DNA of 64,000 nucleotides, from NCBI RefSeq assembly GCF_013459645.1, contig NZ_CP054861.1, positions 3,150,001 to 3,214,000 on the forward strand, given 5' to 3'. Source of the DNA: Martelella sp. NC20. GTDB taxonomy: Bacteria; Pseudomonadota; Alphaproteobacteria; Rhizobiales; Rhizobiaceae. Below are positions 1 through 64,000 of this stretch, in pieces. The notes beneath the pieces were generated by a model, which saw only the letters and a program-made list of their open reading frames with translations, had not been told where the DNA came from and searched no databases. Positions within the stretch are counted from its first letter, which is position 1. Every line of letters starts with the position of its first letter. A program made the position numbers and the translations under genes.

Positions 1-757
1 TGCCGACGACGCGCGCCGGGCTGTGGTCCGAGAAATTCGATACCGCGTCGCCCCGGCACTCGATCCAGATCCAGTGTCCGTCCGCATGGCGCTCGCGGTA
101 TTCGAAATTCATATATTGAGAATCGCCGGCCTTCTGGCGTTCGATGGCGTTGGCAACAAAGTCGCGATCGTCCGGGTGGACGAGTTGCAGCCATTCTTCG
201 GTCGATGTAAAGGGTCGCGGGCCGCCGGCGGGGTAGCCGCGCATCGTCATCCAGGTCTGTGAATAGAAGAACTGGCCGCGTCGGTAATCGTGATCCCATA
301 CGCCGAGGCCCGAACTGACAAGAGCGTAGTCCCAACGATGGGCGCGTTCGTTGGCTTCAAGTTCCCGCAGCTTTTGCGCATCGATATCGACACAGTTCAG
401 CAAGGAGAGTGTTTCGCTGCCCTCGTGTTCGGGTGGCAAAAGGTTGCTGGAGCAGAGCATCCAGCGCCAGGGGCCGTCAGGCCTGGGGCCGAAGCGTACT
501 TCCCGGGCAAGCGGTTTACCCGTTCTGGCTGCCGGCGACAACAATGACTGCAGACAAGGCCGGTCGTCACTGTGAACCCAGTCGAAAACGATTCCCCCGA
601 GGAGATCGCTTTCCGGGGCGAGCGCCTGGAAGCTTTCGTTGACGGCACGGATCGCAAAACTTCCGACGTCAAGCACCGCCATCGCGACTGCCGAACCTTC
701 GATCGCGGCGGCCGCTATTCCGGACTTGCTCCAAAATTCACTCGTGTCCTCCGCCAA
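1..757 (-). CDS. PAS-domain signalling protein (N-terminal part, runs off the window)
   Basis: The minus frame stays open to the left edge, so about 252 N-terminal residues are visible and the output domain is missing. A divergent PAS-like segment occupies roughly residues 10-115. A clear PAS_3/PAC module follows at about 125-245, with the stretches SGLGVWDHDY, VHPDDRDF and HADGHWIWIECRG. No membrane helix is visible, so a cytoplasmic sensor is likely. The start is a TTG at 755-757 with an AGAGG Shine-Dalgarno just upstream; no in-frame ATG gives a comparable N-terminus. The missing C-terminus could be a diguanylate cyclase, an EAL domain or a histidine kinase; this cannot be decided here. 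Confidence 0.8.
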   Translation of the reverse strand, partial: MAEDTSEFWSKSGIAAAAIEGSAVAMAVLDVGSFAIRAVNESFQALAPESDLLGGIVFDWVHSDDRPCLQSLLSPAARTGKPLAREVRFGPRPDGPWRWMLCSSNLLPPEHEGSETLSLLNCVDIDAQKLRELEANERAHRWDYALVSSGLGVWDHDYRRGQFFYSQTWMTMRGYPAGGPRPFTSTEEWLQLVHPDDRDFVANAIERQKAGDSQYMNFEYRERHADGHWIWIECRGDAVSNFSDHSPARVVG

Positions 758-1015
758 CGGTTGTCCTCTTGCTGGAGGGCGGCTCTCGCTTCAGCGGGAC
801 TTTCCATTGCCCGTCTGGGAATGCCGCCTCAGTCCGGTTTGCGCTTTTCCATATTTGGCCGATGTTGACGCCAAAGTCATCAAAGGCCGACCTATCAAGT
901 GTGGTGCATGAATGAAGAAAGTCAATTCTGATTTGAAAGTGGCTATAGATTCAGATCGTTGAGCGAAAGCTTCCGCTATCGGTCAGGTTCTGTTTCCCCA
1001 GGGGATGCCTTCTCG

Positions 1016-1564
1016 TCACAGATGCGACATGAAGCGCCCGAACATCAATATGCCTTCCGGCCACGGCCCGAAACCGTCTTCCTCGTTGATATGGCCTGCC
1101 TCGCCGGCGTCGAAGAACGCCGACCCCCAGGCATTGGCGATGTCGCCGGCATGATCGAACGAGCCGAATGAATCATTGCGGCTGGCGATCACGATGCTCG
1201 GAAACGGCAGCGGGTCGCGCGGGTAGGGGCCGAAGGTCTGGAGATGTTTTGGCCGGATGGACGGATTGTCGACTTCCGGCGGCGCCACGAAGAAGCCGCC
1301 GGCCACCGGCTTTTCAAGCCTGGGCAGCGCGAGGATTGCGGTGGGGATGCCCAGCGAATGCGCCACCAGCACGACCGGGCGCGTCGAGGCGTTGACCGTC
1401 TCGACAAGTTTGGCGACCCAATCGTCCACAACCGGCTTGTTCCATTCCGCCTGTTCGACCCGCCGCGCCGTCGAAAGCTTCTGCTCCCAGCGGCTCTGCC
1501 AGTGTCCCGGCCCGGCGTTCTTGTAGCCGGGGATAAGAAGGATATCTGCTTCGGAGGCTTTCAT
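1016..1564 (-). CDS. RBBP9/YdeN-family serine hydrolase
   Basis: This is a 182-residue alpha/beta hydrolase of the RBBP9/YdeN family. The N-terminus has the family hallmark PGYKNAGPGHWQSRWE. The nucleophile elbow is AHSLG (Ser70). The likely Asp is in SRNDSF (Asp131) and the His is in AGHINEEDGFGPW (His158), so the catalytic triad looks complete. It has no signal peptide and should act in the cytoplasm. The natural substrate is unknown for most bacterial members. It lies 48 nt downstream of purB on the same strand and may be co-transcribed with it. Confidence 0.88.
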   Translation of the reverse strand: MKASEADILLIPGYKNAGPGHWQSRWEQKLSTARRVEQAEWNKPVVDDWVAKLVETVNASTRPVVLVAHSLGIPTAILALPRLEKPVAGGFFVAPPEVDNPSIRPKHLQTFGPYPRDPLPFPSIVIASRNDSFGSFDHAGDIANAWGSAFFDAGEAGHINEEDGFGPWPEGILMFGRFMSHL

Positions 1565-1612
1565 GCGGATCGTCGTCTGGGTCGTTGATAAGGGCTTTGC
1601 GGGGACGGCGCT

Positions 1613-2920
1613 TCACGCTTCGCCGAAAACCCGCCTGAAAATCGTGTCGGCGTGCTTGGTGTGGTAGCCGAGGTCGAATTTCTCGCGGATCGTCTCTTCG
1701 GAAAGGGCGGCGCGCACTTCATCGTCGGCGAGCAGTTCCTCAAGGAAGTCCTTGCCTTCCTCCCAGACCCGCATCGCATTGCGCTGGACGAGGCGATAGG
1801 CATCCTCGCGCGACACGCCGGCCTGGGTGAGGGCGAGCAGCACGCGCTGCGAATGAACAAGTCCCCGGAACTTGTTGAGATTGTTCATCATCGTTTCAGG
1901 ATAGATAAGCAGCTTGTCGATCACGCCGGTAAGGCGCGCCAGCGCAAAGTCGAGCGTCACGGTGGCGTCGGGGCCGATCATGCGTTCGACGGAGGAGTGC
2001 GAAATGTCGCGCTCATGCCACAGCGCCACATTCTCCATCGCCGGCAGCGCATAGCTGCGCACCATCCGGGCGAGGCCCGTCAGGTTTTCGGTCAGTACCG
2101 GGTTGCGCTTGTGGGGCATGGCCGACGAGCCCTTCTGGCCCGGCGAGAAATACTCCTCCGCCTCCAGCACCTCGGTGCGCTGCAGGTGGCGGATTTCCGT
2201 GGCGAGCCGCTCGACCGACGAGGCGATCACGCCGAGCGTCGCGAAATACATCGCATGCCGGTCGCGCGGGATCACCTGGGTCGAGACCGGCTCCGGCTTC
2301 AGGCCCAGGGCTGCGGCGACATGTTCCTCGACGCGCGGGTCGATATTGGCGAAGGTACCGATGGCGCCGGAGATCGCGCAGGTCGCGATTTCCTCGCGCG
2401 CGGCGATCAGCCGGGAGCGGCAGCGGTCGAACTCGGCATAGGCCTGGGCGAGCTTGATGCCGAACGTGGTCGGCTCGGCGTGGATGCCGTGCGAGCGGCC
2501 GATGGTGATAGTGTCCTTGTGCTCGAAGGCGCGGCGCTTGAGGGCTGCAAGCAGCTTGTCGAGATCGGCGAGCAGCAGGTCGCTCGCGCGCACGAGCTGG
2601 ACGTTGAAGCAGGTGTCGAGCACGTCGGAGGAGGTCATGCCCTGATGGACGAAACGGGCGTCGGGGCCGACGATCTCGGCAAGGTGGGTGAGGAAGGCGA
2701 TGACGTCATGCTTGGTGACGGCTTCGATCTCGTCGATCCGGGCGACGTCGAAGGTCGCGGCGCTGCCCTTTTCCCAGATGGTTTTCGCTGCACTTTCCGG
2801 GATCACGCCGATTTCCGCCAGCGCATTGCAGGCATGGGCCTCGATTTCGAACCAGATCCGGAATTTCGTTTCCGGCGACCAGATTTCCGTCATCTCGGGG
2901 CGGGAATAACGCGGTATCAT
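1613..2920 (-). CDS. purB: Adenylosuccinate lyase
   Basis: PurB cleaves adenylosuccinate to AMP and SAICAR to AICAR in purine synthesis. The product is 435 residues, normal for the family. The fumarase/aspartase superfamily signature SSAMPHKRNP is at residues 265-274 and contains the flexible-loop serine. The GRSHGIHAEP block with a catalytic-type His144 and the QGMTSSDV block are intact. The ATG at 2918-2920 (MIPRYSRPEM) is chosen because the family begins here; the longer reading upstream adds 31 unconserved residues. A DUF2259 gene lies 99 nt upstream and a small hydrolase gene 48 nt downstream on the same strand. Confidence 0.97.
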   Translation of the reverse strand: MIPRYSRPEMTEIWSPETKFRIWFEIEAHACNALAEIGVIPESAAKTIWEKGSAATFDVARIDEIEAVTKHDVIAFLTHLAEIVGPDARFVHQGMTSSDVLDTCFNVQLVRASDLLLADLDKLLAALKRRAFEHKDTITIGRSHGIHAEPTTFGIKLAQAYAEFDRCRSRLIAAREEIATCAISGAIGTFANIDPRVEEHVAAALGLKPEPVSTQVIPRDRHAMYFATLGVIASSVERLATEIRHLQRTEVLEAEEYFSPGQKGSSAMPHKRNPVLTENLTGLARMVRSYALPAMENVALWHERDISHSSVERMIGPDATVTLDFALARLTGVIDKLLIYPETMMNNLNKFRGLVHSQRVLLALTQAGVSREDAYRLVQRNAMRVWEEGKDFLEELLADDEVRAALSEETIREKFDLGYHTKHADTIFRRVFGEA

Positions 2921-3019
2921 CGAGGCTCTGTCCTTCACATTTCCATCTGGCAATGCGCATAGACCATTTCCGGCGCAAATGAAATCTTTGCGCGGGAGAA
3001 ATGCTCTGTCCATTCGTTT

Positions 3020-3736
3020 TTACGGGCGGAACGGCACGGCGATCCAGCGTCCGTTCGGACCTTCGAAGCCTTGCGACAGCACGGTCACGAGCGCGACATG
3101 CACAGCATCCGGTCCGCCGCCGCCATAGGTCATCACTCCGCCGAGGCGGTAATCGAGCGGGCAGTTGCGGCTTTCCGGCAGGCGCTCGTCCTCGTGGACC
3201 TCCAGTTCCCCGCCCTCGGGGCCGCGATAGGTGAGGCGAAAGCCGCGCGCATCCGGCGTGATGGCGGCGCAGGCCCTGTTGGGCGAAAGCGGGAACGTCT
3301 CGATGGAGATTTCGCTGACGGGGGACAGGTTCGGGTGGGCGCGATAGCGGATGGTGTCGCCGTCGCTGCTGTTTTCGGTAACCGGGTTGAAGGCGGCAAG
3401 CCAGCCCGGATGGTCGAGCAGGCGGCGATCCTGGATCATCTGCAGGGCTTCGCGGACAGCCATTGCCCGCGCGGCGCTGATCGAGGCATTGTCGGTTTCG
3501 CTGCGCAGGCGGAACGGCGTGCCGTCGAGAAACACGTCGTTCTCGGTGTCGATGAAGAAGATGTTGGAATAGGCAAATCCGGAGCCGTCTTCCTGGCCAT
3601 ACTCCTCGAAGGCGAAGACCTTGCCGTCCTCGGAGAAGCCAAGAGGGGTGAAGGTTGCGAAATCGCCGGCGCTTGCCGTTGCGGCCGTGAGGCCCGAGGC
3701 GACCGCCGCGCCGAGAAAACGGGATAGACCTGCCAT
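3020..3736 (-). CDS. DUF2259 family secreted protein
   Basis: The product is 238 residues and belongs to the DUF2259 group of predicted secreted proteins common in Hyphomicrobiales. The N-terminus MAGLSRFLGAAVASGLTAATASAG is a good Sec signal peptide with a cleavage-like ASAG site. The mature part starts with the typical FATFTPLGFSEDGKVFAFEEYG block. The ATG at 3736 is preferred over upstream starts because GGAG lies 7 nt before it and the signal peptide then begins at residue 1. No catalytic motif was recognised and the function is unknown. It lies upstream of purB on the same strand. Confidence 0.82.
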   Translation of the reverse strand: MAGLSRFLGAAVASGLTAATASAGDFATFTPLGFSEDGKVFAFEEYGQEDGSGFAYSNIFFIDTENDVFLDGTPFRLRSETDNASISAARAMAVREALQMIQDRRLLDHPGWLAAFNPVTENSSDGDTIRYRAHPNLSPVSEISIETFPLSPNRACAAITPDARGFRLTYRGPEGGELEVHEDERLPESRNCPLDYRLGGVMTYGGGGPDAVHVALVTVLSQGFEGPNGRWIAVPFRP

Positions 3737-3856
3737 TATAAGCTCCATTTTTTTTGGCCGGAAACGCTCCGGCATATCAGGAATCGATACTGCGTCGGGG
3801 CGGCTTGTCGCACCCGGCCAACGACACAGTGATGAAAACGCCTGAAACGCTTTACG

Positions 3857-4522
3857 CTAACTTGCGGCCGACCGCAGGGCATCCATGGCCGGGCGGTAGC
3901 TGCCGCCTTCCGCCTTGCCGAAGATGGCCGAACCGGCGACCAGCACATTGGCGCCGGCCCTGGTTACCGCGGCCACCGTGTCCGGCGCGATCCCGCCATC
4001 CACCTGGAGTTCGATCGGGCGATCGCCGATCAGGGCGTTGGCCTGCTCGATCTTTGCAAGCATTGCCGGGATGAATGCCTGGCCGCCGAAACCGGGATTG
4101 ACGGTCATCACCAGGATCAGGTCGAGATCGTCGATCACGTTTTCGATCATTGAAACCGGGGTTGCCGGGTTCAGCGCCACTCCCGCCTTCTTTCCGAGGT
4201 TTCGTATGGTCTGCAGCGAGCGGTGCAAATGCGGGCCTGCCTCCTGATGCACCGTGATCCTGTCCGAGCCGGCCTTGGCGAAAGCCTCGATAAAGGGGTC
4301 GGCGGGGGCGATCATCAGATGGCAGTCGAAGACGGCATCCGTGTGGCGGCGCAGTTTCGAGATGATCGGCGGGCCGAAGGTGATGTTGGGCACGAAATGG
4401 CCGTCCATGACATCGAGATGCACCCAGTCGGCGCCATCATCGACGACGGCGCGCACATCCTCTCCCAGTCGGGAAAAGTCGGCGGAAAGTATAGAGGGGG
4501 CGATACGCAGGGGACGTTTCAC
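3857..4522 (-). CDS. rpe: Ribulose-phosphate 3-epimerase
   Basis: Rpe interconverts ribulose 5-phosphate and xylulose 5-phosphate in the pentose phosphate and Calvin pathways. The 221-residue TIM-barrel protein shows the metal and active-site blocks [31 protein letters not shown], the [10 protein letters not shown] loop and the phosphate-binding VDGGI and [12 protein letters not shown] segments. The start is GTG at 4520-4522 with AAGGA upstream. It lies 23 nt downstream of the binding-protein gene on the same strand, so the two may be co-transcribed, although no functional link is evident. Confidence 0.97.
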
Positions 4523-4545
4523 TGCATGGTTCCTTCTTCATGGTA

Positions 4546-5637
4546 TTACTGGCGGGCCGAATCGAACACCGGCACGAACTGATTACCCTGCCAACGCAAA
4601 AGAAAATATGGATTATCCGCGAGTTCATGCCCCTCGGTGAAGGAGACGGGGCCGAGCGCGGTGTCGAACTGCTGCGTGGCGAGCATCGCGGTGAGCCGGG
4701 CGGTATCGCCCTCTGCTGCCGCCATGGCCTCGGCCGCAATCTCGACCGCGCTTGCGGCCGGGACGACATAGCCTTCCGGAACGATGTCGTTGCTTGCGGC
4801 GATATCCGCGAGTGCCGCAGCCGGTGGCAGTTCGCCATATTCGGGAAGCGCGATCGCCAGCACGCCGACTTCAAGGGGAACGCCCGCTTCCTGGGCGCGT
4901 AGCGCGTCGCTTCCGAGGATTGTGAGATCGTCGCCCTCTTGAGCGGCATCCCGCGACACAATGGCGATATCGCTGCGCGTGCCGCCGATGAACACATGGG
5001 TGGCGCCGGTCTGGGCGAGGCGGCGCACCAGCGACAATTGCTGCTCCTGCGCGGGGCGGAATGTATCGACGAAAACCGGCTGCAGGCCGCGCTCCTCCAG
5101 CGCGTTGCGAACGGCGTTGACCATTTCGCGGAAATAGATCGTTCCGTCATCGAGAAGCGCTACCGGCTCATCGATCCATTCGCCCATGATGTAGTCGACG
5201 GTCGCGTCGATCTCGTCCTGATCATTGGGCGCCATGCGGAAAAGCGGCCAGCTCTCCTTCAGCGCCGTCGTCATCAGTGGCATCGAGCGGGCCGAAAGGG
5301 TGATCGCCGGAATGCCGGCATCTCTCAAGACCGGCATTGCGCCGCGCACGGTCTCGCTGCAGAAAAAGCCGATGGCGATATCGACGCCGGCATCGGCAAG
5401 CGCCTGGCCAACGTCTCCGCCGCTGCCATCCTCGCAGCTTTCATCGACCGTGGTCAGCTCCATATCGCGATTGCGGGCGGCAAGCCCCGCGCCATCGAGC
5501 GCCTGCTCGCCGAGAATGGCGTAGTCACCGCTCAGCGGCGCGACAATGCCGATTTTCAACGTCTCGGCCGCGAACGAAGGGGCGGCGGCGAACCCGGACA
5601 TGGCAATGCCAAGGAGACAGGCGGGAATGGATCTCAT
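4546..5637 (-). CDS. Periplasmic ligand-binding protein, Leu/Ile/Val type (orphan)
   Basis: This is a 363-residue type I periplasmic binding protein of the branched-chain amino acid ABC family (Peripla_BP_6). The N-terminus MRSIPACLLGIAMSGFAAAPSFAAE is a signal peptide with an AxA cleavage site. It is followed by the family opening LKIGIVAPLSGDYAILG. The ATG at 5637 has AAGAGGA about 9 nt upstream and is preferred over the TTG 21 nt further out. No permease or ATPase genes are adjacent, so it is an orphan that either feeds a distant transporter or acts as a sensor. The ligand cannot be predicted. Confidence 0.88.
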   Translation of the reverse strand: MRSIPACLLGIAMSGFAAAPSFAAETLKIGIVAPLSGDYAILGEQALDGAGLAARNRDMELTTVDESCEDGSGGDVGQALADAGVDIAIGFFCSETVRGAMPVLRDAGIPAITLSARSMPLMTTALKESWPLFRMAPNDQDEIDATVDYIMGEWIDEPVALLDDGTIYFREMVNAVRNALEERGLQPVFVDTFRPAQEQQLSLVRRLAQTGATHVFIGGTRSDIAIVSRDAAQEGDDLTILGSDALRAQEAGVPLEVGVLAIALPEYGELPPAAALADIAASNDIVPEGYVVPAASAVEIAAEAMAAAEGDTARLTAMLATQQFDTALGPVSFTEGHELADNPYFLLRWQGNQFVPVFDSARQ

Positions 5638-5784
5638 GATCGCGCGTCCTCTTATCAAAACTTGCCACGATGAACCCTGTCATAACCCTTGCCAGATGCA
5701 GGGGCAACGCCGTAAGTACCGCAACTGAATATCAAAGGGATGGTTCTTTGACAGTTTTTTCCAGGCATAAGCGCGGCGCTTCCC

Positions 5785-6297
5785 ATGCATGATGATCCGC
5801 AATTCTCCAAACATTATCGCGACGCGATGGCCCATTATGCCGGCCACGTCCAGATCGTGACGACCGCGCATGGCGGGGTGATGCGCGGCGTGACCGCCAC
5901 GGCCGCCTGCTCGGTTTCAGATGCGCCGCCGACGGTGCTCGCCTGCGTCAATCGTCTGAACGAGCACAACAGCGTGTTTCAGGGAAGCGGCAATTTCGCG
6001 CTGAATACGCTCGCCGCCCATCATCGTCCGCTCGCAGATGCCTTCGCCGGCTTTACCGGTCTTTCGAGCGAGGAGCGTTTCGCCATGGCCGAGTGGGAGG
6101 TCGAGGGAAGCGGCGCGCCGGTTCTGGCCGATGCGCTTGCCAGCTTCGACTGCAAACTCGTTGAAGCCAAGGCGATGTCGACCCACTGGATACTGATCGG
6201 CGAGGTCGTCGGTGTGAAGATGGGGGCGCCAGGCGAAGCCTTGCTGTACTACCGACGCGGCTACCACTACTTGTCGTTAAATCCGAAGTTCTCATAA
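5785..6297 (+). CDS. Flavin reductase (RutF/HpaC-type FMN-binding domain)
   Basis: The 170-residue protein is a flavin_reduct-domain member, which reduces FMN or FAD with NAD(P)H for a partner monooxygenase. Visible family blocks are GHVQIVTTAHGG near residues 20-31, the MRGVTATAACSVSDAPPTVL stretch that contacts flavin, NFALNTLAAHH near 72, and the closing YYRRGYHYL. The ATG follows an A/T-rich leader. No monooxygenase gene adjoins it, so the partner is unknown. A strong hairpin terminator lies about 150 nt downstream. Confidence 0.88.
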   Translation: MHDDPQFSKHYRDAMAHYAGHVQIVTTAHGGVMRGVTATAACSVSDAPPTVLACVNRLNEHNSVFQGSGNFALNTLAAHHRPLADAFAGFTGLSSEERFAMAEWEVEGSGAPVLADALASFDCKLVEAKAMSTHWILIGEVVGVKMGAPGEALLYYRRGYHYLSLNPKFS

Positions 6298-6443
6298 ATA
6301 TACTTGATCGGAAGGGCGATATTGAGGTATATATGGCGCATACCGAATGCGTAATTAGAGTTTTTACATGAGACTATTGCTGTTAAGGTAAGCTTACTGA
6401 TTGTTTTTTTGCCGAAATATCAAGCGTATAGTTGATATGATTA

Positions 6444-6486
6444 GAGCCGTACGTCCGGGAGGACGTGCGGCTCTTTAGCGTTTTTG
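6444..6486 (+). terminator. Rho-independent terminator
   Basis: GAGCCGTACGTCC pairs with GGACGTGCGGCTC around a GGGA loop (one G-U pair), followed by TTTAGCGTTTTTG. It is oriented to stop plus-strand transcription from the flavin reductase gene. The 146 nt between that gene's stop and the hairpin are AT-rich without an ORF. Confidence 0.75.
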
Positions 6487-6500
6487 ACTGGCCCTGGCGG

Positions 6501-7994
<1,494 letters not shown>

Positions 7995-8052
7995 GCGTAT
8001 CACGGGCGGGATAGTATCAAATGGCCCGAGAGTCAAGAAAACCCGGTAATAT

Positions 8053-8083
8053 AGGGCATTTCAACGCCTTGAAATGCCCTTTT
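8053..8083. terminator. Hairpin terminator between bcp and the helicase gene
   Basis: A perfect 12-bp stem, AGGGCATTTCAA with TTGAAATGCCCT, closes a 4-nt loop. It lies just downstream of the bcp stop on the minus strand and upstream of the helicase gene. The T-tract (TTT) is on the plus side and the minus side continues ATATTACC, so it is a weaker intrinsic terminator for bcp than the stem suggests. Confidence 0.55.
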
Positions 8084-8098
8084 GGCCGCGTTCGACCT

Positions 8099-8566
8099 TC
8101 ACGTGCCGTTGATGGCCTCAAGCACGGCCTCGGCATGGCCGTCCGCCTTGACCTTGCGCCAGATGCGTTTCAGCGTGCCGTCCGGCGCGATCAGGAAGGT
8201 CGAGCGTTCGATCCCCATGAAGGTCTTGCCGTACATGCTCTTTTCCTTCCACACGCCATAGGCTTCGGCCACCGCGTGGTTTTCGTCGGCGCCCAGCAAG
8301 ACGGAAAGGCTGTGTTTCTTTGCGAATTTCGCATGGCTCGCTACGCCGTCGGGCGAGATGCCGAGAACGATGGTGTTCGCCTTTTCGAAGCTTTCGGCAA
8401 GGGCCGTGAAGGCGATCGCCTCGACGGTGCAGCCCTTGGTGTCGTCCTTCGGGTAGAAATAGAGCACCAGGTTCTTGCCCTCCGCATCGGCCAGCGCGAA
8501 GGTCTCTCCCTCGGAAACCGACAGGGAAAAATCGGGGGCCTTGTGGCCTTCTTGCAATTCGGTCAA
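8099..8566 (-). CDS. bcp: Thioredoxin-dependent thiol peroxidase (Bcp/PrxQ type)
   Basis: The 155-residue peroxiredoxin reduces H2O2 and organic hydroperoxides. The peroxidatic cysteine is Cys46 in YPKDDTKGCTVEA. The position five residues on, where many Bcp/PrxQ proteins have the resolving cysteine (CxxxxC), is Ile51 here, and no other cysteine is present, so this is a 1-Cys variant that probably needs an external thiol. GHKAPDFSL at the N-terminus and the conserved R/W region near 105-135 fit the family. It is transcribed divergently from the AsmA-like gene. Confidence 0.93.
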   Translation of the reverse strand: MTELQEGHKAPDFSLSVSEGETFALADAEGKNLVLYFYPKDDTKGCTVEAIAFTALAESFEKANTIVLGISPDGVASHAKFAKKHSLSVLLGADENHAVAEAYGVWKEKSMYGKTFMGIERSTFLIAPDGTLKRIWRKVKADGHAEAVLEAINGT

Positions 8567-8736
8567 ATTCTCACTCCTTTGTTCATTTATCGTTCAAGCT
8601 TCAATCGGCATAAATCGCGAGCGAAGAGCGCGGTTGTGCGCTTGCCAGCGGTGCGCTTCGTCGTGAATATTGCGCGCAGAAGATTCGCGCCGGGCAAAAT
8701 CTATTTCAGCGCAGCTTATACGCTTACGGAGCGGCT

Positions 8737-11700
8737 TTGGACGACAGCAAGCAAAAAGATTCCCTGATCAGAGGCGAGCGTACCCGTTTCGCCCGCGGCG
8801 AAAGCGTCTCGCTGCACAAGATGCCCTCCGCCCAGACGCATGAGCCGATGATCGTGCGCGCCTCGACGCATCGCAGCTTCTCCCGTCACTGCCTGCGTTT
8901 CCTTACGTTTTTTGGTCTGTTTGCCGCCGGCCTTCTTGCGATCGCCTACTACGTCATCGAGAGCGGTTCGCTGGACCGGTTTCTGGCCGCCAAGGCCAAT
9001 GAGCAGATCGCGGCGGTCATGCCGGAAGGCTATCATGCGCGCATCGATGCCGCGAGGCTGAGACTGAGCGCGGATTTCGATCTGAAGCTCAGCGTTCGCG
9101 GCGTGGCTTTGCTTGGCCCGGATGAAAAGCAGATCGCCTCGATCGGAACCCTGGATTTCGCGGTCGATCCCGTCAAGCTCATCGGTGGGCAGGTCACGGT
9201 AAACTCGGTTTCGGTCGACGACATCACATTCGACTCCTCGGCGCTGCCCGCCACCGGCACATTCCGCCTGACCGAGCATCGGGTCGACAGTCTGCCGGTT
9301 CTGGTGGAGCAGATGTTCAGCCAGACGGATTTCGCCCGCGGCGTTCTGACGGCGGCCGATACCCGCTCGATCCATCTGAGCGACATCGTGTTTCCCGTCG
9401 GCAGCGCATCGCCGGGCAAGTCCGTCACCGTCGATATCCGCGAGGTCAACCTCAACCTGCTGGCCGACGGGATACTCCGGGTCGATGGCGAGGTGCTGCT
9501 GGACGGAACGCCTGCCAACTTCTCAGCCGAATCAGTGGAGGAGGATGGACGTACGCAAAGCCTTCAGGCCGAGGTTTCCAACCTGGTGCTGACGCCGTTT
9601 CTCCTCAGGACCAAATCCGATGGCGACCCCATGCTCGGCGTGGAGGGGACCGCGGACCTGTTGCTTTCGCTCGAACGCGCCCGGGCGGATGGCGAGCCTG
9701 ACGTCGCCGCCCAGATCGATGTCGGCGCGGGCCGCTTCATCGCGGATTCGATCGCGCGGCCTTTCAACGACGCCAATCTGAACCTCATCTACGATACGGC
9801 CAAGAAATCGATCGAAATCAGCGATTCCTCGTTCGAGTTCGACGGCAGCAGGTTTCCCTTCACGGCGGGCATCATCGATCTCGACCGTTACCAGTCGGAT
9901 GTCGACGACGGCTATGCGCTGGATGTGCTGGTGCGGGGCGGCCGGTTCCAATCGCGCGAACCCGGTCTGCCGCCGCTGATATTCGACGCGAAATTCACCG
10001 GGGAATACCGCGCTTCGATCCCGCGCCTGCTGCTCGATGATATTTCGATAAGTTCGCCCCAGGGCATGATGGCGGCCTCGTTCAAGGCGATCTTCGGCGA
10101 CGCCAGCCCGGAACTCAGCTTCGGCGCGCGGATTGAGCGGATGGATACCGAGGCGGTCAAGCAGCTCTGGCCGTTCTGGATTGCCAGGAAGCCGCGCGAA
10201 TGGGTGAGCCGCAATCTCCATGGCGGCGTGGTCACCAATGGCGACATAGCGATCTTCCTGTCGGCCGGGCGGATCGAGGGGCCGGGCATCCCGGTGAAGC
10301 TCGACGAGAGCGAGATGAAGGTCGCCTTCGACATCGACGATACCCGGATCACGATCAGCGATCAGATGCCCGATGTCGAGCGCAGCGACGCCCGCGTGTC
10401 GATCAATGGCGGCAGGGTCGATGTCGATATCAGGGACGGCACGCTCAGCGTCGGCAAGTCCCGCACGGTGAAGCTCAAGGAAGGCACGTTCGCGATTGCC
10501 GATACCTACACCAAACCGCTCATGGGCGCCGTCGACATCATGCTGTCCGGCGAAGTCCGCGATCTGGTGAAACTGGCCGAGGCGCCGCCGATCAACGCGC
10601 TGAAATCGACGGATTTCACCTCGGATCAGTTCTCGGGAAACACCGAAGTCAACCTCAGGGCGAGCTTCCCGCTCGATCGGGGCGTCGCGTTCGATCCGGT
10701 CTGGCACGTCGTGGCCGATATCACCGATGGCGCGATTGCCACGCCCATCAACGGCCATCAGGTCAGCGGTCTCAATGGTCTGGTCGAGATCGTGCCAAGC
10801 CGGATTTCCTTCGAGGGCAAAGGCAGCGCCGATGGCGTTCCGCTTGAGGTGCAATGGAGCATGCCGATCGGCAAGCCGGAAAAAAACGCGGAGGGCGACG
10901 AGGACGGACCGGTGCTCTGGCTGTCGGGAAATCTCAACGACGCCCAGCGAAACCAGCTCGCGCCGGGGCTTGATGATTATGTCAGCGGCCCGGTGGCCGT
11001 GACCGTCGAGGGGGCGGACGAAGGCAATCTGATCGCGGTCGATCTGCAACAGACGACGTTGTCTCTGCCCTTTATCGGCTGGCAGAAGCCTCCCGGCGTT
11101 CCCGCCACGCTCTCCTTCACGCTCAAGCCGGGCGAAAACGACGTGACGACGCTTGATGATCTGCGGCTGACGGGCAGCGGGCTGGGCGCGAGGGGGCAGG
11201 TGACGCTCGACAAGGGCGGACTGCTGGCGGCGACGCTGACCGATGTCGCGATCTCGCCCGGCGACAGCCTCAATGTCGGCATGCAGCGGGAGAAGGACGG
11301 GCTCGACGTGACGCTGACCGGTCGCTCGTTCTCGGCCAAGCCGCTGCTTGATCAACTCGTCAAGAGCGGTAATGGCACATCGAACGGGGGCGGGGGAAGC
11401 GGCGGCGGCAATGTCGACGTCCATTTCGATATCGCCCGCGTTTCCGGCGAAAACGACCGCGAGCTTTCCGGCGTCAATGGCGACATCAAGGTCCGCGCGG
11501 GCGCGATGGCCGATGCCGTGCTGAAGGCGACCACCGCCTCCTCCCAGCCGATGACGCTGACGGTGACGCCTGACGGCGGCAAGAAGTCGGTGTCGCTCAA
11601 GACCGCCGGTGCCGGCGCGCTGCTGCGCTTTCTCGGCATTTACCAGAAAATGACCGGCGGCGGGCTCAATCTCGACATGATCGAGACCGATGCCGGCTGG

Positions 11701-12177
11701 CAGGGCATGGCGACGCTGACGGATTTCCGGCTGATCAAGGACGAACAGCTCAAGAAGATCCTGTCGGAGCCCACCGCCGGCAACGGCAAGAGCCTGAATG
11801 CCGCCTATCGCAACCAGATCAACGAGACCGACCAGCGTTTCCATATCGCCCAGGCGGTGATCGATATCTCGAACGGCGTGCTGCGGGTTTCCGATGCTTT
11901 CGTGCGCGGCGATCAGGTGGGCGCGACCGTGAAGGGCGTCGTGCGCGATGCCGCCGGCAATATCGACATGACCGGCACTTTCATGCCGGCCTACGGGCTC
12001 AACCGGATTTTTGCCGAAATCCCGATCTTTGGGCCGTTGCTGGGCAACGGCAACGACAAGGGCCTGTTCGGCATCACGTTCAGGCTGACGGGCAAGACCG
12101 AAAAGCCGGAACTGGTGGTCAACCCGCTATCGGCGATCGCGCCCGGCGTGTTCCGCAAGATATTTGAGTTTCAGTGA
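8737..12177 (+). CDS. AsmA-like / DUF3971 envelope protein, YhdP-type
   Basis: This 1146-residue protein has a cytoplasmic N-terminus of about 45 residues and a single membrane anchor near 46-66 (FLTFFGLFAAGLLAIAYYVI). A very long periplasmic beta-rich region follows with DUF3971-like and AsmA_2-like C-terminal sequence (IDMTGTFMPAYGLN...FGITFRLTGKTEKPELVVNP). Proteins of this group (AsmA, TamB, YhdP) form bridges implicated in phospholipid transport to the outer membrane. A Gly/Ser-rich linker lies near 882-892. The start is TTG at 8737, supported by ACGGAG 6 nt upstream; the first in-frame ATG (8821) would leave the anchor intact, so either is possible. The gene stands alone. Confidence 0.88.
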   Translation: MDDSKQKDSLIRGERTRFARGESVSLHKMPSAQTHEPMIVRASTHRSFSRHCLRFLTFFGLFAAGLLAIAYYVIESGSLDRFLAAKANEQIAAVMPEGYHARIDAARLRLSADFDLKLSVRGVALLGPDEKQIASIGTLDFAVDPVKLIGGQVTVNSVSVDDITFDSSALPATGTFRLTEHRVDSLPVLVEQMFSQTDFARGVLTAADTRSIHLSDIVFPVGSASPGKSVTVDIREVNLNLLADGILRVDGEVLLDGTPANFSAESVEEDGRTQSLQAEVSNLVLTPFLLRTKSDGDPMLGVEGTADLLLSLERARADGEPDVAAQIDVGAGRFIADSIARPFNDANLNLIYDTAKKSIEISDSSFEFDGSRFPFTAGIIDLDRYQSDVDDGYALDVLVRGGRFQSREPGLPPLIFDAKFTGEYRASIPRLLLDDISISSPQGMMAASFKAIFGDASPELSFGARIERMDTEAVKQLWPFWIARKPREWVSRNLHGGVVTNGDIAIFLSAGRIEGPGIPVKLDESEMKVAFDIDDTRITISDQMPDVERSDARVSINGGRVDVDIRDGTLSVGKSRTVKLKEGTFAIADTYTKPLMGAVDIMLSGEVRDLVKLAEAPPINALKSTDFTSDQFSGNTEVNLRASFPLDRGVAFDPVWHVVADITDGAIATPINGHQVSGLNGLVEIVPSRISFEGKGSADGVPLEVQWSMPIGKPEKNAEGDEDGPVLWLSGNLNDAQRNQLAPGLDDYVSGPVAVTVEGADEGNLIAVDLQQTTLSLPFIGWQKPPGVPATLSFTLKPGENDVTTLDDLRLTGSGLGARGQVTLDKGGLLAATLTDVAISPGDSLNVGMQREKDGLDVTLTGRSFSAKPLLDQLVKSGNGTSNGGGGSGGGNVDVHFDIARVSGENDRELSGVNGDIKVRAGAMADAVLKATTASSQPMTLTVTPDGGKKSVSLKTAGAGALLRFLGIYQKMTGGGLNLDMIETDAGWQGMATLTDFRLIKDEQLKKILSEPTAGNGKSLNAAYRNQINETDQRFHIAQAVIDISNGVLRVSDAFVRGDQVGATVKGVVRDAAGNIDMTGTFMPAYGLNRIFAEIPIFGPLLGNGNDKGLFGITFRLTGKTEKPELVVNPLSAIAPGVFRKIFEFQ

Positions 12178-12505
12178 TGTGGGAAATTTTCGCGGCATTA
12201 CCGCGATCGGTCTCCCCTTTTGAAGGGGCAGGGCGATCGCATATGGCTTCGCCGCACAGCCCCCCAATCTTCTCGCCCCGGAGGGGAGAGATGTCGCGAA
12301 AGCGACAGTGAGGGGGGAGTCCATCAACGCGAACGCCCTCACGATCTGAAACGCTGCATCACCCTCACTGCCCCTTTCGGGGCATCTCTCCCGCAAGCGG
12401 GAGAGAGTAATGGGAGCAAGCAGCAAGGCCTTTCCCTCAGGGGAGGCGGAAAATTTGCGACCTGTCGACAGCCGGAAACCAGCCGTCATCCAACCGTGTG
12501 ACCGA
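12178..12505. other. Intergenic span holding a mosaic repeat
   Basis: This gap lies between the convergent 3' ends of the AsmA-like gene and tyrS. Almost all of it is the RIME-like repeat listed separately plus degenerate C/G-rich flanks (CTCCCCTTTTGAAGGGGCAG near 12214). No gene is supported. Confidence 0.7.
12269..12420. repeat. RIME-like intergenic mosaic repeat, copy 1
   Basis: About 150 bp containing several nested hairpins: CCCCGGAGGGG, GTCGCgaaaGCGAC, TGCCCCtttcGGGGCA and CTCTCCCGCaaGCGGGAGAG. The same block occurs in inverted orientation at 23105-23275 with only scattered differences, and a shorter relative is at 31476-31613. Structure and genomic placement match the Rhizobium-specific intergenic mosaic elements; family naming is from memory of those elements, not from an alignment. 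Confidence 0.8.
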
Positions 12506-13753
12506 TCACACCGGGCGCACCAGAATGTGCTTCTTCTTGCCGACCGACAGCTTGGCCACGCCTTCGCGCGACAGCGCGTCCGGGCCGACCGAGAGGCGCT
12601 CGTCGGAGACAGCCTCGTCGTTCAGCTTCACCGCGCCGCCCTTGATATGACGGCGGGCCTCTCCGTTGGAACCGGCAAGGCCGGCCTGGACCAGCAGCGT
12701 CAGGATACCCATGCCGCCGTCGAGCTCCGCCCTGGCGACCTCGATCGTCGGCAGGTTTTCGGCAAGCGCGCCTTCCTCGAAGGTCTTGCGCGCGGTCTCG
12801 GCGGCTTCCTCGGCAGCGGCGCGGCCGTGCAGCATGGCGGTCACTTCGGTGGCGAGGATCTTCTTGACCTCGTTGATTTCCGTGCCGCCAAGCGCCGCAA
12901 GCCGACCGATCTCGTCCATCGGCAGCGTGGTATAGAGCTTCAGGAACCGGCCGACATCGGCATCCTCGGTGTTGCGCCAGTACTGCCAGAAATCATAGGC
13001 GGACAGCATGTCCGGGTTGAGCCAGATCGCGCCATTGGCCGACTTGCCCATCTTGGCGCCCGATGCCGTCGTCAAAAGCGGCGAGGTCAGCGCGTAGAGC
13101 TGCGGGCAATCCATGCGGTGGCCGAGATCGATGCCGTTGACGATATTGCCCCACTGATCGGAACCGCCCATCTGCAGGCGGCAGTCGTAGCGCTTGGCGA
13201 GCTCAACGAAATCGTAGGCCTGGAGGATCATATAGTTGAATTCCAGGAAGGACAGCGACTGTTCGCGGTCGAGCCGCGTCTTGACGCTCTCGAAGGACAG
13301 CATCCGGTTGACCGAGAAATGGCGGCCGACATCGCGGAGAAATTCGAGGTAGTTCAGGCCGCGCAGCCATTCGGCATTGTCGATCATCAGTGCCGAGCCG
13401 GCGTCATAATCCATGTAACTGGAAAAGACGCGCTGGATCGAGGCGATATTTTCCGCGATCGTGTCCACCGTCATCAGCTTGCGGGCCTCGTCCTTGAACG
13501 AGGGATCGCCGACCATGCCGGTGCCGCCGCCCATCAGCGAGATCGGCCGGTGGCCGGTCTTCTGGAGCCAGTGCAGCATCATGATCTGGATCAGCGATCC
13601 GGCATGCAGCGACGGCGCCGTCGGATCGAAGCCGATATAGGCCGTCACCCGCTCCTTCGAAAGAAGGTCGTCAAGCCCGGTCTCATCGGAAATCTGATGA
13701 ATGAAACCGCGCTCGAAAAGCGTGTGCAGGAATTCGGATTTGAACGTCGACAT
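12506..13753 (-). CDS. tyrS: Tyrosyl-tRNA synthetase
   Basis: The 415-residue class I aminoacyl-tRNA synthetase charges tRNA-Tyr. The nucleotide-binding motifs are HAGS at 50-53 (HIGH variant) and KMGKS at 234-238. [18 protein letters not shown] and the [10 protein letters not shown] tyrosine-binding helix are present. The last 65 residues form an S4-like RNA-binding domain ([17 protein letters not shown]). Length is normal. The gene is monocistronic and convergent with the AsmA-like gene. Confidence 0.97.
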
Positions 13754-13871
13754 GGTTGATCTTTTCGTCGCTTGTACTGGGGTAGATGACAGAACGGGCG
13801 CGCTTTAGCATGGTTTGCCTGTGCTTCCCACATCTTTTGCGCCCACGATCAGGTCAGGGCCTGGTTATCAG

Positions 13872-14333
13872 CTATTTCGACTGACGGCGGAGGGATTTGG
13901 CATGATAGGCGATCGCGAAAACGAGATAGACGAACGGCAGCCAGACGGGCAGCAGCCCGCCGCCGATCACCGTGGTGAGGCCGATGGCGTAGAGCGGCAG
14001 AAATAATATGACCCCGGTGACGACGCCGGGAGAGTATTTGCGAAGCCTGATGACGCCATAGACATGGAAGAGCGCGTTGACCGCCATTGCCGTGGAAAGC
14101 CCGAGGAAGATCGATGCGCCGCTGGGGCTGTCACCGTAGAAAAGCCCGAGCGCGGCGATAAACATTACCGCCGTGTTGACGAAGACGAGGTAGCCGAACC
14201 GGATGCCCGTCGTTTTCGGCGGCACGAGTTCGCGATACCATTCGATGAAGCCGCCCGGAAAATAGAATTCCTCGGTCACGTGCAACATCAAGGCGATGGC
14301 CAGGAAGAGCGAGAGATGGGAGGGGCTGAACAC
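13872..14333 (-). CDS. HXXEE-domain membrane protein
   Basis: A 153-residue integral membrane protein with about five helices. The HXXEE motif that names the domain is His18-Val-Thr-Glu21-Glu22 in LMLHVTEEFYFPGG. The second conserved region, ALFHVYGVIRLRKYSPGVVTG, is also present. The start is GTG at 14331-14333 with GCGGAG about 8 nt upstream. The function of the domain is not established; the paired histidines and acids suggest metal or lipid chemistry in the membrane, which is only inference. Confidence 0.8.
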   Translation of the reverse strand: MFSPSHLSLFLAIALMLHVTEEFYFPGGFIEWYRELVPPKTTGIRFGYLVFVNTAVMFIAALGLFYGDSPSGASIFLGLSTAMAVNALFHVYGVIRLRKYSPGVVTGVILFLPLYAIGLTTVIGGGLLPVWLPFVYLVFAIAYHAKSLRRQSK

Positions 14334-14573
14334 GGCGTTCTCCGCGATATGTTAAGGTCAACGCCAGAATGGTCCGCTTTGAGCGATGCGCAACAGCTAT
14401 TTCGAAAGATGCGGGAAAGCGGAGCGAACGATGCCGCCCATGGTCTGGGGGGCTCGCGGCATGCGTTCATCAGTTCGGTTGGTTCGGGGGAAGAGACACT
14501 CACCGTTCCGGCAATATTTCGACCGCAATTTCCGTAAGGTGCAAAAGCGCGACGCTTGGCCAGTTTGTTCTGG

Positions 14574-14870
14574 TCACTGTTGAATGAGGGGCAGCAAAAT
14601 CACTTTGATGATCGGGTAAGCGGCGTAGACGATCGAAAAGTAGCCAACCAGAACGAAGCCGATAATGTTCAGGGTTATAGTGGCGATTGCGAGCTTAATG
14701 TGTTTCCTCATGAAAACGTAGTTAAGCCCCTGCAACAGGGCCATCGCAAATACGCCGATATAGATTGAATTCCCGATCGTCACGATGCCCGAGAGGCGAA
14801 CGAGGTAAGGAAGGAGCGCATTAATGAAGAGCCAGATTGCGATTAGCCTGTATTTGGGTAGATCGTCCAT
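14574..14870 (-). CDS. Small three-helix membrane protein, unknown function
   Basis: A 98-residue hydrophobic protein with predicted helices near 8-30, 33-50 and 58-90 (IAIWLFINALLPYLV, SIYIGVFAMALLQ, IATITLNIIGFVLVGYF). Base composition is noticeably more AT-rich than its neighbours. No family was recognised. The Shine-Dalgarno is weak (GGGGCG). It lies between the HXXEE gene and the hydrolase gene on the same strand, but with long gaps on both sides. Confidence 0.6.
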   Translation of the reverse strand: MDDLPKYRLIAIWLFINALLPYLVRLSGIVTIGNSIYIGVFAMALLQGLNYVFMRKHIKLAIATITLNIIGFVLVGYFSIVYAAYPIIKVILLPLIQQ

Positions 14871-14980
14871 CGCCCCGGCCTCGTTTGTTTCCCTTCGTCA
14901 ATCTATAGTTGATGACCTTGGAAACCAGAACGATATTTCCCGGCAGCGAGAATTCTGCCGGGAACACCCTTCGGGATTTA

Positions 14981-15658
14981 TCACCTGATCCGCTTCGGCG
15001 CGGGCTCCGGCACCAGTTCGCCGTCGAGGCGGCGGTCGAGGTAGTCCTCGCATTCGGAGAGCAGCTCGTCGTTTCTGCCGGCGAAGAAGTGGTTGGCGCC
15101 GGAAAGCGTCTTCTGGGTGATCAGGATGCCCTTCTGGGTCTTCAGCTTTTCGACCAGGCCGTTGACATCGCGCGGCGGGGCCACCTTGTCGGCATCGCCG
15201 TGGATGATCAGGCCGGAGGAGGGGCAGGGGGCCAGGAACGAGAAGTCGTAGATGTTCGGCTGCGGGGCGATCGACATGAAGCCCTCGATCTCCGGCCGGC
15301 GCATCAGAAGCTGCATGCCGATCCAGGAGCCGAAGGAATAGCCGGCGACCCAGCAGGTCTTCGAATCGGGATGCAGGCCCTGCACCCAGTCCAGCGCTGC
15401 CGCCGCATCCGACAATTCGCCCGAGCCGTGATCGAATTCGCCCTGGCTGCGGCCGATGCCGCGGAAATTGAACCGCAGCGTGGTGAAGCCGCGCTTCTGG
15501 AACATGTAGAACAGTTCATAGACGATCGGATTGTTCATCGTGCCGCCGAAGCGGGGATGGGGATGCAGCACGATCGCAATCGGCGCATTCTTCTCTGGGG
15601 ACGGCTGGTAACGGCCTTCAAGGCGACCGGCCGGACCGTTGAAAATCACTTCGGGCAT
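14981..15658 (-). CDS. Alpha/beta hydrolase
   Basis: The 225-residue protein belongs to the group of COG2945-like alpha/beta hydrolases with the opening LHPHPRFGGTMNNPIV. The nucleophile elbow is GYSFGSW, the acid lies in HGDADKVAPP and the His in GANHFFAGR, so the triad is complete. The ATG at 15658 has GGAGAG in front. It is transcribed divergently from the cysteine desulfurase/suf genes and shares their upstream region. The substrate is unknown. Confidence 0.88.
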   Translation of the reverse strand: MPEVIFNGPAGRLEGRYQPSPEKNAPIAIVLHPHPRFGGTMNNPIVYELFYMFQKRGFTTLRFNFRGIGRSQGEFDHGSGELSDAAAALDWVQGLHPDSKTCWVAGYSFGSWIGMQLLMRRPEIEGFMSIAPQPNIYDFSFLAPCPSSGLIIHGDADKVAPPRDVNGLVEKLKTQKGILITQKTLSGANHFFAGRNDELLSECEDYLDRRLDGELVPEPAPKRIR

Positions 15659-15711
15659 TTGCTCTCCGGAAATTTCGGATCAAACATTCCAGCCGGCTTG
15701 CAACGGCCCGT

Positions 15712-15747
15712 TTGACTTGACTAATAGGGTCATCTTTTCTACAAGCA
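15712..15747 (+). promoter_or_regulatory. Candidate suf promoter with RirA iron-responsive operator
   Basis: TGACTAATAGGGTCA at 15718-15732 fits the TGA-N9-TCA core described for RirA operators in rhizobia. It overlaps a possible -35 (TTGACT, 15717-15722) spaced 17 nt from a weak -10 (TACAAG). It lies 136 nt before the cysteine desulfurase start. RirA represses suf genes in Rhizobium and Sinorhizobium under iron sufficiency, which makes the site plausible. A six-base core can arise by chance, so the call is moderate. Confidence 0.5.
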
Positions 15748-15867
15748 GTTTAGAATTGTTCGAAAGAAAGATGTCTTCTGTTTCTGCGGTCCAAATAGGG
15801 CAAGCGGGCAGTCAATTTCAAGGAAAATGCGTTGCCGGGCGCGAATGCCCGTGTAATCAGGGCCGAC

Positions 15868-17049
15868 ATGAGCACCAACCGGATCTATCTCGACTGGAAT
15901 GCGACCGCAGCGCTTCTGCCTGAAGCGCGCGATGCGGTGCTGGAAGGTCTTGATCTTTGCGGCAATGCGTCCTCCGTTCACCGCGAGGGACGGGCGGTGC
16001 GGGCGCGCGTCGAGGCGGCGCGGGGACAGGTGGCGGCTCTTGCTGGGGCCGACCCTGCGCATGTCACATTTCTCGCAGGCGCGACGGAAGCGGCAAACTT
16101 CGTGCTGACGCCCGATTTCCGCATGGGGCGCAGCCCGGTGGCGCTTGGCGCGCTTTATGTTTCCGGCATCGAGCATCCGGCGGTATTCGAAGGCGGCCGG
16201 TTTCCTTCAGCAAAACGCCATGAGATTCCGGTTCTGGCCTCAGGCGTCGTCGATCTCGATGTGCTGGACGCCATGCTCGCCGCCCATGACAAGGGCCTCG
16301 GCCTGGCGATGGTGGGCCTGATGCTGGTCAATAACGAGACCGGGATCATTCAGCCGGTCGCGGCGGCCGCCGGGATCGTTCACCGGCATGGCGGGCTTCT
16401 CGTGGTCGACGCGGTGCAGGGTGCTGGTCGTATCCCGTTGTCGATTGCGGCGCTGGACGCCGATTTCCTGATCCTGTCCTCGCACAAGCTTGGCGGGCCG
16501 AAGGGCGTGGGCGCGCTGATTGCGCGTGGCGAAACGCTGATGCCGGCGCCGCTGGCGCGCGGCGGCGGGCAGGAAAAGGGCCATCATTCCGGAACGGAAA
16601 ACGTGCCGGGCATTTTCGGCTTCGGCGCTGCCGCAGCCTTTGCGGCGGAAGCTATCGAGGCCCGCAATGCACGGATCGCGGCCCTGCGCGACCGGCTGGA
16701 GGACGGCATGCGGGCGGCGTGTCCCGATGTCGAGATTTACGGCGCGGACCTGCCGCGGGTTGCCAATACGTCATTCTTCACGCTGCCGGGGCTGAAGGCG
16801 GAAACCGGCCAGATCGCCTTCGATCTCGAGGGCATCGCCCTTTCGGCGGGATCGGCCTGCTCCTCCGGCAAGGTCGGCGAGAGCCAGGTGCTGAAGGCGA
16901 TGGGCCGCGATCCCCGCCTTGGCGGCTTGCGTATCTCGCTCGGCTGGGCGACCACGGATGGCGATATCGACGCGGCGATCGCGGCCTTCGCGAAAATCGC
17001 CGCGCGACGGAGGGCGGCCGGACAGGCGGCCCGAAAAATTGACGAATGA
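15868..17049 (+). CDS. Cysteine desulfurase (IscS/NifS-like), first gene of the suf cluster
   Basis: A 393-residue PLP enzyme that removes sulfur from cysteine for Fe-S assembly. The opening IYLDWNATA is typical of IscS/NifS-type enzymes. The PLP lysine is Lys207 in SSHKLGGPKG and the persulfide cysteine is Cys331 in the loop SAGSACSSGKV. The ATG at 15868 with AGGG upstream is chosen over a TTG 36 nt earlier because the family begins at this point. It is distinct from the SufS-type enzyme downstream (21447), so the cluster encodes two desulfurases, an arrangement seen in rhizobial suf clusters. Confidence 0.92.
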   Translation: MSTNRIYLDWNATAALLPEARDAVLEGLDLCGNASSVHREGRAVRARVEAARGQVAALAGADPAHVTFLAGATEAANFVLTPDFRMGRSPVALGALYVSGIEHPAVFEGGRFPSAKRHEIPVLASGVVDLDVLDAMLAAHDKGLGLAMVGLMLVNNETGIIQPVAAAAGIVHRHGGLLVVDAVQGAGRIPLSIAALDADFLILSSHKLGGPKGVGALIARGETLMPAPLARGGGQEKGHHSGTENVPGIFGFGAAAAFAAEAIEARNARIAALRDRLEDGMRAACPDVEIYGADLPRVANTSFFTLPGLKAETGQIAFDLEGIALSAGSACSSGKVGESQVLKAMGRDPRLGGLRISLGWATTDGDIDAAIAAFAKIAARRRAAGQAARKIDE

Positions 17050-17120
17050 TAGGCCGCGCGGGGTGTAATTGCCGCGCAGCCTGATTAAATAGAGCGGTGA
17101 ACCCGCTTGGGAATGCAAAC

Positions 17121-17140
17121 CGCCGGACCTTGAACCCGGT
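17121..17140 (+). promoter_or_regulatory. Leader motif shared by sufB and sufA (copy 1)
   Basis: CGCCGGACCTTGAACCCGGT lies 18 nt before the sufB ATG. A copy matching at 18 of 20 positions lies 17 nt before the sufA ATG (23330-23349). The sequence can fold as CCGG-loop-CCGG. It may be a protein-binding site or an RNA element; its function is not known. Confidence 0.45.
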
Positions 17141-17158
17141 TATGAGTGGAGTGACAAT

Positions 17159-18646
17159 ATGGTTGCCGTAAAAGAGACCGTCGATCAGGTCGCCATGATC
17201 GACGTCGATCAGTACAAATACGGTTTTGAAACGATGATCGAAGTGGACAAGGCGCCCAAGGGCCTGTCCGAGGACATCATCCGTTTCATCTCGCACAAGA
17301 AATCCGAGCCCGAATGGATGCTCGAATGGCGTCTGGAGGCCTATCGCCGCTGGCTCACAATGGTTGAGCCGAGCTGGGCGCGGGTGAACTATCCGAAGAT
17401 TGATTTCAACGACGTCTATTACTATGCCGCGCCGAAATCCTTCACCGGGCCGAAGACGCTGGACGAGGTCGACCCGCAATTGCTGGCGACCTATGAGAAG
17501 CTCGGCATTCCGCTGCAGGAACAGGAGCTGCTTGCCGGCGTGCAGGATTTCCAGCACCAGCCGAAAAGCCGCGTCGCCGTTGACGCCGTGTTCGATTCGG
17601 TCTCGGTCGTCACCACCTTCAAGAAGGAACTCGCGAAAGCCGGCGTGATCTTCATGTCGATCTCCGAGGCGATCCGCGAGCACCCCGACCTGATCAAGAA
17701 ATATCTCGGCTCGGTCGTGCCGCGCGGCGACAATTTCTATGCCGCGCTGAATGCCGCCGTGTTTACCGACGGCTCGTTCGTTTATATCCCGAAGGGCGTT
17801 CGCTGCCCGATGGAGCTGTCGACCTATTTCCGCATCAACGAGAAGAACACCGGCCAGTTCGAGCGCACGCTGATCATCGCCGAGGAAGGCTCCTACGTTT
17901 CCTATCTGGAAGGCTGCACCGCGCCGCAGCGCGATGAAAACCAGCTTCATGCCGCCGTGGTCGAACTGATCGCGATGGATGATGCCGAGATCAAGTATTC
18001 GACCGTCCAGAACTGGTATCCGGGCGACAAGGACGGCAAGGGCGGCATCTACAACTTCGTCACCAAGCGCGGCGATTGCCGGGGCGACAACTCGAAGATC
18101 TCGTGGACCCAGGTCGAAACCGGTTCGGCGATCACCTGGAAATACCCGTCCTGCCTGCTGCGCGGCGACAATTCACGCGGCGAGTTCTACTCGATTGCCG
18201 TTTCCAACGGCCATCAGCAGATCGACAGCGGCACCAAGATGATCCACCTCGGCAAGAACACCTCGAGCCGGATCATCTCCAAGGGCATTTCCGCGGGGTT
18301 TTCCAACAACACCTATCGCGGCCAGGTCTCGGCCCACCGCAAGGCGGAAAACGCGCGCAACTTCACCCAGTGCGACAGTCTCCTGATCGGCAGCAAATGC
18401 GGCGCCCACACCGTGCCCTATATCGAGGCCGGCAATTCATCCGCCCGTTTCGAGCATGAGGCGACCACCTCGAAGATTTCCGAGGACCAACTGTTCTACT
18501 GCATGCAGCGCGGCATTCCGGAGGAAGAGGCGATTGCCCTGATCGTCAACGGGTTTGTCCGTGAGGTGATCCAGGAGCTGCCGATGGAATTCGCGGTCGA
18601 GGCGCAGAAGCTGATCGGGATTTCGCTTGAGGGGAGCGTTGGCTAG
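17159..18646 (+). CDS. sufB: Fe-S cluster scaffold SufB
   Basis: SufB is the scaffold subunit of the SufBC2D complex on which Fe-S clusters are built. The 495-residue length and the blocks [58 protein letters not shown] and [19 protein letters not shown] are diagnostic of the SufBD beta-helix core with its C-terminal helical domain. It starts 109 nt after the cysteine desulfurase stop. In most genomes sufC follows directly; here a palindrome and a GIY-YIG gene intervene. Confidence 0.98.
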
Positions 18647-18709
18647 CGCCGCGGTTAGGGCGCCGGCTTTCAAATATGCGCTTCCTCGCTGCCGTCGCCC
18701 CACCCGCAG

Positions 18710-18740
18710 CGTCATCCTCGGGCTTGACCCGAGGATGACG
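18710..18740. repeat. Perfect palindromic unit between sufB and the GIY-YIG gene
   Basis: CGTCATCCTCGGG and CCCGAGGATGACG form a perfect 13-bp stem around the loop CTTGA. It starts 64 nt after the sufB stop and ends 20 nt before the GIY-YIG ATG. It is a single unit of the dispersed palindrome family found in pairs at 19159, 29268, 36502 and 42223. In the suf mRNA it would form a strong hairpin. Confidence 0.85.
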
Positions 18741-18760
18741 AAACGGAGGGGGAGAGTGCA

Positions 18761-19102
18761 ATGACAGGCTATGTCTACATGATGTCGGACAAGCCGCGTG
18801 GCGTTCTCTACACCGGTGTCACGAGTGACATACATGGACGGGCCTGGGAACATAGGAATGGAGTCAAAGACGGGTTCACCGCGAAATACAGGGCGAAGAA
18901 CCTGGTTTGGTTTGAACTTCATCCGAATATCGTTCTGGCAATTCAGAGGGAGAAATCCCTGAAGCGCTATCCGAGGGAATGGAAGGTCAGGCTTGTTGAA
19001 GAGTTGAACCCGAACTGGCTGGATTTGTTCGAGCGGATTGATGAAATCGAGAATGTGTATAGGCCGCATCCTGGAATGCGGAAGTACGGAGATTATAACT
19101 GA
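18761..19102 (+). CDS. GIY-YIG nuclease superfamily protein (UPF0213/COG2827-like)
   Basis: The 113-residue single-domain protein has the GIY-like element GYVYMM (3-8), the YIG-like LYTGVT (16-21), the conserved Arg27 in IHGRAWEHR and the catalytic-type Glu64 in IQREKSLKRY. It closes with W-KVRLVEELNPNWLDLF, as in COG2827 proteins. All key nuclease residues are present. The start has a strong GGAGGGGGAG. The gene sits inside the suf operon between sufB and sufC, framed by palindromic repeats at 18710 and 19159-19312, and its codon use is more AT-rich than suf. It looks inserted. Cellular substrates of this family are poorly known. Confidence 0.9.
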   Translation: MTGYVYMMSDKPRGVLYTGVTSDIHGRAWEHRNGVKDGFTAKYRAKNLVWFELHPNIVLAIQREKSLKRYPREWKVRLVEELNPNWLDLFERIDEIENVYRPHPGMRKYGDYN

Positions 19103-19158
19103 ACGGATGAGGCGGGCGAACGGACACTCGATTTCCACCGCGTCCTCCCCACCCAACG

Positions 19159-19312
19159 GCGTCATCCTCGGGCTTGTCCCGAGGATCCAACCACCGGGCC
19201 GGGAGTGATGAGTGGGTTTGTTCGAACTCGGACTTGCAAAGCAGAATGCGACCCGACACTCCGCTCGTGTGGAGACGTGATTAGATCCTCGGGACAAGCC
19301 CGAGGATGACGC
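19159..19312. repeat. Composite element: two inverted palindromic units
   Basis: Left unit ATCCTCGGG-CTTGT-CCCGAGGAT (19164-19186) is preceded by GCGTC. Right unit ATCCTCGGG-ACAAG-CCCGAGGAT (19285-19307) is followed by GACGC. The two units are mirror images of each other across a unique central segment of about 95 bp. The element lies between the GIY-YIG gene and sufC. Confidence 0.85.
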
Positions 19313-19371
19313 AGAGAATAAAAGGGGCCCGAGGGAAACCAGAACCGGCCGCTGACTGAAGGAAACGAAAA

Positions 19372-20127
19372 ATGCTTGAGATCAAGAACCTGCACGCACG
19401 CATCGCCGAGGACGGCACGGAAATCATCAAGGGGCTGAACCTGACGATTCAGGACGGCGAAGTGGCCGCCATCATGGGCCCGAACGGGTCCGGAAAGTCG
19501 ACGCTCTCCTATATCCTCGCCGGTCGCGAGGATTATGAGGTCACCGAGGGTGAGGTGATCTATAACGGTGAAAACATTCTGGAACTCGATGCCGCCGAGC
19601 GCGCCGCCAAGGGCGTGTTCCTGGCGTTTCAGTATCCGGTCGAAATTCCGGGTGTTGCCACCATGCAGTTCCTGAAGGTCGCAATCAACGAGCAGCGCAA
19701 GGCGCGCGGCGAGGCCGAGCTCTCGACGCCGGACTTCATCCGCAAGGTCAAGGAAGCCTCCGCCAAGCTGAAGATCGACTACGACATGCTGAAGCGGCCG
19801 CTGAATGTCGGCTTTTCCGGCGGCGAGAAGAAGCGCGCCGAAATCCTGCAGATGGCGTTGCTGGAGCCGAAGCTCTGCGTCATGGACGAGACTGACTCGG
19901 GCCTCGATATCGACGCGCTGAAGATCGTTGCCGACGGCGTCAATGCGCTCAGAGCGCCCGACCGCTCGGTGATGGTCATCACCCACTACCAGCGCCTGCT
20001 CGACTATATCGTGCCGGACACGGTCCACGTGCTCTACAAGGGCCAGATCATCCGCACCGGCGGCAAGGAACTGGCCCACGAACTCGAAGCCAATGGCTAT
20101 GCCGATATCATCGGCGAAGCCGCCTGA
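19372..20127 (+). CDS. sufC: Fe-S assembly ATPase SufC
   Basis: SufC is the ABC-type ATPase that drives the SufBD scaffold. In the 251-residue protein Walker A is GPNGSGKST (36-44), the signature is FSGGEKKRAE and Walker B is LCVMDETDSGLD, in which SufC proteins have DE-TDSGLD. VFLAFQYPVEIPGV is the typical Q-loop region. A good GAAGGAAACGAAA ribosome site precedes the ATG. The leader between the repeat element and the ATG is about 60 nt, so transcription is likely to come from upstream unless the insertion brought a promoter. Confidence 0.98.
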   Translation: MLEIKNLHARIAEDGTEIIKGLNLTIQDGEVAAIMGPNGSGKSTLSYILAGREDYEVTEGEVIYNGENILELDAAERAAKGVFLAFQYPVEIPGVATMQFLKVAINEQRKARGEAELSTPDFIRKVKEASAKLKIDYDMLKRPLNVGFSGGEKKRAEILQMALLEPKLCVMDETDSGLDIDALKIVADGVNALRAPDRSVMVITHYQRLLDYIVPDTVHVLYKGQIIRTGGKELAHELEANGYADIIGEAA

Positions 20128-20142
20128 GGCAGGAGTGTTGTG

Positions 20143-21408
20143 ATGAATGTGCAAAACAAGATAACGCTGACGGCCGCCGAGGAGGCGCTGGTCGCTTCCT
20201 TCGGGCGGCTGTCCGGCTCATTGCCCGGCAATGCCGATGTGACGATGGAGCGCGACCGGCTGGCGGGTGAACTGCGCAAGTCCGGCCTGCCGACGCGTCG
20301 GATCGAGGCCTGGCATTATACCGACCTGCGCAACCTGCTGCGCGCCGTGCCGGACGAAACCGGCGAGGCGGTGAACCCGGTGAAGGCCCTGCTGGAAGGC
20401 AGCGTCGTGCTGCCGCTGGTGCAGGGCCGCGTAAGCGATGCGCCCGATATCGACGGCGTTCAGCGCGCTAAGGTCTCCGATGCGCTTTCGAATGGCGACG
20501 AGGCCGTGCGGTTCGCGCTTTCCAGCGTCGATGACGCGATCGGCCGCATCAACGGCGCGCTGGTGAGCGATGGTTATGCCCTCGATATTACCGCGCCGCT
20601 CGCAGCACCGCTGGAATTGCAGGCCGTGCATGGCGGCGGGCAGGTGCATACCCGCAATCGCCTGAACTTCGCCGATGGCGTGACCGGCATGGTGATCGAA
20701 CGCCATGTCGCGCCGGTGGGCGTGGCGGCGCTCGTCAGCAACCTCACGGCGCTGACGCTGGGCAAGGATACCGAAATCACCTATGTGGTGATGCAGAGCC
20801 AGGGCGCCGACGATACCCATCTCGGCAAGCTGAAGATCGAACTTGGCGAAAACGCGAAGCTGAAGCTTCTGATCGTCAATGCCGGCGGCAAGCTAGTGCG
20901 CCACGAGATCGATTGCGCGGTCACGGGCGAGGGCGCGGACCTGATGCTGCGCGGCGTCAACCTGCTGGGCGGCGAGACCCATACCGACATCACCTTCGAT
21001 CTCGGCCACAACGTGGCCAACACGACCTCGACCGAGATCATCCGCAATGTCGTGTTCGACAAGGCGCGTGGCGTGTTCCAGGGCCTGATCCGGGTTGCGC
21101 CCGACGCGCAGAAGACTGATGCGAAAATGTCGTGCAACACGCTGCTGATGAGCGATTTCGGATCGTTCAACGCCAAGCCGGAGCTCGAAATCTTCGCCGA
21201 TGACGTGCAGTGCGGCCATGGCGCCACGGTGACCGATATCGATCCGAACCACCTTTATTACATGATGGCGCGCGGGATTCCGCGCAAGGTTGCCGAAGGG
21301 CTTCTGATCCACGCCTTCGTTGCCGAAGTGGTGGAAGAACTGGAACATGAGGCGCTGTCGGAGGCGGTCGAAGCAATCATTGCGGACTGGCTCGATCGCC
21401 ATGAGTGA
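20143..21408 (+). CDS. sufD: Fe-S assembly protein SufD
   Basis: The 421-residue SufB paralogue and partner in the SufBC2D complex. Conserved blocks are GLPTRRIEAWHYTDLRNLL near the N-terminus and, in the C-terminal core, DAKMSCNTLLMSDFGSFNAKPELEIFADDVQCGHGATV, which includes the conserved Cys and His, then ARGIPRKVAEGLL. The ATG at 20143 lies 7 nt after AGGAG and is preferred to the GTG immediately before it. It starts 15 nt after sufC, so translation is probably coupled. Confidence 0.97.
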   Translation: MNVQNKITLTAAEEALVASFGRLSGSLPGNADVTMERDRLAGELRKSGLPTRRIEAWHYTDLRNLLRAVPDETGEAVNPVKALLEGSVVLPLVQGRVSDAPDIDGVQRAKVSDALSNGDEAVRFALSSVDDAIGRINGALVSDGYALDITAPLAAPLELQAVHGGGQVHTRNRLNFADGVTGMVIERHVAPVGVAALVSNLTALTLGKDTEITYVVMQSQGADDTHLGKLKIELGENAKLKLLIVNAGGKLVRHEIDCAVTGEGADLMLRGVNLLGGETHTDITFDLGHNVANTTSTEIIRNVVFDKARGVFQGLIRVAPDAQKTDAKMSCNTLLMSDFGSFNAKPELEIFADDVQCGHGATVTDIDPNHLYYMMARGIPRKVAEGLLIHAFVAEVVEELEHEALSEAVEAIIADWLDRHE

Positions 21409-21446
21409 CCTGCCCGGCGAACGGGCATTGACGGAGTTCATCGGTT

Positions 21447-22685
21447 ATGGACACTAAGGTTTCCACCTATGATGTGGACAGGATAAGGCGGGATTTCCCG
21501 ATCCTGTCGCGCACCGTGCATGACGGCAAGCCGCTGGTCTATCTCGACAATGGCGCTTCCGCGCAGAAGCCGCAGGTCGTGATCGACGCGGTTTCGAACG
21601 CCTATGCCCACGAATACGCCAATGTCCACCGCGGCCTTCATTTCCTTTCCAATGCCGCGACCGATGCCTACGAGGCGGCGCGCGAGAAGGTGCGGGCGTT
21701 TCTGAATGCCGGCTCGGTGAACGAGATCGTCTTTACCCGCAACACCACCGAGGCGATCAACACGGTCGCTTACGGTTGGGCGATGACGCACCTGAAGGAG
21801 GGCGACGAGATCGTGCTCTCGATCATGGAGCACCATTCCAACATCGTGCCATGGCATTTCCTGCGCGAGCGGATGGGCGTCAAGCTTGTCTGGGCGCCGG
21901 TCGATGACGATGGCGAGTTCCATATCGAGGACTTCGAAAACTGCCTGAGCGAGCGCACCAAGCTCGTCGCCATCACCCAGATGTCGAATGCGCTTGGCAC
22001 CATTGTCGATGTGAAAGAGGTCTGCCGGATCGCCCATGAACGCGGTATTCCGGTGCTGGTCGATGGCTCTCAGGGCGCGGTCCACCTGCCGGTCGATGTC
22101 AGGGATATCGACTGCGACTGGTATGTGATGACCGGCCACAAGCTCTATGGTCCGTCCGGCATCGGTGTGCTCTACGGCAAGTATGACCGGCTTTCAGAGA
22201 TGCGGCCGTTCCAGGGCGGCGGCGAGATGATCGCCGACGTTTTTACCGATCGCGTGACCTATGCCGAGCCGCCGCATCGCTTCGAGGCCGGCACGCCGCC
22301 GATCGTGCAGGCTATTGGACTGGGCGTCGCCCTTGACTATATGCAAGGGATAGGCCGTGCGTCGATCGCCGCCCACGAGGCGGATCTGACGGCGTATGCA
22401 CGGGAGCAGCTCGGCCATGTCAATGCGCTTCGCGTCATCGGCAATGCCAAAGCCAAGGGCAGCATCTTCTCCTTCGCCATCGAAGGCGTGCATGCCCATG
22501 ACATTTCGACGATCATCGACCGGCGCGGCGTCGCCGTTCGCGCCGGCACCCACTGCGCCCAGCCGCTTCTGGCGCGCTTCGGGGTGACATCGACCTGCCG
22601 GGCCTCGTTCGGCCTGTACAATACCCGCGCGGAAGTGGACGCGTTGGTGGAAGCGCTTGACTATGCTCGCGGCTTCTTTGCCTGA
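21447..22685 (+). CDS. sufS: Cysteine desulfurase SufS
   Basis: The 412-residue group II cysteine desulfurase supplies sulfur to SufBCD. The PLP lysine is Lys232 in MTGHKLYGPSG and the persulfide cysteine is Cys370 in RAGTHCAQPLL. YLDNGASAQKP near residue 32 and MEHHSNIVPW near 127 are typical of SufS. No sufE is next to it in this window. It begins 38 nt after sufD in a tight operon. Confidence 0.97.
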   Translation: MDTKVSTYDVDRIRRDFPILSRTVHDGKPLVYLDNGASAQKPQVVIDAVSNAYAHEYANVHRGLHFLSNAATDAYEAAREKVRAFLNAGSVNEIVFTRNTTEAINTVAYGWAMTHLKEGDEIVLSIMEHHSNIVPWHFLRERMGVKLVWAPVDDDGEFHIEDFENCLSERTKLVAITQMSNALGTIVDVKEVCRIAHERGIPVLVDGSQGAVHLPVDVRDIDCDWYVMTGHKLYGPSGIGVLYGKYDRLSEMRPFQGGGEMIADVFTDRVTYAEPPHRFEAGTPPIVQAIGLGVALDYMQGIGRASIAAHEADLTAYAREQLGHVNALRVIGNAKAKGSIFSFAIEGVHAHDISTIIDRRGVAVRAGTHCAQPLLARFGVTSTCRASFGLYNTRAEVDALVEALDYARGFFA

Positions 22686-22700
22686 CCCAAGGAGAATGGC

Positions 22701-23072
22701 ATGAATGTTGAAGAAAATGCCGAGGTGAAAACCACAGAGCCCGGCTCCTCCATTCCCCCGGAAGAGTTGGCGCGCCTCAGCGACGATATCGTTTCGGCGC
22801 TGAAAACGGTCTACGATCCGGAGATTCCGGCCGACATTTTCGAACTTGGCCTGATCTACAAGATCGATGTCGATGATGACCGGCTGGTGAAGATCGACAT
22901 GACGCTGACCGCGCCCGGCTGCCCGGTCGCCGGCGAAATGCCCGGCTGGGTGGAAAATGCGGTCAGCACCGTGGAAGGCGTCTCCGGCGTCGAGGTCGAA
23001 ATGACCTTCGATCCGCCATGGACGCCGGATCGGATGTCGGAAGAGGCCAAGGTGGCCGTCGGCTGGTATTGA
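22701..23072 (+). CDS. sufT: SufT (MIP18/DUF59 family Fe-S maturation protein)
   Basis: A 123-residue DUF59-domain protein. The core ALKTVYDPEIPADIFELGLIY, the MTLTAPGCPVAGEMPGWVENAV block with its conserved cysteine, and VEMTFDPPWTPDRMSEEAK are characteristic. SufT proteins help mature Fe-S proteins and are usually encoded with suf genes. It lies 15 nt after sufS with an AAGGAG site. Confidence 0.93.
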   Translation: MNVEENAEVKTTEPGSSIPPEELARLSDDIVSALKTVYDPEIPADIFELGLIYKIDVDDDRLVKIDMTLTAPGCPVAGEMPGWVENAVSTVEGVSGVEVEMTFDPPWTPDRMSEEAKVAVGWY

Positions 23073-23104
23073 GGTTTTGTGAGGGCAGGGCAATGACGTG
23101 TGGT

Positions 23105-23275
23105 CTTGCGGTTTACTCCCAATACTCTCTCCCGCTTGCGGGAGAGATGCCCCGAAAGGGGCAGTGAGGGTGAAGCAGCATTTCAATCCCGTGAGGGCGT
23201 CCGCGTGGATAGGCTCCCCCCTCACTGTCGCTGTCGCGACATCTCTCCCCTCCGGGGCGAGAAGAGGCTATGCGG
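23105..23275. repeat. RIME-like intergenic mosaic repeat, copy 2 (inverted), inside the suf operon
   Basis: This is the reverse complement of the block at 12269-12420, with the same series of hairpins (CTCTCCCGCttGCGGGAGAG, TGCCCCgaaaGGGGCA, GTCGCtgtcGCGAC, CCCCtccGGGG). It separates sufT from sufA and fills most of the 294-nt gap. It carries no ORF. Confidence 0.82.
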
Positions 23276-23329
23276 CAAGAGGCCTTGCTATTGACGCCAT
23301 CCGCGCGGACTGATGCAATGAACCGATAA

Positions 23330-23349
23330 CGCCGGGCCTTGAACCCGGA
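23330..23349 (+). promoter_or_regulatory. Leader motif shared by sufB and sufA (copy 2)
   Basis: CGCCGGGCCTTGAACCCGGA lies 17 nt before the sufA ATG and can form a CCGGG/CCCGG stem with a 7-nt loop. A possible promoter (TTGACG at 23291, 17 nt, TGCAAT) would start transcription near 23326, just before the motif, so sufA could be expressed on its own despite the repeat insertion upstream. Confidence 0.45.
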
Positions 23350-23366
23350 TGTTGATGGAGAATGAA

Positions 23367-23759
23367 ATGGGCTTTCAGGTTATCACCCTCACCGATGCGG
23401 CAGCGACCCGCGTCAACGAGATCATCGGCAATTCCGGACCCGACGCGCTCGGGCTGCGCGTGTCGATCAAGAAGGGCGGCTGCGCCGGCATGGAATATGC
23501 CGTCGACCTGGTCACGCGCGAAAGCGCCCGGGCCGGGGACGACACCGTAGAACATTCCGGTGCCAGGGTCTGGGTCGATCCCGCCGCCTCGCTCTATCTT
23601 CTCGGCACCGAGATGGATTTCGAGGTCACCCGGCTGCGCACCGGCTTTGTGTTCCGCAATCCCAACGAGACCTCGGCCTGCGGCTGCGGCGAATCGGTGG
23701 AACTCAAGGCCGCCGATCTTGCCGAACTGGCCAAGGCCCGGCAGGCCGCCGCGCACTGA
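23367..23759 (+). CDS. sufA: A-type Fe-S carrier SufA
   Basis: The 130-residue A-type carrier receives clusters from SufBCD and hands them to apoproteins. The three ligand cysteines are Cys39 in KKGGCAGMEY and Cys105/Cys107 in SACGCGES. The ATG at 23367 follows GGAG by 7 nt and gives the normal start; earlier in-frame ATGs at 23349 and 23355 have poorer context. It ends the suf cluster, separated from sufT by a mosaic repeat. Confidence 0.95.
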   Translation: MGFQVITLTDAAATRVNEIIGNSGPDALGLRVSIKKGGCAGMEYAVDLVTRESARAGDDTVEHSGARVWVDPAASLYLLGTEMDFEVTRLRTGFVFRNPNETSACGCGESVELKAADLAELAKARQAAAH

Positions 23760-23773
23760 CAGCGGGGCAGGCC

Positions 23774-25318
23774 TCAGCTTCTGAGGCCATCATATTGTAT
23801 CACGCAGATTTTCTCGCAGGCGCCGTCCTCGTTCGGGACGTGGTAGCTGCAGGAAATATAGAGCGTTCCGTCGTCTCCTTCCGTGACGGAAGGATCGCCG
23901 ATCCGGCAACCATTGTCCGCCTGCTCCAGGCAGATGGGTTCGAGCCAGGCAAGCGGCCGGTTGCCGCGGTCGGATGAAGTACCGAAGAACCCGACGCTGA
24001 GATGGAGGTTCCGGCCGTCCTGATCGGGCGTGTAGACCACGATGAATGGCCCGAGCGACGGGTCGAACTTCGAGTGCTTCAGCGACAGGGCCGAGATGCC
24101 TGAATCTCGGCTTTTGATGTTGGCGTTGAGGACCGGCACGGCCGGAGACCATGTGATCCCGTAATCGCAGGAATCACTCACGGCAACGCGATTGAGGTAC
24201 AGGCCCGGTGCTTTGGTTCGCAGAAAGGCCGTGAGCTTGCCTGACGGGCGCTGGACGATGCTCGGCTCGACGGTTCCGCGACCGAGGATCGGCGTTTCGG
24301 CATATTTCCAGGTGGTCCCGTCATCGTCCGAGTAAAGCACGACCGAGAGGTTGACGGCGTTGGAATGGACCGGAAGCAGCAGACGGTCGGCGCCGTTCTC
24401 CAGCTTGATTTTTTGCGGCTGGGACCGCGTCTGCCAGCCCCGGTCATAGCGATCCGGACTGAACATGTTGAACACCGTGAGCCGCATGACGACCATGGAG
24501 TAGGTGTCGTAGACCATGTACAGGAACACAATGAGTGTGTTTCTCTTCAAATGGGCGTGAAACGCATCGAAGAATCGCAGGATGTCGGAAAACCTGCGCA
24601 ATCTGTCCAGTATGGGGCGGAGCGTCGGCCTGTTCTCCGACAATTGCTGTTTCACGTCGTTGAGGTAGGTGTTGTCGAAATCCCTGATCCTGGCGACAAG
24701 AGCGTCGACCATTGCGTCGATTGCGGCGGCATCCACCTCGGGCGCCGTGAGGTTGTGTCCTTTCTCGGAACTGAATAAAGGCGCCTTTTCGTAGCTCTTT
24801 CGCGGTTCGAACACGCCGTTCAGAAGTGGCCAGGTGTTGGGGCAGAGCGCGGCGGCGGCATTGAGGAAATCATCGCCGCTCACTGATGTCGTCAAAGGGT
24901 CGCCATCGACGGGGGTGGTCCATCTCACCGAAAGGATGCTGTCGAATGCGTTGGAAACGCTTCCGGCGCGCATTCGAAGTTGCGAACTTGACTGGGTTCC
25001 GTCGCTGGTCATCTGCCAGAACAGCCGCATCTTCCCGGCATCGCAATGAAATACCGGGTTTGTGGCGGGGTATTTGGAAACAGCGCCGTCTTCACCATTG
25101 TCCGCGATTTTCGTCAGCGGTCGCCAGGCATAGTCCATGGGGTCTGCCGATGAGGCGTAGATGGCGGAGGATTGGCCGTCATGCGAATGTTTATGTGACC
25201 AGGACACAAGTAACTTTTCATCGAGAAAAGATATGTTGCTGCCGTGATTTCCGGAAGTCCAGAAATCACGGCCTTCTGCATCAACAAATGTTACTTTTGT
25301 ATTTTCCCTCATGATCAT
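23774..25318 (-). CDS. Sialidase-fold (BNR_2-like) protein with inserted helical segment, paralogue 1
   Basis: A 514-residue protein of the sialidase/neuraminidase beta-propeller superfamily. The N-terminal blade reads GNHGSNISFLDEKLLVSW. Asp-box-like motifs are SDDDGTTW and CDYGITW, and EPSIVQRPSGKLTAFLRT is typical of BNR_2 proteins. About 95 residues that do not look like propeller sequence interrupt it near 195-290, including a hydrophobic stretch (NTLIVFLYMVYDTYSMVVM). At position 475 it has Asp in IGDPSVTEG where its neighbour has Tyr (YGYPS). No signal peptide is seen. Two adjacent ATGs (25318, 25312) are possible. It is downstream of its paralogue on the same strand. Enzyme activity and substrate are unknown. 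Confidence 0.78.
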   Translation of the reverse strand: MIMRENTKVTFVDAEGRDFWTSGNHGSNISFLDEKLLVSWSHKHSHDGQSSAIYASSADPMDYAWRPLTKIADNGEDGAVSKYPATNPVFHCDAGKMRLFWQMTSDGTQSSSQLRMRAGSVSNAFDSILSVRWTTPVDGDPLTTSVSGDDFLNAAAALCPNTWPLLNGVFEPRKSYEKAPLFSSEKGHNLTAPEVDAAAIDAMVDALVARIRDFDNTYLNDVKQQLSENRPTLRPILDRLRRFSDILRFFDAFHAHLKRNTLIVFLYMVYDTYSMVVMRLTVFNMFSPDRYDRGWQTRSQPQKIKLENGADRLLLPVHSNAVNLSVVLYSDDDGTTWKYAETPILGRGTVEPSIVQRPSGKLTAFLRTKAPGLYLNRVAVSDSCDYGITWSPAVPVLNANIKSRDSGISALSLKHSKFDPSLGPFIVVYTPDQDGRNLHLSVGFFGTSSDRGNRPLAWLEPICLEQADNGCRIGDPSVTEGDDGTLYISCSYHVPNEDGACEKICVIQYDGLRS

Positions 25319-25691
25319 TTACCTGTAGTATAATTCCCCTATTTATGCGTATAAATCAAATATTGAAATCGGTAAAGCTTATTTTATGATGGTTTATACA
25401 TGTGTTCCGACCTAATTTATTTTAAAGAAATTCAAATTTGAAATTGTGGCGGAGTCATCTCTCGCACGTCGTCAGCGTCTTTCTCGATTTTCGATTGTTG
25501 GACGACGCCAGAGCGCGGCGGCAATGAAGACGCTTTTCGGTGATCGCTCGAATATCGCCTGACCAACGCTGCTCGTCGCGCGAAACCTTGCGCCACCGGC
25601 TATAACATGGTGAATTGATCGCGCCAAACAGGCCAAGCCACGGAAGGCCGCTGCGCACTACCCGGAGCATTCCAATTGTCGTTAGTGTACG
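25319..25691. other. Gap between the two sialidase-like genes
   Basis: The part next to paralogue 1 (25319-25440) is strongly AT-rich and carries a TATACT-like -10 on the minus strand, so paralogue 1 may have its own promoter. The rest (25441-25680) is GC-richer and has a 71-codon open frame without recognisable similarity or ribosome site. It may be a gene remnant. No gene is called. Confidence 0.5.
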
Positions 25692-27236
25692 CTAACTTTT
25701 AAGTCCGTCATATTGTATGATGCCTTTCTTCTGAAAGTCTGTTCCATTGCTTTGATAGTGATGGCTGCATGAAATATAGAGCGTACCGTCATCACCCTCG
25801 GTTACTGAAGGGTACCCGTAGGATGTGCTGCCATCAGATCCTTCCAGGCATATCGGTGTGACCCAGGCTATCGGCTTGTTGTTGATGCCATTTGACGTGC
25901 CCAGGAAACCCACGCATATGAAGAGCGTTTGACGTTCTTCATCGGGCGTATAAACTAAAACAAACGGGCCAAGGGATGTGTCATATTTGGAGTTTTTGAG
26001 CGCTAGGGCGGCAAGACTCGAACTTTGATTCTGGATGAAGTGGTTTAACATCGGGACTGTCGGCGTCCATGTCAGCCCGTAATCGCAGGATTCGCTGATG
26101 GCTGGCCGGTCGAGATACAGGAAGCCTCCATTGTTCCGCAAAAAGGCGGTGAGTTTGCCCGATGGATGTTGCACAATGCTCGGTTGAATGGTGGCTCGGC
26201 CTGAAATGGGTGTTTTCGGATAGCTCCATGTGCGCCCTTCATCGTCGGAGTAAAATACCACCGAGAGATTGAGCGTGTCTGAATAGAGAGGCAACAGCAA
26301 TCGCGTCGAGCCGTCTTCACGCGTGATCGTCTGCAACTGGCACCGCGTTTCCCAGCCGCGATGATAACGGCCTGGATTGAATATGTTGAATACAGTGAGC
26401 CGCATCAGCACAAGACAGTATGTGTCAAAAACCGTGTACAGGAAGGCTATCAGCGATCCTATGCTGAACGAGGACTGAAACTCGATATATACGAGACCAA
26501 TGTTCGAGAATTTGGTCAATCTTTCCAGAATGGGAGTGTATTTCGGATATTTGCTTGCAATCTCCTGCTTCACGTCCCCTAGAAACGTATCGTCGAAATC
26601 TCTTGTCCGCTCGATCAGTTCGGCAACCATGGCGTCGATTGCCGCCGGGTCGATATCTAGTTGAGCTTCGTTCTGTCCCATGCAACTGCTGAAAGCGGGA
26701 GCCTCTACAAAGCTCCGAATGGGTTCAAACTCGCCTGCCAGCAAGGGCCAGGTGTTTGGATAAAGCGACGCGGTAGCATCTAGGAAGCTCTTTGATTCGA
26801 CCTCGGCACGCAAGATTTCGCCCGCGATCGGCATCTGCCAGCTTATGGACTGTACTGTTTCAAATGTGCCATTGTCTTTGCCGAGCCGCATGCGGATTTG
26901 CGCGCTCGCCCAGGTTCCATCGGTCGTCATCATCCAGCAGAGCAACATTTCCCGAGTGGTGGTATCGTAGTTGAATGCTGGATTGATATCGGGATAGTTC
27001 GGGACAGTTCCATTGTCTCCGTTGTCTGCGATCTTGGTCAGCGGCTGCCATTCATAGGTTGCGGGATCGGCGCTGCTGGCGTAAATTTCGCTGTATGCCG
27101 CATCGCGTTCTCCCCCATGAAACCAAACCACCAGAAGCTTTCCGTCGATAAAAAAGATATTACTACCGTGGTTCTCAATAGTCCAAAACTGATCATCTCC
27201 AGCGGAAATGTCATGAATAGGTAAATTCTGACTCAT
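25692..27236 (-). CDS. Sialidase-fold (BNR_2-like) protein with inserted helical segment, paralogue 2
   Basis: A 514-residue paralogue of the gene at 23774 that aligns along its whole length. The N-terminal blade is ENHGSNIFFIDGKLLVVWFHGG, the Asp boxes are SDDEGRTW (330-337) and CDYGLTW, and IQPSIVQHPSGKLTAFLRN follows. The extra segment spans roughly 195-290 with a hydrophobic run at about 260-285 (SLIAFLYTVFDTYCLVLM). The sialidase-type tyrosine context YGYPSVTEG is kept (Tyr475). No signal peptide is seen. The ATG at 27236 with AAGGAT 8 nt upstream is chosen over the longer frame from 27278. The gene is clearly AT-richer than its chromosomal neighbours, suggesting horizontal transfer. Substrate unknown. 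Confidence 0.8.
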   Translation of the reverse strand: MSQNLPIHDISAGDDQFWTIENHGSNIFFIDGKLLVVWFHGGERDAAYSEIYASSADPATYEWQPLTKIADNGDNGTVPNYPDINPAFNYDTTTREMLLCWMMTTDGTWASAQIRMRLGKDNGTFETVQSISWQMPIAGEILRAEVESKSFLDATASLYPNTWPLLAGEFEPIRSFVEAPAFSSCMGQNEAQLDIDPAAIDAMVAELIERTRDFDDTFLGDVKQEIASKYPKYTPILERLTKFSNIGLVYIEFQSSFSIGSLIAFLYTVFDTYCLVLMRLTVFNIFNPGRYHRGWETRCQLQTITREDGSTRLLLPLYSDTLNLSVVFYSDDEGRTWSYPKTPISGRATIQPSIVQHPSGKLTAFLRNNGGFLYLDRPAISESCDYGLTWTPTVPMLNHFIQNQSSSLAALALKNSKYDTSLGPFVLVYTPDEERQTLFICVGFLGTSNGINNKPIAWVTPICLEGSDGSTSYGYPSVTEGDDGTLYISCSHHYQSNGTDFQKKGIIQYDGLKS

Positions 27237-27437
27237 ATTTTTTATCCTTGAGAGAGAGAAATTATTTTTAATAAACAACTTTGATTATTTTCTGTAAATA
27301 TGCTTGTAATTATTTATTTATTTGTATTAGTTTTTTGTTTTATTATACTTGTAGTTCGCCCTGCCGCTTGCGTCCGGGCAGCCAAAATGATCAGTTGGTC
27401 ATCTTTATTTTTTCATCCGTAAATACGAGGCTTATCC
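27237..27437. other. AT-rich spacer with divergent promoters
   Basis: The 200 nt between paralogue 2 and the Ca2+/H+ antiporter gene are among the most AT-rich in the window (runs such as TTATTTATTTATTTG). They hold the upstream regions of both divergent genes. No ORF is supported. Confidence 0.6.
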
Positions 27438-28559
27438 GTGACATCAGACAAGAATGCACTCTGGCGTGAATGGCCGATTGCGCTGATCTGGTGCACGTTT
27501 GTGCTGTTTACCGTCTCCGGTGCGTCGCTGAAGCCCGAATATCTCGGCACTACTGCCTCGTTCGCGGTGCTTATCGTGATCTTCGCGGTGATGCTGATGG
27601 CGGTGTTTCGCGTGGTACATCACGCCGAATGCCTGGCGGCGATTTTCGGAGAACCGCTCGGTACGCTGATCCTGACGCTTTCGGTGATCGGCATCGAGGT
27701 CGCGCTGATCACGGCGGTGATGCTGACCGGCGACAACGTGCCGACGCTTGCGCGCGACACCATGTTTTCGGTGCTGATGATCGTGCTGAACGGGCTTGTG
27801 GGGCTCAGCCTTCTGATCGGCGGGCTCAGACACGGGCTTCAGGTTTTCAACCTTTCGGGCGCCAATGCCTATCTGATCGTACTTTTGCCGGTGGCGATCA
27901 CCAGCCTGATCCTGCCGAGCTTTACATCTTCGGCGCCCGGCGGCGGGTTGTCGACCCTGCAGACGGTGTTTCAGATCGTGATTTCGCTGGTGCTTTACGG
28001 CATCTTCCTGCTGTTCCAGACGGTGCAGAACCCGGTGAGCTTCCAGCAGCCGCGCCGCGCGGACGAGGAGCCGGATGCGCACCACCATCATCTCGAACCG
28101 AAAAGCGCGGGCTTCCATGCCGGCGGCCTGCTGCTGGCGCTGCTGCCGCTGGTGCTGATGTCGAAGAAGCTCGCGGTCTATGTCGATTTCGGCATCGCCC
28201 AGGTTGGCGCGCCGGTGGCGCTGGGCGGGTTCATCGTGGCGATCATGATCCTGACGCCGGAGGCGCTGGCAGCGCTGGACGCCGCCCGCAAGAACCAGCT
28301 CCAGCGCGCCGTCAACATCTGTCTCGGCTCGGCGCTTGCCACGATCGGCCTTACGGTGCCTGCGGTGCTGATCGCCGCGCATTTCGTCGGCCTGCCGATC
28401 GAGCTTGGCCTGACGCCGGCCGGCGTGGTGGTGTTGACGCTTTCGCTTGCCATCAGCATCGTCACCTTCGTCGGCACCCGTACCAATTCGCTTCAGGGCG
28501 TGGTGCATCTGGCGGTGTTCTTTGCCTATGTGATCTTGATTTTCGACGGCGATTTCTGA
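27438..28559 (+). CDS. Ca2+/H+ antiporter, ChaA type (first paralogue)
   Basis: A 373-residue inner-membrane cation antiporter with about eleven helices. The two inverted acidic repeats of the CaCA superfamily are visible: VVHHAECLAAIFGEPLGTLILTLSVIGIEVALI in the first half and ALGGFIVAIMILTPEALAAL in the second. A His-rich cytoplasmic loop (DAHHHHLEP) lies near residue 214. ChaA proteins export Ca2+ or Na+ in exchange for protons. The start is GTG at 27438 with GAGG upstream. A second paralogue is encoded at 45630. Confidence 0.9.
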   Translation: MTSDKNALWREWPIALIWCTFVLFTVSGASLKPEYLGTTASFAVLIVIFAVMLMAVFRVVHHAECLAAIFGEPLGTLILTLSVIGIEVALITAVMLTGDNVPTLARDTMFSVLMIVLNGLVGLSLLIGGLRHGLQVFNLSGANAYLIVLLPVAITSLILPSFTSSAPGGGLSTLQTVFQIVISLVLYGIFLLFQTVQNPVSFQQPRRADEEPDAHHHHLEPKSAGFHAGGLLLALLPLVLMSKKLAVYVDFGIAQVGAPVALGGFIVAIMILTPEALAALDAARKNQLQRAVNICLGSALATIGLTVPAVLIAAHFVGLPIELGLTPAGVVVLTLSLAISIVTFVGTRTNSLQGVVHLAVFFAYVILIFDGDF

Positions 28560-28615
28560 CGCTTTCCACAGAAAAGCATCAATGATAGTGGGTGTAACGC
28601 AGGAGGAGCGGGGCA

Positions 28616-29227
28616 ATGCGGAATGACATCATCTTCGGCGCGGTGCTGCCGTATCTGGCATTTCTGATCGCCCGTCACTTCGGCCTGTCGACCGTCCACG
28701 CCCTTGCGATCGGATCGGTGTTTCCGATCGCGGTGATCGTGGTCTCCTATGTCGGAAGCCGCAGGCTCGCGCCCGTCAGCGTGATCACGCTTGCGGCGAC
28801 GCTCGCCTCGCTCATCGGCAGTCTCTATTTCAACAGCGCCTATCTGGCGCTTCTGAAGAATTCGCTGATCACCGGTTTCATCGGACTGGTGTTTGCCGGC
28901 TCGCTGCTGATGCCGCGGCCGCTGGTGTTTCACTTTGCGACCGAAAAGGGCGGAGAGGAGCGTGAGAGCGGCAACCGGCTATGGGAGGTTTCGCCGCCAT
29001 ACCGGGCGCTGATGCGCCGGATGACGATCGCCTGGGCGGTCGTGTTGATCGGGGAGGCGACCGTGCGCGCGCTGCTTATCCCGCTGTTGCCGGTCGATAT
29101 ATTCCTGGTGGTTTCCGAAGCGATGTGGATCGTCGTTTTCGCCGCGATGATCTCCTGGAGCTGGCGCTATGGCAGCCGCAAGGGCGAGGAAATCGAGGCC
29201 CGCGCCAGAGAAGGCGGCGGCGGTTGA
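28616..29227 (+). CDS. VC0807-like integral membrane protein
   Basis: A 203-residue protein with about five membrane helices and the VC0807-family pattern: NDIIFGAVLPYLAFLI, SVFPIAVIVVSYVGSRR, NSLITGFIGLVFAGSLLMPRPLVFHFAT and a C-terminal pair of helices. A GGAGGAG ribosome site precedes the ATG. It lies 56 nt after the antiporter gene on the same strand and may be co-transcribed. The function of the family is not established. Confidence 0.8.
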   Translation: MRNDIIFGAVLPYLAFLIARHFGLSTVHALAIGSVFPIAVIVVSYVGSRRLAPVSVITLAATLASLIGSLYFNSAYLALLKNSLITGFIGLVFAGSLLMPRPLVFHFATEKGGEERESGNRLWEVSPPYRALMRRMTIAWAVVLIGEATVRALLIPLLPVDIFLVVSEAMWIVVFAAMISWSWRYGSRKGEEIEARAREGGGG

Positions 29228-29267
29228 GAGGGTTCGTGAGTTTTGGCAATTTCGCCATCCGCTGATG

Positions 29268-29347
29268 GGTCATGCTCGTGCCTGACACGAGCATCCAGGC
29301 CACACGACGAATGCTGCCTGGACCCTCGGGTCAAGCCCGAGGGTGAC
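29268..29347. repeat. Composite element: two inverted palindromic units (short form)
   Basis: Left unit ATGCTCGTG-CCTGA-CACGAGCAT (29272-29294), right unit ACCCTCGGG-TCAAG-CCCGAGGGT (29322-29344), with only 27 bp between them. Outer flanks GTC and GAC match the other copies. Both stems differ from the family consensus by paired changes on the two arms. Confidence 0.85.
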
Positions 29348-29417
29348 ACCCGGAATGGGGATGGCATGTGAAAAATATGCGGACCGGGTGAACGGCCGCA
29401 GCGATTTCCGACAGTCC

Positions 29418-30620
29418 TCAGGCGCGCTCTTCGAGCAGCGCCTCGCCTTTCTTCTCGCGCACCAGATTGATGAAGCGGCGGAACAGGTAGTGGCTGTCCT
29501 GCGGGCCGGGGGAGGCTTCCGGGTGGTGCTGGACGGAGAACACCGGCTTGCCGGCAAGCGCGATGCCGCAGTTCGAACTGTCGAACAGCGAGATGTGGGT
29601 TTCCGCGACGCCGTCCGGCAGGGACGACGAATCAACGGCAAAGCCATGGTTCATCGACACGATCTCGACCTTGCCGGTGGTGTGATCCTTGACCGGGTGG
29701 TTGGCGCCGTGATGGCCCTGATGCATCTTCACGGTCCTGCCGCCGAGCGCGATCGCGAGAATCTGGTGACCGAGGCAGATGCCGAAGATCGGCAGACCGC
29801 TTTCGATCAGGTCGCGAATCACCGGCACGGCGTAGACGCCGGTCGCCGCCGGATCGCCCGGGCCGTTCGACAGGAACACGCCGTCGGGCGAAAGCGCCAG
29901 GATTTGCTCGGCCGAGGTCTTCGCCGGCACGACCGTCACCTTGCAGGACAGGCCGGCGAACAGCCGCAGAATGTTGCGCTTCACGCCGTAATCGACGCAG
30001 ACGATATGATAGCGCGCATCGCCTTCGGCGAGCGTGTCATAGCCTTCGTTCCAGACCCATGGCTTTTCGTCCCATCTAGACGACTGGCCGGAGGTCGCCT
30101 CGATGGCGAGATCGAGACCTTCGAGCCCGCTCCAGGCCCTTGCTTTCGCCTTGAGCGCTTCGAGGTCGAACTGGCCTGAGGGCTCGTGGGCAATGACGGC
30201 ATTGGGTGCGCCATGCTCGCGGATCCAGGCGGTCAACGCCCTTGTATCGATGCCGGAAAGTCCGATGATCCCGCGCTTTTTCAACCATTCGTCGAGATCT
30301 TCGGTCGAACGGTAGTTTGAGGGCGCGGTAATGTCGGCCCTGAAGATCGCGCCGACGGCGCCGCGGCGGGCGGCAGGCATCAGGTCTTCGATATCCTCGC
30401 CATTGGCGCCGATATTGCCGATATGGGGGAAGGTGAAGGTGACGATCTGTCCGAGATAGGACGGGTCCGTCAGGATTTCCTGATAGCCGGTCAGCGCGGT
30501 GTTGAAGCAGACTTCCGCCTCAACCGCGCCCGTGGCGCCCACGCCCTTGCCGTAGATTACCGTGCCGTCGGCCAGAACCAGCGCGGCCGTCGGCGTTTCT
30601 TGTGTCCATGGGGCAGTCAT
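29418..30620 (-). CDS. carA: Carbamoyl-phosphate synthase small subunit (glutaminase)
   Basis: CarA hydrolyses glutamine and passes ammonia to CarB for carbamoyl phosphate, used in arginine and pyrimidine synthesis. In the 400-residue protein the N-terminal CPSase domain has VCFNTALTGYQEILTDPSY. The class I amidotransferase domain has SNGPGDP, the nucleophile cysteine in FGICLGHQI, and the His/Glu of VQHHPEASPGP. Of three consecutive ATGs, the one at 30620 has AAGGA at the best spacing (6 nt). carB is not in this window. Confidence 0.97.
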   Translation of the reverse strand: MTAPWTQETPTAALVLADGTVIYGKGVGATGAVEAEVCFNTALTGYQEILTDPSYLGQIVTFTFPHIGNIGANGEDIEDLMPAARRGAVGAIFRADITAPSNYRSTEDLDEWLKKRGIIGLSGIDTRALTAWIREHGAPNAVIAHEPSGQFDLEALKAKARAWSGLEGLDLAIEATSGQSSRWDEKPWVWNEGYDTLAEGDARYHIVCVDYGVKRNILRLFAGLSCKVTVVPAKTSAEQILALSPDGVFLSNGPGDPAATGVYAVPVIRDLIESGLPIFGICLGHQILAIALGGRTVKMHQGHHGANHPVKDHTTGKVEIVSMNHGFAVDSSSLPDGVAETHISLFDSSNCGIALAGKPVFSVQHHPEASPGPQDSHYLFRRFINLVREKKGEALLEERA

Positions 30621-30998
30621 CATCATTCCTTGCTAGCGCATGTCTTCGTTTTTCGCGCGTCCGGTCGGAAAACCGGGGTCCATTTTTCCCGGACGCGCTT
30701 GAGGTCGACGGCCAGAGGCCGATTGAATGGGCCCGCTCCTGATCCTATATGTGCTCAAGCCAAGGGGTTCGCGGTCAAGCTGCGCTCAGGTAGGCCACTT
30801 TTTGATGCGGTCGCGGGAAAATAGTGAAACCGCGCTTGCGGGTCAATTGCTCTTACGGCAGAGTTGTGGCATCTGCTGAAAATAAATGACGCGCTCGAAT
30901 ATTTGATTTGATCATAGCCCCGGTATTCGGTAAACGCCGCCGCCAATCGGCATGTGTCGATGCGGAATTCTGAAGATGGCGTTGCCAGGAGTGAATGT
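30621..30998. other. Divergent intergenic region carA / yqeY-like
   Basis: 378 nt hold the upstream regions of two divergent genes. The minus side near 30700-30830 is ordinary GC-rich sequence and the centre (30880-30930) is AT-rich. No ORF with a ribosome site and no clear riboswitch-like fold was seen. Confidence 0.5.
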
Positions 30999-31451
30999 AT
31001 GTTGCGCGATAAACTCGCACTTGCACAAAAAGACGCTTCAAAAGAGGAAGATCCGGTACGCTTCTACACATTGAGGTTGGTTCACGCGGCCCTCAAGGAC
31101 CGCGACCTGGCTCATCGTGCCAGCGGCAAGGATCCCGTCAGCGACGATGACATCGCCGGTATCCTCATCCAGATGCTGAAGCAGCGCAAGCAGTCCTCCC
31201 ACCTCTATGAGGAAAAGGGCAGGCCTGACCTTGCCGCGCAGGAACGCCAGGAAATGGCGGTGATCTGCGAATTCCTGCCGGCCCAGCTTCCCGAGGACAA
31301 GATCCGCGAAGTCTGCGCCTCCGTGGTCGAGGAAACCGGCGCGCAGGGATTGCGCGACATGGGCAGGTGCATCGAAACGCTGAAGGATCGCTATTCCGGC
31401 CAGATGGACTTCTCCAAGGCCTCCGGCGTCGTCAAGGACATGTTGAAATAA
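30999..31451 (+). CDS. GatB/YqeY domain protein
   Basis: A 150-residue YqeY-like protein. It opens with MLRDKLALAQKDASKEEDPVRFYTLRLVHAALKDRD and has the family blocks KQRKQSSHLYEEKGRPDLAAQERQEM and EFLPAQLPEDKI. The C-terminal helical domain resembles the tail of GatB that binds tRNA, but free-standing YqeY proteins have no proven role. The ATG at 30999 follows AGGAG by 8 nt; the longer frame lacks support. It lies upstream of dnaG and rpoD, which is the usual alphaproteobacterial order. Confidence 0.9.
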   Translation: MLRDKLALAQKDASKEEDPVRFYTLRLVHAALKDRDLAHRASGKDPVSDDDIAGILIQMLKQRKQSSHLYEEKGRPDLAAQERQEMAVICEFLPAQLPEDKIREVCASVVEETGAQGLRDMGRCIETLKDRYSGQMDFSKASGVVKDMLK

Positions 31452-31475
31452 GGTGTGGCTGCCTGTGCCACCGCG

Positions 31476-31613
31476 AATCTCCCTCCTTGAGGGGGAGATG
31501 TCGCGAAAGCGACAGAGGGGGTGAACCCTCTCCTCTAACTCGGAATTCGCTGTTTGCGCTGCACCCCTCTCTGCCCCTGTCGGGGCATCTCCCCCTCAAG
31601 GGGGGAGATTGAT
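31476..31613. repeat. RIME-like mosaic repeat, copy 3 (diverged)
   Basis: Two terminal arms, AATCTCCCTCCTTGAGGGGG and CCCCCTCAAGGGGGGAGATT, form a long inverted repeat. Inside are GTCGCgaaaGCGAC and TGCCCCtgtcGGGGCA hairpins, as in copies 1 and 2. It lies between the yqeY-like gene and dnaG. Confidence 0.78.
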
Positions 31614-31741
31614 TGGAGAGAGACGGTATCTCTACTTGTATGGATATCTGGGTTTGTGTGGATATCTGGGAAAACCTGAAATCGCCGCCCCTGATCTGCA
31701 CAACGGCCCTATAGTGCCAGATCCGGCCAGATGAGGCATCC

Positions 31742-33706
31742 ATGCGTTTTTCGCCAACCTTTCTCGATGAAATCCGCGACCGCGTACCGATCTCGACGCT
31801 GATCGGCCAGCGGGTGACGTGGGATCGCAAGAAAACCAATGTCGGCCGCGGCGATTACTGGGCCTGCTGCCCGTTTCACGGCGAAAAATCGCCGAGCTTC
31901 CACTGCGAGGATGCCAAGGGCCGCTACCACTGCTTCGGCTGCGGGGTTTCCGGCGATCATTTCCGTTTCCTCACCGATCTTGATGGCATGGCCTTTCCCG
32001 AGGCGGTGCAGCGCATCGCCGATATGGCGGGCGTGGCGATGCCCGAGCGCGATGCCCAGGCTGAACGGCGCGAGGAAAAGCGCCGCACGCTTGTCGACGT
32101 CATGGAGCTTGCGGCGGGTTTCTTTCAGGATCAGCTCCAGACCAGCGCCGGCGCGAGAGCCCGCGCCTATCTGCGCGAGCGCGGCCTTTCGGCGCGCACC
32201 ATCGACACGTTCCGGCTCGGCTACGCGCCGGAAAGCCGCAATGCGCTGAAGCAATTTCTGGCCGGCAAGGGCGTCGAGAAGCAGGAGATCGAGGCCTGCG
32301 GGCTGGTGGTTCACGGGCCGGATATCGCGGTGTCATATGACCGTTTCCGCGACCGGATCATGTTCCCGATCCTGTCGTCGCGCGAACAGGTGATCGCCTT
32401 TGGCGGGCGCGCGATGCGACCGGACGCGATGGCGAAATATCTCAATTCCAACGAGACCGAGCTGTTCCACAAGGGCAATGTCCTGTTCAACTTCGCCCGC
32501 GCCCGCCGCGCGCTTTCCGGCGCCGATGGCGCAAAGACGCTGATCGCCGTCGAAGGTTATATGGATGTGATCGCGCTGCATCAGGCCGGCATCGAAAATG
32601 CCGTCGCGCCGCTTGGCACGGCGCTGACCGAAAACCAGTTGCAGTTGCTGTGGCGCATGACCAGCGAGCCGGTGCTCTGCTTCGACGGCGACGGCGCCGG
32701 CATCCGCGCCGCCGAGCGCGCCGCCGCGCTTGCGCTGCCGATGCTGAAACCCGGCCATTCGCTGAAATTCGCGCTGCTGCCCGGCGGCAAGGATCCCGAT
32801 GATCTGGTGCGCGAGGGCGGCCGTCAGGCCTTCGACACCGTGCTTGCCCAGGCCCGCCCGCTTGCCGATACCGTTTTCGAGCGTGAGGCTGGCACGCAGG
32901 AGGCCGGCGAAACGCCGGAGCGGCGCGCGGCGATCGAGGCGCGGGTCAACGCGCTGGTGGCGACGATCGCCGATGAAAGCGTGCGCCGGCATTACCAGCA
33001 GGATTTCCGCAACCGGCTCTATCAGCGGTTTCGGGGAAATTTCCGTGGCGGCGGCGGCAATTTCGCCGGTGCTCCAAAAGGGGGAGGGCGGTTCAACGCG
33101 CCGCGGGCCGGCACGCTGTCTGCCTCCGAACGGCTGTCGCGGTCGCCGCTTGCAAGCCTGCGCCCGGTTGCCGCCAACCTCACCTTTCGCGAATGCCAGC
33201 TGGTGTTCTGCCTGATCTCGCATCCCGAACTGGTGCGCGAGGATTTCGACAGCGTCTCGACGCTTTCGTTTGAGGGCAGCGAGATGCGGGCGTTCTGGCC
33301 GATCTTCCTGGCCGAGGCCTCGCGACCCGATATCGGGCGGCAGCGTCTCGGGCAACGGCTGGAGGAGGCGGGGTTCAGCGCCCTTGTCGGGCAGATCGCC
33401 GCCCATGTCGGACGGAATGTCAACTGGATCGCCGGGCCGGATTCGGCCCTCGAGGATGTGCGCGAGGTCTATCATCAGGCGCTGGCGCTTCATAACCGGG
33501 CCCGCTCGCTTGCCCGCCACAAGAGCGAGCTGGAACGCGAGATCGCCGAAGCGACGGAAGAGGGCAACGCGGAACTGCTCGCCGAACTGATGCCGGGGCT
33601 GGTTTCGGTTCAAAACGAAATCGCCCGCATCGACAATCAGGAAGCCGAAATCGACGGTTTCGGCCTGATGTCCGGACGCGGCGGGAAAACGGGCGCGGGC
33701 GGATAG
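31742..33706 (+). CDS. dnaG: DNA primase
   Basis: DnaG synthesises RNA primers at the replication fork. In the 654-residue protein the N-terminal zinc-binding domain has Cys43-Pro-Phe-His46, Cys64 and Cys67 (CCPFHGEKSPSFHC, HCFGC). The TOPRIM catalytic part contains VEGYMDVIALHQAG and CFDGDGAG, and FGGRAM and KYLNSNET precede it. The C-terminal helicase-binding region is Gly/Arg-rich near 430-450 (RGNFRGGGGNFAG) then helical. It forms the macromolecular synthesis region with rpoD downstream. Confidence 0.97.
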   Translation: MRFSPTFLDEIRDRVPISTLIGQRVTWDRKKTNVGRGDYWACCPFHGEKSPSFHCEDAKGRYHCFGCGVSGDHFRFLTDLDGMAFPEAVQRIADMAGVAMPERDAQAERREEKRRTLVDVMELAAGFFQDQLQTSAGARARAYLRERGLSARTIDTFRLGYAPESRNALKQFLAGKGVEKQEIEACGLVVHGPDIAVSYDRFRDRIMFPILSSREQVIAFGGRAMRPDAMAKYLNSNETELFHKGNVLFNFARARRALSGADGAKTLIAVEGYMDVIALHQAGIENAVAPLGTALTENQLQLLWRMTSEPVLCFDGDGAGIRAAERAAALALPMLKPGHSLKFALLPGGKDPDDLVREGGRQAFDTVLAQARPLADTVFEREAGTQEAGETPERRAAIEARVNALVATIADESVRRHYQQDFRNRLYQRFRGNFRGGGGNFAGAPKGGGRFNAPRAGTLSASERLSRSPLASLRPVAANLTFRECQLVFCLISHPELVREDFDSVSTLSFEGSEMRAFWPIFLAEASRPDIGRQRLGQRLEEAGFSALVGQIAAHVGRNVNWIAGPDSALEDVREVYHQALALHNRARSLARHKSELEREIAEATEEGNAELLAELMPGLVSVQNEIARIDNQEAEIDGFGLMSGRGGKTGAGG

Positions 33707-34119
33707 ATCGGTGGGGAAGTTCAATTCGAGGAGGAGTAGCTGGTGATTCCTTTCAGCCGCCACTTGTATTTGTCCCGAAGCATTCTAAATTAACCTGTCT
33801 AGGGCCGACAGAGAAGCTGCATCGGGTCCTGACATCTGCAGAAGCGTTTCAAGGGCGGATTTTCGACATGAAATCGCGCAAACAGTTAATTGACGCTTGA
33901 CGGATGGCGAAAATCTGGGAATCACCAGTTCGGATGGCAGTAAGCAGCACAATTTCATGATCTGGACGGCGTTCACTCGGGATTTAGACCGAGGTGAAGT
34001 CTGTCCTGCTCATGTCTGGGTTTTTTGAGACCGGCAGTCTGTGATCCCTGAAGGGGTCCTTAATCATTTGCCGGTATGCCGCTTGGCAACAGCGACAAAG
34101 CGTCAGGGAAGCAATATTT
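33707..34119. other. dnaG-rpoD intergenic region
   Basis: 413 nt presumably contain the rpoD promoters. An 11-bp inverted repeat, CTGGTGATTCC at 33741 and GGAATCACCAG at 33918, flanks a 166-nt segment. A 63-codon open frame on the minus strand has no ribosome site or similarity that I recognise and is not called. Confidence 0.5.
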
Positions 34120-36171
<2,052 letters not shown>

Positions 36172-36191
36172 GATGGCGTAAGCCGATAACG

Positions 36192-36218
36192 AAAACCCGG
36201 TCGAAAGGCCGGGTTTTT
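36192..36218 (+). terminator. rpoD terminator
   Basis: AAAACCCGG pairs with CCGGGTTTT around an 8-nt loop, ending in TTTTT. It begins 20 nt after the rpoD stop. Confidence 0.88.
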
Positions 36219-36501
36219 CAGTTTGAGGACAAAGTCCACTCCACTCTCATTCGTCATTCTCGGGACCAGATCAAGGGTTTCCGGTGCGGCATGCGCCAGC
36301 AGCGTTGATACCGACACCTCGTTTCCCGGCAGCACTCGCCACGCCCACTTGCTCGGGCTTGACCCACAGGTGTCCGGTTTAGTTTCGATAATACAATGTA
36401 AAGTATTGAATTAAAACAGAATTGCGACGATCTGCCGTAACTGGACACGGTTGCCATTCCTGCGCTGCACGGGTTTGGCTGCGAGTTCGCCACTCTCTCA
36501 G

Positions 36502-36650
36502 GCGTCATCCTCGTGCTTGACACGAGGATCCATGTACCTCTCCTCATGCAACACCGGTTACCGATTTTATGCCCTGAACCATAAGCCTCAATCGTTTTCC
36601 TGCCGAAACCGTGAGAATGGATCCTCGTGTCAAGCACGAGGATTGACGCA
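36502..36650. repeat. Composite element: two inverted palindromic units
   Basis: Left unit ATCCTCGTG-CTTGA-CACGAGGAT (36507-36529), right unit ATCCTCGTG-TCAAG-CACGAGGAT (36621-36643), outer flanks GGCGTC and TGACGC. The stems carry GTG/CAC where other copies have GGG/CCC, a paired change in both units of the same element. Confidence 0.85.
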
Positions 36651-36717
36651 AGTGGAGAGGGTTGTGGTCAACACAAAGGCCCGGAATGAGGACGGATCGC
36701 TAAACCGGACAGCTGTG

Positions 36718-36860
36718 GCCTTGACCCGAGCATCCAATCACGTCTGTCGCGAGAGGAGGTGGCGAGGCTTTGCGCTGGGCTGCCCAAGTGCTTTAGACAA
36801 CCGTCCGGGCCTGTCGCAGCACTATGTGCATGGGTCCTCGGGTCAAGCCCAAGGATGAGG
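36718..36860. repeat. Decayed composite palindromic element
   Basis: The left side keeps only one arm (CCTTGACCCGAGCATCCA). The right unit is TCCTCGGG-TCAAG-CCCaAGGA with one mismatch, followed by TGAGG in place of TGACG. It appears to be an older copy of the paired-palindrome family. Confidence 0.65.
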
Positions 36861-37120
36861 CCGAATAGTGGGGGAGCGGTCGTACAGCTTTCTTCGCGAG
36901 AAAGAAAAAGCTGTGTCCTGAGATTTCAGGATGGCATAAGGTTTGAGAACAATGAGGGCGTTCGGCTGCCTGCCCTCCGTCGAAATTTATTCCCGGTCGA
37001 TCCCGTTTGACCTTCAGGCAATTGCCCGCTTCAGGAGTGGCGATCTGAAGCAAGACCAATCCCTGACCGGCGCATTGCAATGCACCGGTTCCAGACAATC
37101 CGGCGGGAAGGAACAGAAAC

Positions 37121-37336
37121 TTATTCCGTAACCTGCAGATTGACGGCCTTGGGGCCTTTGCCGCGGCGGTCCGGCTCGGTGTCGTAGCTGACTTTCTGAT
37201 TTTCGGAAAGTCCAGTCAGCCCGGACGACTGCACGGCGGAAATGTGGACAAAGATGTCCGCGCCGCCGTTATCCGGCTTGATGAAGCCGTAACCCTTGTC
37301 GGTATTGAAAAATTTCACGGTGCCAGTTTCGGCCAT
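37121..37336 (-). CDS. Cold-shock domain protein (CspA family)
   Basis: A 71-residue single cold-shock domain that binds single-stranded RNA/DNA. RNP1 is KGYGFIK and RNP2 is DIFVHIS; the start MAETGTVKFFNTDKGYGF and the DRRGKGPKAVNLQV end are typical of alphaproteobacterial Csp proteins. A long intergenic region upstream leaves room for a structured 5' leader of the kind that controls cspA, but no specific structure was identified. Confidence 0.95.
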   Translation of the reverse strand: MAETGTVKFFNTDKGYGFIKPDNGGADIFVHISAVQSSGLTGLSENQKVSYDTEPDRRGKGPKAVNLQVTE

Positions 37337-37903
37337 GCTTCAAGGTCCTTTTCTCGCCCATCCGCTTGCTGAGAGAGGGGCAGATATTTCGATGCTCGTT
37401 TTGCCCGAACGGGCAGCGCAGGCGTTTCTCGAATTTGGAGGAAAGGTACCCTTTATGACCGCGGTTCTGATTTGCCTGGACAGCGAAAGCAGGCCAAAAC
37501 AAATCAAGGTCCGCCCGGAAAAATTGGCGTCTCCGGCGCGCATCAGATTATATGGTCTTCCCGTGCTCGCAAAATGCCCGAACATGAACAGAATGCGGTG
37601 TTTACGGGTTTTTGGCAAGCGAAACTTTAGATTCGGGCCCTCAGTCCGGGTTATGGGAAGGGTGTTCGTGTATTGGCTCATTCTAATCAGATGATTAGAG
37701 AGAACTGTTTTGGGTTATACTGTGTCAATGCGTTTTGGCTATGCTACCCTCGAAACGATGCGGTGCCTGCAAAGCCTGTGACCTAACCGAAGCGGGTCTA
37801 GCTTTTGGCGGCAAAGCTGGTGTAGGAGCGAGTAGCCGGCCAAGTCCGATGAACGTGCTGGCGGTGCGCGGATACCTGACTGGCAATACCGGGGGAGACT
37901 ACT
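37337..37903. other. Divergent intergenic region csp / DUF1176
   Basis: 567 nt hold the upstream regions of both flanking genes. Open frames on both strands of 37296-37694 are long but lack ribosome sites and recognisable similarity. A near-palindromic CTAATCAGATGATTAG occurs near 37684. Nothing else was recognised. Confidence 0.5.
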
Positions 37904-39001
37904 ATGCGTCGTGACATGCTCATACGCCTTCTCGCGTCCGTTGTCGTGGTCTGCTCGCTGCCTTCTGCCGACGCTCTTGCGTTCGAGTATCGTCAGATCG
38001 AGGGCTGGGCGGTCAGTTGCAACAACGCCTATATCTGCAATATTTCCCTGACGTCGGCCGCCGGCGCAAGCGGCGGCGCAGCGCTTGCCGCCATTCAGTG
38101 GCAACGCTCGGTCGCGCCCTCGGCCCCGCTTACCCTCAGCGTTCCCTATCCGCCCGGTTTCCTGCCGCGGGGCGATGCCTCCGGCACGATCACGATCGAG
38201 GTCGATGGCATCACGGGGTTCTCGGCCGATGTGGCGAGCCTTGTGCGGGAGGACGCCCTCGGTATGTTCGGCGTCAACGAGCCTGAGGTTCTGATGGCGT
38301 TGTTTCGCGAAATGGCGGGCGGCAGCAGGGCGACGATCCGTTATGAGGGCGGTATAGGCAAATTTTCCTCCGAGATCGTGCTGACGGGGCTCTCGGACGC
38401 CGCCCGCTTCATCGATGAATGGCAGGGCCGCGACGGGCGTACCGATGCGCTGATCGATGTCGGGAAAAAGCTGCCGCCCGAAAGCGTCGATATCTGGACG
38501 ATCGACAGCTATGATCAGCTTCCGCCCTCGGTCCTGCGCAATGTGAGCGATCCCGACAGCACGTGTTTTACCGATCAGTCCCATATCGATCAGGCCGACG
38601 CTTTCGCTTTCGATGCCGGAAAAAGCACCATCATGCTTTTGCCCTGCGGCCCCTCCGGCGCCTATAACCAGCCCTACCAGCTCTATGTCGGCAGGGATGA
38701 CGAGTTCCACCGCGCAGAATTCCCGAATGTCAGCGATGCCGGGATCACCGTCCTCGACACGGTCTACAACGTCAATTTCGATCTCAAGGAGAAGTTGCTG
38801 TCGTCGGTCTATCTCGGTCGCGGTCTTGGCGATTGCGGGCTGGCGCATTACTGGACGATCAACGAGACGGCGGCGGGCAATCCGTTGGCGCTCACGCTGG
38901 AGCGTTCGAAAACGGCATGCGACGGCGTCGATATCGGCCCGGAGAACTGGCCGGAGATCTGGCGGCCGCAAATGGCGCCGGACGAAGCGGTGGAGCGGTA
39001 A
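37904..39001 (+). CDS. DUF1176 domain secreted protein
   Basis: A 365-residue exported protein. The signal peptide is MLIRLLASVVVVCSLPSADALA. The mature N-terminus IEGWAVSCNNAYICNIS carries the two cysteines typical of DUF1176 (W-V-C-N...C). Further cysteine-bearing blocks are DPDSTCF, LLPCGPSGAYNQPYQLYV and GRGLGDCGLAHYWTINE. Disulfide bonds are likely in the periplasm. The function of the domain is unknown. It is convergent with the sugar dehydrogenase gene, only 4 nt apart. Confidence 0.88.
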   Translation: MRRDMLIRLLASVVVVCSLPSADALAFEYRQIEGWAVSCNNAYICNISLTSAAGASGGAALAAIQWQRSVAPSAPLTLSVPYPPGFLPRGDASGTITIEVDGITGFSADVASLVREDALGMFGVNEPEVLMALFREMAGGSRATIRYEGGIGKFSSEIVLTGLSDAARFIDEWQGRDGRTDALIDVGKKLPPESVDIWTIDSYDQLPPSVLRNVSDPDSTCFTDQSHIDQADAFAFDAGKSTIMLLPCGPSGAYNQPYQLYVGRDDEFHRAEFPNVSDAGITVLDTVYNVNFDLKEKLLSSVYLGRGLGDCGLAHYWTINETAAGNPLALTLERSKTACDGVDIGPENWPEIWRPQMAPDEAVER

Positions 39002-39005
39002 GGGT

Positions 39006-40118
39006 TTAATCCGCCCGGTAAACCCTCAACAGCGAGCCATCGGGCTCGTCGCTCACCAGCAGCACCGATCCGTCGGGCGCGACTTTGACATCGCGCAGCC
39101 GGCCGAACTCGTTCGCAAACAGCCGATTTTCGGTGGCGGGCAGGCCGGTTTCATCGCGGCCGATATGGGCCAGAAGCTGATCCTTCAGGGCGGTAACGAG
39201 GAAATCGCCGTCCCATTCCGGAAACATCTCGCCGCGATAGACGGCAATCGCCCCCGGCGCGATCGACGGGTCCCAATAGTAGAGCGGCTGTTCAAGGCCG
39301 GGAGCCTCCGTGCCCTGGCCGATCTTCGCGCCCGAATAATGCACGCCGTATGAAATTTCCGGCCAGCCATGGTTTTGGCCCGCCCGCGGCGTGTTGATTT
39401 CGTCGCCGCCGCGCGCGCCGTGTTCCACGGTGTAGAGCGTGCCGGTTTCGGGATCGATGGCGATGCCCTGCGGGTTGCGGTGGCCGATCGACCAGATTTC
39501 CGGCTGCCAGCCTGCCGGGGTGGGGTTGGCTTCCGGGATGCCGCCGTCCGGGCCGATATGAAGGATCGAGCCGGCATGATCTGCGGGGTCCTGCGCGCGC
39601 TCGCCTTCGCCGCGATCGCCGATGCCGAAAAACAGGTTACCGGACCCGTCGATCGCGATGCGCGAGCCGAAATGGCGGCTGGTGCCGGAAAACCGGTTCA
39701 TCGCGAAGATCTGCCCGACGTTTTCAAGGCGCGATTGCGGGCGATCGAGCGTCGCGCGATAGACCGCCGTTCCCTGGCCGCCCCGGCCGGACACGGAGGC
39801 GGTGAAATAGATGCGGCCATTGTCGTCGAAGGCCGGATCGAGCGCGACATCGAGCAGGCCGCCCTGGCCGCCGACATGGAGGTCGGGAAGGCCGGCTACC
39901 TCGTGCTTTGCGCCCTCCGGGGAGATGATGGTGAGGCGACCGGGCCGCTCGGTGACGAGATAATCGCCATCGGGCAGAACTTCGACCGCCCAGGGGTGGG
40001 CGAGACCGTCGGCGATCCGCTCGATGGCGAGCGGCGGCGTGGTCTGCTGCGCTGCGGCGGGCCATGGCGAAAATGCAAGGGCCGCAAGCATGCCGGCGAT
40101 GACGGGGGTGGCTTTCAT
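39006..40118 (-). CDS. PQQ-dependent sugar/aldose dehydrogenase (YliI/Asd type)
   Basis: A 370-residue periplasmic six-bladed propeller oxidoreductase of the soluble glucose dehydrogenase group. The signal peptide is MKATPVIAGMLAALAFSPWPAAAQ. The opening RIADGLAHPWAVEVLPDGDYLVTERPGRL, the RHFGSRIAIDGSGNLFFGIGDRG block, IWSIGHRNPQGIAIDPETGTLYTVEHGARGGDEIN and NHGWPEISYG are typical of the family, including the PQQ-binding His in RHFGSR and the Arg/Asn of GHRNPQG. It oxidises aldoses, passing electrons to an unidentified acceptor. No PQQ synthesis genes are in the window. Confidence 0.93.
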   Translation of the reverse strand: MKATPVIAGMLAALAFSPWPAAAQQTTPPLAIERIADGLAHPWAVEVLPDGDYLVTERPGRLTIISPEGAKHEVAGLPDLHVGGQGGLLDVALDPAFDDNGRIYFTASVSGRGGQGTAVYRATLDRPQSRLENVGQIFAMNRFSGTSRHFGSRIAIDGSGNLFFGIGDRGEGERAQDPADHAGSILHIGPDGGIPEANPTPAGWQPEIWSIGHRNPQGIAIDPETGTLYTVEHGARGGDEINTPRAGQNHGWPEISYGVHYSGAKIGQGTEAPGLEQPLYYWDPSIAPGAIAVYRGEMFPEWDGDFLVTALKDQLLAHIGRDETGLPATENRLFANEFGRLRDVKVAPDGSVLLVSDEPDGSLLRVYRAD

Positions 40119-40224
40119 GGAAGTCTCCTCTCGTTTCCCGGTGACATATGGCGCTCTGCCGCGCGCTCAAGCCTCGCGGCATACACAAGCGCGTGAGCCA
40201 CGACAGAAACTGCGAGGGATGCTT

Positions 40225-40611
40225 TCAGAAGCTGTCGAAGTCGTTGCGCTGCCTGCGTTCGGCATCGGCCTTCAGGTGGTTCACGTTCTCGCGCCAGAGA
40301 TAGGACGCGGCGATCACCATGGCGAGGCAGATCGCGAACAGGGTCGCCATCATCAGGTCGCGGGCGGCGGTGTGGGTCAAAAAACCCTGAAGCGCGCTGC
40401 CGCCGGGGGAGGAAAAGGGCAGGTAGCCCTCGAACAGTATCGCCGCCGTATCGGTTCCCTGAAGCGGTACGGTCTGCAATTGTTGCTGCGCGGACGCCTG
40501 CGCGGGAGCAAACGCCGTCAATATCGGCAGCGCCGCTAAAGCAAGAATTCCGCGTTTGACGAAAATCGAGCGCCTCGCGATGCGGTTCGCCACCCGTTTG
40601 ACCATCCTCAT
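40225..40611 (-). CDS. Small envelope protein with two hydrophobic segments, unknown function
   Basis: A 128-residue protein with a basic N-terminus (VKRVANRIARR), a hydrophobic segment RGILALAALPILTAFAPAQASA that could be a signal peptide or anchor, a short polar loop and a C-terminal helix DLMMATLFAICLAMVIAASYL followed by a charged tail. The ATG at 40611 follows GAAGGAGAAGG, which settles the start; the open frame continues further upstream without support. No family was recognised. Confidence 0.72.
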   Translation of the reverse strand: MRMVKRVANRIARRSIFVKRGILALAALPILTAFAPAQASAQQQLQTVPLQGTDTAAILFEGYLPFSSPGGSALQGFLTHTAARDLMMATLFAICLAMVIAASYLWRENVNHLKADAERRQRNDFDSF

Positions 40612-40851
40612 ATGCCTTCTCCTTCGGCAATGTTTCAGCGCATCGCCATAAGGCCATGAAATTACGTCGCCTTCTGGATGAATGATGGTCGAACGCGAAC
40701 CATTTTGAGGCGGAATCATGGGAGAGGAACCTTGGCGCTTCAGCCAATCGCCGGCAGAATAGCTGCTGTTGCGGCACGAATCGGCCGGTCGTAGACGATA
40801 GCGCTTGAAACCGTGGGCGAATTGCGTTTAGACCAAACTCTTGGAAGTTGA

Positions 40852-42105
<1,254 letters not shown>

Positions 42106-42222
42106 GGCAAAGCGCTCCGGCTTCTTGACGGAACGCAATTTGGAAACGGGGCGTGCCGCAGGGCGCGCCCTCAGTGTGTTGACGAACCCGGAGGTTGTTG
42201 CCTCTGTCAGACGCCCCCAACG

Positions 42223-42338
42223 TGTCATGCTCGGACTTGATCCGAGCATCCATTCTGCTCAAGTCCTTGAGCAGAAAGACTCTTTAGCAAGCGCATGTCG
42301 TGTCGCCCTGGATCCTCGGGTCAAGCCCGAGGATGACG
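42223..42338. repeat. Composite element: two inverted palindromic units
   Basis: Left unit ATGCTCGGA-CTTGA-TCCGAGCAT (42227-42249), right unit ATCCTCGGG-TCAAG-CCCGAGGAT (42312-42334), outer flanks GTGTC and GACGC. The centre also contains CTGCTCAAG-TCC-TTGAGCAG, a third hairpin. Confidence 0.85.
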
Positions 42339-42371
42339 CGGAGTGTGGGGACAGGTTTGTCAACAAACCGG

Positions 42372-42402
42372 GGGCGCGTGCCGGAAGGCGCGCCCTTTTT
42401 CG
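42372..42402 (+). terminator. Terminator upstream of the channel gene
   Basis: GGGCGCG pairs with CGCGCCC around a 10-nt loop, followed by TTTTT. It probably terminates aatA transcription. A near copy without the T-run lies just downstream of aatA (42150-42172), on the other side of the repeat element. Confidence 0.7.
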
Positions 42403-42493
42403 TTGCGGCTTGCGATCTGATGACGTTATAGACTGTCCGGCGCCTGCCGGCCTTTCCTCAGGCGGCGCGGGGCTTCGACGAATGCGGGGGATC

Positions 42494-43615
42494 ATGCGCC
42501 ACACCTTCAACGCCAACAATTTGTTGCACTGCCTTTTACTGGCGGCCTGTGTGCTGCTGATTGCCGTCGGCCGTCCCGCCGGTGCCCAGAGCGCGCCCGC
42601 ACCGAAGACAACCGCCGATCAGGTGATGACCATCGGCGTACAGGCTATTCCGCCTTACGTCATGCAGGACAAGGACGGCAGCTGGTACGGGCTCGGCATC
42701 GACCTGCTGAACGGGATGACCGACCGGCTCGGCACCCAATACCGGCTGGTGGAAACCATGCCGGGCGCGATGGTGCAGGATGTGGCCGCCGGCAAGCTCG
42801 ATGCGGCCCTTGGCGGGGTGCCGATCAATGCCGATGACGAGGCGGTGATCGATTTCTCATTGCCCTATTACAGCGGCGATATCGGTGTTGCGCTTCGTGT
42901 CGTCGACAAGATCGGGCCGGCGATCATGTTTCAGCTTCTGACATCGCCAGCCTTTCTCTATATGCTCGGCCTGCTGACAGGCCCGGTCTTCGTCATCGGC
43001 GCGCTGATCTGGCTGCTGGAGCGGCGCGCCAACCCCGAACAGTTCGAGCCGCGCCCGGCGCGCGGGATGTTTTCCGGCTTCTGGTGGGCAACCGTGACGA
43101 TGACCACGGTGGGTTATGGCGACAAGGCTCCGGTGACCTTCTTCGGCAGGCTTCTGGCCATGGTCTGGATGTTCACGGCCCTGATCCTCGCCGCGATCAC
43201 CACCGCCCAGCTTGCCGCCGGGTTGACCTCCTCGCTGCACTCCAATTTCGTCGACGATATCAACGATCTTTCCGGGCTAACGGTCGGCACCATCGCCGAT
43301 ACGCCGGCTGCGGCGGAACTCGGTCTTCTCAACATTTCCGCGACCGCTTTCGCCACCGTCCCGGAAGGTCTTGATGCGCTTGAACACCACGATATCGATG
43401 CCTTCGTTTATGATCGCGCGATCCTGCAATGGTCGCTCAAGGGCTACCGTGATCTCTATCTGAGCCATCTGCAGTTCCTGCAGCAGAACTATGCGCTGAT
43501 TCTTCCTCAGAACGACCCCCGGCGCGATGCGATCAATATCGCGATCCTGAAGACGCTCGGGTCCGAGCAATGGCACCTTGTCATCGAACGCTACCTGCCG
43601 ACCGGCGCGCCATAG
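42494..43615 (+). CDS. GluR0-like ligand-gated potassium channel
   Basis: A 373-residue protein with the architecture of prokaryotic ionotropic glutamate receptors. A signal peptide (1-32) is followed by the first lobe of a SBP_bac_3 binding domain (about 44-138, VGVQAIPPYVMQDKDGSWYGLGIDL-type opening). Next come a transmembrane helix (152-174), a K+ channel pore with the selectivity filter TVGYGD (205-210), a second helix (217-243), then the second binding lobe (255-369). The pore topology M1-P-M2 inserted between the two lobes is diagnostic. It would admit K+ on binding a small ligand, probably an amino acid. The ATG at 42494 follows GGGGG; the ORF extends far upstream only by chance. Confidence 0.9.
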   Translation: MRHTFNANNLLHCLLLAACVLLIAVGRPAGAQSAPAPKTTADQVMTIGVQAIPPYVMQDKDGSWYGLGIDLLNGMTDRLGTQYRLVETMPGAMVQDVAAGKLDAALGGVPINADDEAVIDFSLPYYSGDIGVALRVVDKIGPAIMFQLLTSPAFLYMLGLLTGPVFVIGALIWLLERRANPEQFEPRPARGMFSGFWWATVTMTTVGYGDKAPVTFFGRLLAMVWMFTALILAAITTAQLAAGLTSSLHSNFVDDINDLSGLTVGTIADTPAAAELGLLNISATAFATVPEGLDALEHHDIDAFVYDRAILQWSLKGYRDLYLSHLQFLQQNYALILPQNDPRRDAINIAILKTLGSEQWHLVIERYLPTGAP

Positions 43616-43651
43616 GGTTTTCGGACCGGCGCTCGTTTTTCGCCCGGCGCT

Positions 43652-44545
43652 TCAGGCCGGCCGGCCGATATAGGCCGACATGCCCTTGACCAGGGCATCG
43701 AAGACCACGCGGCAGCGGGGGGAGCGGCGCAGATCCTCATGCATGGCGATCCAGAGCGGGAGCTGAAACGGGATCTGGCCATGCAGCACTTCCGTGAGTG
43801 CGGGGTCGCGTTCGCCAAGCGGATGCTGGCAAAGACCGAAACCGCAACCGGCGCGGATGGCGGCAAGCTGGGCGAGATTGCTGTCGGAGCGGAACCTGAA
43901 ACCGGGCAGGGTGAGGTCCGGAAAGGCCTCCAGCACATCGCGCACATAGGCTAGTTCACGGTCGAAGCCGATCGTCGGTAGCCCTTGCAGGTCCTCGATC
44001 GTCTGCGGCGCGTCGAAGCGGGCAATGACATCCTTTCGGGCAAAGCAGCCAATCGGGATCCTGCCGATATAGCGCACCACAAGGGCCGCCTGGCTGGGCT
44101 CCACCAGCCGAAGCGCGATATCGGCCTTCCGGTTCAAGAGATCCTCGATCGCGTCGGAGACCGACAGTTCGATCTCGAGCCGGGGATAGGCGGTCATCAC
44201 CGGCGCAAGAATATCCGGCAGGACTTCGATGGCGATCACATCGGAAGCGCTGATGCGCACACTGCCGGAAACCTCGTCGCGGGTCTCGGAGGAGGCCCTG
44301 CGCATGGCATCCGCCGAGGCGGCCATCGCCTCGGCCAGCGGCTTCATCGCCCGCGCGGTGTCGGTCGGCTCCAGCCCGCGCTGCGAGCGCGTGAACAGCT
44401 GTTGACCGGCGTCGCGCTCCAGCGCCTCGATATGGCGGCCGACCGTGGGCTGGGTGAGCCCGAGGAGGCGCGCGGCGGCCGAAAGTGACCCGCTCTCCAG
44501 CACGGCAAGGAAGGTGCGATAGAAATCCCAACTCTGTGTGTTCAT
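43652..44545 (-). CDS. LysR-family transcriptional regulator
   Basis: A 297-residue LTTR. The winged helix-turn-helix is at the N-terminus (FLAVLESGSLSAAARLLGLTQPTVGRHIEALERDAGQQLFTRSQRGL) and the LysR substrate-binding domain follows from about residue 90. It is divergent from the SDR gene at 44639, with 93 nt between them, the standard layout for an LTTR controlling its neighbour. The effector is unknown. Confidence 0.93.
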   Translation of the reverse strand: MNTQSWDFYRTFLAVLESGSLSAAARLLGLTQPTVGRHIEALERDAGQQLFTRSQRGLEPTDTARAMKPLAEAMAASADAMRRASSETRDEVSGSVRISASDVIAIEVLPDILAPVMTAYPRLEIELSVSDAIEDLLNRKADIALRLVEPSQAALVVRYIGRIPIGCFARKDVIARFDAPQTIEDLQGLPTIGFDRELAYVRDVLEAFPDLTLPGFRFRSDSNLAQLAAIRAGCGFGLCQHPLGERDPALTEVLHGQIPFQLPLWIAMHEDLRRSPRCRVVFDALVKGMSAYIGRPA

Positions 44546-44638
44546 TTATTTATGTATATCGGAGACACGAATTTATACAATTCCGTTTAGATGCATTCGC
44601 ACCGATATTACCTTCGACCTCAAGAGAAGGAGAATGCG

Positions 44639-45655
44639 ATGTCTGAGATTACCGGAAAGCCTGTGGCGCTCATTCTGGGCGCGACCGGCGGTGTTGGCGG
44701 TGCCGTCGCCCGGGCGCTGCTTGCGCGCGGCTATCATATCCGCGCGCTCAATCGCGACCCGGCACGGTGGATTGAAAAGCAGCCGCACTATGAATGGTTG
44801 AAGGGCGATGCCATGCGCCGCGAAGACGTGGAGACGGCGGCGCGGGGCGCGGAACTGATCTTCCACGGCGTCAACCCGCCCGGCTACAAGGACTGGGACA
44901 AGCTGGTTCTGCCGATGCTGGAGAATACGATTGCAGCGGCGCGCCTTTTCAATGCCCGCATTCTGTTTCCGGCAACGATCTATAATTTCGGGCGCGACGT
45001 GTTTCCGTCGCCGAGCGAGGACAGTCCGCAGAACCCGACCACCCGCAAGGGGCGCATCCGGGTTGCGATGGAAGACCGTCTCAAGGAGGCGGCCTTTGAC
45101 GGGACCCAGGTTATTCTGGTGCGCGCGGGCGATTTTTTCGGTGGCGATGCAGCGGGCAACAGCTGGTTCGGGCAGGTGGTCAAGCCGCATGCGCCGCTCA
45201 CCCGGATCACCAACCCGGCAACGCCCGGCGTCGGCCATCAATGGGCCTATCTGCCCGATCTTGCCGAAACCTTCGCGGCGCTGGACGAAAGGGCAGGGCA
45301 GTTGCCGAAATTCGCGAATTTTCAGTTCGAGGGCTTTTACGATGCCGACGGCATGCAGATGGTCGAAGCCATCCGTCGCGTTGCCGGCGATCCGAAGCTG
45401 AAGATCGCGCGGTTTCCCTGGTTCGTGGTGCCGCTGCTCTCGCCATTCATGACCCTGATGCGCGAGGTAAAGGAGGTGCGCTATCTCTGGAAGGAACCGC
45501 TTCACATGAAGAATGACAAGCTCGTCGCTTTTCTCGGCCATGAACCGCGCACGCCGCTCGACACTGCCATTGGCAAAGCGCTCGACGATATCGGCGTTAC
45601 CCTGCCGCGGTCTTCCGCCTCTGACATCCTCAAAGGCCCAGTATCGAGAGCATGA
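44639..45655 (+). CDS. NAD(P)-dependent epimerase/reductase (extended/atypical SDR)
   Basis: A 338-residue Rossmann protein. The dinucleotide-binding motif is GATGGVG (14-20), with NRDPARW after the second strand suggesting NADP preference. FPATIYNFGRDVFPSPSEDSPQNP carries the Tyr of the active-site region. It belongs to the NmrA/epimerase-like SDRs. The ATG at 44639 follows AAGGAG. Its 3' end overlaps the convergent antiporter gene by 26 nt. It is probably controlled by the divergent LysR regulator; the substrate is unknown. Confidence 0.86.
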   Translation: MSEITGKPVALILGATGGVGGAVARALLARGYHIRALNRDPARWIEKQPHYEWLKGDAMRREDVETAARGAELIFHGVNPPGYKDWDKLVLPMLENTIAAARLFNARILFPATIYNFGRDVFPSPSEDSPQNPTTRKGRIRVAMEDRLKEAAFDGTQVILVRAGDFFGGDAAGNSWFGQVVKPHAPLTRITNPATPGVGHQWAYLPDLAETFAALDERAGQLPKFANFQFEGFYDADGMQMVEAIRRVAGDPKLKIARFPWFVVPLLSPFMTLMREVKEVRYLWKEPLHMKNDKLVAFLGHEPRTPLDTAIGKALDDIGVTLPRSSASDILKGPVSRA

Positions 45656-46724
45656 TGAAGGTCGAAAACAGCACGAAATGGGTCATGCCCTCGATCGCGT
45701 TGGTCTCTCCATCATTGATGTTGATGGCGGCGACCACCAGCGTGATGGCGACCATGGTGATCTGAACCGGGGTCATCGCCATGATGAAAGGCTGGCCGGT
45801 GAACAGCGCGATCGCCTCGATCACCGGCACGGTCAGGATCACCGTCGAAAGCGATGCGCCGAGCGCGATGTTGACGACCGCCTGCATGCGGTTGCCGAGG
45901 GCGGCCCGTATGGCGGTCAGGATTTCCGGCCCGGCCGCGATCGCCGCCACCAGAATGGCTGTCAGCGCAAGCGGCGCGCCGGTTCCCTCCAGCCCGTCGC
46001 TGAGGAAGGCCGACATGAACTCCGCGAGAAGCCCGATCACGGCGACGCCGGCGATAAGGGTGGCAACAGAGGTGGCGGTGGAGCCTTCCGTCTCTTCCTG
46101 GACGGCCTCTCCTTCCACCGCCTTTCTCATCCGGGGATAGCGGTAGGCGAAGAAATAGCTGTGCTGGCCAACCTGCAATTTCAGGAACAGCGCATAAAGC
46201 GCGATCATGGCGGCGATGGTGAAGCCGGAATAGACATGCCAGCTCGCCTCCGGCACGAAATCGGGCACGACCATGGAAATGCCCATGGCCGTCATGATCA
46301 TCACTGAATAGGTCTTTCCGGAATCATCATTATAGGGCTGCTCGCCGTGTTTCAGCCCGCCAAGCAGCGCCGCCAGCCCCAGAATCCCGTTAATATCGAG
46401 CATGACGGCGGCATAGATCGTATCGCGCACCAGCGTCGGCTGTTCGCTCTCGCGCATCATGATGACGAGGATGATCACCTCCACCGTGACGGCGGACAGC
46501 GTGAGGATCATGGTGCCATAGGGATCGCCGGCCTTGGCGGCGAGGATTTCGGCGTGATGGGCGACGCGCATCGAGGCGCAGGCGATCGAAATCACGAGCA
46601 GGGCGGCGGCCAGAAGCGAATAGGCCTGGCCGGCATGCATCACGTCATGTTCGAGAAACCAGGCAAGCGCGCCCACAGGAAGCGCCTGCAGCAGCAGGAT
46701 TTCACCGCGCAGGAATGTCAGCAT
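45630..46724 (-). CDS. Ca2+/H+ antiporter, ChaA type (second paralogue)
   Basis: A 364-residue cation antiporter with about eleven helices. The CaCA acidic repeats are VAHHAEILAAKAGDPYGTMILTLSAVTVEVIIL in the first half and LTAILVAAIAAGPEILTAIRAAL in the second. The loop between halves is acidic (EGEAVQEETEGS) where the paralogue at 27438 has a His-rich loop, so regulation or ion preference may differ. It overlaps the convergent SDR gene by 26 nt. Confidence 0.9.
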   Translation of the reverse strand: MLTFLRGEILLLQALPVGALAWFLEHDVMHAGQAYSLLAAALLVISIACASMRVAHHAEILAAKAGDPYGTMILTLSAVTVEVIILVIMMRESEQPTLVRDTIYAAVMLDINGILGLAALLGGLKHGEQPYNDDSGKTYSVMIMTAMGISMVVPDFVPEASWHVYSGFTIAAMIALYALFLKLQVGQHSYFFAYRYPRMRKAVEGEAVQEETEGSTATSVATLIAGVAVIGLLAEFMSAFLSDGLEGTGAPLALTAILVAAIAAGPEILTAIRAALGNRMQAVVNIALGASLSTVILTVPVIEAIALFTGQPFIMAMTPVQITMVAITLVVAAININDGETNAIEGMTHFVLFSTFIMLSILGL

Positions 46725-46796
46725 CGATCGGCAGCCCCCATGATGGCGCCGCTGGCGGCGCGTTGATCCTTGCGCGCTTTCCGACGGGGCCGGAGC

Positions 46797-47912
46797 TCAG
46801 CCGCCGAGCGGAGGGTAGTCCGAATATCCCTTGGCGTCGCCGCCGAAAAGCGTTCTCTGATCCAACGCATTGAGCTGCGCATTGATCCGCAGCCGGCGCA
46901 CCAAATCCGGATTGGCGATGAAGGCGCGGCCGAAGCTGATCAGGTCGGCCCGCTCCTTCTCCAGCGCGTCGATCGCAAGCTGGCGGTCATAGCCGTTATT
47001 GACCATCCACGCGCCGGAGCCGTCGGTGCGGTAGTAGGTCTGGCGCATTTCCTCGTAATCGAACGGGCGCGGGCCCTGGTGATAATTGCGGTCGCCGCCG
47101 GTCGCGCCCTCGATGATATGGATATAGGCGAGGTCATAGGCGCTGAGCTGGCTTGCCAGATAGTTGAACAGAACCTGCGGATTGTCGTCATGGACATCGT
47201 TCGACGGCGCGACCGGCGAAAGCCGGATTGCCGTGCGGCCGGAGCCGATTTCCCGCGATATCGCGCCGACGATGTCGAACATGAAACGCGCCCGGTTTTC
47301 AAGCGGGCCGCCGTAGAGATCGGTGCGCTTGTTGCTGCCGGAGCGCAGGAACTGGTCGACGAGATAGCCATTGGCTGCGTGAATTTCGACGCCATCGAAC
47401 CCCGCCTCCATGGCGCGCGCGGCGGCGCGGCGGTAGTCGTCGATGATCCCGGAAATCTCGAAGGGCTTCAGGGCCCGCGGCATCGACGTCTCGATGAAGT
47501 CGCTGGTCATGTCGGAATAGACCACGAATGACTTGGCCCTGGCCTGCAGGGCGGAGGGCGCCACCGGCGGATCGCCGAAGGGCTGGAGCGATTTGTGCGA
47601 CACCCGTCCGACATGCACCAGCTGGCAGAAGATCTTGCCGCCGGCCTCGTGCACCGCCTTCGTGACCTGCTGCCAGCCTTCGACCGAGGCGTTGCTGTAG
47701 ATCCCCGGCGCGTTGGAATAGCCCTGACCCTGCTCGGTAATCGCGGTGGCCTCCGAGATGATCAGGCCCGCGCTCGCGCGCTGGCGGTAATATTCGATGT
47801 TGAGGTCGTTCGGCACGGCTTCGGGCGAGCGGTTGCGCATCAGCGGCGCCATAATGATCCGGTTCTCGATGGTGACATCGCCGATCGTTATGGGATCAAA
47901 AAGGTTAGCCAT
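46797..47912 (-). CDS. Alkene reductase, old yellow enzyme family (NemA-like)
   Basis: A 371-residue FMN enzyme that reduces activated C=C bonds or nitro compounds with NAD(P)H. The opening LFDPITIGDVTIENRIIMAPLMRNRS, the FCQLVHVGRVSH block, and the signature GFDGVEIHAANGYLVDQFLRSGSNKRTDLYGG are complete. The ATG at 47912 with AAGGA 7 nt upstream is chosen; the open frame continues 309 nt upstream but lacks family similarity there. Confidence 0.94.
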   Translation of the reverse strand: MANLFDPITIGDVTIENRIIMAPLMRNRSPEAVPNDLNIEYYRQRASAGLIISEATAITEQGQGYSNAPGIYSNASVEGWQQVTKAVHEAGGKIFCQLVHVGRVSHKSLQPFGDPPVAPSALQARAKSFVVYSDMTSDFIETSMPRALKPFEISGIIDDYRRAAARAMEAGFDGVEIHAANGYLVDQFLRSGSNKRTDLYGGPLENRARFMFDIVGAISREIGSGRTAIRLSPVAPSNDVHDDNPQVLFNYLASQLSAYDLAYIHIIEGATGGDRNYHQGPRPFDYEEMRQTYYRTDGSGAWMVNNGYDRQLAIDALEKERADLISFGRAFIANPDLVRRLRINAQLNALDQRTLFGGDAKGYSDYPPLGG

Positions 47913-48119
47913 CAAATTCCTTCCCGTGCCGGCCCTATTTGTAGCGGAGGCCCGGCGCGGGTGCAATTTCCAGCCTCCGGTCCAGCCTGCCGTTTCGGCG
48001 GCGGCTTTCGCAGACGCGCCAGCCGTTTCCCTACATAAGTTACGCTCTAATGTATAAACCAAAAGAAAGCGTTTACGCAGGCTGAAGGCCGGCAGGTCGG
48101 ATAATGGCGAACAGCGCAT

Positions 48120-48226
48120 AAAAAAAAGGGCCACCAGAAGGGGCCCTTGAAATTGTGAAGGTAAAAACCTCCAGAGGGGAACAGCTGCTGCAATACGAAT
48201 CAAACTTCGTATCGAACGCATCAGCT
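48120..48226 (-). ncRNA. abcR: AbcR-type (alpha-r15) small RNA, distal copy
   Basis: About 107 nt on the minus strand. Promoter TTGCAA-17-CATATC places the start near 48226 at AGCTGATGC. The 3' half shares with the neighbouring copy the block CAGCAGCTGTTCCCCTCT, then GGAGGTTTT, and ends in the terminator AAGGGCC/GGCCCTT plus T-run. Its first hairpin is ATACGAA/TTCGTAT, different from the other copy and without a CUCCC loop. The position in the lsrB region and the tandem arrangement match the Hfq-dependent trans-acting sRNAs AbcR1/AbcR2 that repress ABC-transporter mRNAs. The exact 1/2 numbering is not assigned. Confidence 0.85.
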
Positions 48227-48308
48227 ATACCGGATATGGTTCTTTTTTGTGCGCGTTGCAATAGTTTTCATCGGCGATTGCGAAAAAAAACAACAGATTT
48301 TTGCGGGC

Positions 48309-48428
48309 AAAAAAAGAGGGCCACCGGAAAAACCGGGGCCCTTTGAGTTAGAAGGTCTCTCAAAACCTCCAGAGGGGAACAGCTGCTGCGGTGCACCAGG
48401 GAGAAGTTGGGCACCACCTGCATCAGCT
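48309..48428 (-). ncRNA. abcR: AbcR-type (alpha-r15) small RNA, lsrB-proximal copy
   Basis: About 120 nt on the minus strand. Promoter TTGTGG-17-CATATA places the start near 48428 at AGCTGATGC. The first hairpin carries ACTTCTCCCTGG, whose CUCCC can pair with Shine-Dalgarno sequences. The shared block CAGCAGCTGTTCCCCTCT follows, then GGAGGTTTT, and the terminator GGGCC...GGCCC plus T7. The 5' CAGCTG can pair with the internal CAGCTG to close the molecule. Known AbcR RNAs down-regulate amino acid and sugar ABC transporters through Hfq. Confidence 0.88.
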
Positions 48429-48466
48429 GTGTGCTATATGCCCCTGAATTAGGCATTCCACAATGC

Positions 48467-48496
48467 ATCTTTGTGCATGGCTGCCATGCGAAAGAT
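48467..48496. promoter_or_regulatory. Inverted repeat upstream of the lsrB-proximal AbcR promoter
   Basis: ATCTTTGTGCATGGC and GCCATGCGAAAGAT form a long near-perfect dyad around one base. Relative to the predicted sRNA start it covers about -39 to -68, where LysR-type activators bind. The adjacent lsrB product (VtlR-like) is the obvious candidate. No T-run follows on the minus strand, so it is not a typical lsrB terminator. The distal sRNA copy has no comparable dyad. Confidence 0.6.
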
Positions 48497-48620
48497 GAAA
48501 AATGCAGCAATGTTTGCTTAAATTTACGACATAACAGATTGTCGCCTAAAAAATAGGCTGAAAATGTCGTGACTCATCGTGTTTCGGTGTCTTCCGGTCG
48601 CGAAAAAGGGCGAACAGGCC

Positions 48621-49532
48621 TCAGAAGCTCCAGTTGCGCGCCTTGGCAACGATGAAATCGCGGAAGACTTTCAGCTTGGCGGAGTTCTTGAGTTCGTCCG
48701 GATAGCAGAAATAGGTGTCGAAACTCGGAACATCGGCGTGAGTCACGAGTTGCAGCAGGCCCGGATCGCGTCCGACGATATAATCCGGCAGCATGACGAT
48801 GCCGATTCCCAAAAGTGCCGCCCGCTTGATCGATGTCAGCGAGTTGATCTGCAAATGCGCCAGGCGCGGGCTGTCGGACGAGCGGCCGGCGATCTCCAGC
48901 CAGTTCACGTCGAGCAGATAGGCGGGCGCCGGCTCGCCGAACGTGATGATCCGGTGATTGTCGAGGTCTTCCAGCGCCTGCGGTTCGCCATGCCGGTTGA
49001 TATAGGACGGCGAGGCATAGACATGCATGTGCACGGTGAACAGCTTGCGCTGGATCAGGTCCGGCTGCTGCGGCTGGCGCAGCCGGATCGCGCAATCGGC
49101 ATGGCGCATGTTCACATCCAGCTCCTCATTGTCGAGGATAAGCTGGATCTGCATGTCGGGATAAAGCTGAAGAAATTCCTGCACCTTGTCGGTGAGCCAG
49201 CCCTGGCCGAGGCCGACCGTGGTGGTGACCCTGAGCTTGCCCGACGGCTTTTCCTTGGTCTCGGTCAGCCGTGAGCGGACGCTTTCAAGCTTCAGCAGAA
49301 CTTCGTTTGCGGTGCGGTAAAGCAGTTCGCCCTGTTCGGTGAGTATCAGCCCGCGGGCGTGGCGATGGAACAGCTTGACGCCGACATCCTGTTCGAGCGC
49401 CGAGACCTGCCGGCTGATCGCCGACTGCGAAAGGTGGAGCTTGTCGGCGGCGTGCGTGAACGATCCCGCTTCCGCCGCGGCATGAAATATCCTGAGCTTG
49501 TCCCAGTCCAGAGGCATGCTCGTGCTCTTCAT
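48621..49532 (-). CDS. lsrB: LysR-family regulator LsrB (VtlR-like)
   Basis: A 303-residue LTTR. The opening MPLDWDKLRIFHAAAEAGSFTHAADKLHLSQSAISRQVSALEQDVGVKLFHRHARGL matches LsrB/VtlR of rhizobia, Agrobacterium and Brucella. Synteny with trxB upstream and AbcR sRNAs downstream supports the name. Known homologues respond to oxidative stress, regulate cell-envelope genes and activate abcR sRNAs. Two starts are possible; the ATG at 49532 has GGAG/AGGG upstream and is kept, and the one 15 nt later is less well supported. It is 5 nt after the trxB stop, so the two are co-transcribed. Confidence 0.93.
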   Translation of the reverse strand: MKSTSMPLDWDKLRIFHAAAEAGSFTHAADKLHLSQSAISRQVSALEQDVGVKLFHRHARGLILTEQGELLYRTANEVLLKLESVRSRLTETKEKPSGKLRVTTTVGLGQGWLTDKVQEFLQLYPDMQIQLILDNEELDVNMRHADCAIRLRQPQQPDLIQRKLFTVHMHVYASPSYINRHGEPQALEDLDNHRIITFGEPAPAYLLDVNWLEIAGRSSDSPRLAHLQINSLTSIKRAALLGIGIVMLPDYIVGRDPGLLQLVTHADVPSFDTYFCYPDELKNSAKLKVFRDFIVAKARNWSF

Positions 49533-49537
49533 GAACC

Positions 49538-50515
49538 CTACTCCGCGGCAGCCAGCGTGCCGGTCTTTTGTCCTGTCAGAAAGCGTTCTGCCTCAAGGGC
49601 GGCCATGCAGCCCATGCCGGCCGCGGTCACCGCCTGACGGTAATTGTCGTCGGTGACGTCACCGGCGCCAAAGACGCCCTCGATGCTGGTTCTGGTGGTG
49701 CCGGGCTCGGTCCACAGATAGCCGTTCGGCTTCAGCCGGAGCTGGTCGCGGATGAGTTCCACCTGCGGCGTGTGCCCGATCGCGATGAACACGCCATCAG
49801 CGGGTATCGTCTGCTTCTCGCCGGTCTTGACGTTTTTAACAGCGATACCGGTCACCGACGGCGGAAGCGGCGGCACGGCGCTGGTGCCGACAATCTCCTC
49901 CACGGCGTGGTCCCAGACGATCTTCACGTTTTCCAGCGCAAACAGCCTTTCCTGCAGGATGCGTTCGGCGCGGAAACTGTCGCGGCGGTGCACGACCGTC
50001 ACGGATCTGGCGATATTGGCAAGGTAAAGCGCCTCTTCGACCGCCGAATTGCCGCCGCCGACGACCACCACGTCCTTGCCGCGATAGAAGAAGCCGTCGC
50101 AGGTGGCGCAGGCCGAAACGCCGCCGCCGTTGAAGGTCTGCTCGCTCTCAAGACCGAGCCACTTGGCCTGGGCGCCGGTTGCAAGAATAACGGTATCTGC
50201 GGTCCAGATCGCGCCGGAATCGGTTGTCGCGGTGAAGGGGCGCTTCGACAGGTCGAGCTTTGTGACGATATCGTTGACGATCTCGGTCCCGACATTTTCC
50301 GCCTGGGCGAGCATCTGCTCCATCAGCCACGGGCCCTGGATCGGCTCGGCAAAGCCCGGATAGTTTTCGACATCGGTGGTGATCGTCAGCTGGCCGCCCT
50401 GTTCGAGCCCTGCGATCAGCACCGGCTTCATCATCGCGCGGGCCGCATAGATCGCTGCGGTATAGCCGGCCGGGCCGGAACCAATGATGAGCACCTCGGT
50501 GTGGTGGTCTGCCAT
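49538..50515 (-). CDS. trxB: Thioredoxin reductase
   Basis: A 325-residue flavoenzyme transferring electrons from NADPH to thioredoxin. The FAD site is IIGSGPAGYTAAIYAAR (10-27). The redox centre is Cys136-Ala-Thr-Cys139 in VSACATCDGFF, the NADPH site is VVGGGNSAVEEALYL and the second FAD motif is VFGAGDVTDDNYRQA. The ATG at 50515 follows GGAGGG and gives the family start; the upstream extension is not conserved. It forms an operon with lsrB. Confidence 0.97.
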   Translation of the reverse strand: MADHHTEVLIIGSGPAGYTAAIYAARAMMKPVLIAGLEQGGQLTITTDVENYPGFAEPIQGPWLMEQMLAQAENVGTEIVNDIVTKLDLSKRPFTATTDSGAIWTADTVILATGAQAKWLGLESEQTFNGGGVSACATCDGFFYRGKDVVVVGGGNSAVEEALYLANIARSVTVVHRRDSFRAERILQERLFALENVKIVWDHAVEEIVGTSAVPPLPPSVTGIAVKNVKTGEKQTIPADGVFIAIGHTPQVELIRDQLRLKPNGYLWTEPGTTRTSIEGVFGAGDVTDDNYRQAVTAAGMGCMAALEAERFLTGQKTGTLAAAE

Positions 50516-50712
50516 CTCTAAATCCCTCCGGCGCGCCAAAAGGCAAGCGCCGCTTCAGTTGCAAGTCCGCTTTCATTTATGGCTGGAAGCCCGTCTGTTT
50601 CAAGGCCGCGTCGCCCGCTACCAACAGACCATTTCACCCAGTTGAAAGAATCTGGCGGTATGTTGTAATAAAATTGCGTATATGCCCGATTTCCCCGTCG
50701 CAGGAGCCCTTG

Positions 50713-51177
50713 ATGCGCGCCGATCTCGATTCTGTCGATCTTAAAATTCTGCGCGAGCTCCAGCGGGACGGACGCATGACCAATGTCGAGCTTGCGGAGC
50801 GCGTCGGCATCTCCGCCCCGCCATGCCTGCGCCGGGTGCGCCGGCTGGAGGAAGCGGGCATCATCGAGGGCTACAATGCGATGCTGAACGGGCCGAGGCT
50901 CGGCTACGATCTCGTCGCCTTCTGCATGGTTGGCCTGAAGCATCAGTCGGAAGTGGAACTCAAGGCGTTTTCGCGGGCAAGCGAGGACTGGCCGATCGTG
51001 CGCCAGGCCTGGATGACTTCGGGCGAAACCGATTTCCTGCTGCACTGCGTGTGCGAAAACCTGATGCAGTTCCAGGACTTCGTTATCGAGGTGCTGACCG
51101 CCGACCCCCATGTCGAGACCGTGCGCACCATGCTCACGATCCGCCAGATCAAGAAGGAAGGTCTGGTGGCGATCTAG
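50713..51177 (+). CDS. Lrp/AsnC-family transcriptional regulator
   Basis: A 154-residue regulator. The N-terminal HTH is LDSVDLKILRELQRDGRMTNVELAERVGISAPPCLRRVRRLEEAGIIEGY and the RAM ligand-binding domain follows from about residue 70. It is of Lrp-like length and usually binds amino acids. The ATG at 50713 follows AGGAG. It is divergent from trxB, with about 200 nt between the starts. Its stop overlaps the convergent glycosyltransferase stop by 4 nt. Confidence 0.93.
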   Translation: MRADLDSVDLKILRELQRDGRMTNVELAERVGISAPPCLRRVRRLEEAGIIEGYNAMLNGPRLGYDLVAFCMVGLKHQSEVELKAFSRASEDWPIVRQAWMTSGETDFLLHCVCENLMQFQDFVIEVLTADPHVETVRTMLTIRQIKKEGLVAI

Positions 51178-52316
51178 CGGGGGTCCGCCATCACGGCCTC
51201 ATAGGCCGAAAATTCCTTTTCCAGCATCATCTCGACGGTGAAATTGGCGAGCACGTGCTGGCGCGCGGCCTGCCCCATGGCCTTCAGCCTTGCCGGATCG
51301 GCAAGCGCGGCGTCGATCGCTTCGGCCAGAGCGCCGGCGTCTGCGGGCGCAACCAGAAAACCAGTCTCGCCGTCGATCACCGTTTCCAGGCTGCCGCCAT
51401 GGGCTGTCGCGATGACGGGCGTTCCCATGACCTCGGCCTCGATCGCCACCCGGCCGAAGGCCTCGGGGCGGGTGGAGGTGGAAATAACGAGGTCGGAGGC
51501 CGCCATGATGGCGGGGATATCGCGACGGCTTCCGGCGATCGTGACGCGGTCGCCGAGGTCGCGGTCGGCAACCAGCGCCTTGATTTCGGCAATGACGCTG
51601 TCACTGCCCGACCCGACGATTGCAAGATGCCAGGCCCTGTTCGAGGAAAGAGCAAGCGCCTCGACGAGATAGCGATGACCTTTCCAGTCGGTGATGCGGC
51701 CGACAATGGTGACAAGCGGGGCGCCATTCTTTGCGCCCAGTTCCTCACGCAGCTTCGACCGCTGTTCCTCGCCGACTTTGGCGGGATCGAACAGCGCCGT
51801 GTCGACGCCGCGCGGGGAAAGGATGATGCGTTCGGCCGGAAAGCCGTAGACCGAGATGATGTGGTCGCGGATGAAGGCTGAATTGGCGACCACGATCGGC
51901 GCTTTCAGCATCACGCGGTTATAGGCCCGTTTGAGCCCGTTGCCGTGGCTGTAGACGCCGTGGAAGGTGGTCAGAAACCGGGGCTTGCGGCGTGCCAGGC
52001 GGCAGGCCAGCCAGCCGGCCCATGCCGGCGCGCGGCTACGGGCATGAACGATATCGATCCCGTTTTCGTCGATGATCCGGGCAAGTTTCTTCGCGTTTGC
52101 CAGAATGGTGAACGGCGATTTCCGGCCCACATCAAGGGCGATATGGTGGGCGTCGGTTGCCGCAAGCGCCTCCAGAAGCGGGCCGCCCGCGCTCGCGACC
52201 CAGTTTTCGATCTTCCGGAGGGAAAGGTAGCCCGCCATTTCGACGGTGCCGCGCTCCACCCCGCCATCGCCGAGGGCGGGCAGCAACTGCAGAATTCTGG
52301 GCTGGGCCTTATTCAT
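51174..52316 (-). CDS. Glycosyltransferase family 4
   Basis: A 380-residue GT-B fold glycosyltransferase. The N-terminal acceptor domain opens with PRILQLLPALGDGGVERGTVEMAGYL, and the nucleotide-sugar domain contains VGRITDWKGHRYLVEAL, VIAEIKALVADRDLGDRVTIAGSRRDIPAIMAASDLVISTSTRPEAFGRVAIEAEVMGTPVIATAHGG with the EX7E motif, and a GLVAPADA-like end. It likely acts in lipopolysaccharide or exopolysaccharide synthesis. The start is uncertain between ATG 52316 and TTG 52325; neither has a strong ribosome site. It is divergent from a second glycosyltransferase gene. Confidence 0.92.
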   Translation of the reverse strand: MNKAQPRILQLLPALGDGGVERGTVEMAGYLSLRKIENWVASAGGPLLEALAATDAHHIALDVGRKSPFTILANAKKLARIIDENGIDIVHARSRAPAWAGWLACRLARRKPRFLTTFHGVYSHGNGLKRAYNRVMLKAPIVVANSAFIRDHIISVYGFPAERIILSPRGVDTALFDPAKVGEEQRSKLREELGAKNGAPLVTIVGRITDWKGHRYLVEALALSSNRAWHLAIVGSGSDSVIAEIKALVADRDLGDRVTIAGSRRDIPAIMAASDLVISTSTRPEAFGRVAIEAEVMGTPVIATAHGGSLETVIDGETGFLVAPADAGALAEAIDAALADPARLKAMGQAARQHVLANFTVEMMLEKEFSAYEAVMADPR

Positions 52317-52539
52317 GAACGGCAATGCCGGAGATCGTGCTATATTTCACCAAATTCTTACTTGCTCCGACTGAAACTCGGGATAAAAGGGTTCCGGAGA
52401 AAAGGGAGCATCGCCGCTCGCCCGACTTTTCCCATTGTCAATTGCTGCCAAGGTTGCATTCGATGTGCCATATTACCTACATGGCTGACAAGTATCCCGC
52501 GACCAGTCGCGGCCCCACCGGAATTTCAAGGATTTGATC

Positions 52540-53271
52540 TTGCAGACCATCGTGTGCATGAAATGGGGAACACGCTACCCTGCGCTTTACGTGAACCGTC
52601 TCTGGAACATGATCGGGCGCCACACGACCCGCCCGACGCGGCTGGTGTGTTTTACCGACGACCCCAATGGCGTTGACGCGGCGGTCGAAGTCTTTCCGCT
52701 TCCCGAAATCACCATTCCCGAATCGATCGCCTGGACGCCCTGGCGCAAGCTTTCGCTGTGGCAGTCGCCGCTCGCCGATCTCTCCGGCGATGTCCTGTTT
52801 CTCGACCTCGACATCGTCATCACCGGCGATATCGATGCGATGTTCGATTTCAAGCCGGGAATTTTCTGCGCCTGTGAGAACTGGACTCAGATCGGCAAGG
52901 GCATCGGCAATACCTCCGTGTTTCGCTGGAATGTCGGGTGTAATACCCATATTTTCACCGATTTCGAGGCCGATGGCGAAGGCATTCGCCGCAAATACGG
53001 CATCGAGCAGGTCTATATTTCGGATGTTATCGACCGGATGGAATTCTGGCCGCGCGAATGGTGCGTCAGTTTCAAGCACACCCTTGTGCCCACCTGGCCG
53101 CTGAATTTCTTCAGGACCCCGGAGCTTCCCGCGGCCGCCAAAGTCGTGGCGTTCACCGGCAAACCCGATCCCGATGAAGCGGCGATCGGGGTCTGGCCGG
53201 TGCTGCAAGCCTGGAAAAGAATCTACAAATACGCGCGGCCGACGCCGTGGATCGACGAATACTGGCAGTAA
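52540..53271 (+). CDS. GT-A type glycosyltransferase (GT8-like)
   Basis: A 243-residue protein of the glycogenin/GT8-like group. The opening IVCMKWGTRYPALYVNRLWNMIGRHT is typical of such enzymes. The metal-binding DxD lies in VLFLDLDIVITGDID near residues 86-100. NTSVFRWNVGCNTHIF and the C-terminal VVAFTGKPDPDEA correspond to acceptor and diphosphate regions. No membrane helix is present. The start is TTG at 52540, 7 nt after AAGGA; another TTG 6 nt earlier is too close to it. The donor sugar is unknown. It is divergent from the GT4 gene, and both may serve a surface polysaccharide. Confidence 0.85.
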   Translation: MQTIVCMKWGTRYPALYVNRLWNMIGRHTTRPTRLVCFTDDPNGVDAAVEVFPLPEITIPESIAWTPWRKLSLWQSPLADLSGDVLFLDLDIVITGDIDAMFDFKPGIFCACENWTQIGKGIGNTSVFRWNVGCNTHIFTDFEADGEGIRRKYGIEQVYISDVIDRMEFWPREWCVSFKHTLVPTWPLNFFRTPELPAAAKVVAFTGKPDPDEAAIGVWPVLQAWKRIYKYARPTPWIDEYWQ

Positions 53272-53289
53272 CGCTGCTCAGGCAGAGTT

Positions 53290-53613
53290 TTACGAGCGGC
53301 GCTTGCTCTTCATGGCGTAATAGGGCGTACGCTTGCGGTCACCCGGCTTTCTCGTGCGCGGTCGCAAGCGGAACAGCCGCTTCTTGGGAACCGATACCTC
53401 ATTGCCGGCATGCGCTGTCAGAAAGCCGAGGCCGAAAGCCAGCAGTCCGACCAACGCCAGCGCCGAACCGCTTCCGGCGGGATGGTTGCGTGCCGTGCGG
53501 GCGAGCGCGTCAACCTCACCGCGAAACATCGCGCCGGCGCGCTCCACGGGCGTTTTTTGGGAAAAGCGCAGGCGATCGATGAGGTCGCTCGGCGAAGTCT
53601 TGTTATCGAACAT
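53290..53613 (-). CDS. Small single-helix membrane protein, unknown function
   Basis: A 107-residue protein with a polar N-terminus (about 45 residues), one membrane helix near 49-68 (GSALALVGLLAFGLGFLTAHAG) and a very basic C-terminus (KKRLFRLRPRTRKPGDRKRTPYY...KSKRR). GGGAGTAAAAC precedes the ATG. No family was recognised. It is convergent with the GT-A gene. Confidence 0.68.
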   Translation of the reverse strand: MFDNKTSPSDLIDRLRFSQKTPVERAGAMFRGEVDALARTARNHPAGSGSALALVGLLAFGLGFLTAHAGNEVSVPKKRLFRLRPRTRKPGDRKRTPYYAMKSKRRS

Positions 53614-53777
53614 GTTTTACTCCCATGGGTTCAGCGCGACCGTCGCAGAGAATTGCGGCGGCATGCGGGCCTCGCGGCGCACTCGAAAGCCACACCGCGA
53701 AGTCCAGTTCTATAACGCGAAACCATGGGCGCCGGTTCCTGAAATGGCTACATATCCATCCGGCGCGGGACGATCCG

Positions 53778-53855
53778 TTAGATGAACAGCATTGCCGCCA
53801 CGAAAATGAAAGCGGCTCCGATCAGGATCGTATGCAGGGAACGTGATAAGCTCAT
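53778..53855 (-). CDS. 25-residue single-helix membrane peptide
   Basis: A very short ORF with a strong GGAGGAG 6 nt before the ATG. It encodes MSLSRSLHTIL followed by a hydrophobic run IGAAFIFVAAMLFI, so nearly the whole peptide is one membrane helix with a short basic head. The open frame continues upstream of the ATG, but only this start has a ribosome site. Tiny membrane peptides of this sort are often missed in annotation. The function is unknown. Confidence 0.6.
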   Translation of the reverse strand: MSLSRSLHTILIGAAFIFVAAMLFI

Positions 53856-54138
53856 ATCGTCTCCTCCATTTATGGTTACGAATATATGACTATTTTCGGC
53901 GCTGACAAAGCGAATTTGTTGCTGCGGTGCGCAAACTGCGGCGGAAAAGCAGCCGGCTTTTCCGCCGCCGCCTCTCGATTTTCCCACTAAGTTTCGCAAA
54001 AACAGAGGCTTAGGGAGTGATCCGTTTTTCCTATAGGCTGACAGATTAAGCTTATATCTTTTTTTGAAAGGGCGGCGCGCTTGAGCTTTTGAGGCGTTAC
54101 CCCCTATGTTCGAACCTCAGCAGATTGAAAGGAAGTCG

Positions 54139-55542
54139 ATGGAGCATGTTGTCCAGGAAGCCGTCGCGCAGGCCGGGTCTCATGGCGGCGATTTTGCCGC
54201 CGTCGCGCTGGTCATCGCCATCGCCGCGCTCGCCGGTCTTGGTTTTCTGTGGCTGAGGCAGCCGCCGCTTGTCGGTTTCATTCTGGCGGGCATCCTGCTT
54301 GGGCCCACCGGCCTGGGGCTGATCGAAAATAATGACAACGTGGCCTTTCTGGGTGAAATGGGCGTGGTCGTGCTGCTGTTCTTCATCGGCATGGAACTGT
54401 CGATCAAGGCCTTCGTGGTGTCGTTGCGGCAGGCGCTTCTGGTGGTCGGCGGCCAGTTGATCAGCGCGGCCTTGCTGGCGGTGCTGATCGGTCTGCTGCT
54501 GGATGTCACCACCCGCGAAATCGTGATCCTGAGTTTCGTCATCGCGATTTCGTCGACGGTCGTGGCGATGAAGATGCTGGACGAGATGGACGCGCTGCGC
54601 GGCGATGCCGGGCGGATCGCCGTTGGGGTGCTGATCGCGCAGGATATCGCGGTCGTGCCGATGCTGATCTTCGTCTCGAGTTTCGGCGGGCAGGGGTTCG
54701 ACATCACCGCGACCGCGATCCGTGTCTTCGTGGCAGTCGGGATCATGGCGGGTCTGTTGTGGTATTTCGGCCGTTTCGGCAAGATCAAGGTGCCGTTCGC
54801 GGAGAAGGTCGAGGACAAGGTGGAACTGCTGGCGCTTGGCGCGCTGGCGCTGTGCTTTTCGGCTGCGGCGATCTCGGGCGTGGCCGGGCTATCGCCGGCC
54901 TATGGCGCGTTTCTGGCCGGCATCTGCATCGGCAATTCGACATTGCGCAGCCGGGTCATTCCGGTGGTCGAGCCGATCCAGAGCGTACTGCTCGTGATCT
55001 TCTTCCTTTCCATCGGGCTGTTGATCGACCTGAAGTTCATCTGGGAACACCTCATGATCGTCGTGCTGGCCGCCGTCGCCGTCGTCGCGGCGAAATCGGT
55101 GCTGAATGTCATGTTCCTGCGCTGGACCGGTTCTTCGCCGCAAACCGCCCTGATCGCCGGACTGTCGATGGCGCAGGTCGGTGAGTTTTCCTTCGTGCTC
55201 GCCGCCGCCGGCCTTGCCGCCAGCGCGCTCAGCGACGATCTCTACCGTCTCGTTATTGCGGTCACGGCGATCACGCTCTTGGTTTCGCCCGTCTGGGTCT
55301 CGGTGATGCGGCGTGTCGAGGCGACGCTGACGGAGGGGCTCGAGAGCTACCGCAACGCCCTTGCCATTGCCTATGCCCAGGAATTGCGCGAGGTCGGTCG
55401 CGGGCGGGCTTTCGTCGGCCATGCCGTGGCCGGTTCGCGCGCCCGGCTGATCGCCTTCAACCACGCCCGCCGCGAACGCCGCCGCCGCAAGGCGGAGGAG
55501 ATCGCGGCAAAGGGCGAACCCGGTAGCGACCAGCAGAACTGA
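54139..55542 (+). CDS. Monovalent cation:proton antiporter, CPA2 (KefB-like)
   Basis: A 467-residue inner-membrane antiporter with about twelve helices. PPLVGFILAGILLGPTGLGLI, LGEMGVVVLLFFIGMELSIKAF, the ISSTVVAMKML helix, GVLIAQDIAVVPML with the key acidic residue, and LSMAQVGEFSFVLAAAGLA are classic Kef/CPA2 motifs. No TrkA-N domain is attached; instead there is a basic tail (RRERRRRKAEE). It probably exports K+ in exchange for H+. The ATG at 54139 follows AAGGA by 6 nt and is preferred to the ATG at 54106. Confidence 0.92.
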   Translation: MEHVVQEAVAQAGSHGGDFAAVALVIAIAALAGLGFLWLRQPPLVGFILAGILLGPTGLGLIENNDNVAFLGEMGVVVLLFFIGMELSIKAFVVSLRQALLVVGGQLISAALLAVLIGLLLDVTTREIVILSFVIAISSTVVAMKMLDEMDALRGDAGRIAVGVLIAQDIAVVPMLIFVSSFGGQGFDITATAIRVFVAVGIMAGLLWYFGRFGKIKVPFAEKVEDKVELLALGALALCFSAAAISGVAGLSPAYGAFLAGICIGNSTLRSRVIPVVEPIQSVLLVIFFLSIGLLIDLKFIWEHLMIVVLAAVAVVAAKSVLNVMFLRWTGSSPQTALIAGLSMAQVGEFSFVLAAAGLAASALSDDLYRLVIAVTAITLLVSPVWVSVMRRVEATLTEGLESYRNALAIAYAQELREVGRGRAFVGHAVAGSRARLIAFNHARRERRRRKAEEIAAKGEPGSDQQN

Positions 55543-55682
55543 GAGGGCTTGTGTTCAACAAGGGCGCGGCGCTAATCTGACGCCGCTCAGTCTTCCGTTC
55601 CTCGGGAGGCCCCGGATCGGCAGACCGGGAGGAGGGCGCCTGTCGCCTTCGGTTCGCCTTGATTTCCTTCAGGGACTTTCAC

Positions 55683-56915
55683 ATGCAATTCTTGTCCTTC
55701 ATGCGCCAAAACGCCCGCTGGGTGGGCGGCGCCTTCGTGATGAACTATTTCACGGCCTTCGGTCAGACCTACTTCATCTCACTGTCCGCCGGCGAGATCC
55801 GCGCCGAATACGATCTCAGCCATGGCGATTTCGGCCTGCTCTATATGGGCGCCACCCTGTTGAGCGCGCTGACGCTGGCGCGATTCGGCCGGATCGTGGA
55901 CTACAGGAGCGTGGTCCAGGTTGTGCTGATCGTCATGCCGCTGCTTGCGCTTGCCACCGTGATCATGGCGCTGTCGCACTGGATCGTGCTGCTTTTCCTC
56001 TCGCTCTACATGCTGCGCCTGTTCGGGCAGGGAATGATGAGCCATATCGCGGTCACCGCCATGGGCCGCTGGTTCAATGCCATGCGCGGCCGGGCGGTGT
56101 CACTGTCCTCGCTCGGGTTTCAGGTCGGCGAGGCGAGCTTTCCGCTGATTTTCGTCGCGGTTTCCGGGTTCATCGGCTGGCGGGGAAGCTGGCTTGTCGC
56201 GGCAGCGCTGATCCTGGTCGTCGGACTGCCGGCGGTGGTGGCGCTGATGCGGGTAGAACGAGAACCGCAGACCGCCTCCACCGGCAAGGATGCCGCCGCC
56301 GCGCCGCGCGACTGGACGCGCGGCGAAGTCCTGCGCGATCCGCTGTTCTGGCCGGTGCTCGCGGTGTTCCTCGCCCCGCCCTTCATCGGCACCACCATTT
56401 TCTTTCACCAGGTCTATCTGGTGGAGTTGCGGGGTTGGACGCTGGAGATGTTTGCGGGCTCGTTTTTTCTGCTGTCGATCGCAAGCCTCGTCGCGATGCT
56501 GGTGACCGGGGTACTGGTCGACCGGTTTTCCTCCGTCGCGGTCATGCCCTTCATGCTGCTGCCGCTGACCGCCGCCTGTTTTATCATCGGCTTCACGGGT
56601 GCGTCATGGGCGCCCTATGTCTTTATGCCGCTGATCGGTTGCGCCATGGGGGCGTCGGGCACGCTCAACGGCTCGCTGTGGCCGGAACTCTACGGGTCGC
56701 GCCATCTCGGCAGCATCCGGGCGATCGTGATTGCCTTCATCGTGTTCTCGACCGCTGTCGGGCCGGGACTGACGGGCTATCTGATCGACTGGAATGTGGG
56801 CTATCCGGGCCAGATCGCGGTGATGGGGATCGTCTGCGCCGCGTTTGCGGTGCTGATGTTTGCACTGCGCGGCAGGTTGATCGCGCGCGCTTCAGCATCG
56901 ATGGAAGCCGCATAA
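55683..56915 (+). CDS. MFS transporter
   Basis: A 410-residue major facilitator with twelve predicted helices. The first half shows GDFGLLYMGATLLSALTLARFGRIVDYRS, the loop 2-3 motif in variant form, and the second half shows MLVTGVLVDRFSS. A long charged cytoplasmic loop (REPQTASTGKDAAAAPRDWTRGEV) separates the halves. The substrate cannot be predicted. The ATG at 55683 follows AGGGA; the frame from 55659 begins with TTG. A bidirectional terminator follows. Confidence 0.9.
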   Translation: MQFLSFMRQNARWVGGAFVMNYFTAFGQTYFISLSAGEIRAEYDLSHGDFGLLYMGATLLSALTLARFGRIVDYRSVVQVVLIVMPLLALATVIMALSHWIVLLFLSLYMLRLFGQGMMSHIAVTAMGRWFNAMRGRAVSLSSLGFQVGEASFPLIFVAVSGFIGWRGSWLVAAALILVVGLPAVVALMRVEREPQTASTGKDAAAAPRDWTRGEVLRDPLFWPVLAVFLAPPFIGTTIFFHQVYLVELRGWTLEMFAGSFFLLSIASLVAMLVTGVLVDRFSSVAVMPFMLLPLTAACFIIGFTGASWAPYVFMPLIGCAMGASGTLNGSLWPELYGSRHLGSIRAIVIAFIVFSTAVGPGLTGYLIDWNVGYPGQIAVMGIVCAAFAVLMFALRGRLIARASASMEAA

Positions 56916-56916
56916 A

Positions 56917-56956
56917 CGAAAAACGCGCGGGCCGAGGCCCACGCGTTCAAAAAACC
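56917..56956. terminator. Bidirectional terminator between the MFS gene and rpmG
   Basis: AACGCGCGGGC pairs with GCCCACGCGTT (one G-T type mismatch) around a 4-nt loop, flanked by A-runs on the left (GAAAAACG) and right (TTCAAAAAA). It therefore has T-runs for both convergent genes. Confidence 0.8.
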
Positions 56957-56971
56957 GTCGGAAAACCGGGA

Positions 56972-57139
56972 TTACTTGATCTTGGTTTCCTTGAATTCAA
57001 CGTGCTTGCGCGCGATCGGATCATATTTGGTCTTGACCATCTTGTCCGTCATCGTGCGGCTGTTCTTCTTTGCGACGTAGAAAAAGCCGGTGTCTGCCGT
57101 CGACAGCAGCTTGATCTTGATCGTTGTTGCCTTTGCCAT
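56972..57139 (-). CDS. rpmG: 50S ribosomal protein L33
   Basis: A 55-residue L33 protein: [20 protein letters not shown], then the [10 protein letters not shown]...[23 protein letters not shown] end. It has no CxxC pairs, so it is the zinc-independent form. The length and sequence are standard for alphaproteobacteria. It is convergent with the MFS gene and has a good terminator. Confidence 0.97.
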
Positions 57140-57428
57140 TTTATTCCGCCTTCAAGAGCAATCCGCTCTCCCTGATGGAAAACGGAACCGGTACGCCCGG
57201 ACTTTATCTGAAAATCAAGAAGCGCCCGCAGAGGACGCCTCGCATGCTCGCCGGACCGGTGGCCACGGCAAAATCTGGCGGGACACTACGAATCCTGGCG
57301 TAAAAGTCAATACAGGCCCGCTCCAAAAGCCAAACTTGGCGCATTTCTTCGCTGATCGCGTTGCAGTGGATGCGTTTTTGAGCGAGTTAGGAGGCTATCA
57401 TTCACAACCAACCTGCCTGATCGCGCCA

Positions 57429-58121
57429 ATGATTCCATGGATAGAGCTGGATAACGCTGCCATTCCCGGCGAGACGGAGACGCTGCGTCTGAAGCGGCGG
57501 GGGGATGAATTCTCGATCATGCTCGGTTCGAACGAGCTGATGAACAGCCGGCTCTCGGGTTCCGAGGAGGCGCTGGCGGAACTTGCCTGCGCAAGGGTTG
57601 CGGAGCGCGCCAGACCGGCGGTGCTGATCGGCGGGCTCGGCATGGGCTTTACCCTGCGCGCCGCCCTTGCCGTCCTGCCCGCCGATGCCCGGGTCGTGGT
57701 CGCAGAGCTTGTGCCGGCGGTGGTGAAATGGGCGCGCGGCGAGATGGCCGCGATATTCAGCGGGTCGCTCGATGATCCGCGCGTCGAGATCCACACCGGC
57801 GACGTCGCGAGCCTGATCGAAACCTCGAAATCCGCCTTCGATGCGATACTGCTCGATGTCGATAACGGTCCCGACGGGCTGACGCGCGCCTCCAATGACC
57901 GTCTTTACGATGCCGGCGGACTTGGGCGTTCCGGCAGAGCGTTGAGGCCGGGCGGGGTGCTGGCGGTATGGTCGTCCGGACCCGATCCGCGCTTTACCGC
58001 CAGAATGGAGAGAGCCGGTTTTGCCACCGAGGTCAGAACCGTCAGGGCCAATGCCAAACGCCGCGGCGCCAAACATGTCATCTGGCTGGGCGTCCGCAAA
58101 AGTAGACTGACGCTTACATAA
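57429..58121 (+). CDS. Spermidine-synthase-like methyltransferase-fold protein
   Basis: A 230-residue Rossmann-fold protein. It opens with MIPWIELDNAAIPGETETLRLKRRGDEFSIMLGSNELMNSRLSGSEEALAELAC, resembling the spermine/spermidine synthase family. The nucleotide-binding loop is IGGLGMG (67-73), and DAILLDVDNGPDGLT matches the acidic catalytic region. It is shorter than true SpeE and may not make polyamines. The start is uncertain: ATG 57429 has no clear ribosome site, while AGGAGG at about 57389 has no suitable start codon in frame. Confidence 0.8.
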   Translation: MIPWIELDNAAIPGETETLRLKRRGDEFSIMLGSNELMNSRLSGSEEALAELACARVAERARPAVLIGGLGMGFTLRAALAVLPADARVVVAELVPAVVKWARGEMAAIFSGSLDDPRVEIHTGDVASLIETSKSAFDAILLDVDNGPDGLTRASNDRLYDAGGLGRSGRALRPGGVLAVWSSGPDPRFTARMERAGFATEVRTVRANAKRRGAKHVIWLGVRKSRLTLT

Positions 58122-58203
58122 AAGCGGACGCTTGTCCGGTGTTGCAACCGGCCCATATATCAACGGAACTCTCCCCGGGAGCCAGAACAATGATCGCGCC
58201 GAT

Positions 58204-59121
58204 ATGGACCGAAAACTGACGAAAATTCTGCGTTTCGTGGAAACAGCGGGTGTTCTATTCGCGGTTTTCGATGAGAACGACGTTCTGGTCTATGCCAACC
58301 GGTTGTATCGGGAGGCGTTTTTTCTTGGCGAGCAGGAATATCCGTACTGGGGCGACATCATGCGCCGCAATTTCGAGGCACGGCGCGGGACCGTCATTTC
58401 CGAACCCGATTTCGAGCTATGGCTGCAGGGCACGCTGTCGCGTCGCGGCAAGGTGCCGTTTCGCGCCTTCGAGACGGATGTCCATGACGGAAGCTGGCTG
58501 TGGATGACCGAAGCCGTCGACGAGGACGGCTGGATGGTCTGCATCGCAAGCGATATCACCCAGCTTCTCGTCAAGGATCGCTCGCTGCGCCAGGAGCGCG
58601 ATATCGCGCTCCGGCGCTCGCTCACCGACGATCTGACCGGTATCGCCAACCGCCGTTTCGTGATGGAGCGGCTCAGCGACATGATCGCCCGACATGGCGC
58701 GGGGGCCAACGCCAAACCCGGCTGTTTCGCGATCCTCGATCTCGACAATTTCAAACAGGTCAATGACCGCTTCGGTCATTTCGCCGGCGACCGGCTGCTG
58801 GTCGATTTCGCCCGCCAGATTTCGTCGCTGGTGCGCCGAACCGACTGTTTCGGACGGTTGGGCGGCGAGGAATTCGGACTTGTGCTGCCGGCAACGACCG
58901 GGGCGGAGGCGATCGCGATCATCGACCGCATGCTGGCGCAGATCAGTGCGCTGCGACCGTTCCCGGATCATCCGGAGTTTTCCTGTTCATGCTCGGCCGG
59001 GGTGGCGCCGGTCATTCCGGGCGAAGCGCAGAGCGAGCTTTACGCCCGCGCCGACATTGCGCTCTACCGCGCCAAGCGCGAGGGCAAGAACAGGGTCTGT
59101 TTCGCGGACCTTGCGGCCTGA
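58204..59121 (+). CDS. PAS-GGDEF diguanylate cyclase
   Basis: A 305-residue cytoplasmic enzyme making cyclic di-GMP. An N-terminal PAS-like domain (about 8-120, AGVLFAVFDENDVLVYANRLYREAFF) precedes a GGDEF domain. DDLTGIANRRFV marks the domain start, the active site is GGEEF (220-224), and the inhibitory I-site RRTD (211-214) is at the right distance, so product inhibition is expected. The ATG at 58204 is preferred to the TTG at 58132. No membrane segment is present. Confidence 0.93.
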   Translation: MDRKLTKILRFVETAGVLFAVFDENDVLVYANRLYREAFFLGEQEYPYWGDIMRRNFEARRGTVISEPDFELWLQGTLSRRGKVPFRAFETDVHDGSWLWMTEAVDEDGWMVCIASDITQLLVKDRSLRQERDIALRRSLTDDLTGIANRRFVMERLSDMIARHGAGANAKPGCFAILDLDNFKQVNDRFGHFAGDRLLVDFARQISSLVRRTDCFGRLGGEEFGLVLPATTGAEAIAIIDRMLAQISALRPFPDHPEFSCSCSAGVAPVIPGEAQSELYARADIALYRAKREGKNRVCFADLAA

Positions 59122-59174
59122 AGGCGATACCGGGGTCGGCCGAAACCGGCTTGCTACGGGAAGGAGCGGGCGGT

Positions 59175-59600
59175 TCAGTACTCGGCCGGCTGGTCGTCGC
59201 CCTTGCCGTCGAAGCCGTGCATCTTCAGCGCCCATTGCAGGCCGACGACGGCGCCCTTGATGGGTTGGATGATCGCGAACGCCGCAATCGCCGTGAGCGG
59301 CACCCAGATGGCGAGATGGACCCAGTCGGGCACATCCAGCAGTTCCGCCCCGGCCATGTAGCCCCCGACCATGAAATGGCCGAGGACGAGGATGACGAGA
59401 TAGGCCGGCAGGTCGTCGGCGCGATGGTGGTGAATTTCGGCGCCGCAGGCCTGACACGCATCGACGGTCTTCAGGTATCGGCCGAACAGCTTGCCCTCGC
59501 CGCAGGCGGGACAGCGGCATTTAAGCCCGTTGATGATCGCGGGCATCAGCGGGCGGTCGCGTTTTTCGCCGTAGCGATGGTGGTCGGCGTGGTCGGCCAT
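59175..59600 (-). CDS. DUF983 membrane protein with zinc-ribbon-like motifs
   Basis: A 141-residue protein. The cytosolic N-terminus has two CxxC pairs, CRCPACGEG and DACQACGAEI, likely binding a metal. Two membrane helices follow (YLVILVLGHFMVGGYM and WVHLAIWVPLTAIAAFAII), then GLQWALKMHGF. This fits DUF983, widespread in alphaproteobacteria. The ATG at 59600 follows GGAG by 6 nt. The function is unknown. Confidence 0.87.
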   Translation of the reverse strand: MADHADHHRYGEKRDRPLMPAIINGLKCRCPACGEGKLFGRYLKTVDACQACGAEIHHHRADDLPAYLVILVLGHFMVGGYMAGAELLDVPDWVHLAIWVPLTAIAAFAIIQPIKGAVVGLQWALKMHGFDGKGDDQPAEY

Positions 59601-59696
59601 GATCGTCTCCATGAAGCGTCCGACTGTTTCAGAATGGCGCGACAAAGGCAATCGCCGTCGGATGGTCGTTTCGTCGCGGGTCGTCTGTCGCAGAAC

Positions 59697-60794
59697 TCAG
59701 TCGAGCCGGCCGGTCTGGCCGCGATCCCGCAGATAATGATCGGCGACCGTGCATGCAAGCATGGCCTCGCCGATCGGCACGGCGCGGATGCCGACGCAGG
59801 GGTCGTGGCGGCCCTTGGTGCGCAGTTCCACTTCCTTGCCGTCCTTGTCGATGGACTGGCGCGGGGTCAGGATCGAGGAGGTCGGCTTCACGGCGAAGCG
59901 GGCGACGATCGGCTCTCCGGTGGATATCCCGCCGAGGATGCCGCCGGCATGGTTGGCGAGAAAACGCGGATGCCCGTCATTGCCGATCCGCATTTCGTCG
60001 GCGTTTTCCTCGCCGGTGAGTTCGGCCGAATTGAAGCCCTCGCCGATCTCGACGCCCTTGACCGCGTTGATCGACATCAGGCCGGCGGCGATATCCTGGT
60101 CGAGCTTGGCGTAGATCGGCGCGCCGAGGCCGGCAGGCACGCCTTCGGCCACCACCTCGACCACCGCGCCGACGGAGGAGCCGGCCTTGCGGATTTGATC
60201 GAGATAATCTTCCCAGACCGGCACCATTGCCGGATCGGGGCAGAAGAAGGCGTTGTTGCCGATTTCGTTCCAGTCCCAGTTGTCGCGGTTGATCCTGTGC
60301 TTGCCGATCTGCACCAGCGCGCCGCGATAGCTGACATCGGGCAGCACCTTGCGGGCGATTGCGCCGGCTGCGACGCGGGCCGCGGTCTCTCGCGCGGACG
60401 AACGGCCGCCGCCGCGATAGTCGCGCAGGCCGTATTTCACGTCATAGGTATAGTCGGCATGGCCGGGACGGTATTGCCTTGCGATCTCGCCGTAATCCTT
60501 CGAGCGCTGATCGGTGTTCTCGATCATCAGCGAGATCGGCGTGCCGGTGGTGATGTAGGTGACGCCGTCATCCTGCGGCAGCGCGCCGGAAAGCACCTTC
60601 ACCTCATCCGCTTCCCGTCGTTGGGTGACGAAGCGCGACTGGCCGGGCTTGCGGCGGTCGAGATAGATCTGGATATCGGCCAGCGTGAAGGTGATGCCGG
60701 GCGGGCAGCCATCGACGACGCAGCCAAGCGCCGGCCCGTGGCTCTCGCCCCAGGTGGTGACGCGGAACATGTGTCCGAATGTGTTGTGCGACAT
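59697..60794 (-). CDS. aroC: Chorismate synthase
   Basis: AroC converts EPSP to chorismate, the last step of the shikimate pathway, using reduced FMN. The 365-residue protein starts [32 protein letters not shown]. The family signatures [37 protein letters not shown] and the [20 protein letters not shown] end region are present. The ATG at 60794 is the family start. The phosphatase gene lies upstream on the same strand, then fabI. Confidence 0.97.
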
Positions 60795-60868
60795 CAAAAA
60801 CCTCCACCGGCCCGCAAGTCTCAAGGCCCGGCTCTATAGCAATTGGACGAGGAGGAAAAGTCTCGGCG

Positions 60869-61471
60869 CTACACAATCCAGCCGATGGCGCCGGTCTCGG
60901 GGTCGAGGCTGAGGATATTGTCCTGCGGGATCGCCAGCTCGGCGGCCTCGGCGGTGCTGGCGCCGCCGACGATCCGGAACAGCGAGCGGATGACGCCGCC
61001 ATGGGCAACGCAGACCGTCGGTCCGACGACGTCCTTCAGCCAGGCGCCGATCCGCCAGGAGAGAATTTCATAGCTTTCGGCATCGTCGCCCGGCGGCACG
61101 AACGCCCATTTGTCCTTTTCGCGCTCATCGAGAAGCGCGGGACTGACATCCGACAGCTCCCGCAAGGTGCGGCCTTCCCAGTCGCCGAAGGAGAGTTCCT
61201 TGAGCCGGTCATCGGTGCGGTAGAGTTCCGGCGTCAGGCCCATGGCGGCGCGAACGCGCTCCATCGTCTCGCGGGTTCTGGAAAGCGGGCTTGCGACAAA
61301 GTCGTAAAGATGTGTCTCAGAGCCCAGAACGGCGGCGAGCGCGCTGCCATTGCCATTGGCCTGGCCGCGGCCGGTATCGTTCAGCGGTATGTCCTGCTGG
61401 CCCTGGAGCCGGTATTCGGCGTTCCAATCGGTCTGGCCGTGCCGGATGACATAGATCTGCAATTTCAGCAT
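60869..61471 (-). CDS. Histidine phosphatase family protein
   Basis: A 200-residue phosphoglycerate-mutase-like enzyme. The phosphorylated histidine is His11 in YVIRHGQTDWN. SPLSRTRETMERV supplies the second arginine, FGDWEGRTLREL the third conserved block, and VCVAHGGVIRSLF the second histidine. The active site is complete. The substrate is unknown; family members range from sugar-phosphate phosphatases to cobalamin enzymes. It is 74 nt upstream of aroC on the same strand. Confidence 0.9.
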   Translation of the reverse strand: MLKLQIYVIRHGQTDWNAEYRLQGQQDIPLNDTGRGQANGNGSALAAVLGSETHLYDFVASPLSRTRETMERVRAAMGLTPELYRTDDRLKELSFGDWEGRTLRELSDVSPALLDEREKDKWAFVPPGDDAESYEILSWRIGAWLKDVVGPTVCVAHGGVIRSLFRIVGGASTAEAAELAIPQDNILSLDPETGAIGWIV

Positions 61472-61586
61472 CCCGTTATGGCTGGCGCACCGCCCGATCA
61501 ACTTTCATTACAAGCAGATGCGAAAATTCAAAAGAAAGAGGGGGTTTTGCACACTTTTTAAGAGGCAGGCACCGTTTGCGGGGCCT

Positions 61587-61618
61587 GAAAAAGAAACAGG
61601 CGCGGGATGGTCCGCGCC
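61587..61618 (-). terminator. fabI terminator
   Basis: On the minus strand GGCGCGG pairs with CCGCGCC around a 6-nt loop, followed by TGTTTCTTTTTC. It begins 18 nt after the fabI stop. Confidence 0.82.
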
Positions 61619-61636
61619 CTTTGGCTCGGTTGCCGC

Positions 61637-62455
61637 TCAGTCCTTGACCACCGAAATGTCCGGCGCGTCGACCGCCTTCATGCCGACGACGTGATAGCCC
61701 GAATCGGCATGCAGCACTTCGCCGGTAACCGAGGTGGACAGATCGGACAGCAGGAACAGCGCGGTGTTGCCGACCTCGTCGATCGTGACGTTGCGCTTCA
61801 GCGGCGAATTGTATTCGTTCCACTTCAGAATGTAGCGGAAGTCGCCGATCGCCGAGCCCGCAAGCGTCTTGATCGGGCCGGCGGAGATGGCGTTGACGCG
61901 GATGCCGCGACCGCCGACATCGACGGCCATGTAGCGCACGCTCGCCTCGAGCGCTGCCTTGGCGACGCCCATGACATTGTAATGCGGCATCACCTTCTCC
62001 GCGCCGTAATAGGTCAGCGTGATCATGGAGCCGCCGTCATTCATCATCTTCTCGGCGCGCCGCGCGATGGCGGTGAACGAGTAGACCGAGATATCCATCG
62101 ACTTCGCGAAGTTCTCGCGCGAGGTATCGATATAGCGGCCGGTCAGTTCTTCTTTGTCGGAAAACGCGATGGCGTGGACCACGAAATCGATCTTGCCCCA
62201 TTCCTGCTCGAGTTTTGCGAAAACCTCCTCGACGCTCGCCGGATCGGTGACGTCGCAATGGCCGGCCATCAATGCGTCGAGTTCGGTTGCCAGCGGCTCG
62301 ACCCGCTTCTTGAGATTGTCGCCCTGCCAGGTCAGCGCGATCTCTGCTCCGGCGTCATGACATGCTTTGGCAATGCCCCATGCGATCGAACGGTTATTGG
62401 CGACACCGAGAATAATGCCGCGTTTGCCTTTCATGAGGCCGGTTGCTTCCGCCAT
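61637..62455 (-). CDS. fabI: Enoyl-[acyl-carrier-protein] reductase (NADH), FabI
   Basis: A 272-residue SDR catalysing the last step of the fatty acid elongation cycle. The cofactor loop is ILGVANNRSIAWGIAKACHDAGAEIALTW. The FabI active-site spacing Y-x6-K is seen in YYGAEKVMPHYNVMGVAKAALEASVRYMAVD, and the substrate loop has GPIKTLAGSAIGDF. The ATG at 62455 follows GGAG and gives the family start; the longer frame is not conserved. It is the usual target of triclosan and isoniazid-like inhibitors. Confidence 0.96.
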   Translation of the reverse strand: MAEATGLMKGKRGIILGVANNRSIAWGIAKACHDAGAEIALTWQGDNLKKRVEPLATELDALMAGHCDVTDPASVEEVFAKLEQEWGKIDFVVHAIAFSDKEELTGRYIDTSRENFAKSMDISVYSFTAIARRAEKMMNDGGSMITLTYYGAEKVMPHYNVMGVAKAALEASVRYMAVDVGGRGIRVNAISAGPIKTLAGSAIGDFRYILKWNEYNSPLKRNVTIDEVGNTALFLLSDLSTSVTGEVLHADSGYHVVGMKAVDAPDISVVKD

Positions 62456-62682
62456 GTGTCGATGCTCCTTGAAACTCGTCTGGTTTCTGCCTATGGCATA
62501 GGCGGCTAATCGGTTCAAGCTGGCCGTTCCGCGTCGTTGGCGCTTTCGCCGGCGAAATACCTGTTGCCAGGCGTCGCGGTTTGGGCTTCGCTCATATTGA
62601 CCGTTTCGCCGGCCGCGACGGAAGTCCGGCGCGATTGATTGCCGACGAACGGCGCGCGAAACATGATCGGGGAGTGACGGGA

Positions 62683-63303
62683 ATGGTCCAGGGCAGCGGC
62701 GAGAAGGGTGATTTCACCCGGGAGAGCGATCCCTTCGAATTGTTCGCCAAATGGCTGAAGGATGCCGAGGCGAGCGAGCCCAATGATCCGAGCGCGGCTG
62801 CGGTCGCGACCGTCGACGAGGAGGGTCTGCCCAATGTGCGCATGGTGCTGATGAAGGAATTCGACGCCAGGGGCTTCGTGTTCTACACCAATTTCGAAAG
62901 CCAGAAGGGCAGGGAGCTTCTCGGCCAGCCCAAGGCGGCAATGTGTTTTCACTGGAAGTCGCTGCGCCGCCAGATCCGGTTGCGCGGACCGGTGGAGGTG
63001 GTTTCCGAGGCCGAGGCCGATCTCTATTTCCAGTCGCGCCCGCGCGGCAGCCGCATCGGCGCATGGGCCTCGAAACAGTCGCGCACGCTCGAAAGCCGGT
63101 TCGCGCTGGAAACGGCGGTCGCCCAGACGACCGCAAAATACGGCGTCGGCGAAATTCCGCGGCCGGCCCACTGGTCGGGTTTCCGGCTGAAGCCGGTCTC
63201 GATCGAATTCTGGCATGACGGCAAGTTCCGCCTGCACGACCGCATCGAATTCCGCCGCAATACCGCCGAAGGCGGCTGGCACAAGGTCCGCATGTATCCG
63301 TGA
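62683..63303 (+). CDS. pdxH: Pyridoxamine 5'-phosphate oxidase
   Basis: PdxH oxidises pyridoxine or pyridoxamine 5'-phosphate to PLP using FMN. In the 206-residue protein, [92 protein letters not shown] holds the FMN-binding core and [10 protein letters not shown] onward the C-terminal domain ending [18 protein letters not shown]. The ATG at 62683 follows GGGAG. It is divergent from fabI, with about 230 nt between the starts. Confidence 0.96.
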
Positions 63304-63323
63304 ACAATACCCGGGAGCTGTCG

Positions 63324-63791
63324 ATGGCGAACGAACTTGAAGACCAGGTCGCAGGCCAGGAGAAGAAGCTGGTTCTCGGCCGTTTCGACGAGACCGATGC
63401 CTGGGATATCGGCCAGCGGCTGGTTGACCGGGCAAGAGCGCTCGACGCGCCGGTGGTGATCGATATCCGCACGCCGAGCCGCACGCTGTTTCATGCGGCC
63501 CTGCCGGGCTCTGCGCCGGACAACGACATGTGGGCGCGGCGCAAATCCAATGTCGTGTTCCACTTTCACCGCTCGTCCTACGCGATCGAGTTGGAACACC
63601 GCCGCAAGGGCCGTACCATCGGCCCCGAAATCGGCCTCAACCTGACCGACTATGCCGATCACGGCGGCAGCTTTCCGGTCCGCATCAAACATGTCGGCGT
63701 CGTCGCCGCGATCACCGTGTCCGGCCTTGCAAGCAAGGACGATCACGGGCTGATCGTCGATGTGCTGACGGATTTCCTGAAGGAAGGCTGA
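63324..63791 (+). CDS. Haem-degrading-domain protein (UPF0303, HbpS/GlcG-like)
   Basis: A 155-residue protein of the Haem_degrading family (DUF336). It has the UPF0303 features FDETDAWDIGQRLVDRARALDAPVVIDIR near the N-terminus, LFHAALPGSAPDNDMWARRKSNVVFHFHRSSY in the middle, and FPVRIKHVGVVAAITVSGLASKDDHGLIVDVLTDFL at the end. Family members bind haem or small ligands. The ATG at 63324 follows GGGAG, preferred over the GTG that overlaps the pdxH stop. It is probably co-transcribed with pdxH. Confidence 0.87.
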   Translation: MANELEDQVAGQEKKLVLGRFDETDAWDIGQRLVDRARALDAPVVIDIRTPSRTLFHAALPGSAPDNDMWARRKSNVVFHFHRSSYAIELEHRRKGRTIGPEIGLNLTDYADHGGSFPVRIKHVGVVAAITVSGLASKDDHGLIVDVLTDFLKEG

Positions 63792-63823
63792 CGGGGACTT
63801 GCCGTCGGTCCTTCGGTCGCCGC

Positions 63824-63851
63824 TTGACATTGTGTATATACAACATAGATT
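63824..63851 (+). promoter_or_regulatory. marR promoter with palindromic operator in the spacer
   Basis: TTGACA (63824-63829) and TAGATT (63846-63851) are 16 nt apart, a good sigma-70-type pair. The spacer holds the dyad TTGTGTATATACAA with a perfect TGTATATACA core. This is the expected place for a MarR dimer to block its own promoter. Confidence 0.65.
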
Positions 63852-63857
63852 TCCGCC

Positions 63858-64000
63858 ATGACCTGGACACAGCCATCGGCGGACGATCTTTCGAGCTGCC
63901 TTCTGCTCAACACCGTCAAGACCGCGCGGGTGCTGACCCGCCGCTATGACAATCGCCTGCGTCCGCTCGGCCTGACGGTCGCACAATTTTCCGTGCTGTC
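63858..64000 (+). CDS. MarR-family transcriptional regulator (N-terminal part, runs off the window)
   Basis: The first 47 residues are visible: MTWTQPSADDLSSCLLLNTV, then KTARVLTRRYDNRLRPLGLTVAQFSVL. The helix and the RLRPLGLTVAQFSVL pattern are typical of the MarR N-terminal dimerisation helices leading into the winged helix. A cysteine at residue 14 might allow redox sensing, but too little is visible to say. The promoter upstream has a likely autoregulatory operator. Confidence 0.85.
   Translation, partial: MTWTQPSADDLSSCLLLNTVKTARVLTRRYDNRLRPLGLTVAQFSVL

Follow-up and report, generated by a model that had tools for sequence, protein, structure and literature searches.

GIY-YIG nuclease genes bracketed by CGTC REP sequences: a candidate partner enzyme for a bacterial repeat superfamily

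INTRODUCTION

CGTC REPs form a large superfamily of repeats present in five phyla, mainly in Alphaproteobacteria, according to the parts of the survey of Di Nocera, De Gregorio and Rocco (2013, PMC3733652) that treat their distribution. In the same parts they are presented as apparently lacking a dedicated transposase, and the authors suggest that the enzyme has vanished or that many transposases serve these repeats. This absence claim of the 2013 survey sets no structural criterion, and it does not extend to the loci described here. For the REPIN/RAYT systems, sections of Bertels and Rainey (2011, PMC3116915) describe RAYT genes as single-copy and largely congruent with the species.

Two other kinds of element invite comparison. 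Free-standing GIY-YIG homing endonucleases of the I-TevI/Seg type combine a GIY-YIG domain with a selfish-looking DNA context. The Rhizobium-specific intergenic mosaic element, RIME, is short, intergenic and rhizobial and has two large palindromes; its likeness to the elements described here is by description only.

The present work concerns a 64,000-nucleotide stretch of the Martelella sp. NC20 genome (contig NZ_CP054861.1, positions 3,150,001 to 3,214,000), hereafter called the window. An earlier note on this stretch had described a GIY-YIG gene framed by palindromes in the suf operon and had likened the arrangement to REPs with their RAYT transposases. A search of the open-access PMC literature returned no prior report of a link between GIY-YIG genes and REPs.

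RESULTS

The sufB-nuclease-sufC locus

The window carries a complete GIY-YIG gene (18761..19102, + strand, 113 aa; PF01541, E 2.1e-10) between sufB (17159..18646, + strand) and sufC (19372..20127, + strand), the two host neighbours, whose conserved counterparts in relatives were located by tblastn. The gene is single copy in the genome at E<=1e-3. Upstream, a perfect 31-nt palindrome, CGTC-ATCCTCGGG-CTTGA-CCCGAGGAT-GACG (18710..18740), has a head at each end and lies 20 nt from the ATG. Downstream, a gap of 57 nt separates the stop codon from an inverted palindrome pair (19160..19311). Gene, palindrome and pair are thus arranged as the earlier note had stated. The left CGTC REP of the pair (19160..19189, + strand) has a CGTC head, a 9-bp stem, the loop CTTGT and the tail CCA. 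It is followed by a spacer (19190..19281) whose inner right end, GACGTGATTAG, continues into the tail of the inverted right CGTC REP (19282..19311, - strand), with its head CGTC on the - strand. The heads, at 19160-19163 and 19308-19311, are unpaired, as in the CGTC superfamily. The stem ATCCTCGGG, with loop CTTGA or CTTGT, is of the CGTC REP kind (8-9 bp, outer AT, 4-5-nt loop). A CCA or CTA tail is found on the 19164/19285 pair; in the copy at 18710 a second head takes the place of the tail. As single-stranded DNA, the doublet beside the gene folds into one hairpin, as a REPIN does, at -53.6 kcal/mol (z -10.2).

Allowing up to 3 mismatches, the palindrome motif was found 8 times in the window for 0.04 expected, a count reached in 0/100 shuffles. 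Chance palindromes were thereby ruled out, and the dispersal of the family away from the gene, also claimed previously, was borne out. Heads of the dispersed copies are CGTC, TGTC or GGTC. A diverged REPIN with stems ATGCTCGTG and ACCCTCGGG lies at 29268..29348. Another, at 36503..36648 (stem ATCCTCGTG), is accompanied by an imperfect third REP at 36834-36856, and the same scan gave no REP in the syntenic stretch of M. limonii. A third, of a short class (42223..42338; stems ATGCTCGGA and ATCCTCGGG), has no counterpart at the syntenic position in M. limonii. A clean insertion junction with respect to M. limonii was looked for at window sites A, C and D and not found, the sequences being too diverged.

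Across the 6.1-Mb genome, a scan for the exact stem ATCCTCGGG closed by a CTTGA or CTTGT loop gave 30 copies, as compared to 0 for the reversed control. Inverted pairs with heads outward were detected in 15 of the 16 stretches around dispersed copies outside the window, at a spacing of 113-126 or 51-85 nt; one of the 15 (L195) has an altered head on one side, and the same detector found no inverted pair in the remaining stretch (L191). Multiple copies and dimers, both typical of CGTC REPs, are thus present. Most dispersed REPs of this genome have the loop CTTGA, whereas the suf clade has mainly CTTGT, which we counted against our main reading. Overall, the palindromes of the window are CGTC REPs and the doublets are REPIN-like.

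A second, shorter class of REPIN was also noted in the genome (L196, L199, L201 and window 42227-42334). Its spacing is 82-85 nt, its inner ends read CCAG or CCAT / ATGG or CTGG, and unlike stems are paired. It coexists with the 113-126 nt class, and a second nuclease homologue was not found in the genome. An Rfam scan of the window returned just two ar15 sRNAs (RF02345, E 1.1e-15 and 2.5e-19), tandem copies on the - strand at 48122-48226 and 48312-48428, away from the nuclease locus.

CGTC REPs resemble GTAG REPs in structure, and passages of the 2013 survey mention RAYTs in some species with CGTC REPs (PMC3733652). The repeats might accordingly be moved by RAYT/IS200-type HUH transposases, with the GIY-YIG gene as a passenger. 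However, PF01797 (Y1_Tnp, RAYT-type) had 0 matches in the Martelella sp. NC20 genome despite its 30 exact REPs, while matching in 5 of 14 control genomes, so that a RAYT as mobiliser in this genome was ruled out at the sensitivity used. Moreover, the tyrosine transposase genes checked by Di Nocera et al. included none flanked by CGTC REPs, in the part of the survey concerned (PMC3733652). We consider this explanation extremely improbable.

The GIY-YIG protein

Residues Y6, Y17, H31 and E64 are present in 121/121 rows of the protein alignment, R27 in 120/121 and N83 in 120/120. We take these six to be the catalytic residues of the GIY-YIG superfamily. The dN/dS ratio is 0.083 with respect to the M. 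limonii copy, and 0.04-0.14 in the five computable of six pairs. The nuclease therefore has an intact predicted active site and is under purifying selection. PF01541, the domain of the superfamily, is the only family matched by the window protein, whose nuclease activity is predicted from its sequence. NCBIfam gave no family, and the PDB sequence search at E<=1 gave a sole, weak match, the UPF0213 protein BH0048 (1zg2, E 0.082). Homologues are annotated merely as 'GIY-YIG nuclease family protein' or 'putative endonuclease'.

A role in phage defence, with incidental REPs, could be imagined by analogy with Caulobacter, where parts of one report describe two GIY-YIG genes under XRE regulators shared with phage and suggest a use during infection (PMC10688885). 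The likeness is by superfamily name. None of the PADLOC defence families matched the window protein at E values up to 1, and a defence role predicts neither bracketing by REPs nor their co-variation with the nuclease, both described below. It appears highly improbable.

CGTC REPs bracket nuclease genes in many bacteria

Homologous loci were collected from genome contigs (80), from a search of the order (30, plus 60 more of its places; 235/397 genomes positive) and from a search of the class and phylum (14 new, plus 60 places fetched; 112/397 positive). The sampled loci are the better-scoring matches, from a subset of the positive genomes. Before the final counts, 7 duplicate-genome loci and 11 phylum-search loci repeating others were dropped. 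The suf group comprises loci in the suf slot or more than 68% identical; it includes L127, in the slot but of another clade.

Every locus in the suf slot or of the suf clade (59/59) has a perfect CGTC REP within 250 nt of the nuclease gene. The count is 61/104 for other loci of the same order (61/105 with the REP-less L214), 20/39 for the remaining alphaproteobacterial orders and 20/35 for non-alpha loci. Grouping by identity above 60% instead gave 58/59 suf and 62/104 other same-order loci. Among control ORFs of the same 10-kb loci, 24/381 have a REP within 300 nt and 0/381 have REPs on both sides, as compared to 51/62 suf and 34/108 other nuclease genes with REPs on both sides (before deduplication, with suf assigned by slot). 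The enrichment near such genes relative to other genes, which had been proposed as a check, is therefore present. REP density near the gene exceeds that beyond 500 nt by 58x in suf loci, 29x in the order, 58x in the class and 20x in non-alpha loci.

The orientation of the repeats is also biased. The nearest upstream REP is head-outward in ratios of 48:9 (suf), 34:13 (order), 12:2 (class) and 14:1 (non-alpha), and the downstream REP in ratios of 44:6, 37:14, 10:7 and 11:7, respectively, the downstream bias not being significant outside the order.

These results bear on the idea that gene and REPs share a niche, both being confined to permissive intergenic gaps where they meet by chance. REPs are indeed mainly intergenic in the passages of the survey that locate them (PMC3733652), and the sufB-sufC gap has also taken up another ORF in two Martelella loci (L181 and L182). 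But control genes in the same loci have REPs in 20/277 cases vs 54/54 for suf loci, and chance meeting predicts neither the orientation bias nor the co-variation reported below. A shared niche is very unlikely to suffice.

Universal presence of REPs was ruled out: a perfect REP is missing near about 4 in 10 non-suf homologues of the same order and near roughly half of the homologues outside it. In numbers, a perfect CGTC REP within 250 nt was lacking in 43/104 same-order loci (in addition to L214), 19/39 class loci and 15/35 non-alpha loci. At least 15 of 47 negatives of an earlier, different detector bear variant palindromes, as judged by eye; for L156, L157, L159 and L162, for example, inspection by eye found no variant palindromes either.

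In a plasmid collection, 33 records contain a homologue. CGTC-like palindromes lie no further than 250 nt from the nuclease gene in 9 of the 11 examined; none was found at that distance in the Planktothrix and Spirosoma records. Four of the 9 come from taxa that the CGTC survey names, namely Novosphingobium aromaticivorans, Azospirillum lipoferum, S. meliloti and Neisseria (N. gonorrhoeae). The last case is weak alone because the gene sits there within long arrays.

Homologues in genomes of family f10 (L009, L018, L019, L028, L112, L115 and L119) lie near doublets of another kind, TCCTGCGC, TCCTACGC and TCCTCTGC, and CTTGAATTCG palindromes occur near L009, L018 and L028. These f10 doublets, devoid of the outer AT, may belong to additional REP classes that have a nuclease clade of their own.

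REP type follows nuclease clade

Protein identity correlates with stem similarity (r 0.67 over 7503 pairs), and it does so in the 58 non-suf loci as well (Mantel r 0.53, 0/2000 permutations). The protein tree has 121 rows and is built on few columns, and many of its forks are weak. On this tree, REP architecture requires 17 changes as compared to a shuffled mean of 46.5 (0/300). Stem type, for 60 loci of the order, requires 35 changes vs 44.2 shuffled (0/300).

Some genomes have two nuclease genes with unlike REPs. In both G021 and G254, the suf gene is accompanied by CGTC-ATCCTCGGG and the second gene by CCTC-ATTCCTGTG. In four named-record genomes, the suf gene has the loop CTTGT, and the second gene combines the same stem with CTTGA or close variants of it. 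The later-found plasmid gene L293, with ATTCCTGTG REPs, groups in the ATTCCTGTG clade.

Matching repeats are also found genome-wide. Of 26 genomes, the 3 with a matching gene contain 19, 25 and 32 ATTCCTGTG palindromes; two others have 1 copy each and 21 have 0 (Fisher 3.8e-4, kinship ignored). A ATGGCCGGG family of at least 9 copies is present in 7/7 cognate genomes vs 3/49 others (kinship ignored), and each of the three exceptions (G122, G130 and G342) has further unsampled homologues. With kinship again ignored, at least 5 copies of ATCCTCGGG with CTTGA or CTTGT occur in 10/18 family genomes with a homologue and 0/8 without (26 in all). Similarly, and still ignoring kinship, at least 5 hits of CGTC-1 REPs were obtained in 13/38 homologue-positive vs 9/198 negative non-alpha genomes (p 1.2e-6), and in 7/39 positive vs 1/68 negative genomes of other alphaproteobacterial orders. 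Three REP-rich genomes, G442 (69 hits), G455 (31) and G653 (21), had no homologue at the E cut-off used. Overall, REP type follows nuclease clade more than genome.

The nuclease might alternatively be a host factor that processes hairpins and limits or resolves REP cruciforms, the repeats having another mover and piling up next to a gene that is dispensable. Its purifying selection, single copy and long suf residence do resemble domestication. However, a general processor needs neither a clade-specific REP type beside each paralogue nor outward-facing bracketing, and the Martelella sp. NC20 genome has no Y1 transposase match. We hold this to be unlikely.

History of the suf slot

In 54 of 58 loci fetched because they bear the gene (L031-L088; the L073 contig begins after sufB), the order is sufB-gene-sufC. 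These loci come from Rhizobium, Agrobacterium, Martelella, Mesorhizobium, Roseibium, Pannonibacter, Jiella and others. Among 13 Martelella genomes, the slot holds the gene with REPs in 4, only REPs in 3, and neither in 6. A recent insertion into suf is ruled out since so many genera share the slot and its occupancy is patchy in Martelella (4/13). Likewise, sufB and sufC are contiguous in some relatives, but the description of the pair as normally contiguous does not apply to the 54/58 loci, nor to 4/13 Martelella genomes.

On the 121-row tree, suf location requires 2 changes, or 4 when L127 and the genes without suf neighbour are added. Such suf-clade genes are L059, L079, L082 (with a stop codon) and L085. 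The last lies between an enoyl-CoA hydratase gene and a gene for an AMP-binding enzyme, and all four of its flanking REP arms are ATCCTAGGG. Conversely, nuclease genes of other clades occupy the sufB-sufC gap on A. lipoferum plasmid AZO_p3 (L291) and in G358 (L127); their REPs are CGTC-1, with an 8-bp stem and a 4-nt loop. The earlier note had set against its own proposal the same insertion in distant genera, with no mobility. The first is what we observe, but the patchiness (4/13), the relocations and L291/L127 are at odds with immobility. Since the slot is shared, patchily occupied and at times held by other clades, the gene can be regarded as an old resident, at times lost, relocated or replaced.

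Two of the six Martelella slots devoid of gene and REPs (L181 and L182) hold another ORF in a 498-nt gap, cupin-like by eye; a REP was not found in these two gaps. The sufB-sufC gap seems to take up cargo repeatedly. The empty slots of L177, L178, L180 and L183 are too diverged to fix junctions. Sinorhizobium K101 and C101 were ruled out as empty sites because a collapsed palindrome is present there. The proposed search for empty suf sites in relatives thus yielded slots without the gene in Martelella, but no clean site with a target duplication.

A deletion derivative and turnover of the repeats

On pSymB of S. meliloti Ak57, a REP-gene-REP unit is preceded by a REP-remnant-REP unit. Remnant and full unit are identical at 42/45 nt on the left and at 179/193 nt on the right. 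The remnant is an internal-deletion copy in which both REPs are kept and most of the nuclease gene is lost.

Spacer sequences were compared with the nuclease loci. GACGTGATTAG is also present between the stop codon and the REP in Martelella G408 and in Agrobacterium loci. With this reference, picked after inspection of the data, the 12 long REPINs of the Martelella sp. NC20 genome (the window's included) match at a mean of 8.2/11 positions (0/5000 shuffles), or 4.8/7 without the 4 REP-adjacent bases (14/5040 shuffles).

The counterpart of the palindrome 18710-18740 in G400 and G404 is a complete REPIN doublet, and the palindrome is best read as a collapsed CGTC REPIN. The same pattern, collapsed palindrome vs full REPIN, is seen for L174 vs L172. 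On closely related plasmids of the Rhizobium tumorigenes group, the number of REPIN units 3′ of the nuclease gene differs (two in L293 vs one in L303/L304), which reveals recent turnover of the repeats.

The palindromes could still be regulatory sites (operator, mRNA-stability element or terminator), with dispersed copies serving binding or titration and no mobilisation involved. The strong folding of the doublet and a spacing that is often fixed in many suf loci (REP about 45 nt before the ATG and about 11 nt after the hit end) would fit such a function. It accounts poorly for head-outward doublets that also lie far from the gene, for cognate families of up to tens of dispersed copies, for the Ak57 derivative, which retains both REPs with most of the gene gone, and for slots holding REPs alone in 3/13 Martelella genomes. 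A regulatory explanation is therefore quite unlikely.

DISCUSSION

Bracketing by its own matching repeat in many bacteria makes the GIY-YIG nuclease a good candidate for the missing partner of the CGTC REPs. The supporting lines are adjacency, orientation bias, co-variation, cognate genome-wide families and one deletion derivative. In our opinion the best explanation, and a reasonably probable one, is that the CGTC REPs have a dedicated partner nuclease in the GIY-YIG protein and that REPINs are derivatives or dependants of the unit encoding it. That nuclease and REP are partners at all is very probable. Judging from the sequences, active mobilisation of REPs by the nuclease is slightly favoured. 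The odds are even that REP-nuclease-REP units act as autonomous masters for the whole superfamily (alphaproteobacterial REPs, Neisseria dRS3 and perhaps Rickettsia RPE-4/RPE-6). The earlier analogy with REPs and RAYTs holds as regards enrichment, co-variation, cognate families and the deletion derivative; it does not hold for a recent insertion.

From these data we infer that the nuclease would recognise, cleave and spread REP hairpins. A master unit would be REP-[GIY-YIG gene]-REP, with CGTC heads outward, an intact nuclease and the cognate REP type. Dispersed inverted doublets would be non-autonomous derivatives or dependants, having kept both ends and lost or replaced the gene. The nuclease would recognise the REP hairpin, as an extruded cruciform or as single-stranded DNA during replication, through its head, stem and loop, and would nick the DNA at the CGTC end or close to it. 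Once freed or copied, the element might then be joined elsewhere through host replication or repair. Single two-headed palindromes may be footprints of doublet collapse, by deletion between the direct 9-nt arms. Hydrolysis of DNA by GIY-YIG enzymes involves no covalent intermediate, which leaves strand transfer unaccounted for.

The proposal offers a candidate enzyme for a REP superfamily published without a known one. The enzyme question becomes directly testable with a nuclease that is tiny, specific and purifiable and whose clades each have a cognate hairpin. If correct, the proposal would also assign a function to a widespread family of genes with a generic nuclease annotation.

The repeats themselves correspond to the CGTC superfamily as characterised in the relevant parts of the survey, with head CGTC, TGTC or CCTC, 8-9-bp stem, outer AT, 4-5-nt loop, CCA tail and dimers (PMC3733652). 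Unlike the published CGTC REPs, which in those parts have no transposase gene associated, they are associated here with a GIY-YIG gene family. Unlike the homing endonucleases, the protein has 113 aa and one recognised domain, and the bracketing palindromes are multi-copy without the gene; no intron or fixed homing site was seen.

The closest parallel is the REPIN/RAYT system or REPtron, as outlined in sections of PMC3116915 and PMC8266576. There, too, inverted doublets form one hairpin, singlets resemble remnants, the enzyme gene is single-copy, mostly vertical and REP-flanked, and each enzyme has one REP flavour. The GIY-YIG gene shares single copy, vertical descent and cognate flanking REPs with RAYTs but has no HUH Y1 domain (PF01797), and its repeats have the head CGTC, not GTAG. 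REPIN/RAYT has excision intermediates and cleavage, and the GIY-YIG system is known here from sequence. It would work like REPIN/RAYT, yet it is no member of that system because its enzyme is not an HUH transposase. Our best reading by analogy is thus a REPIN/RAYT-like system presumably run by a GIY-YIG nuclease, in which the partnership is strongly supported and the nuclease would mobilise the repeats. If true, this would be a second, chemically different case of enzyme-repeat co-evolution beside REPIN/RAYT, and a hydrolytic, non-HUH, non-DDE form of intragenomic DNA mobility convergent with it.
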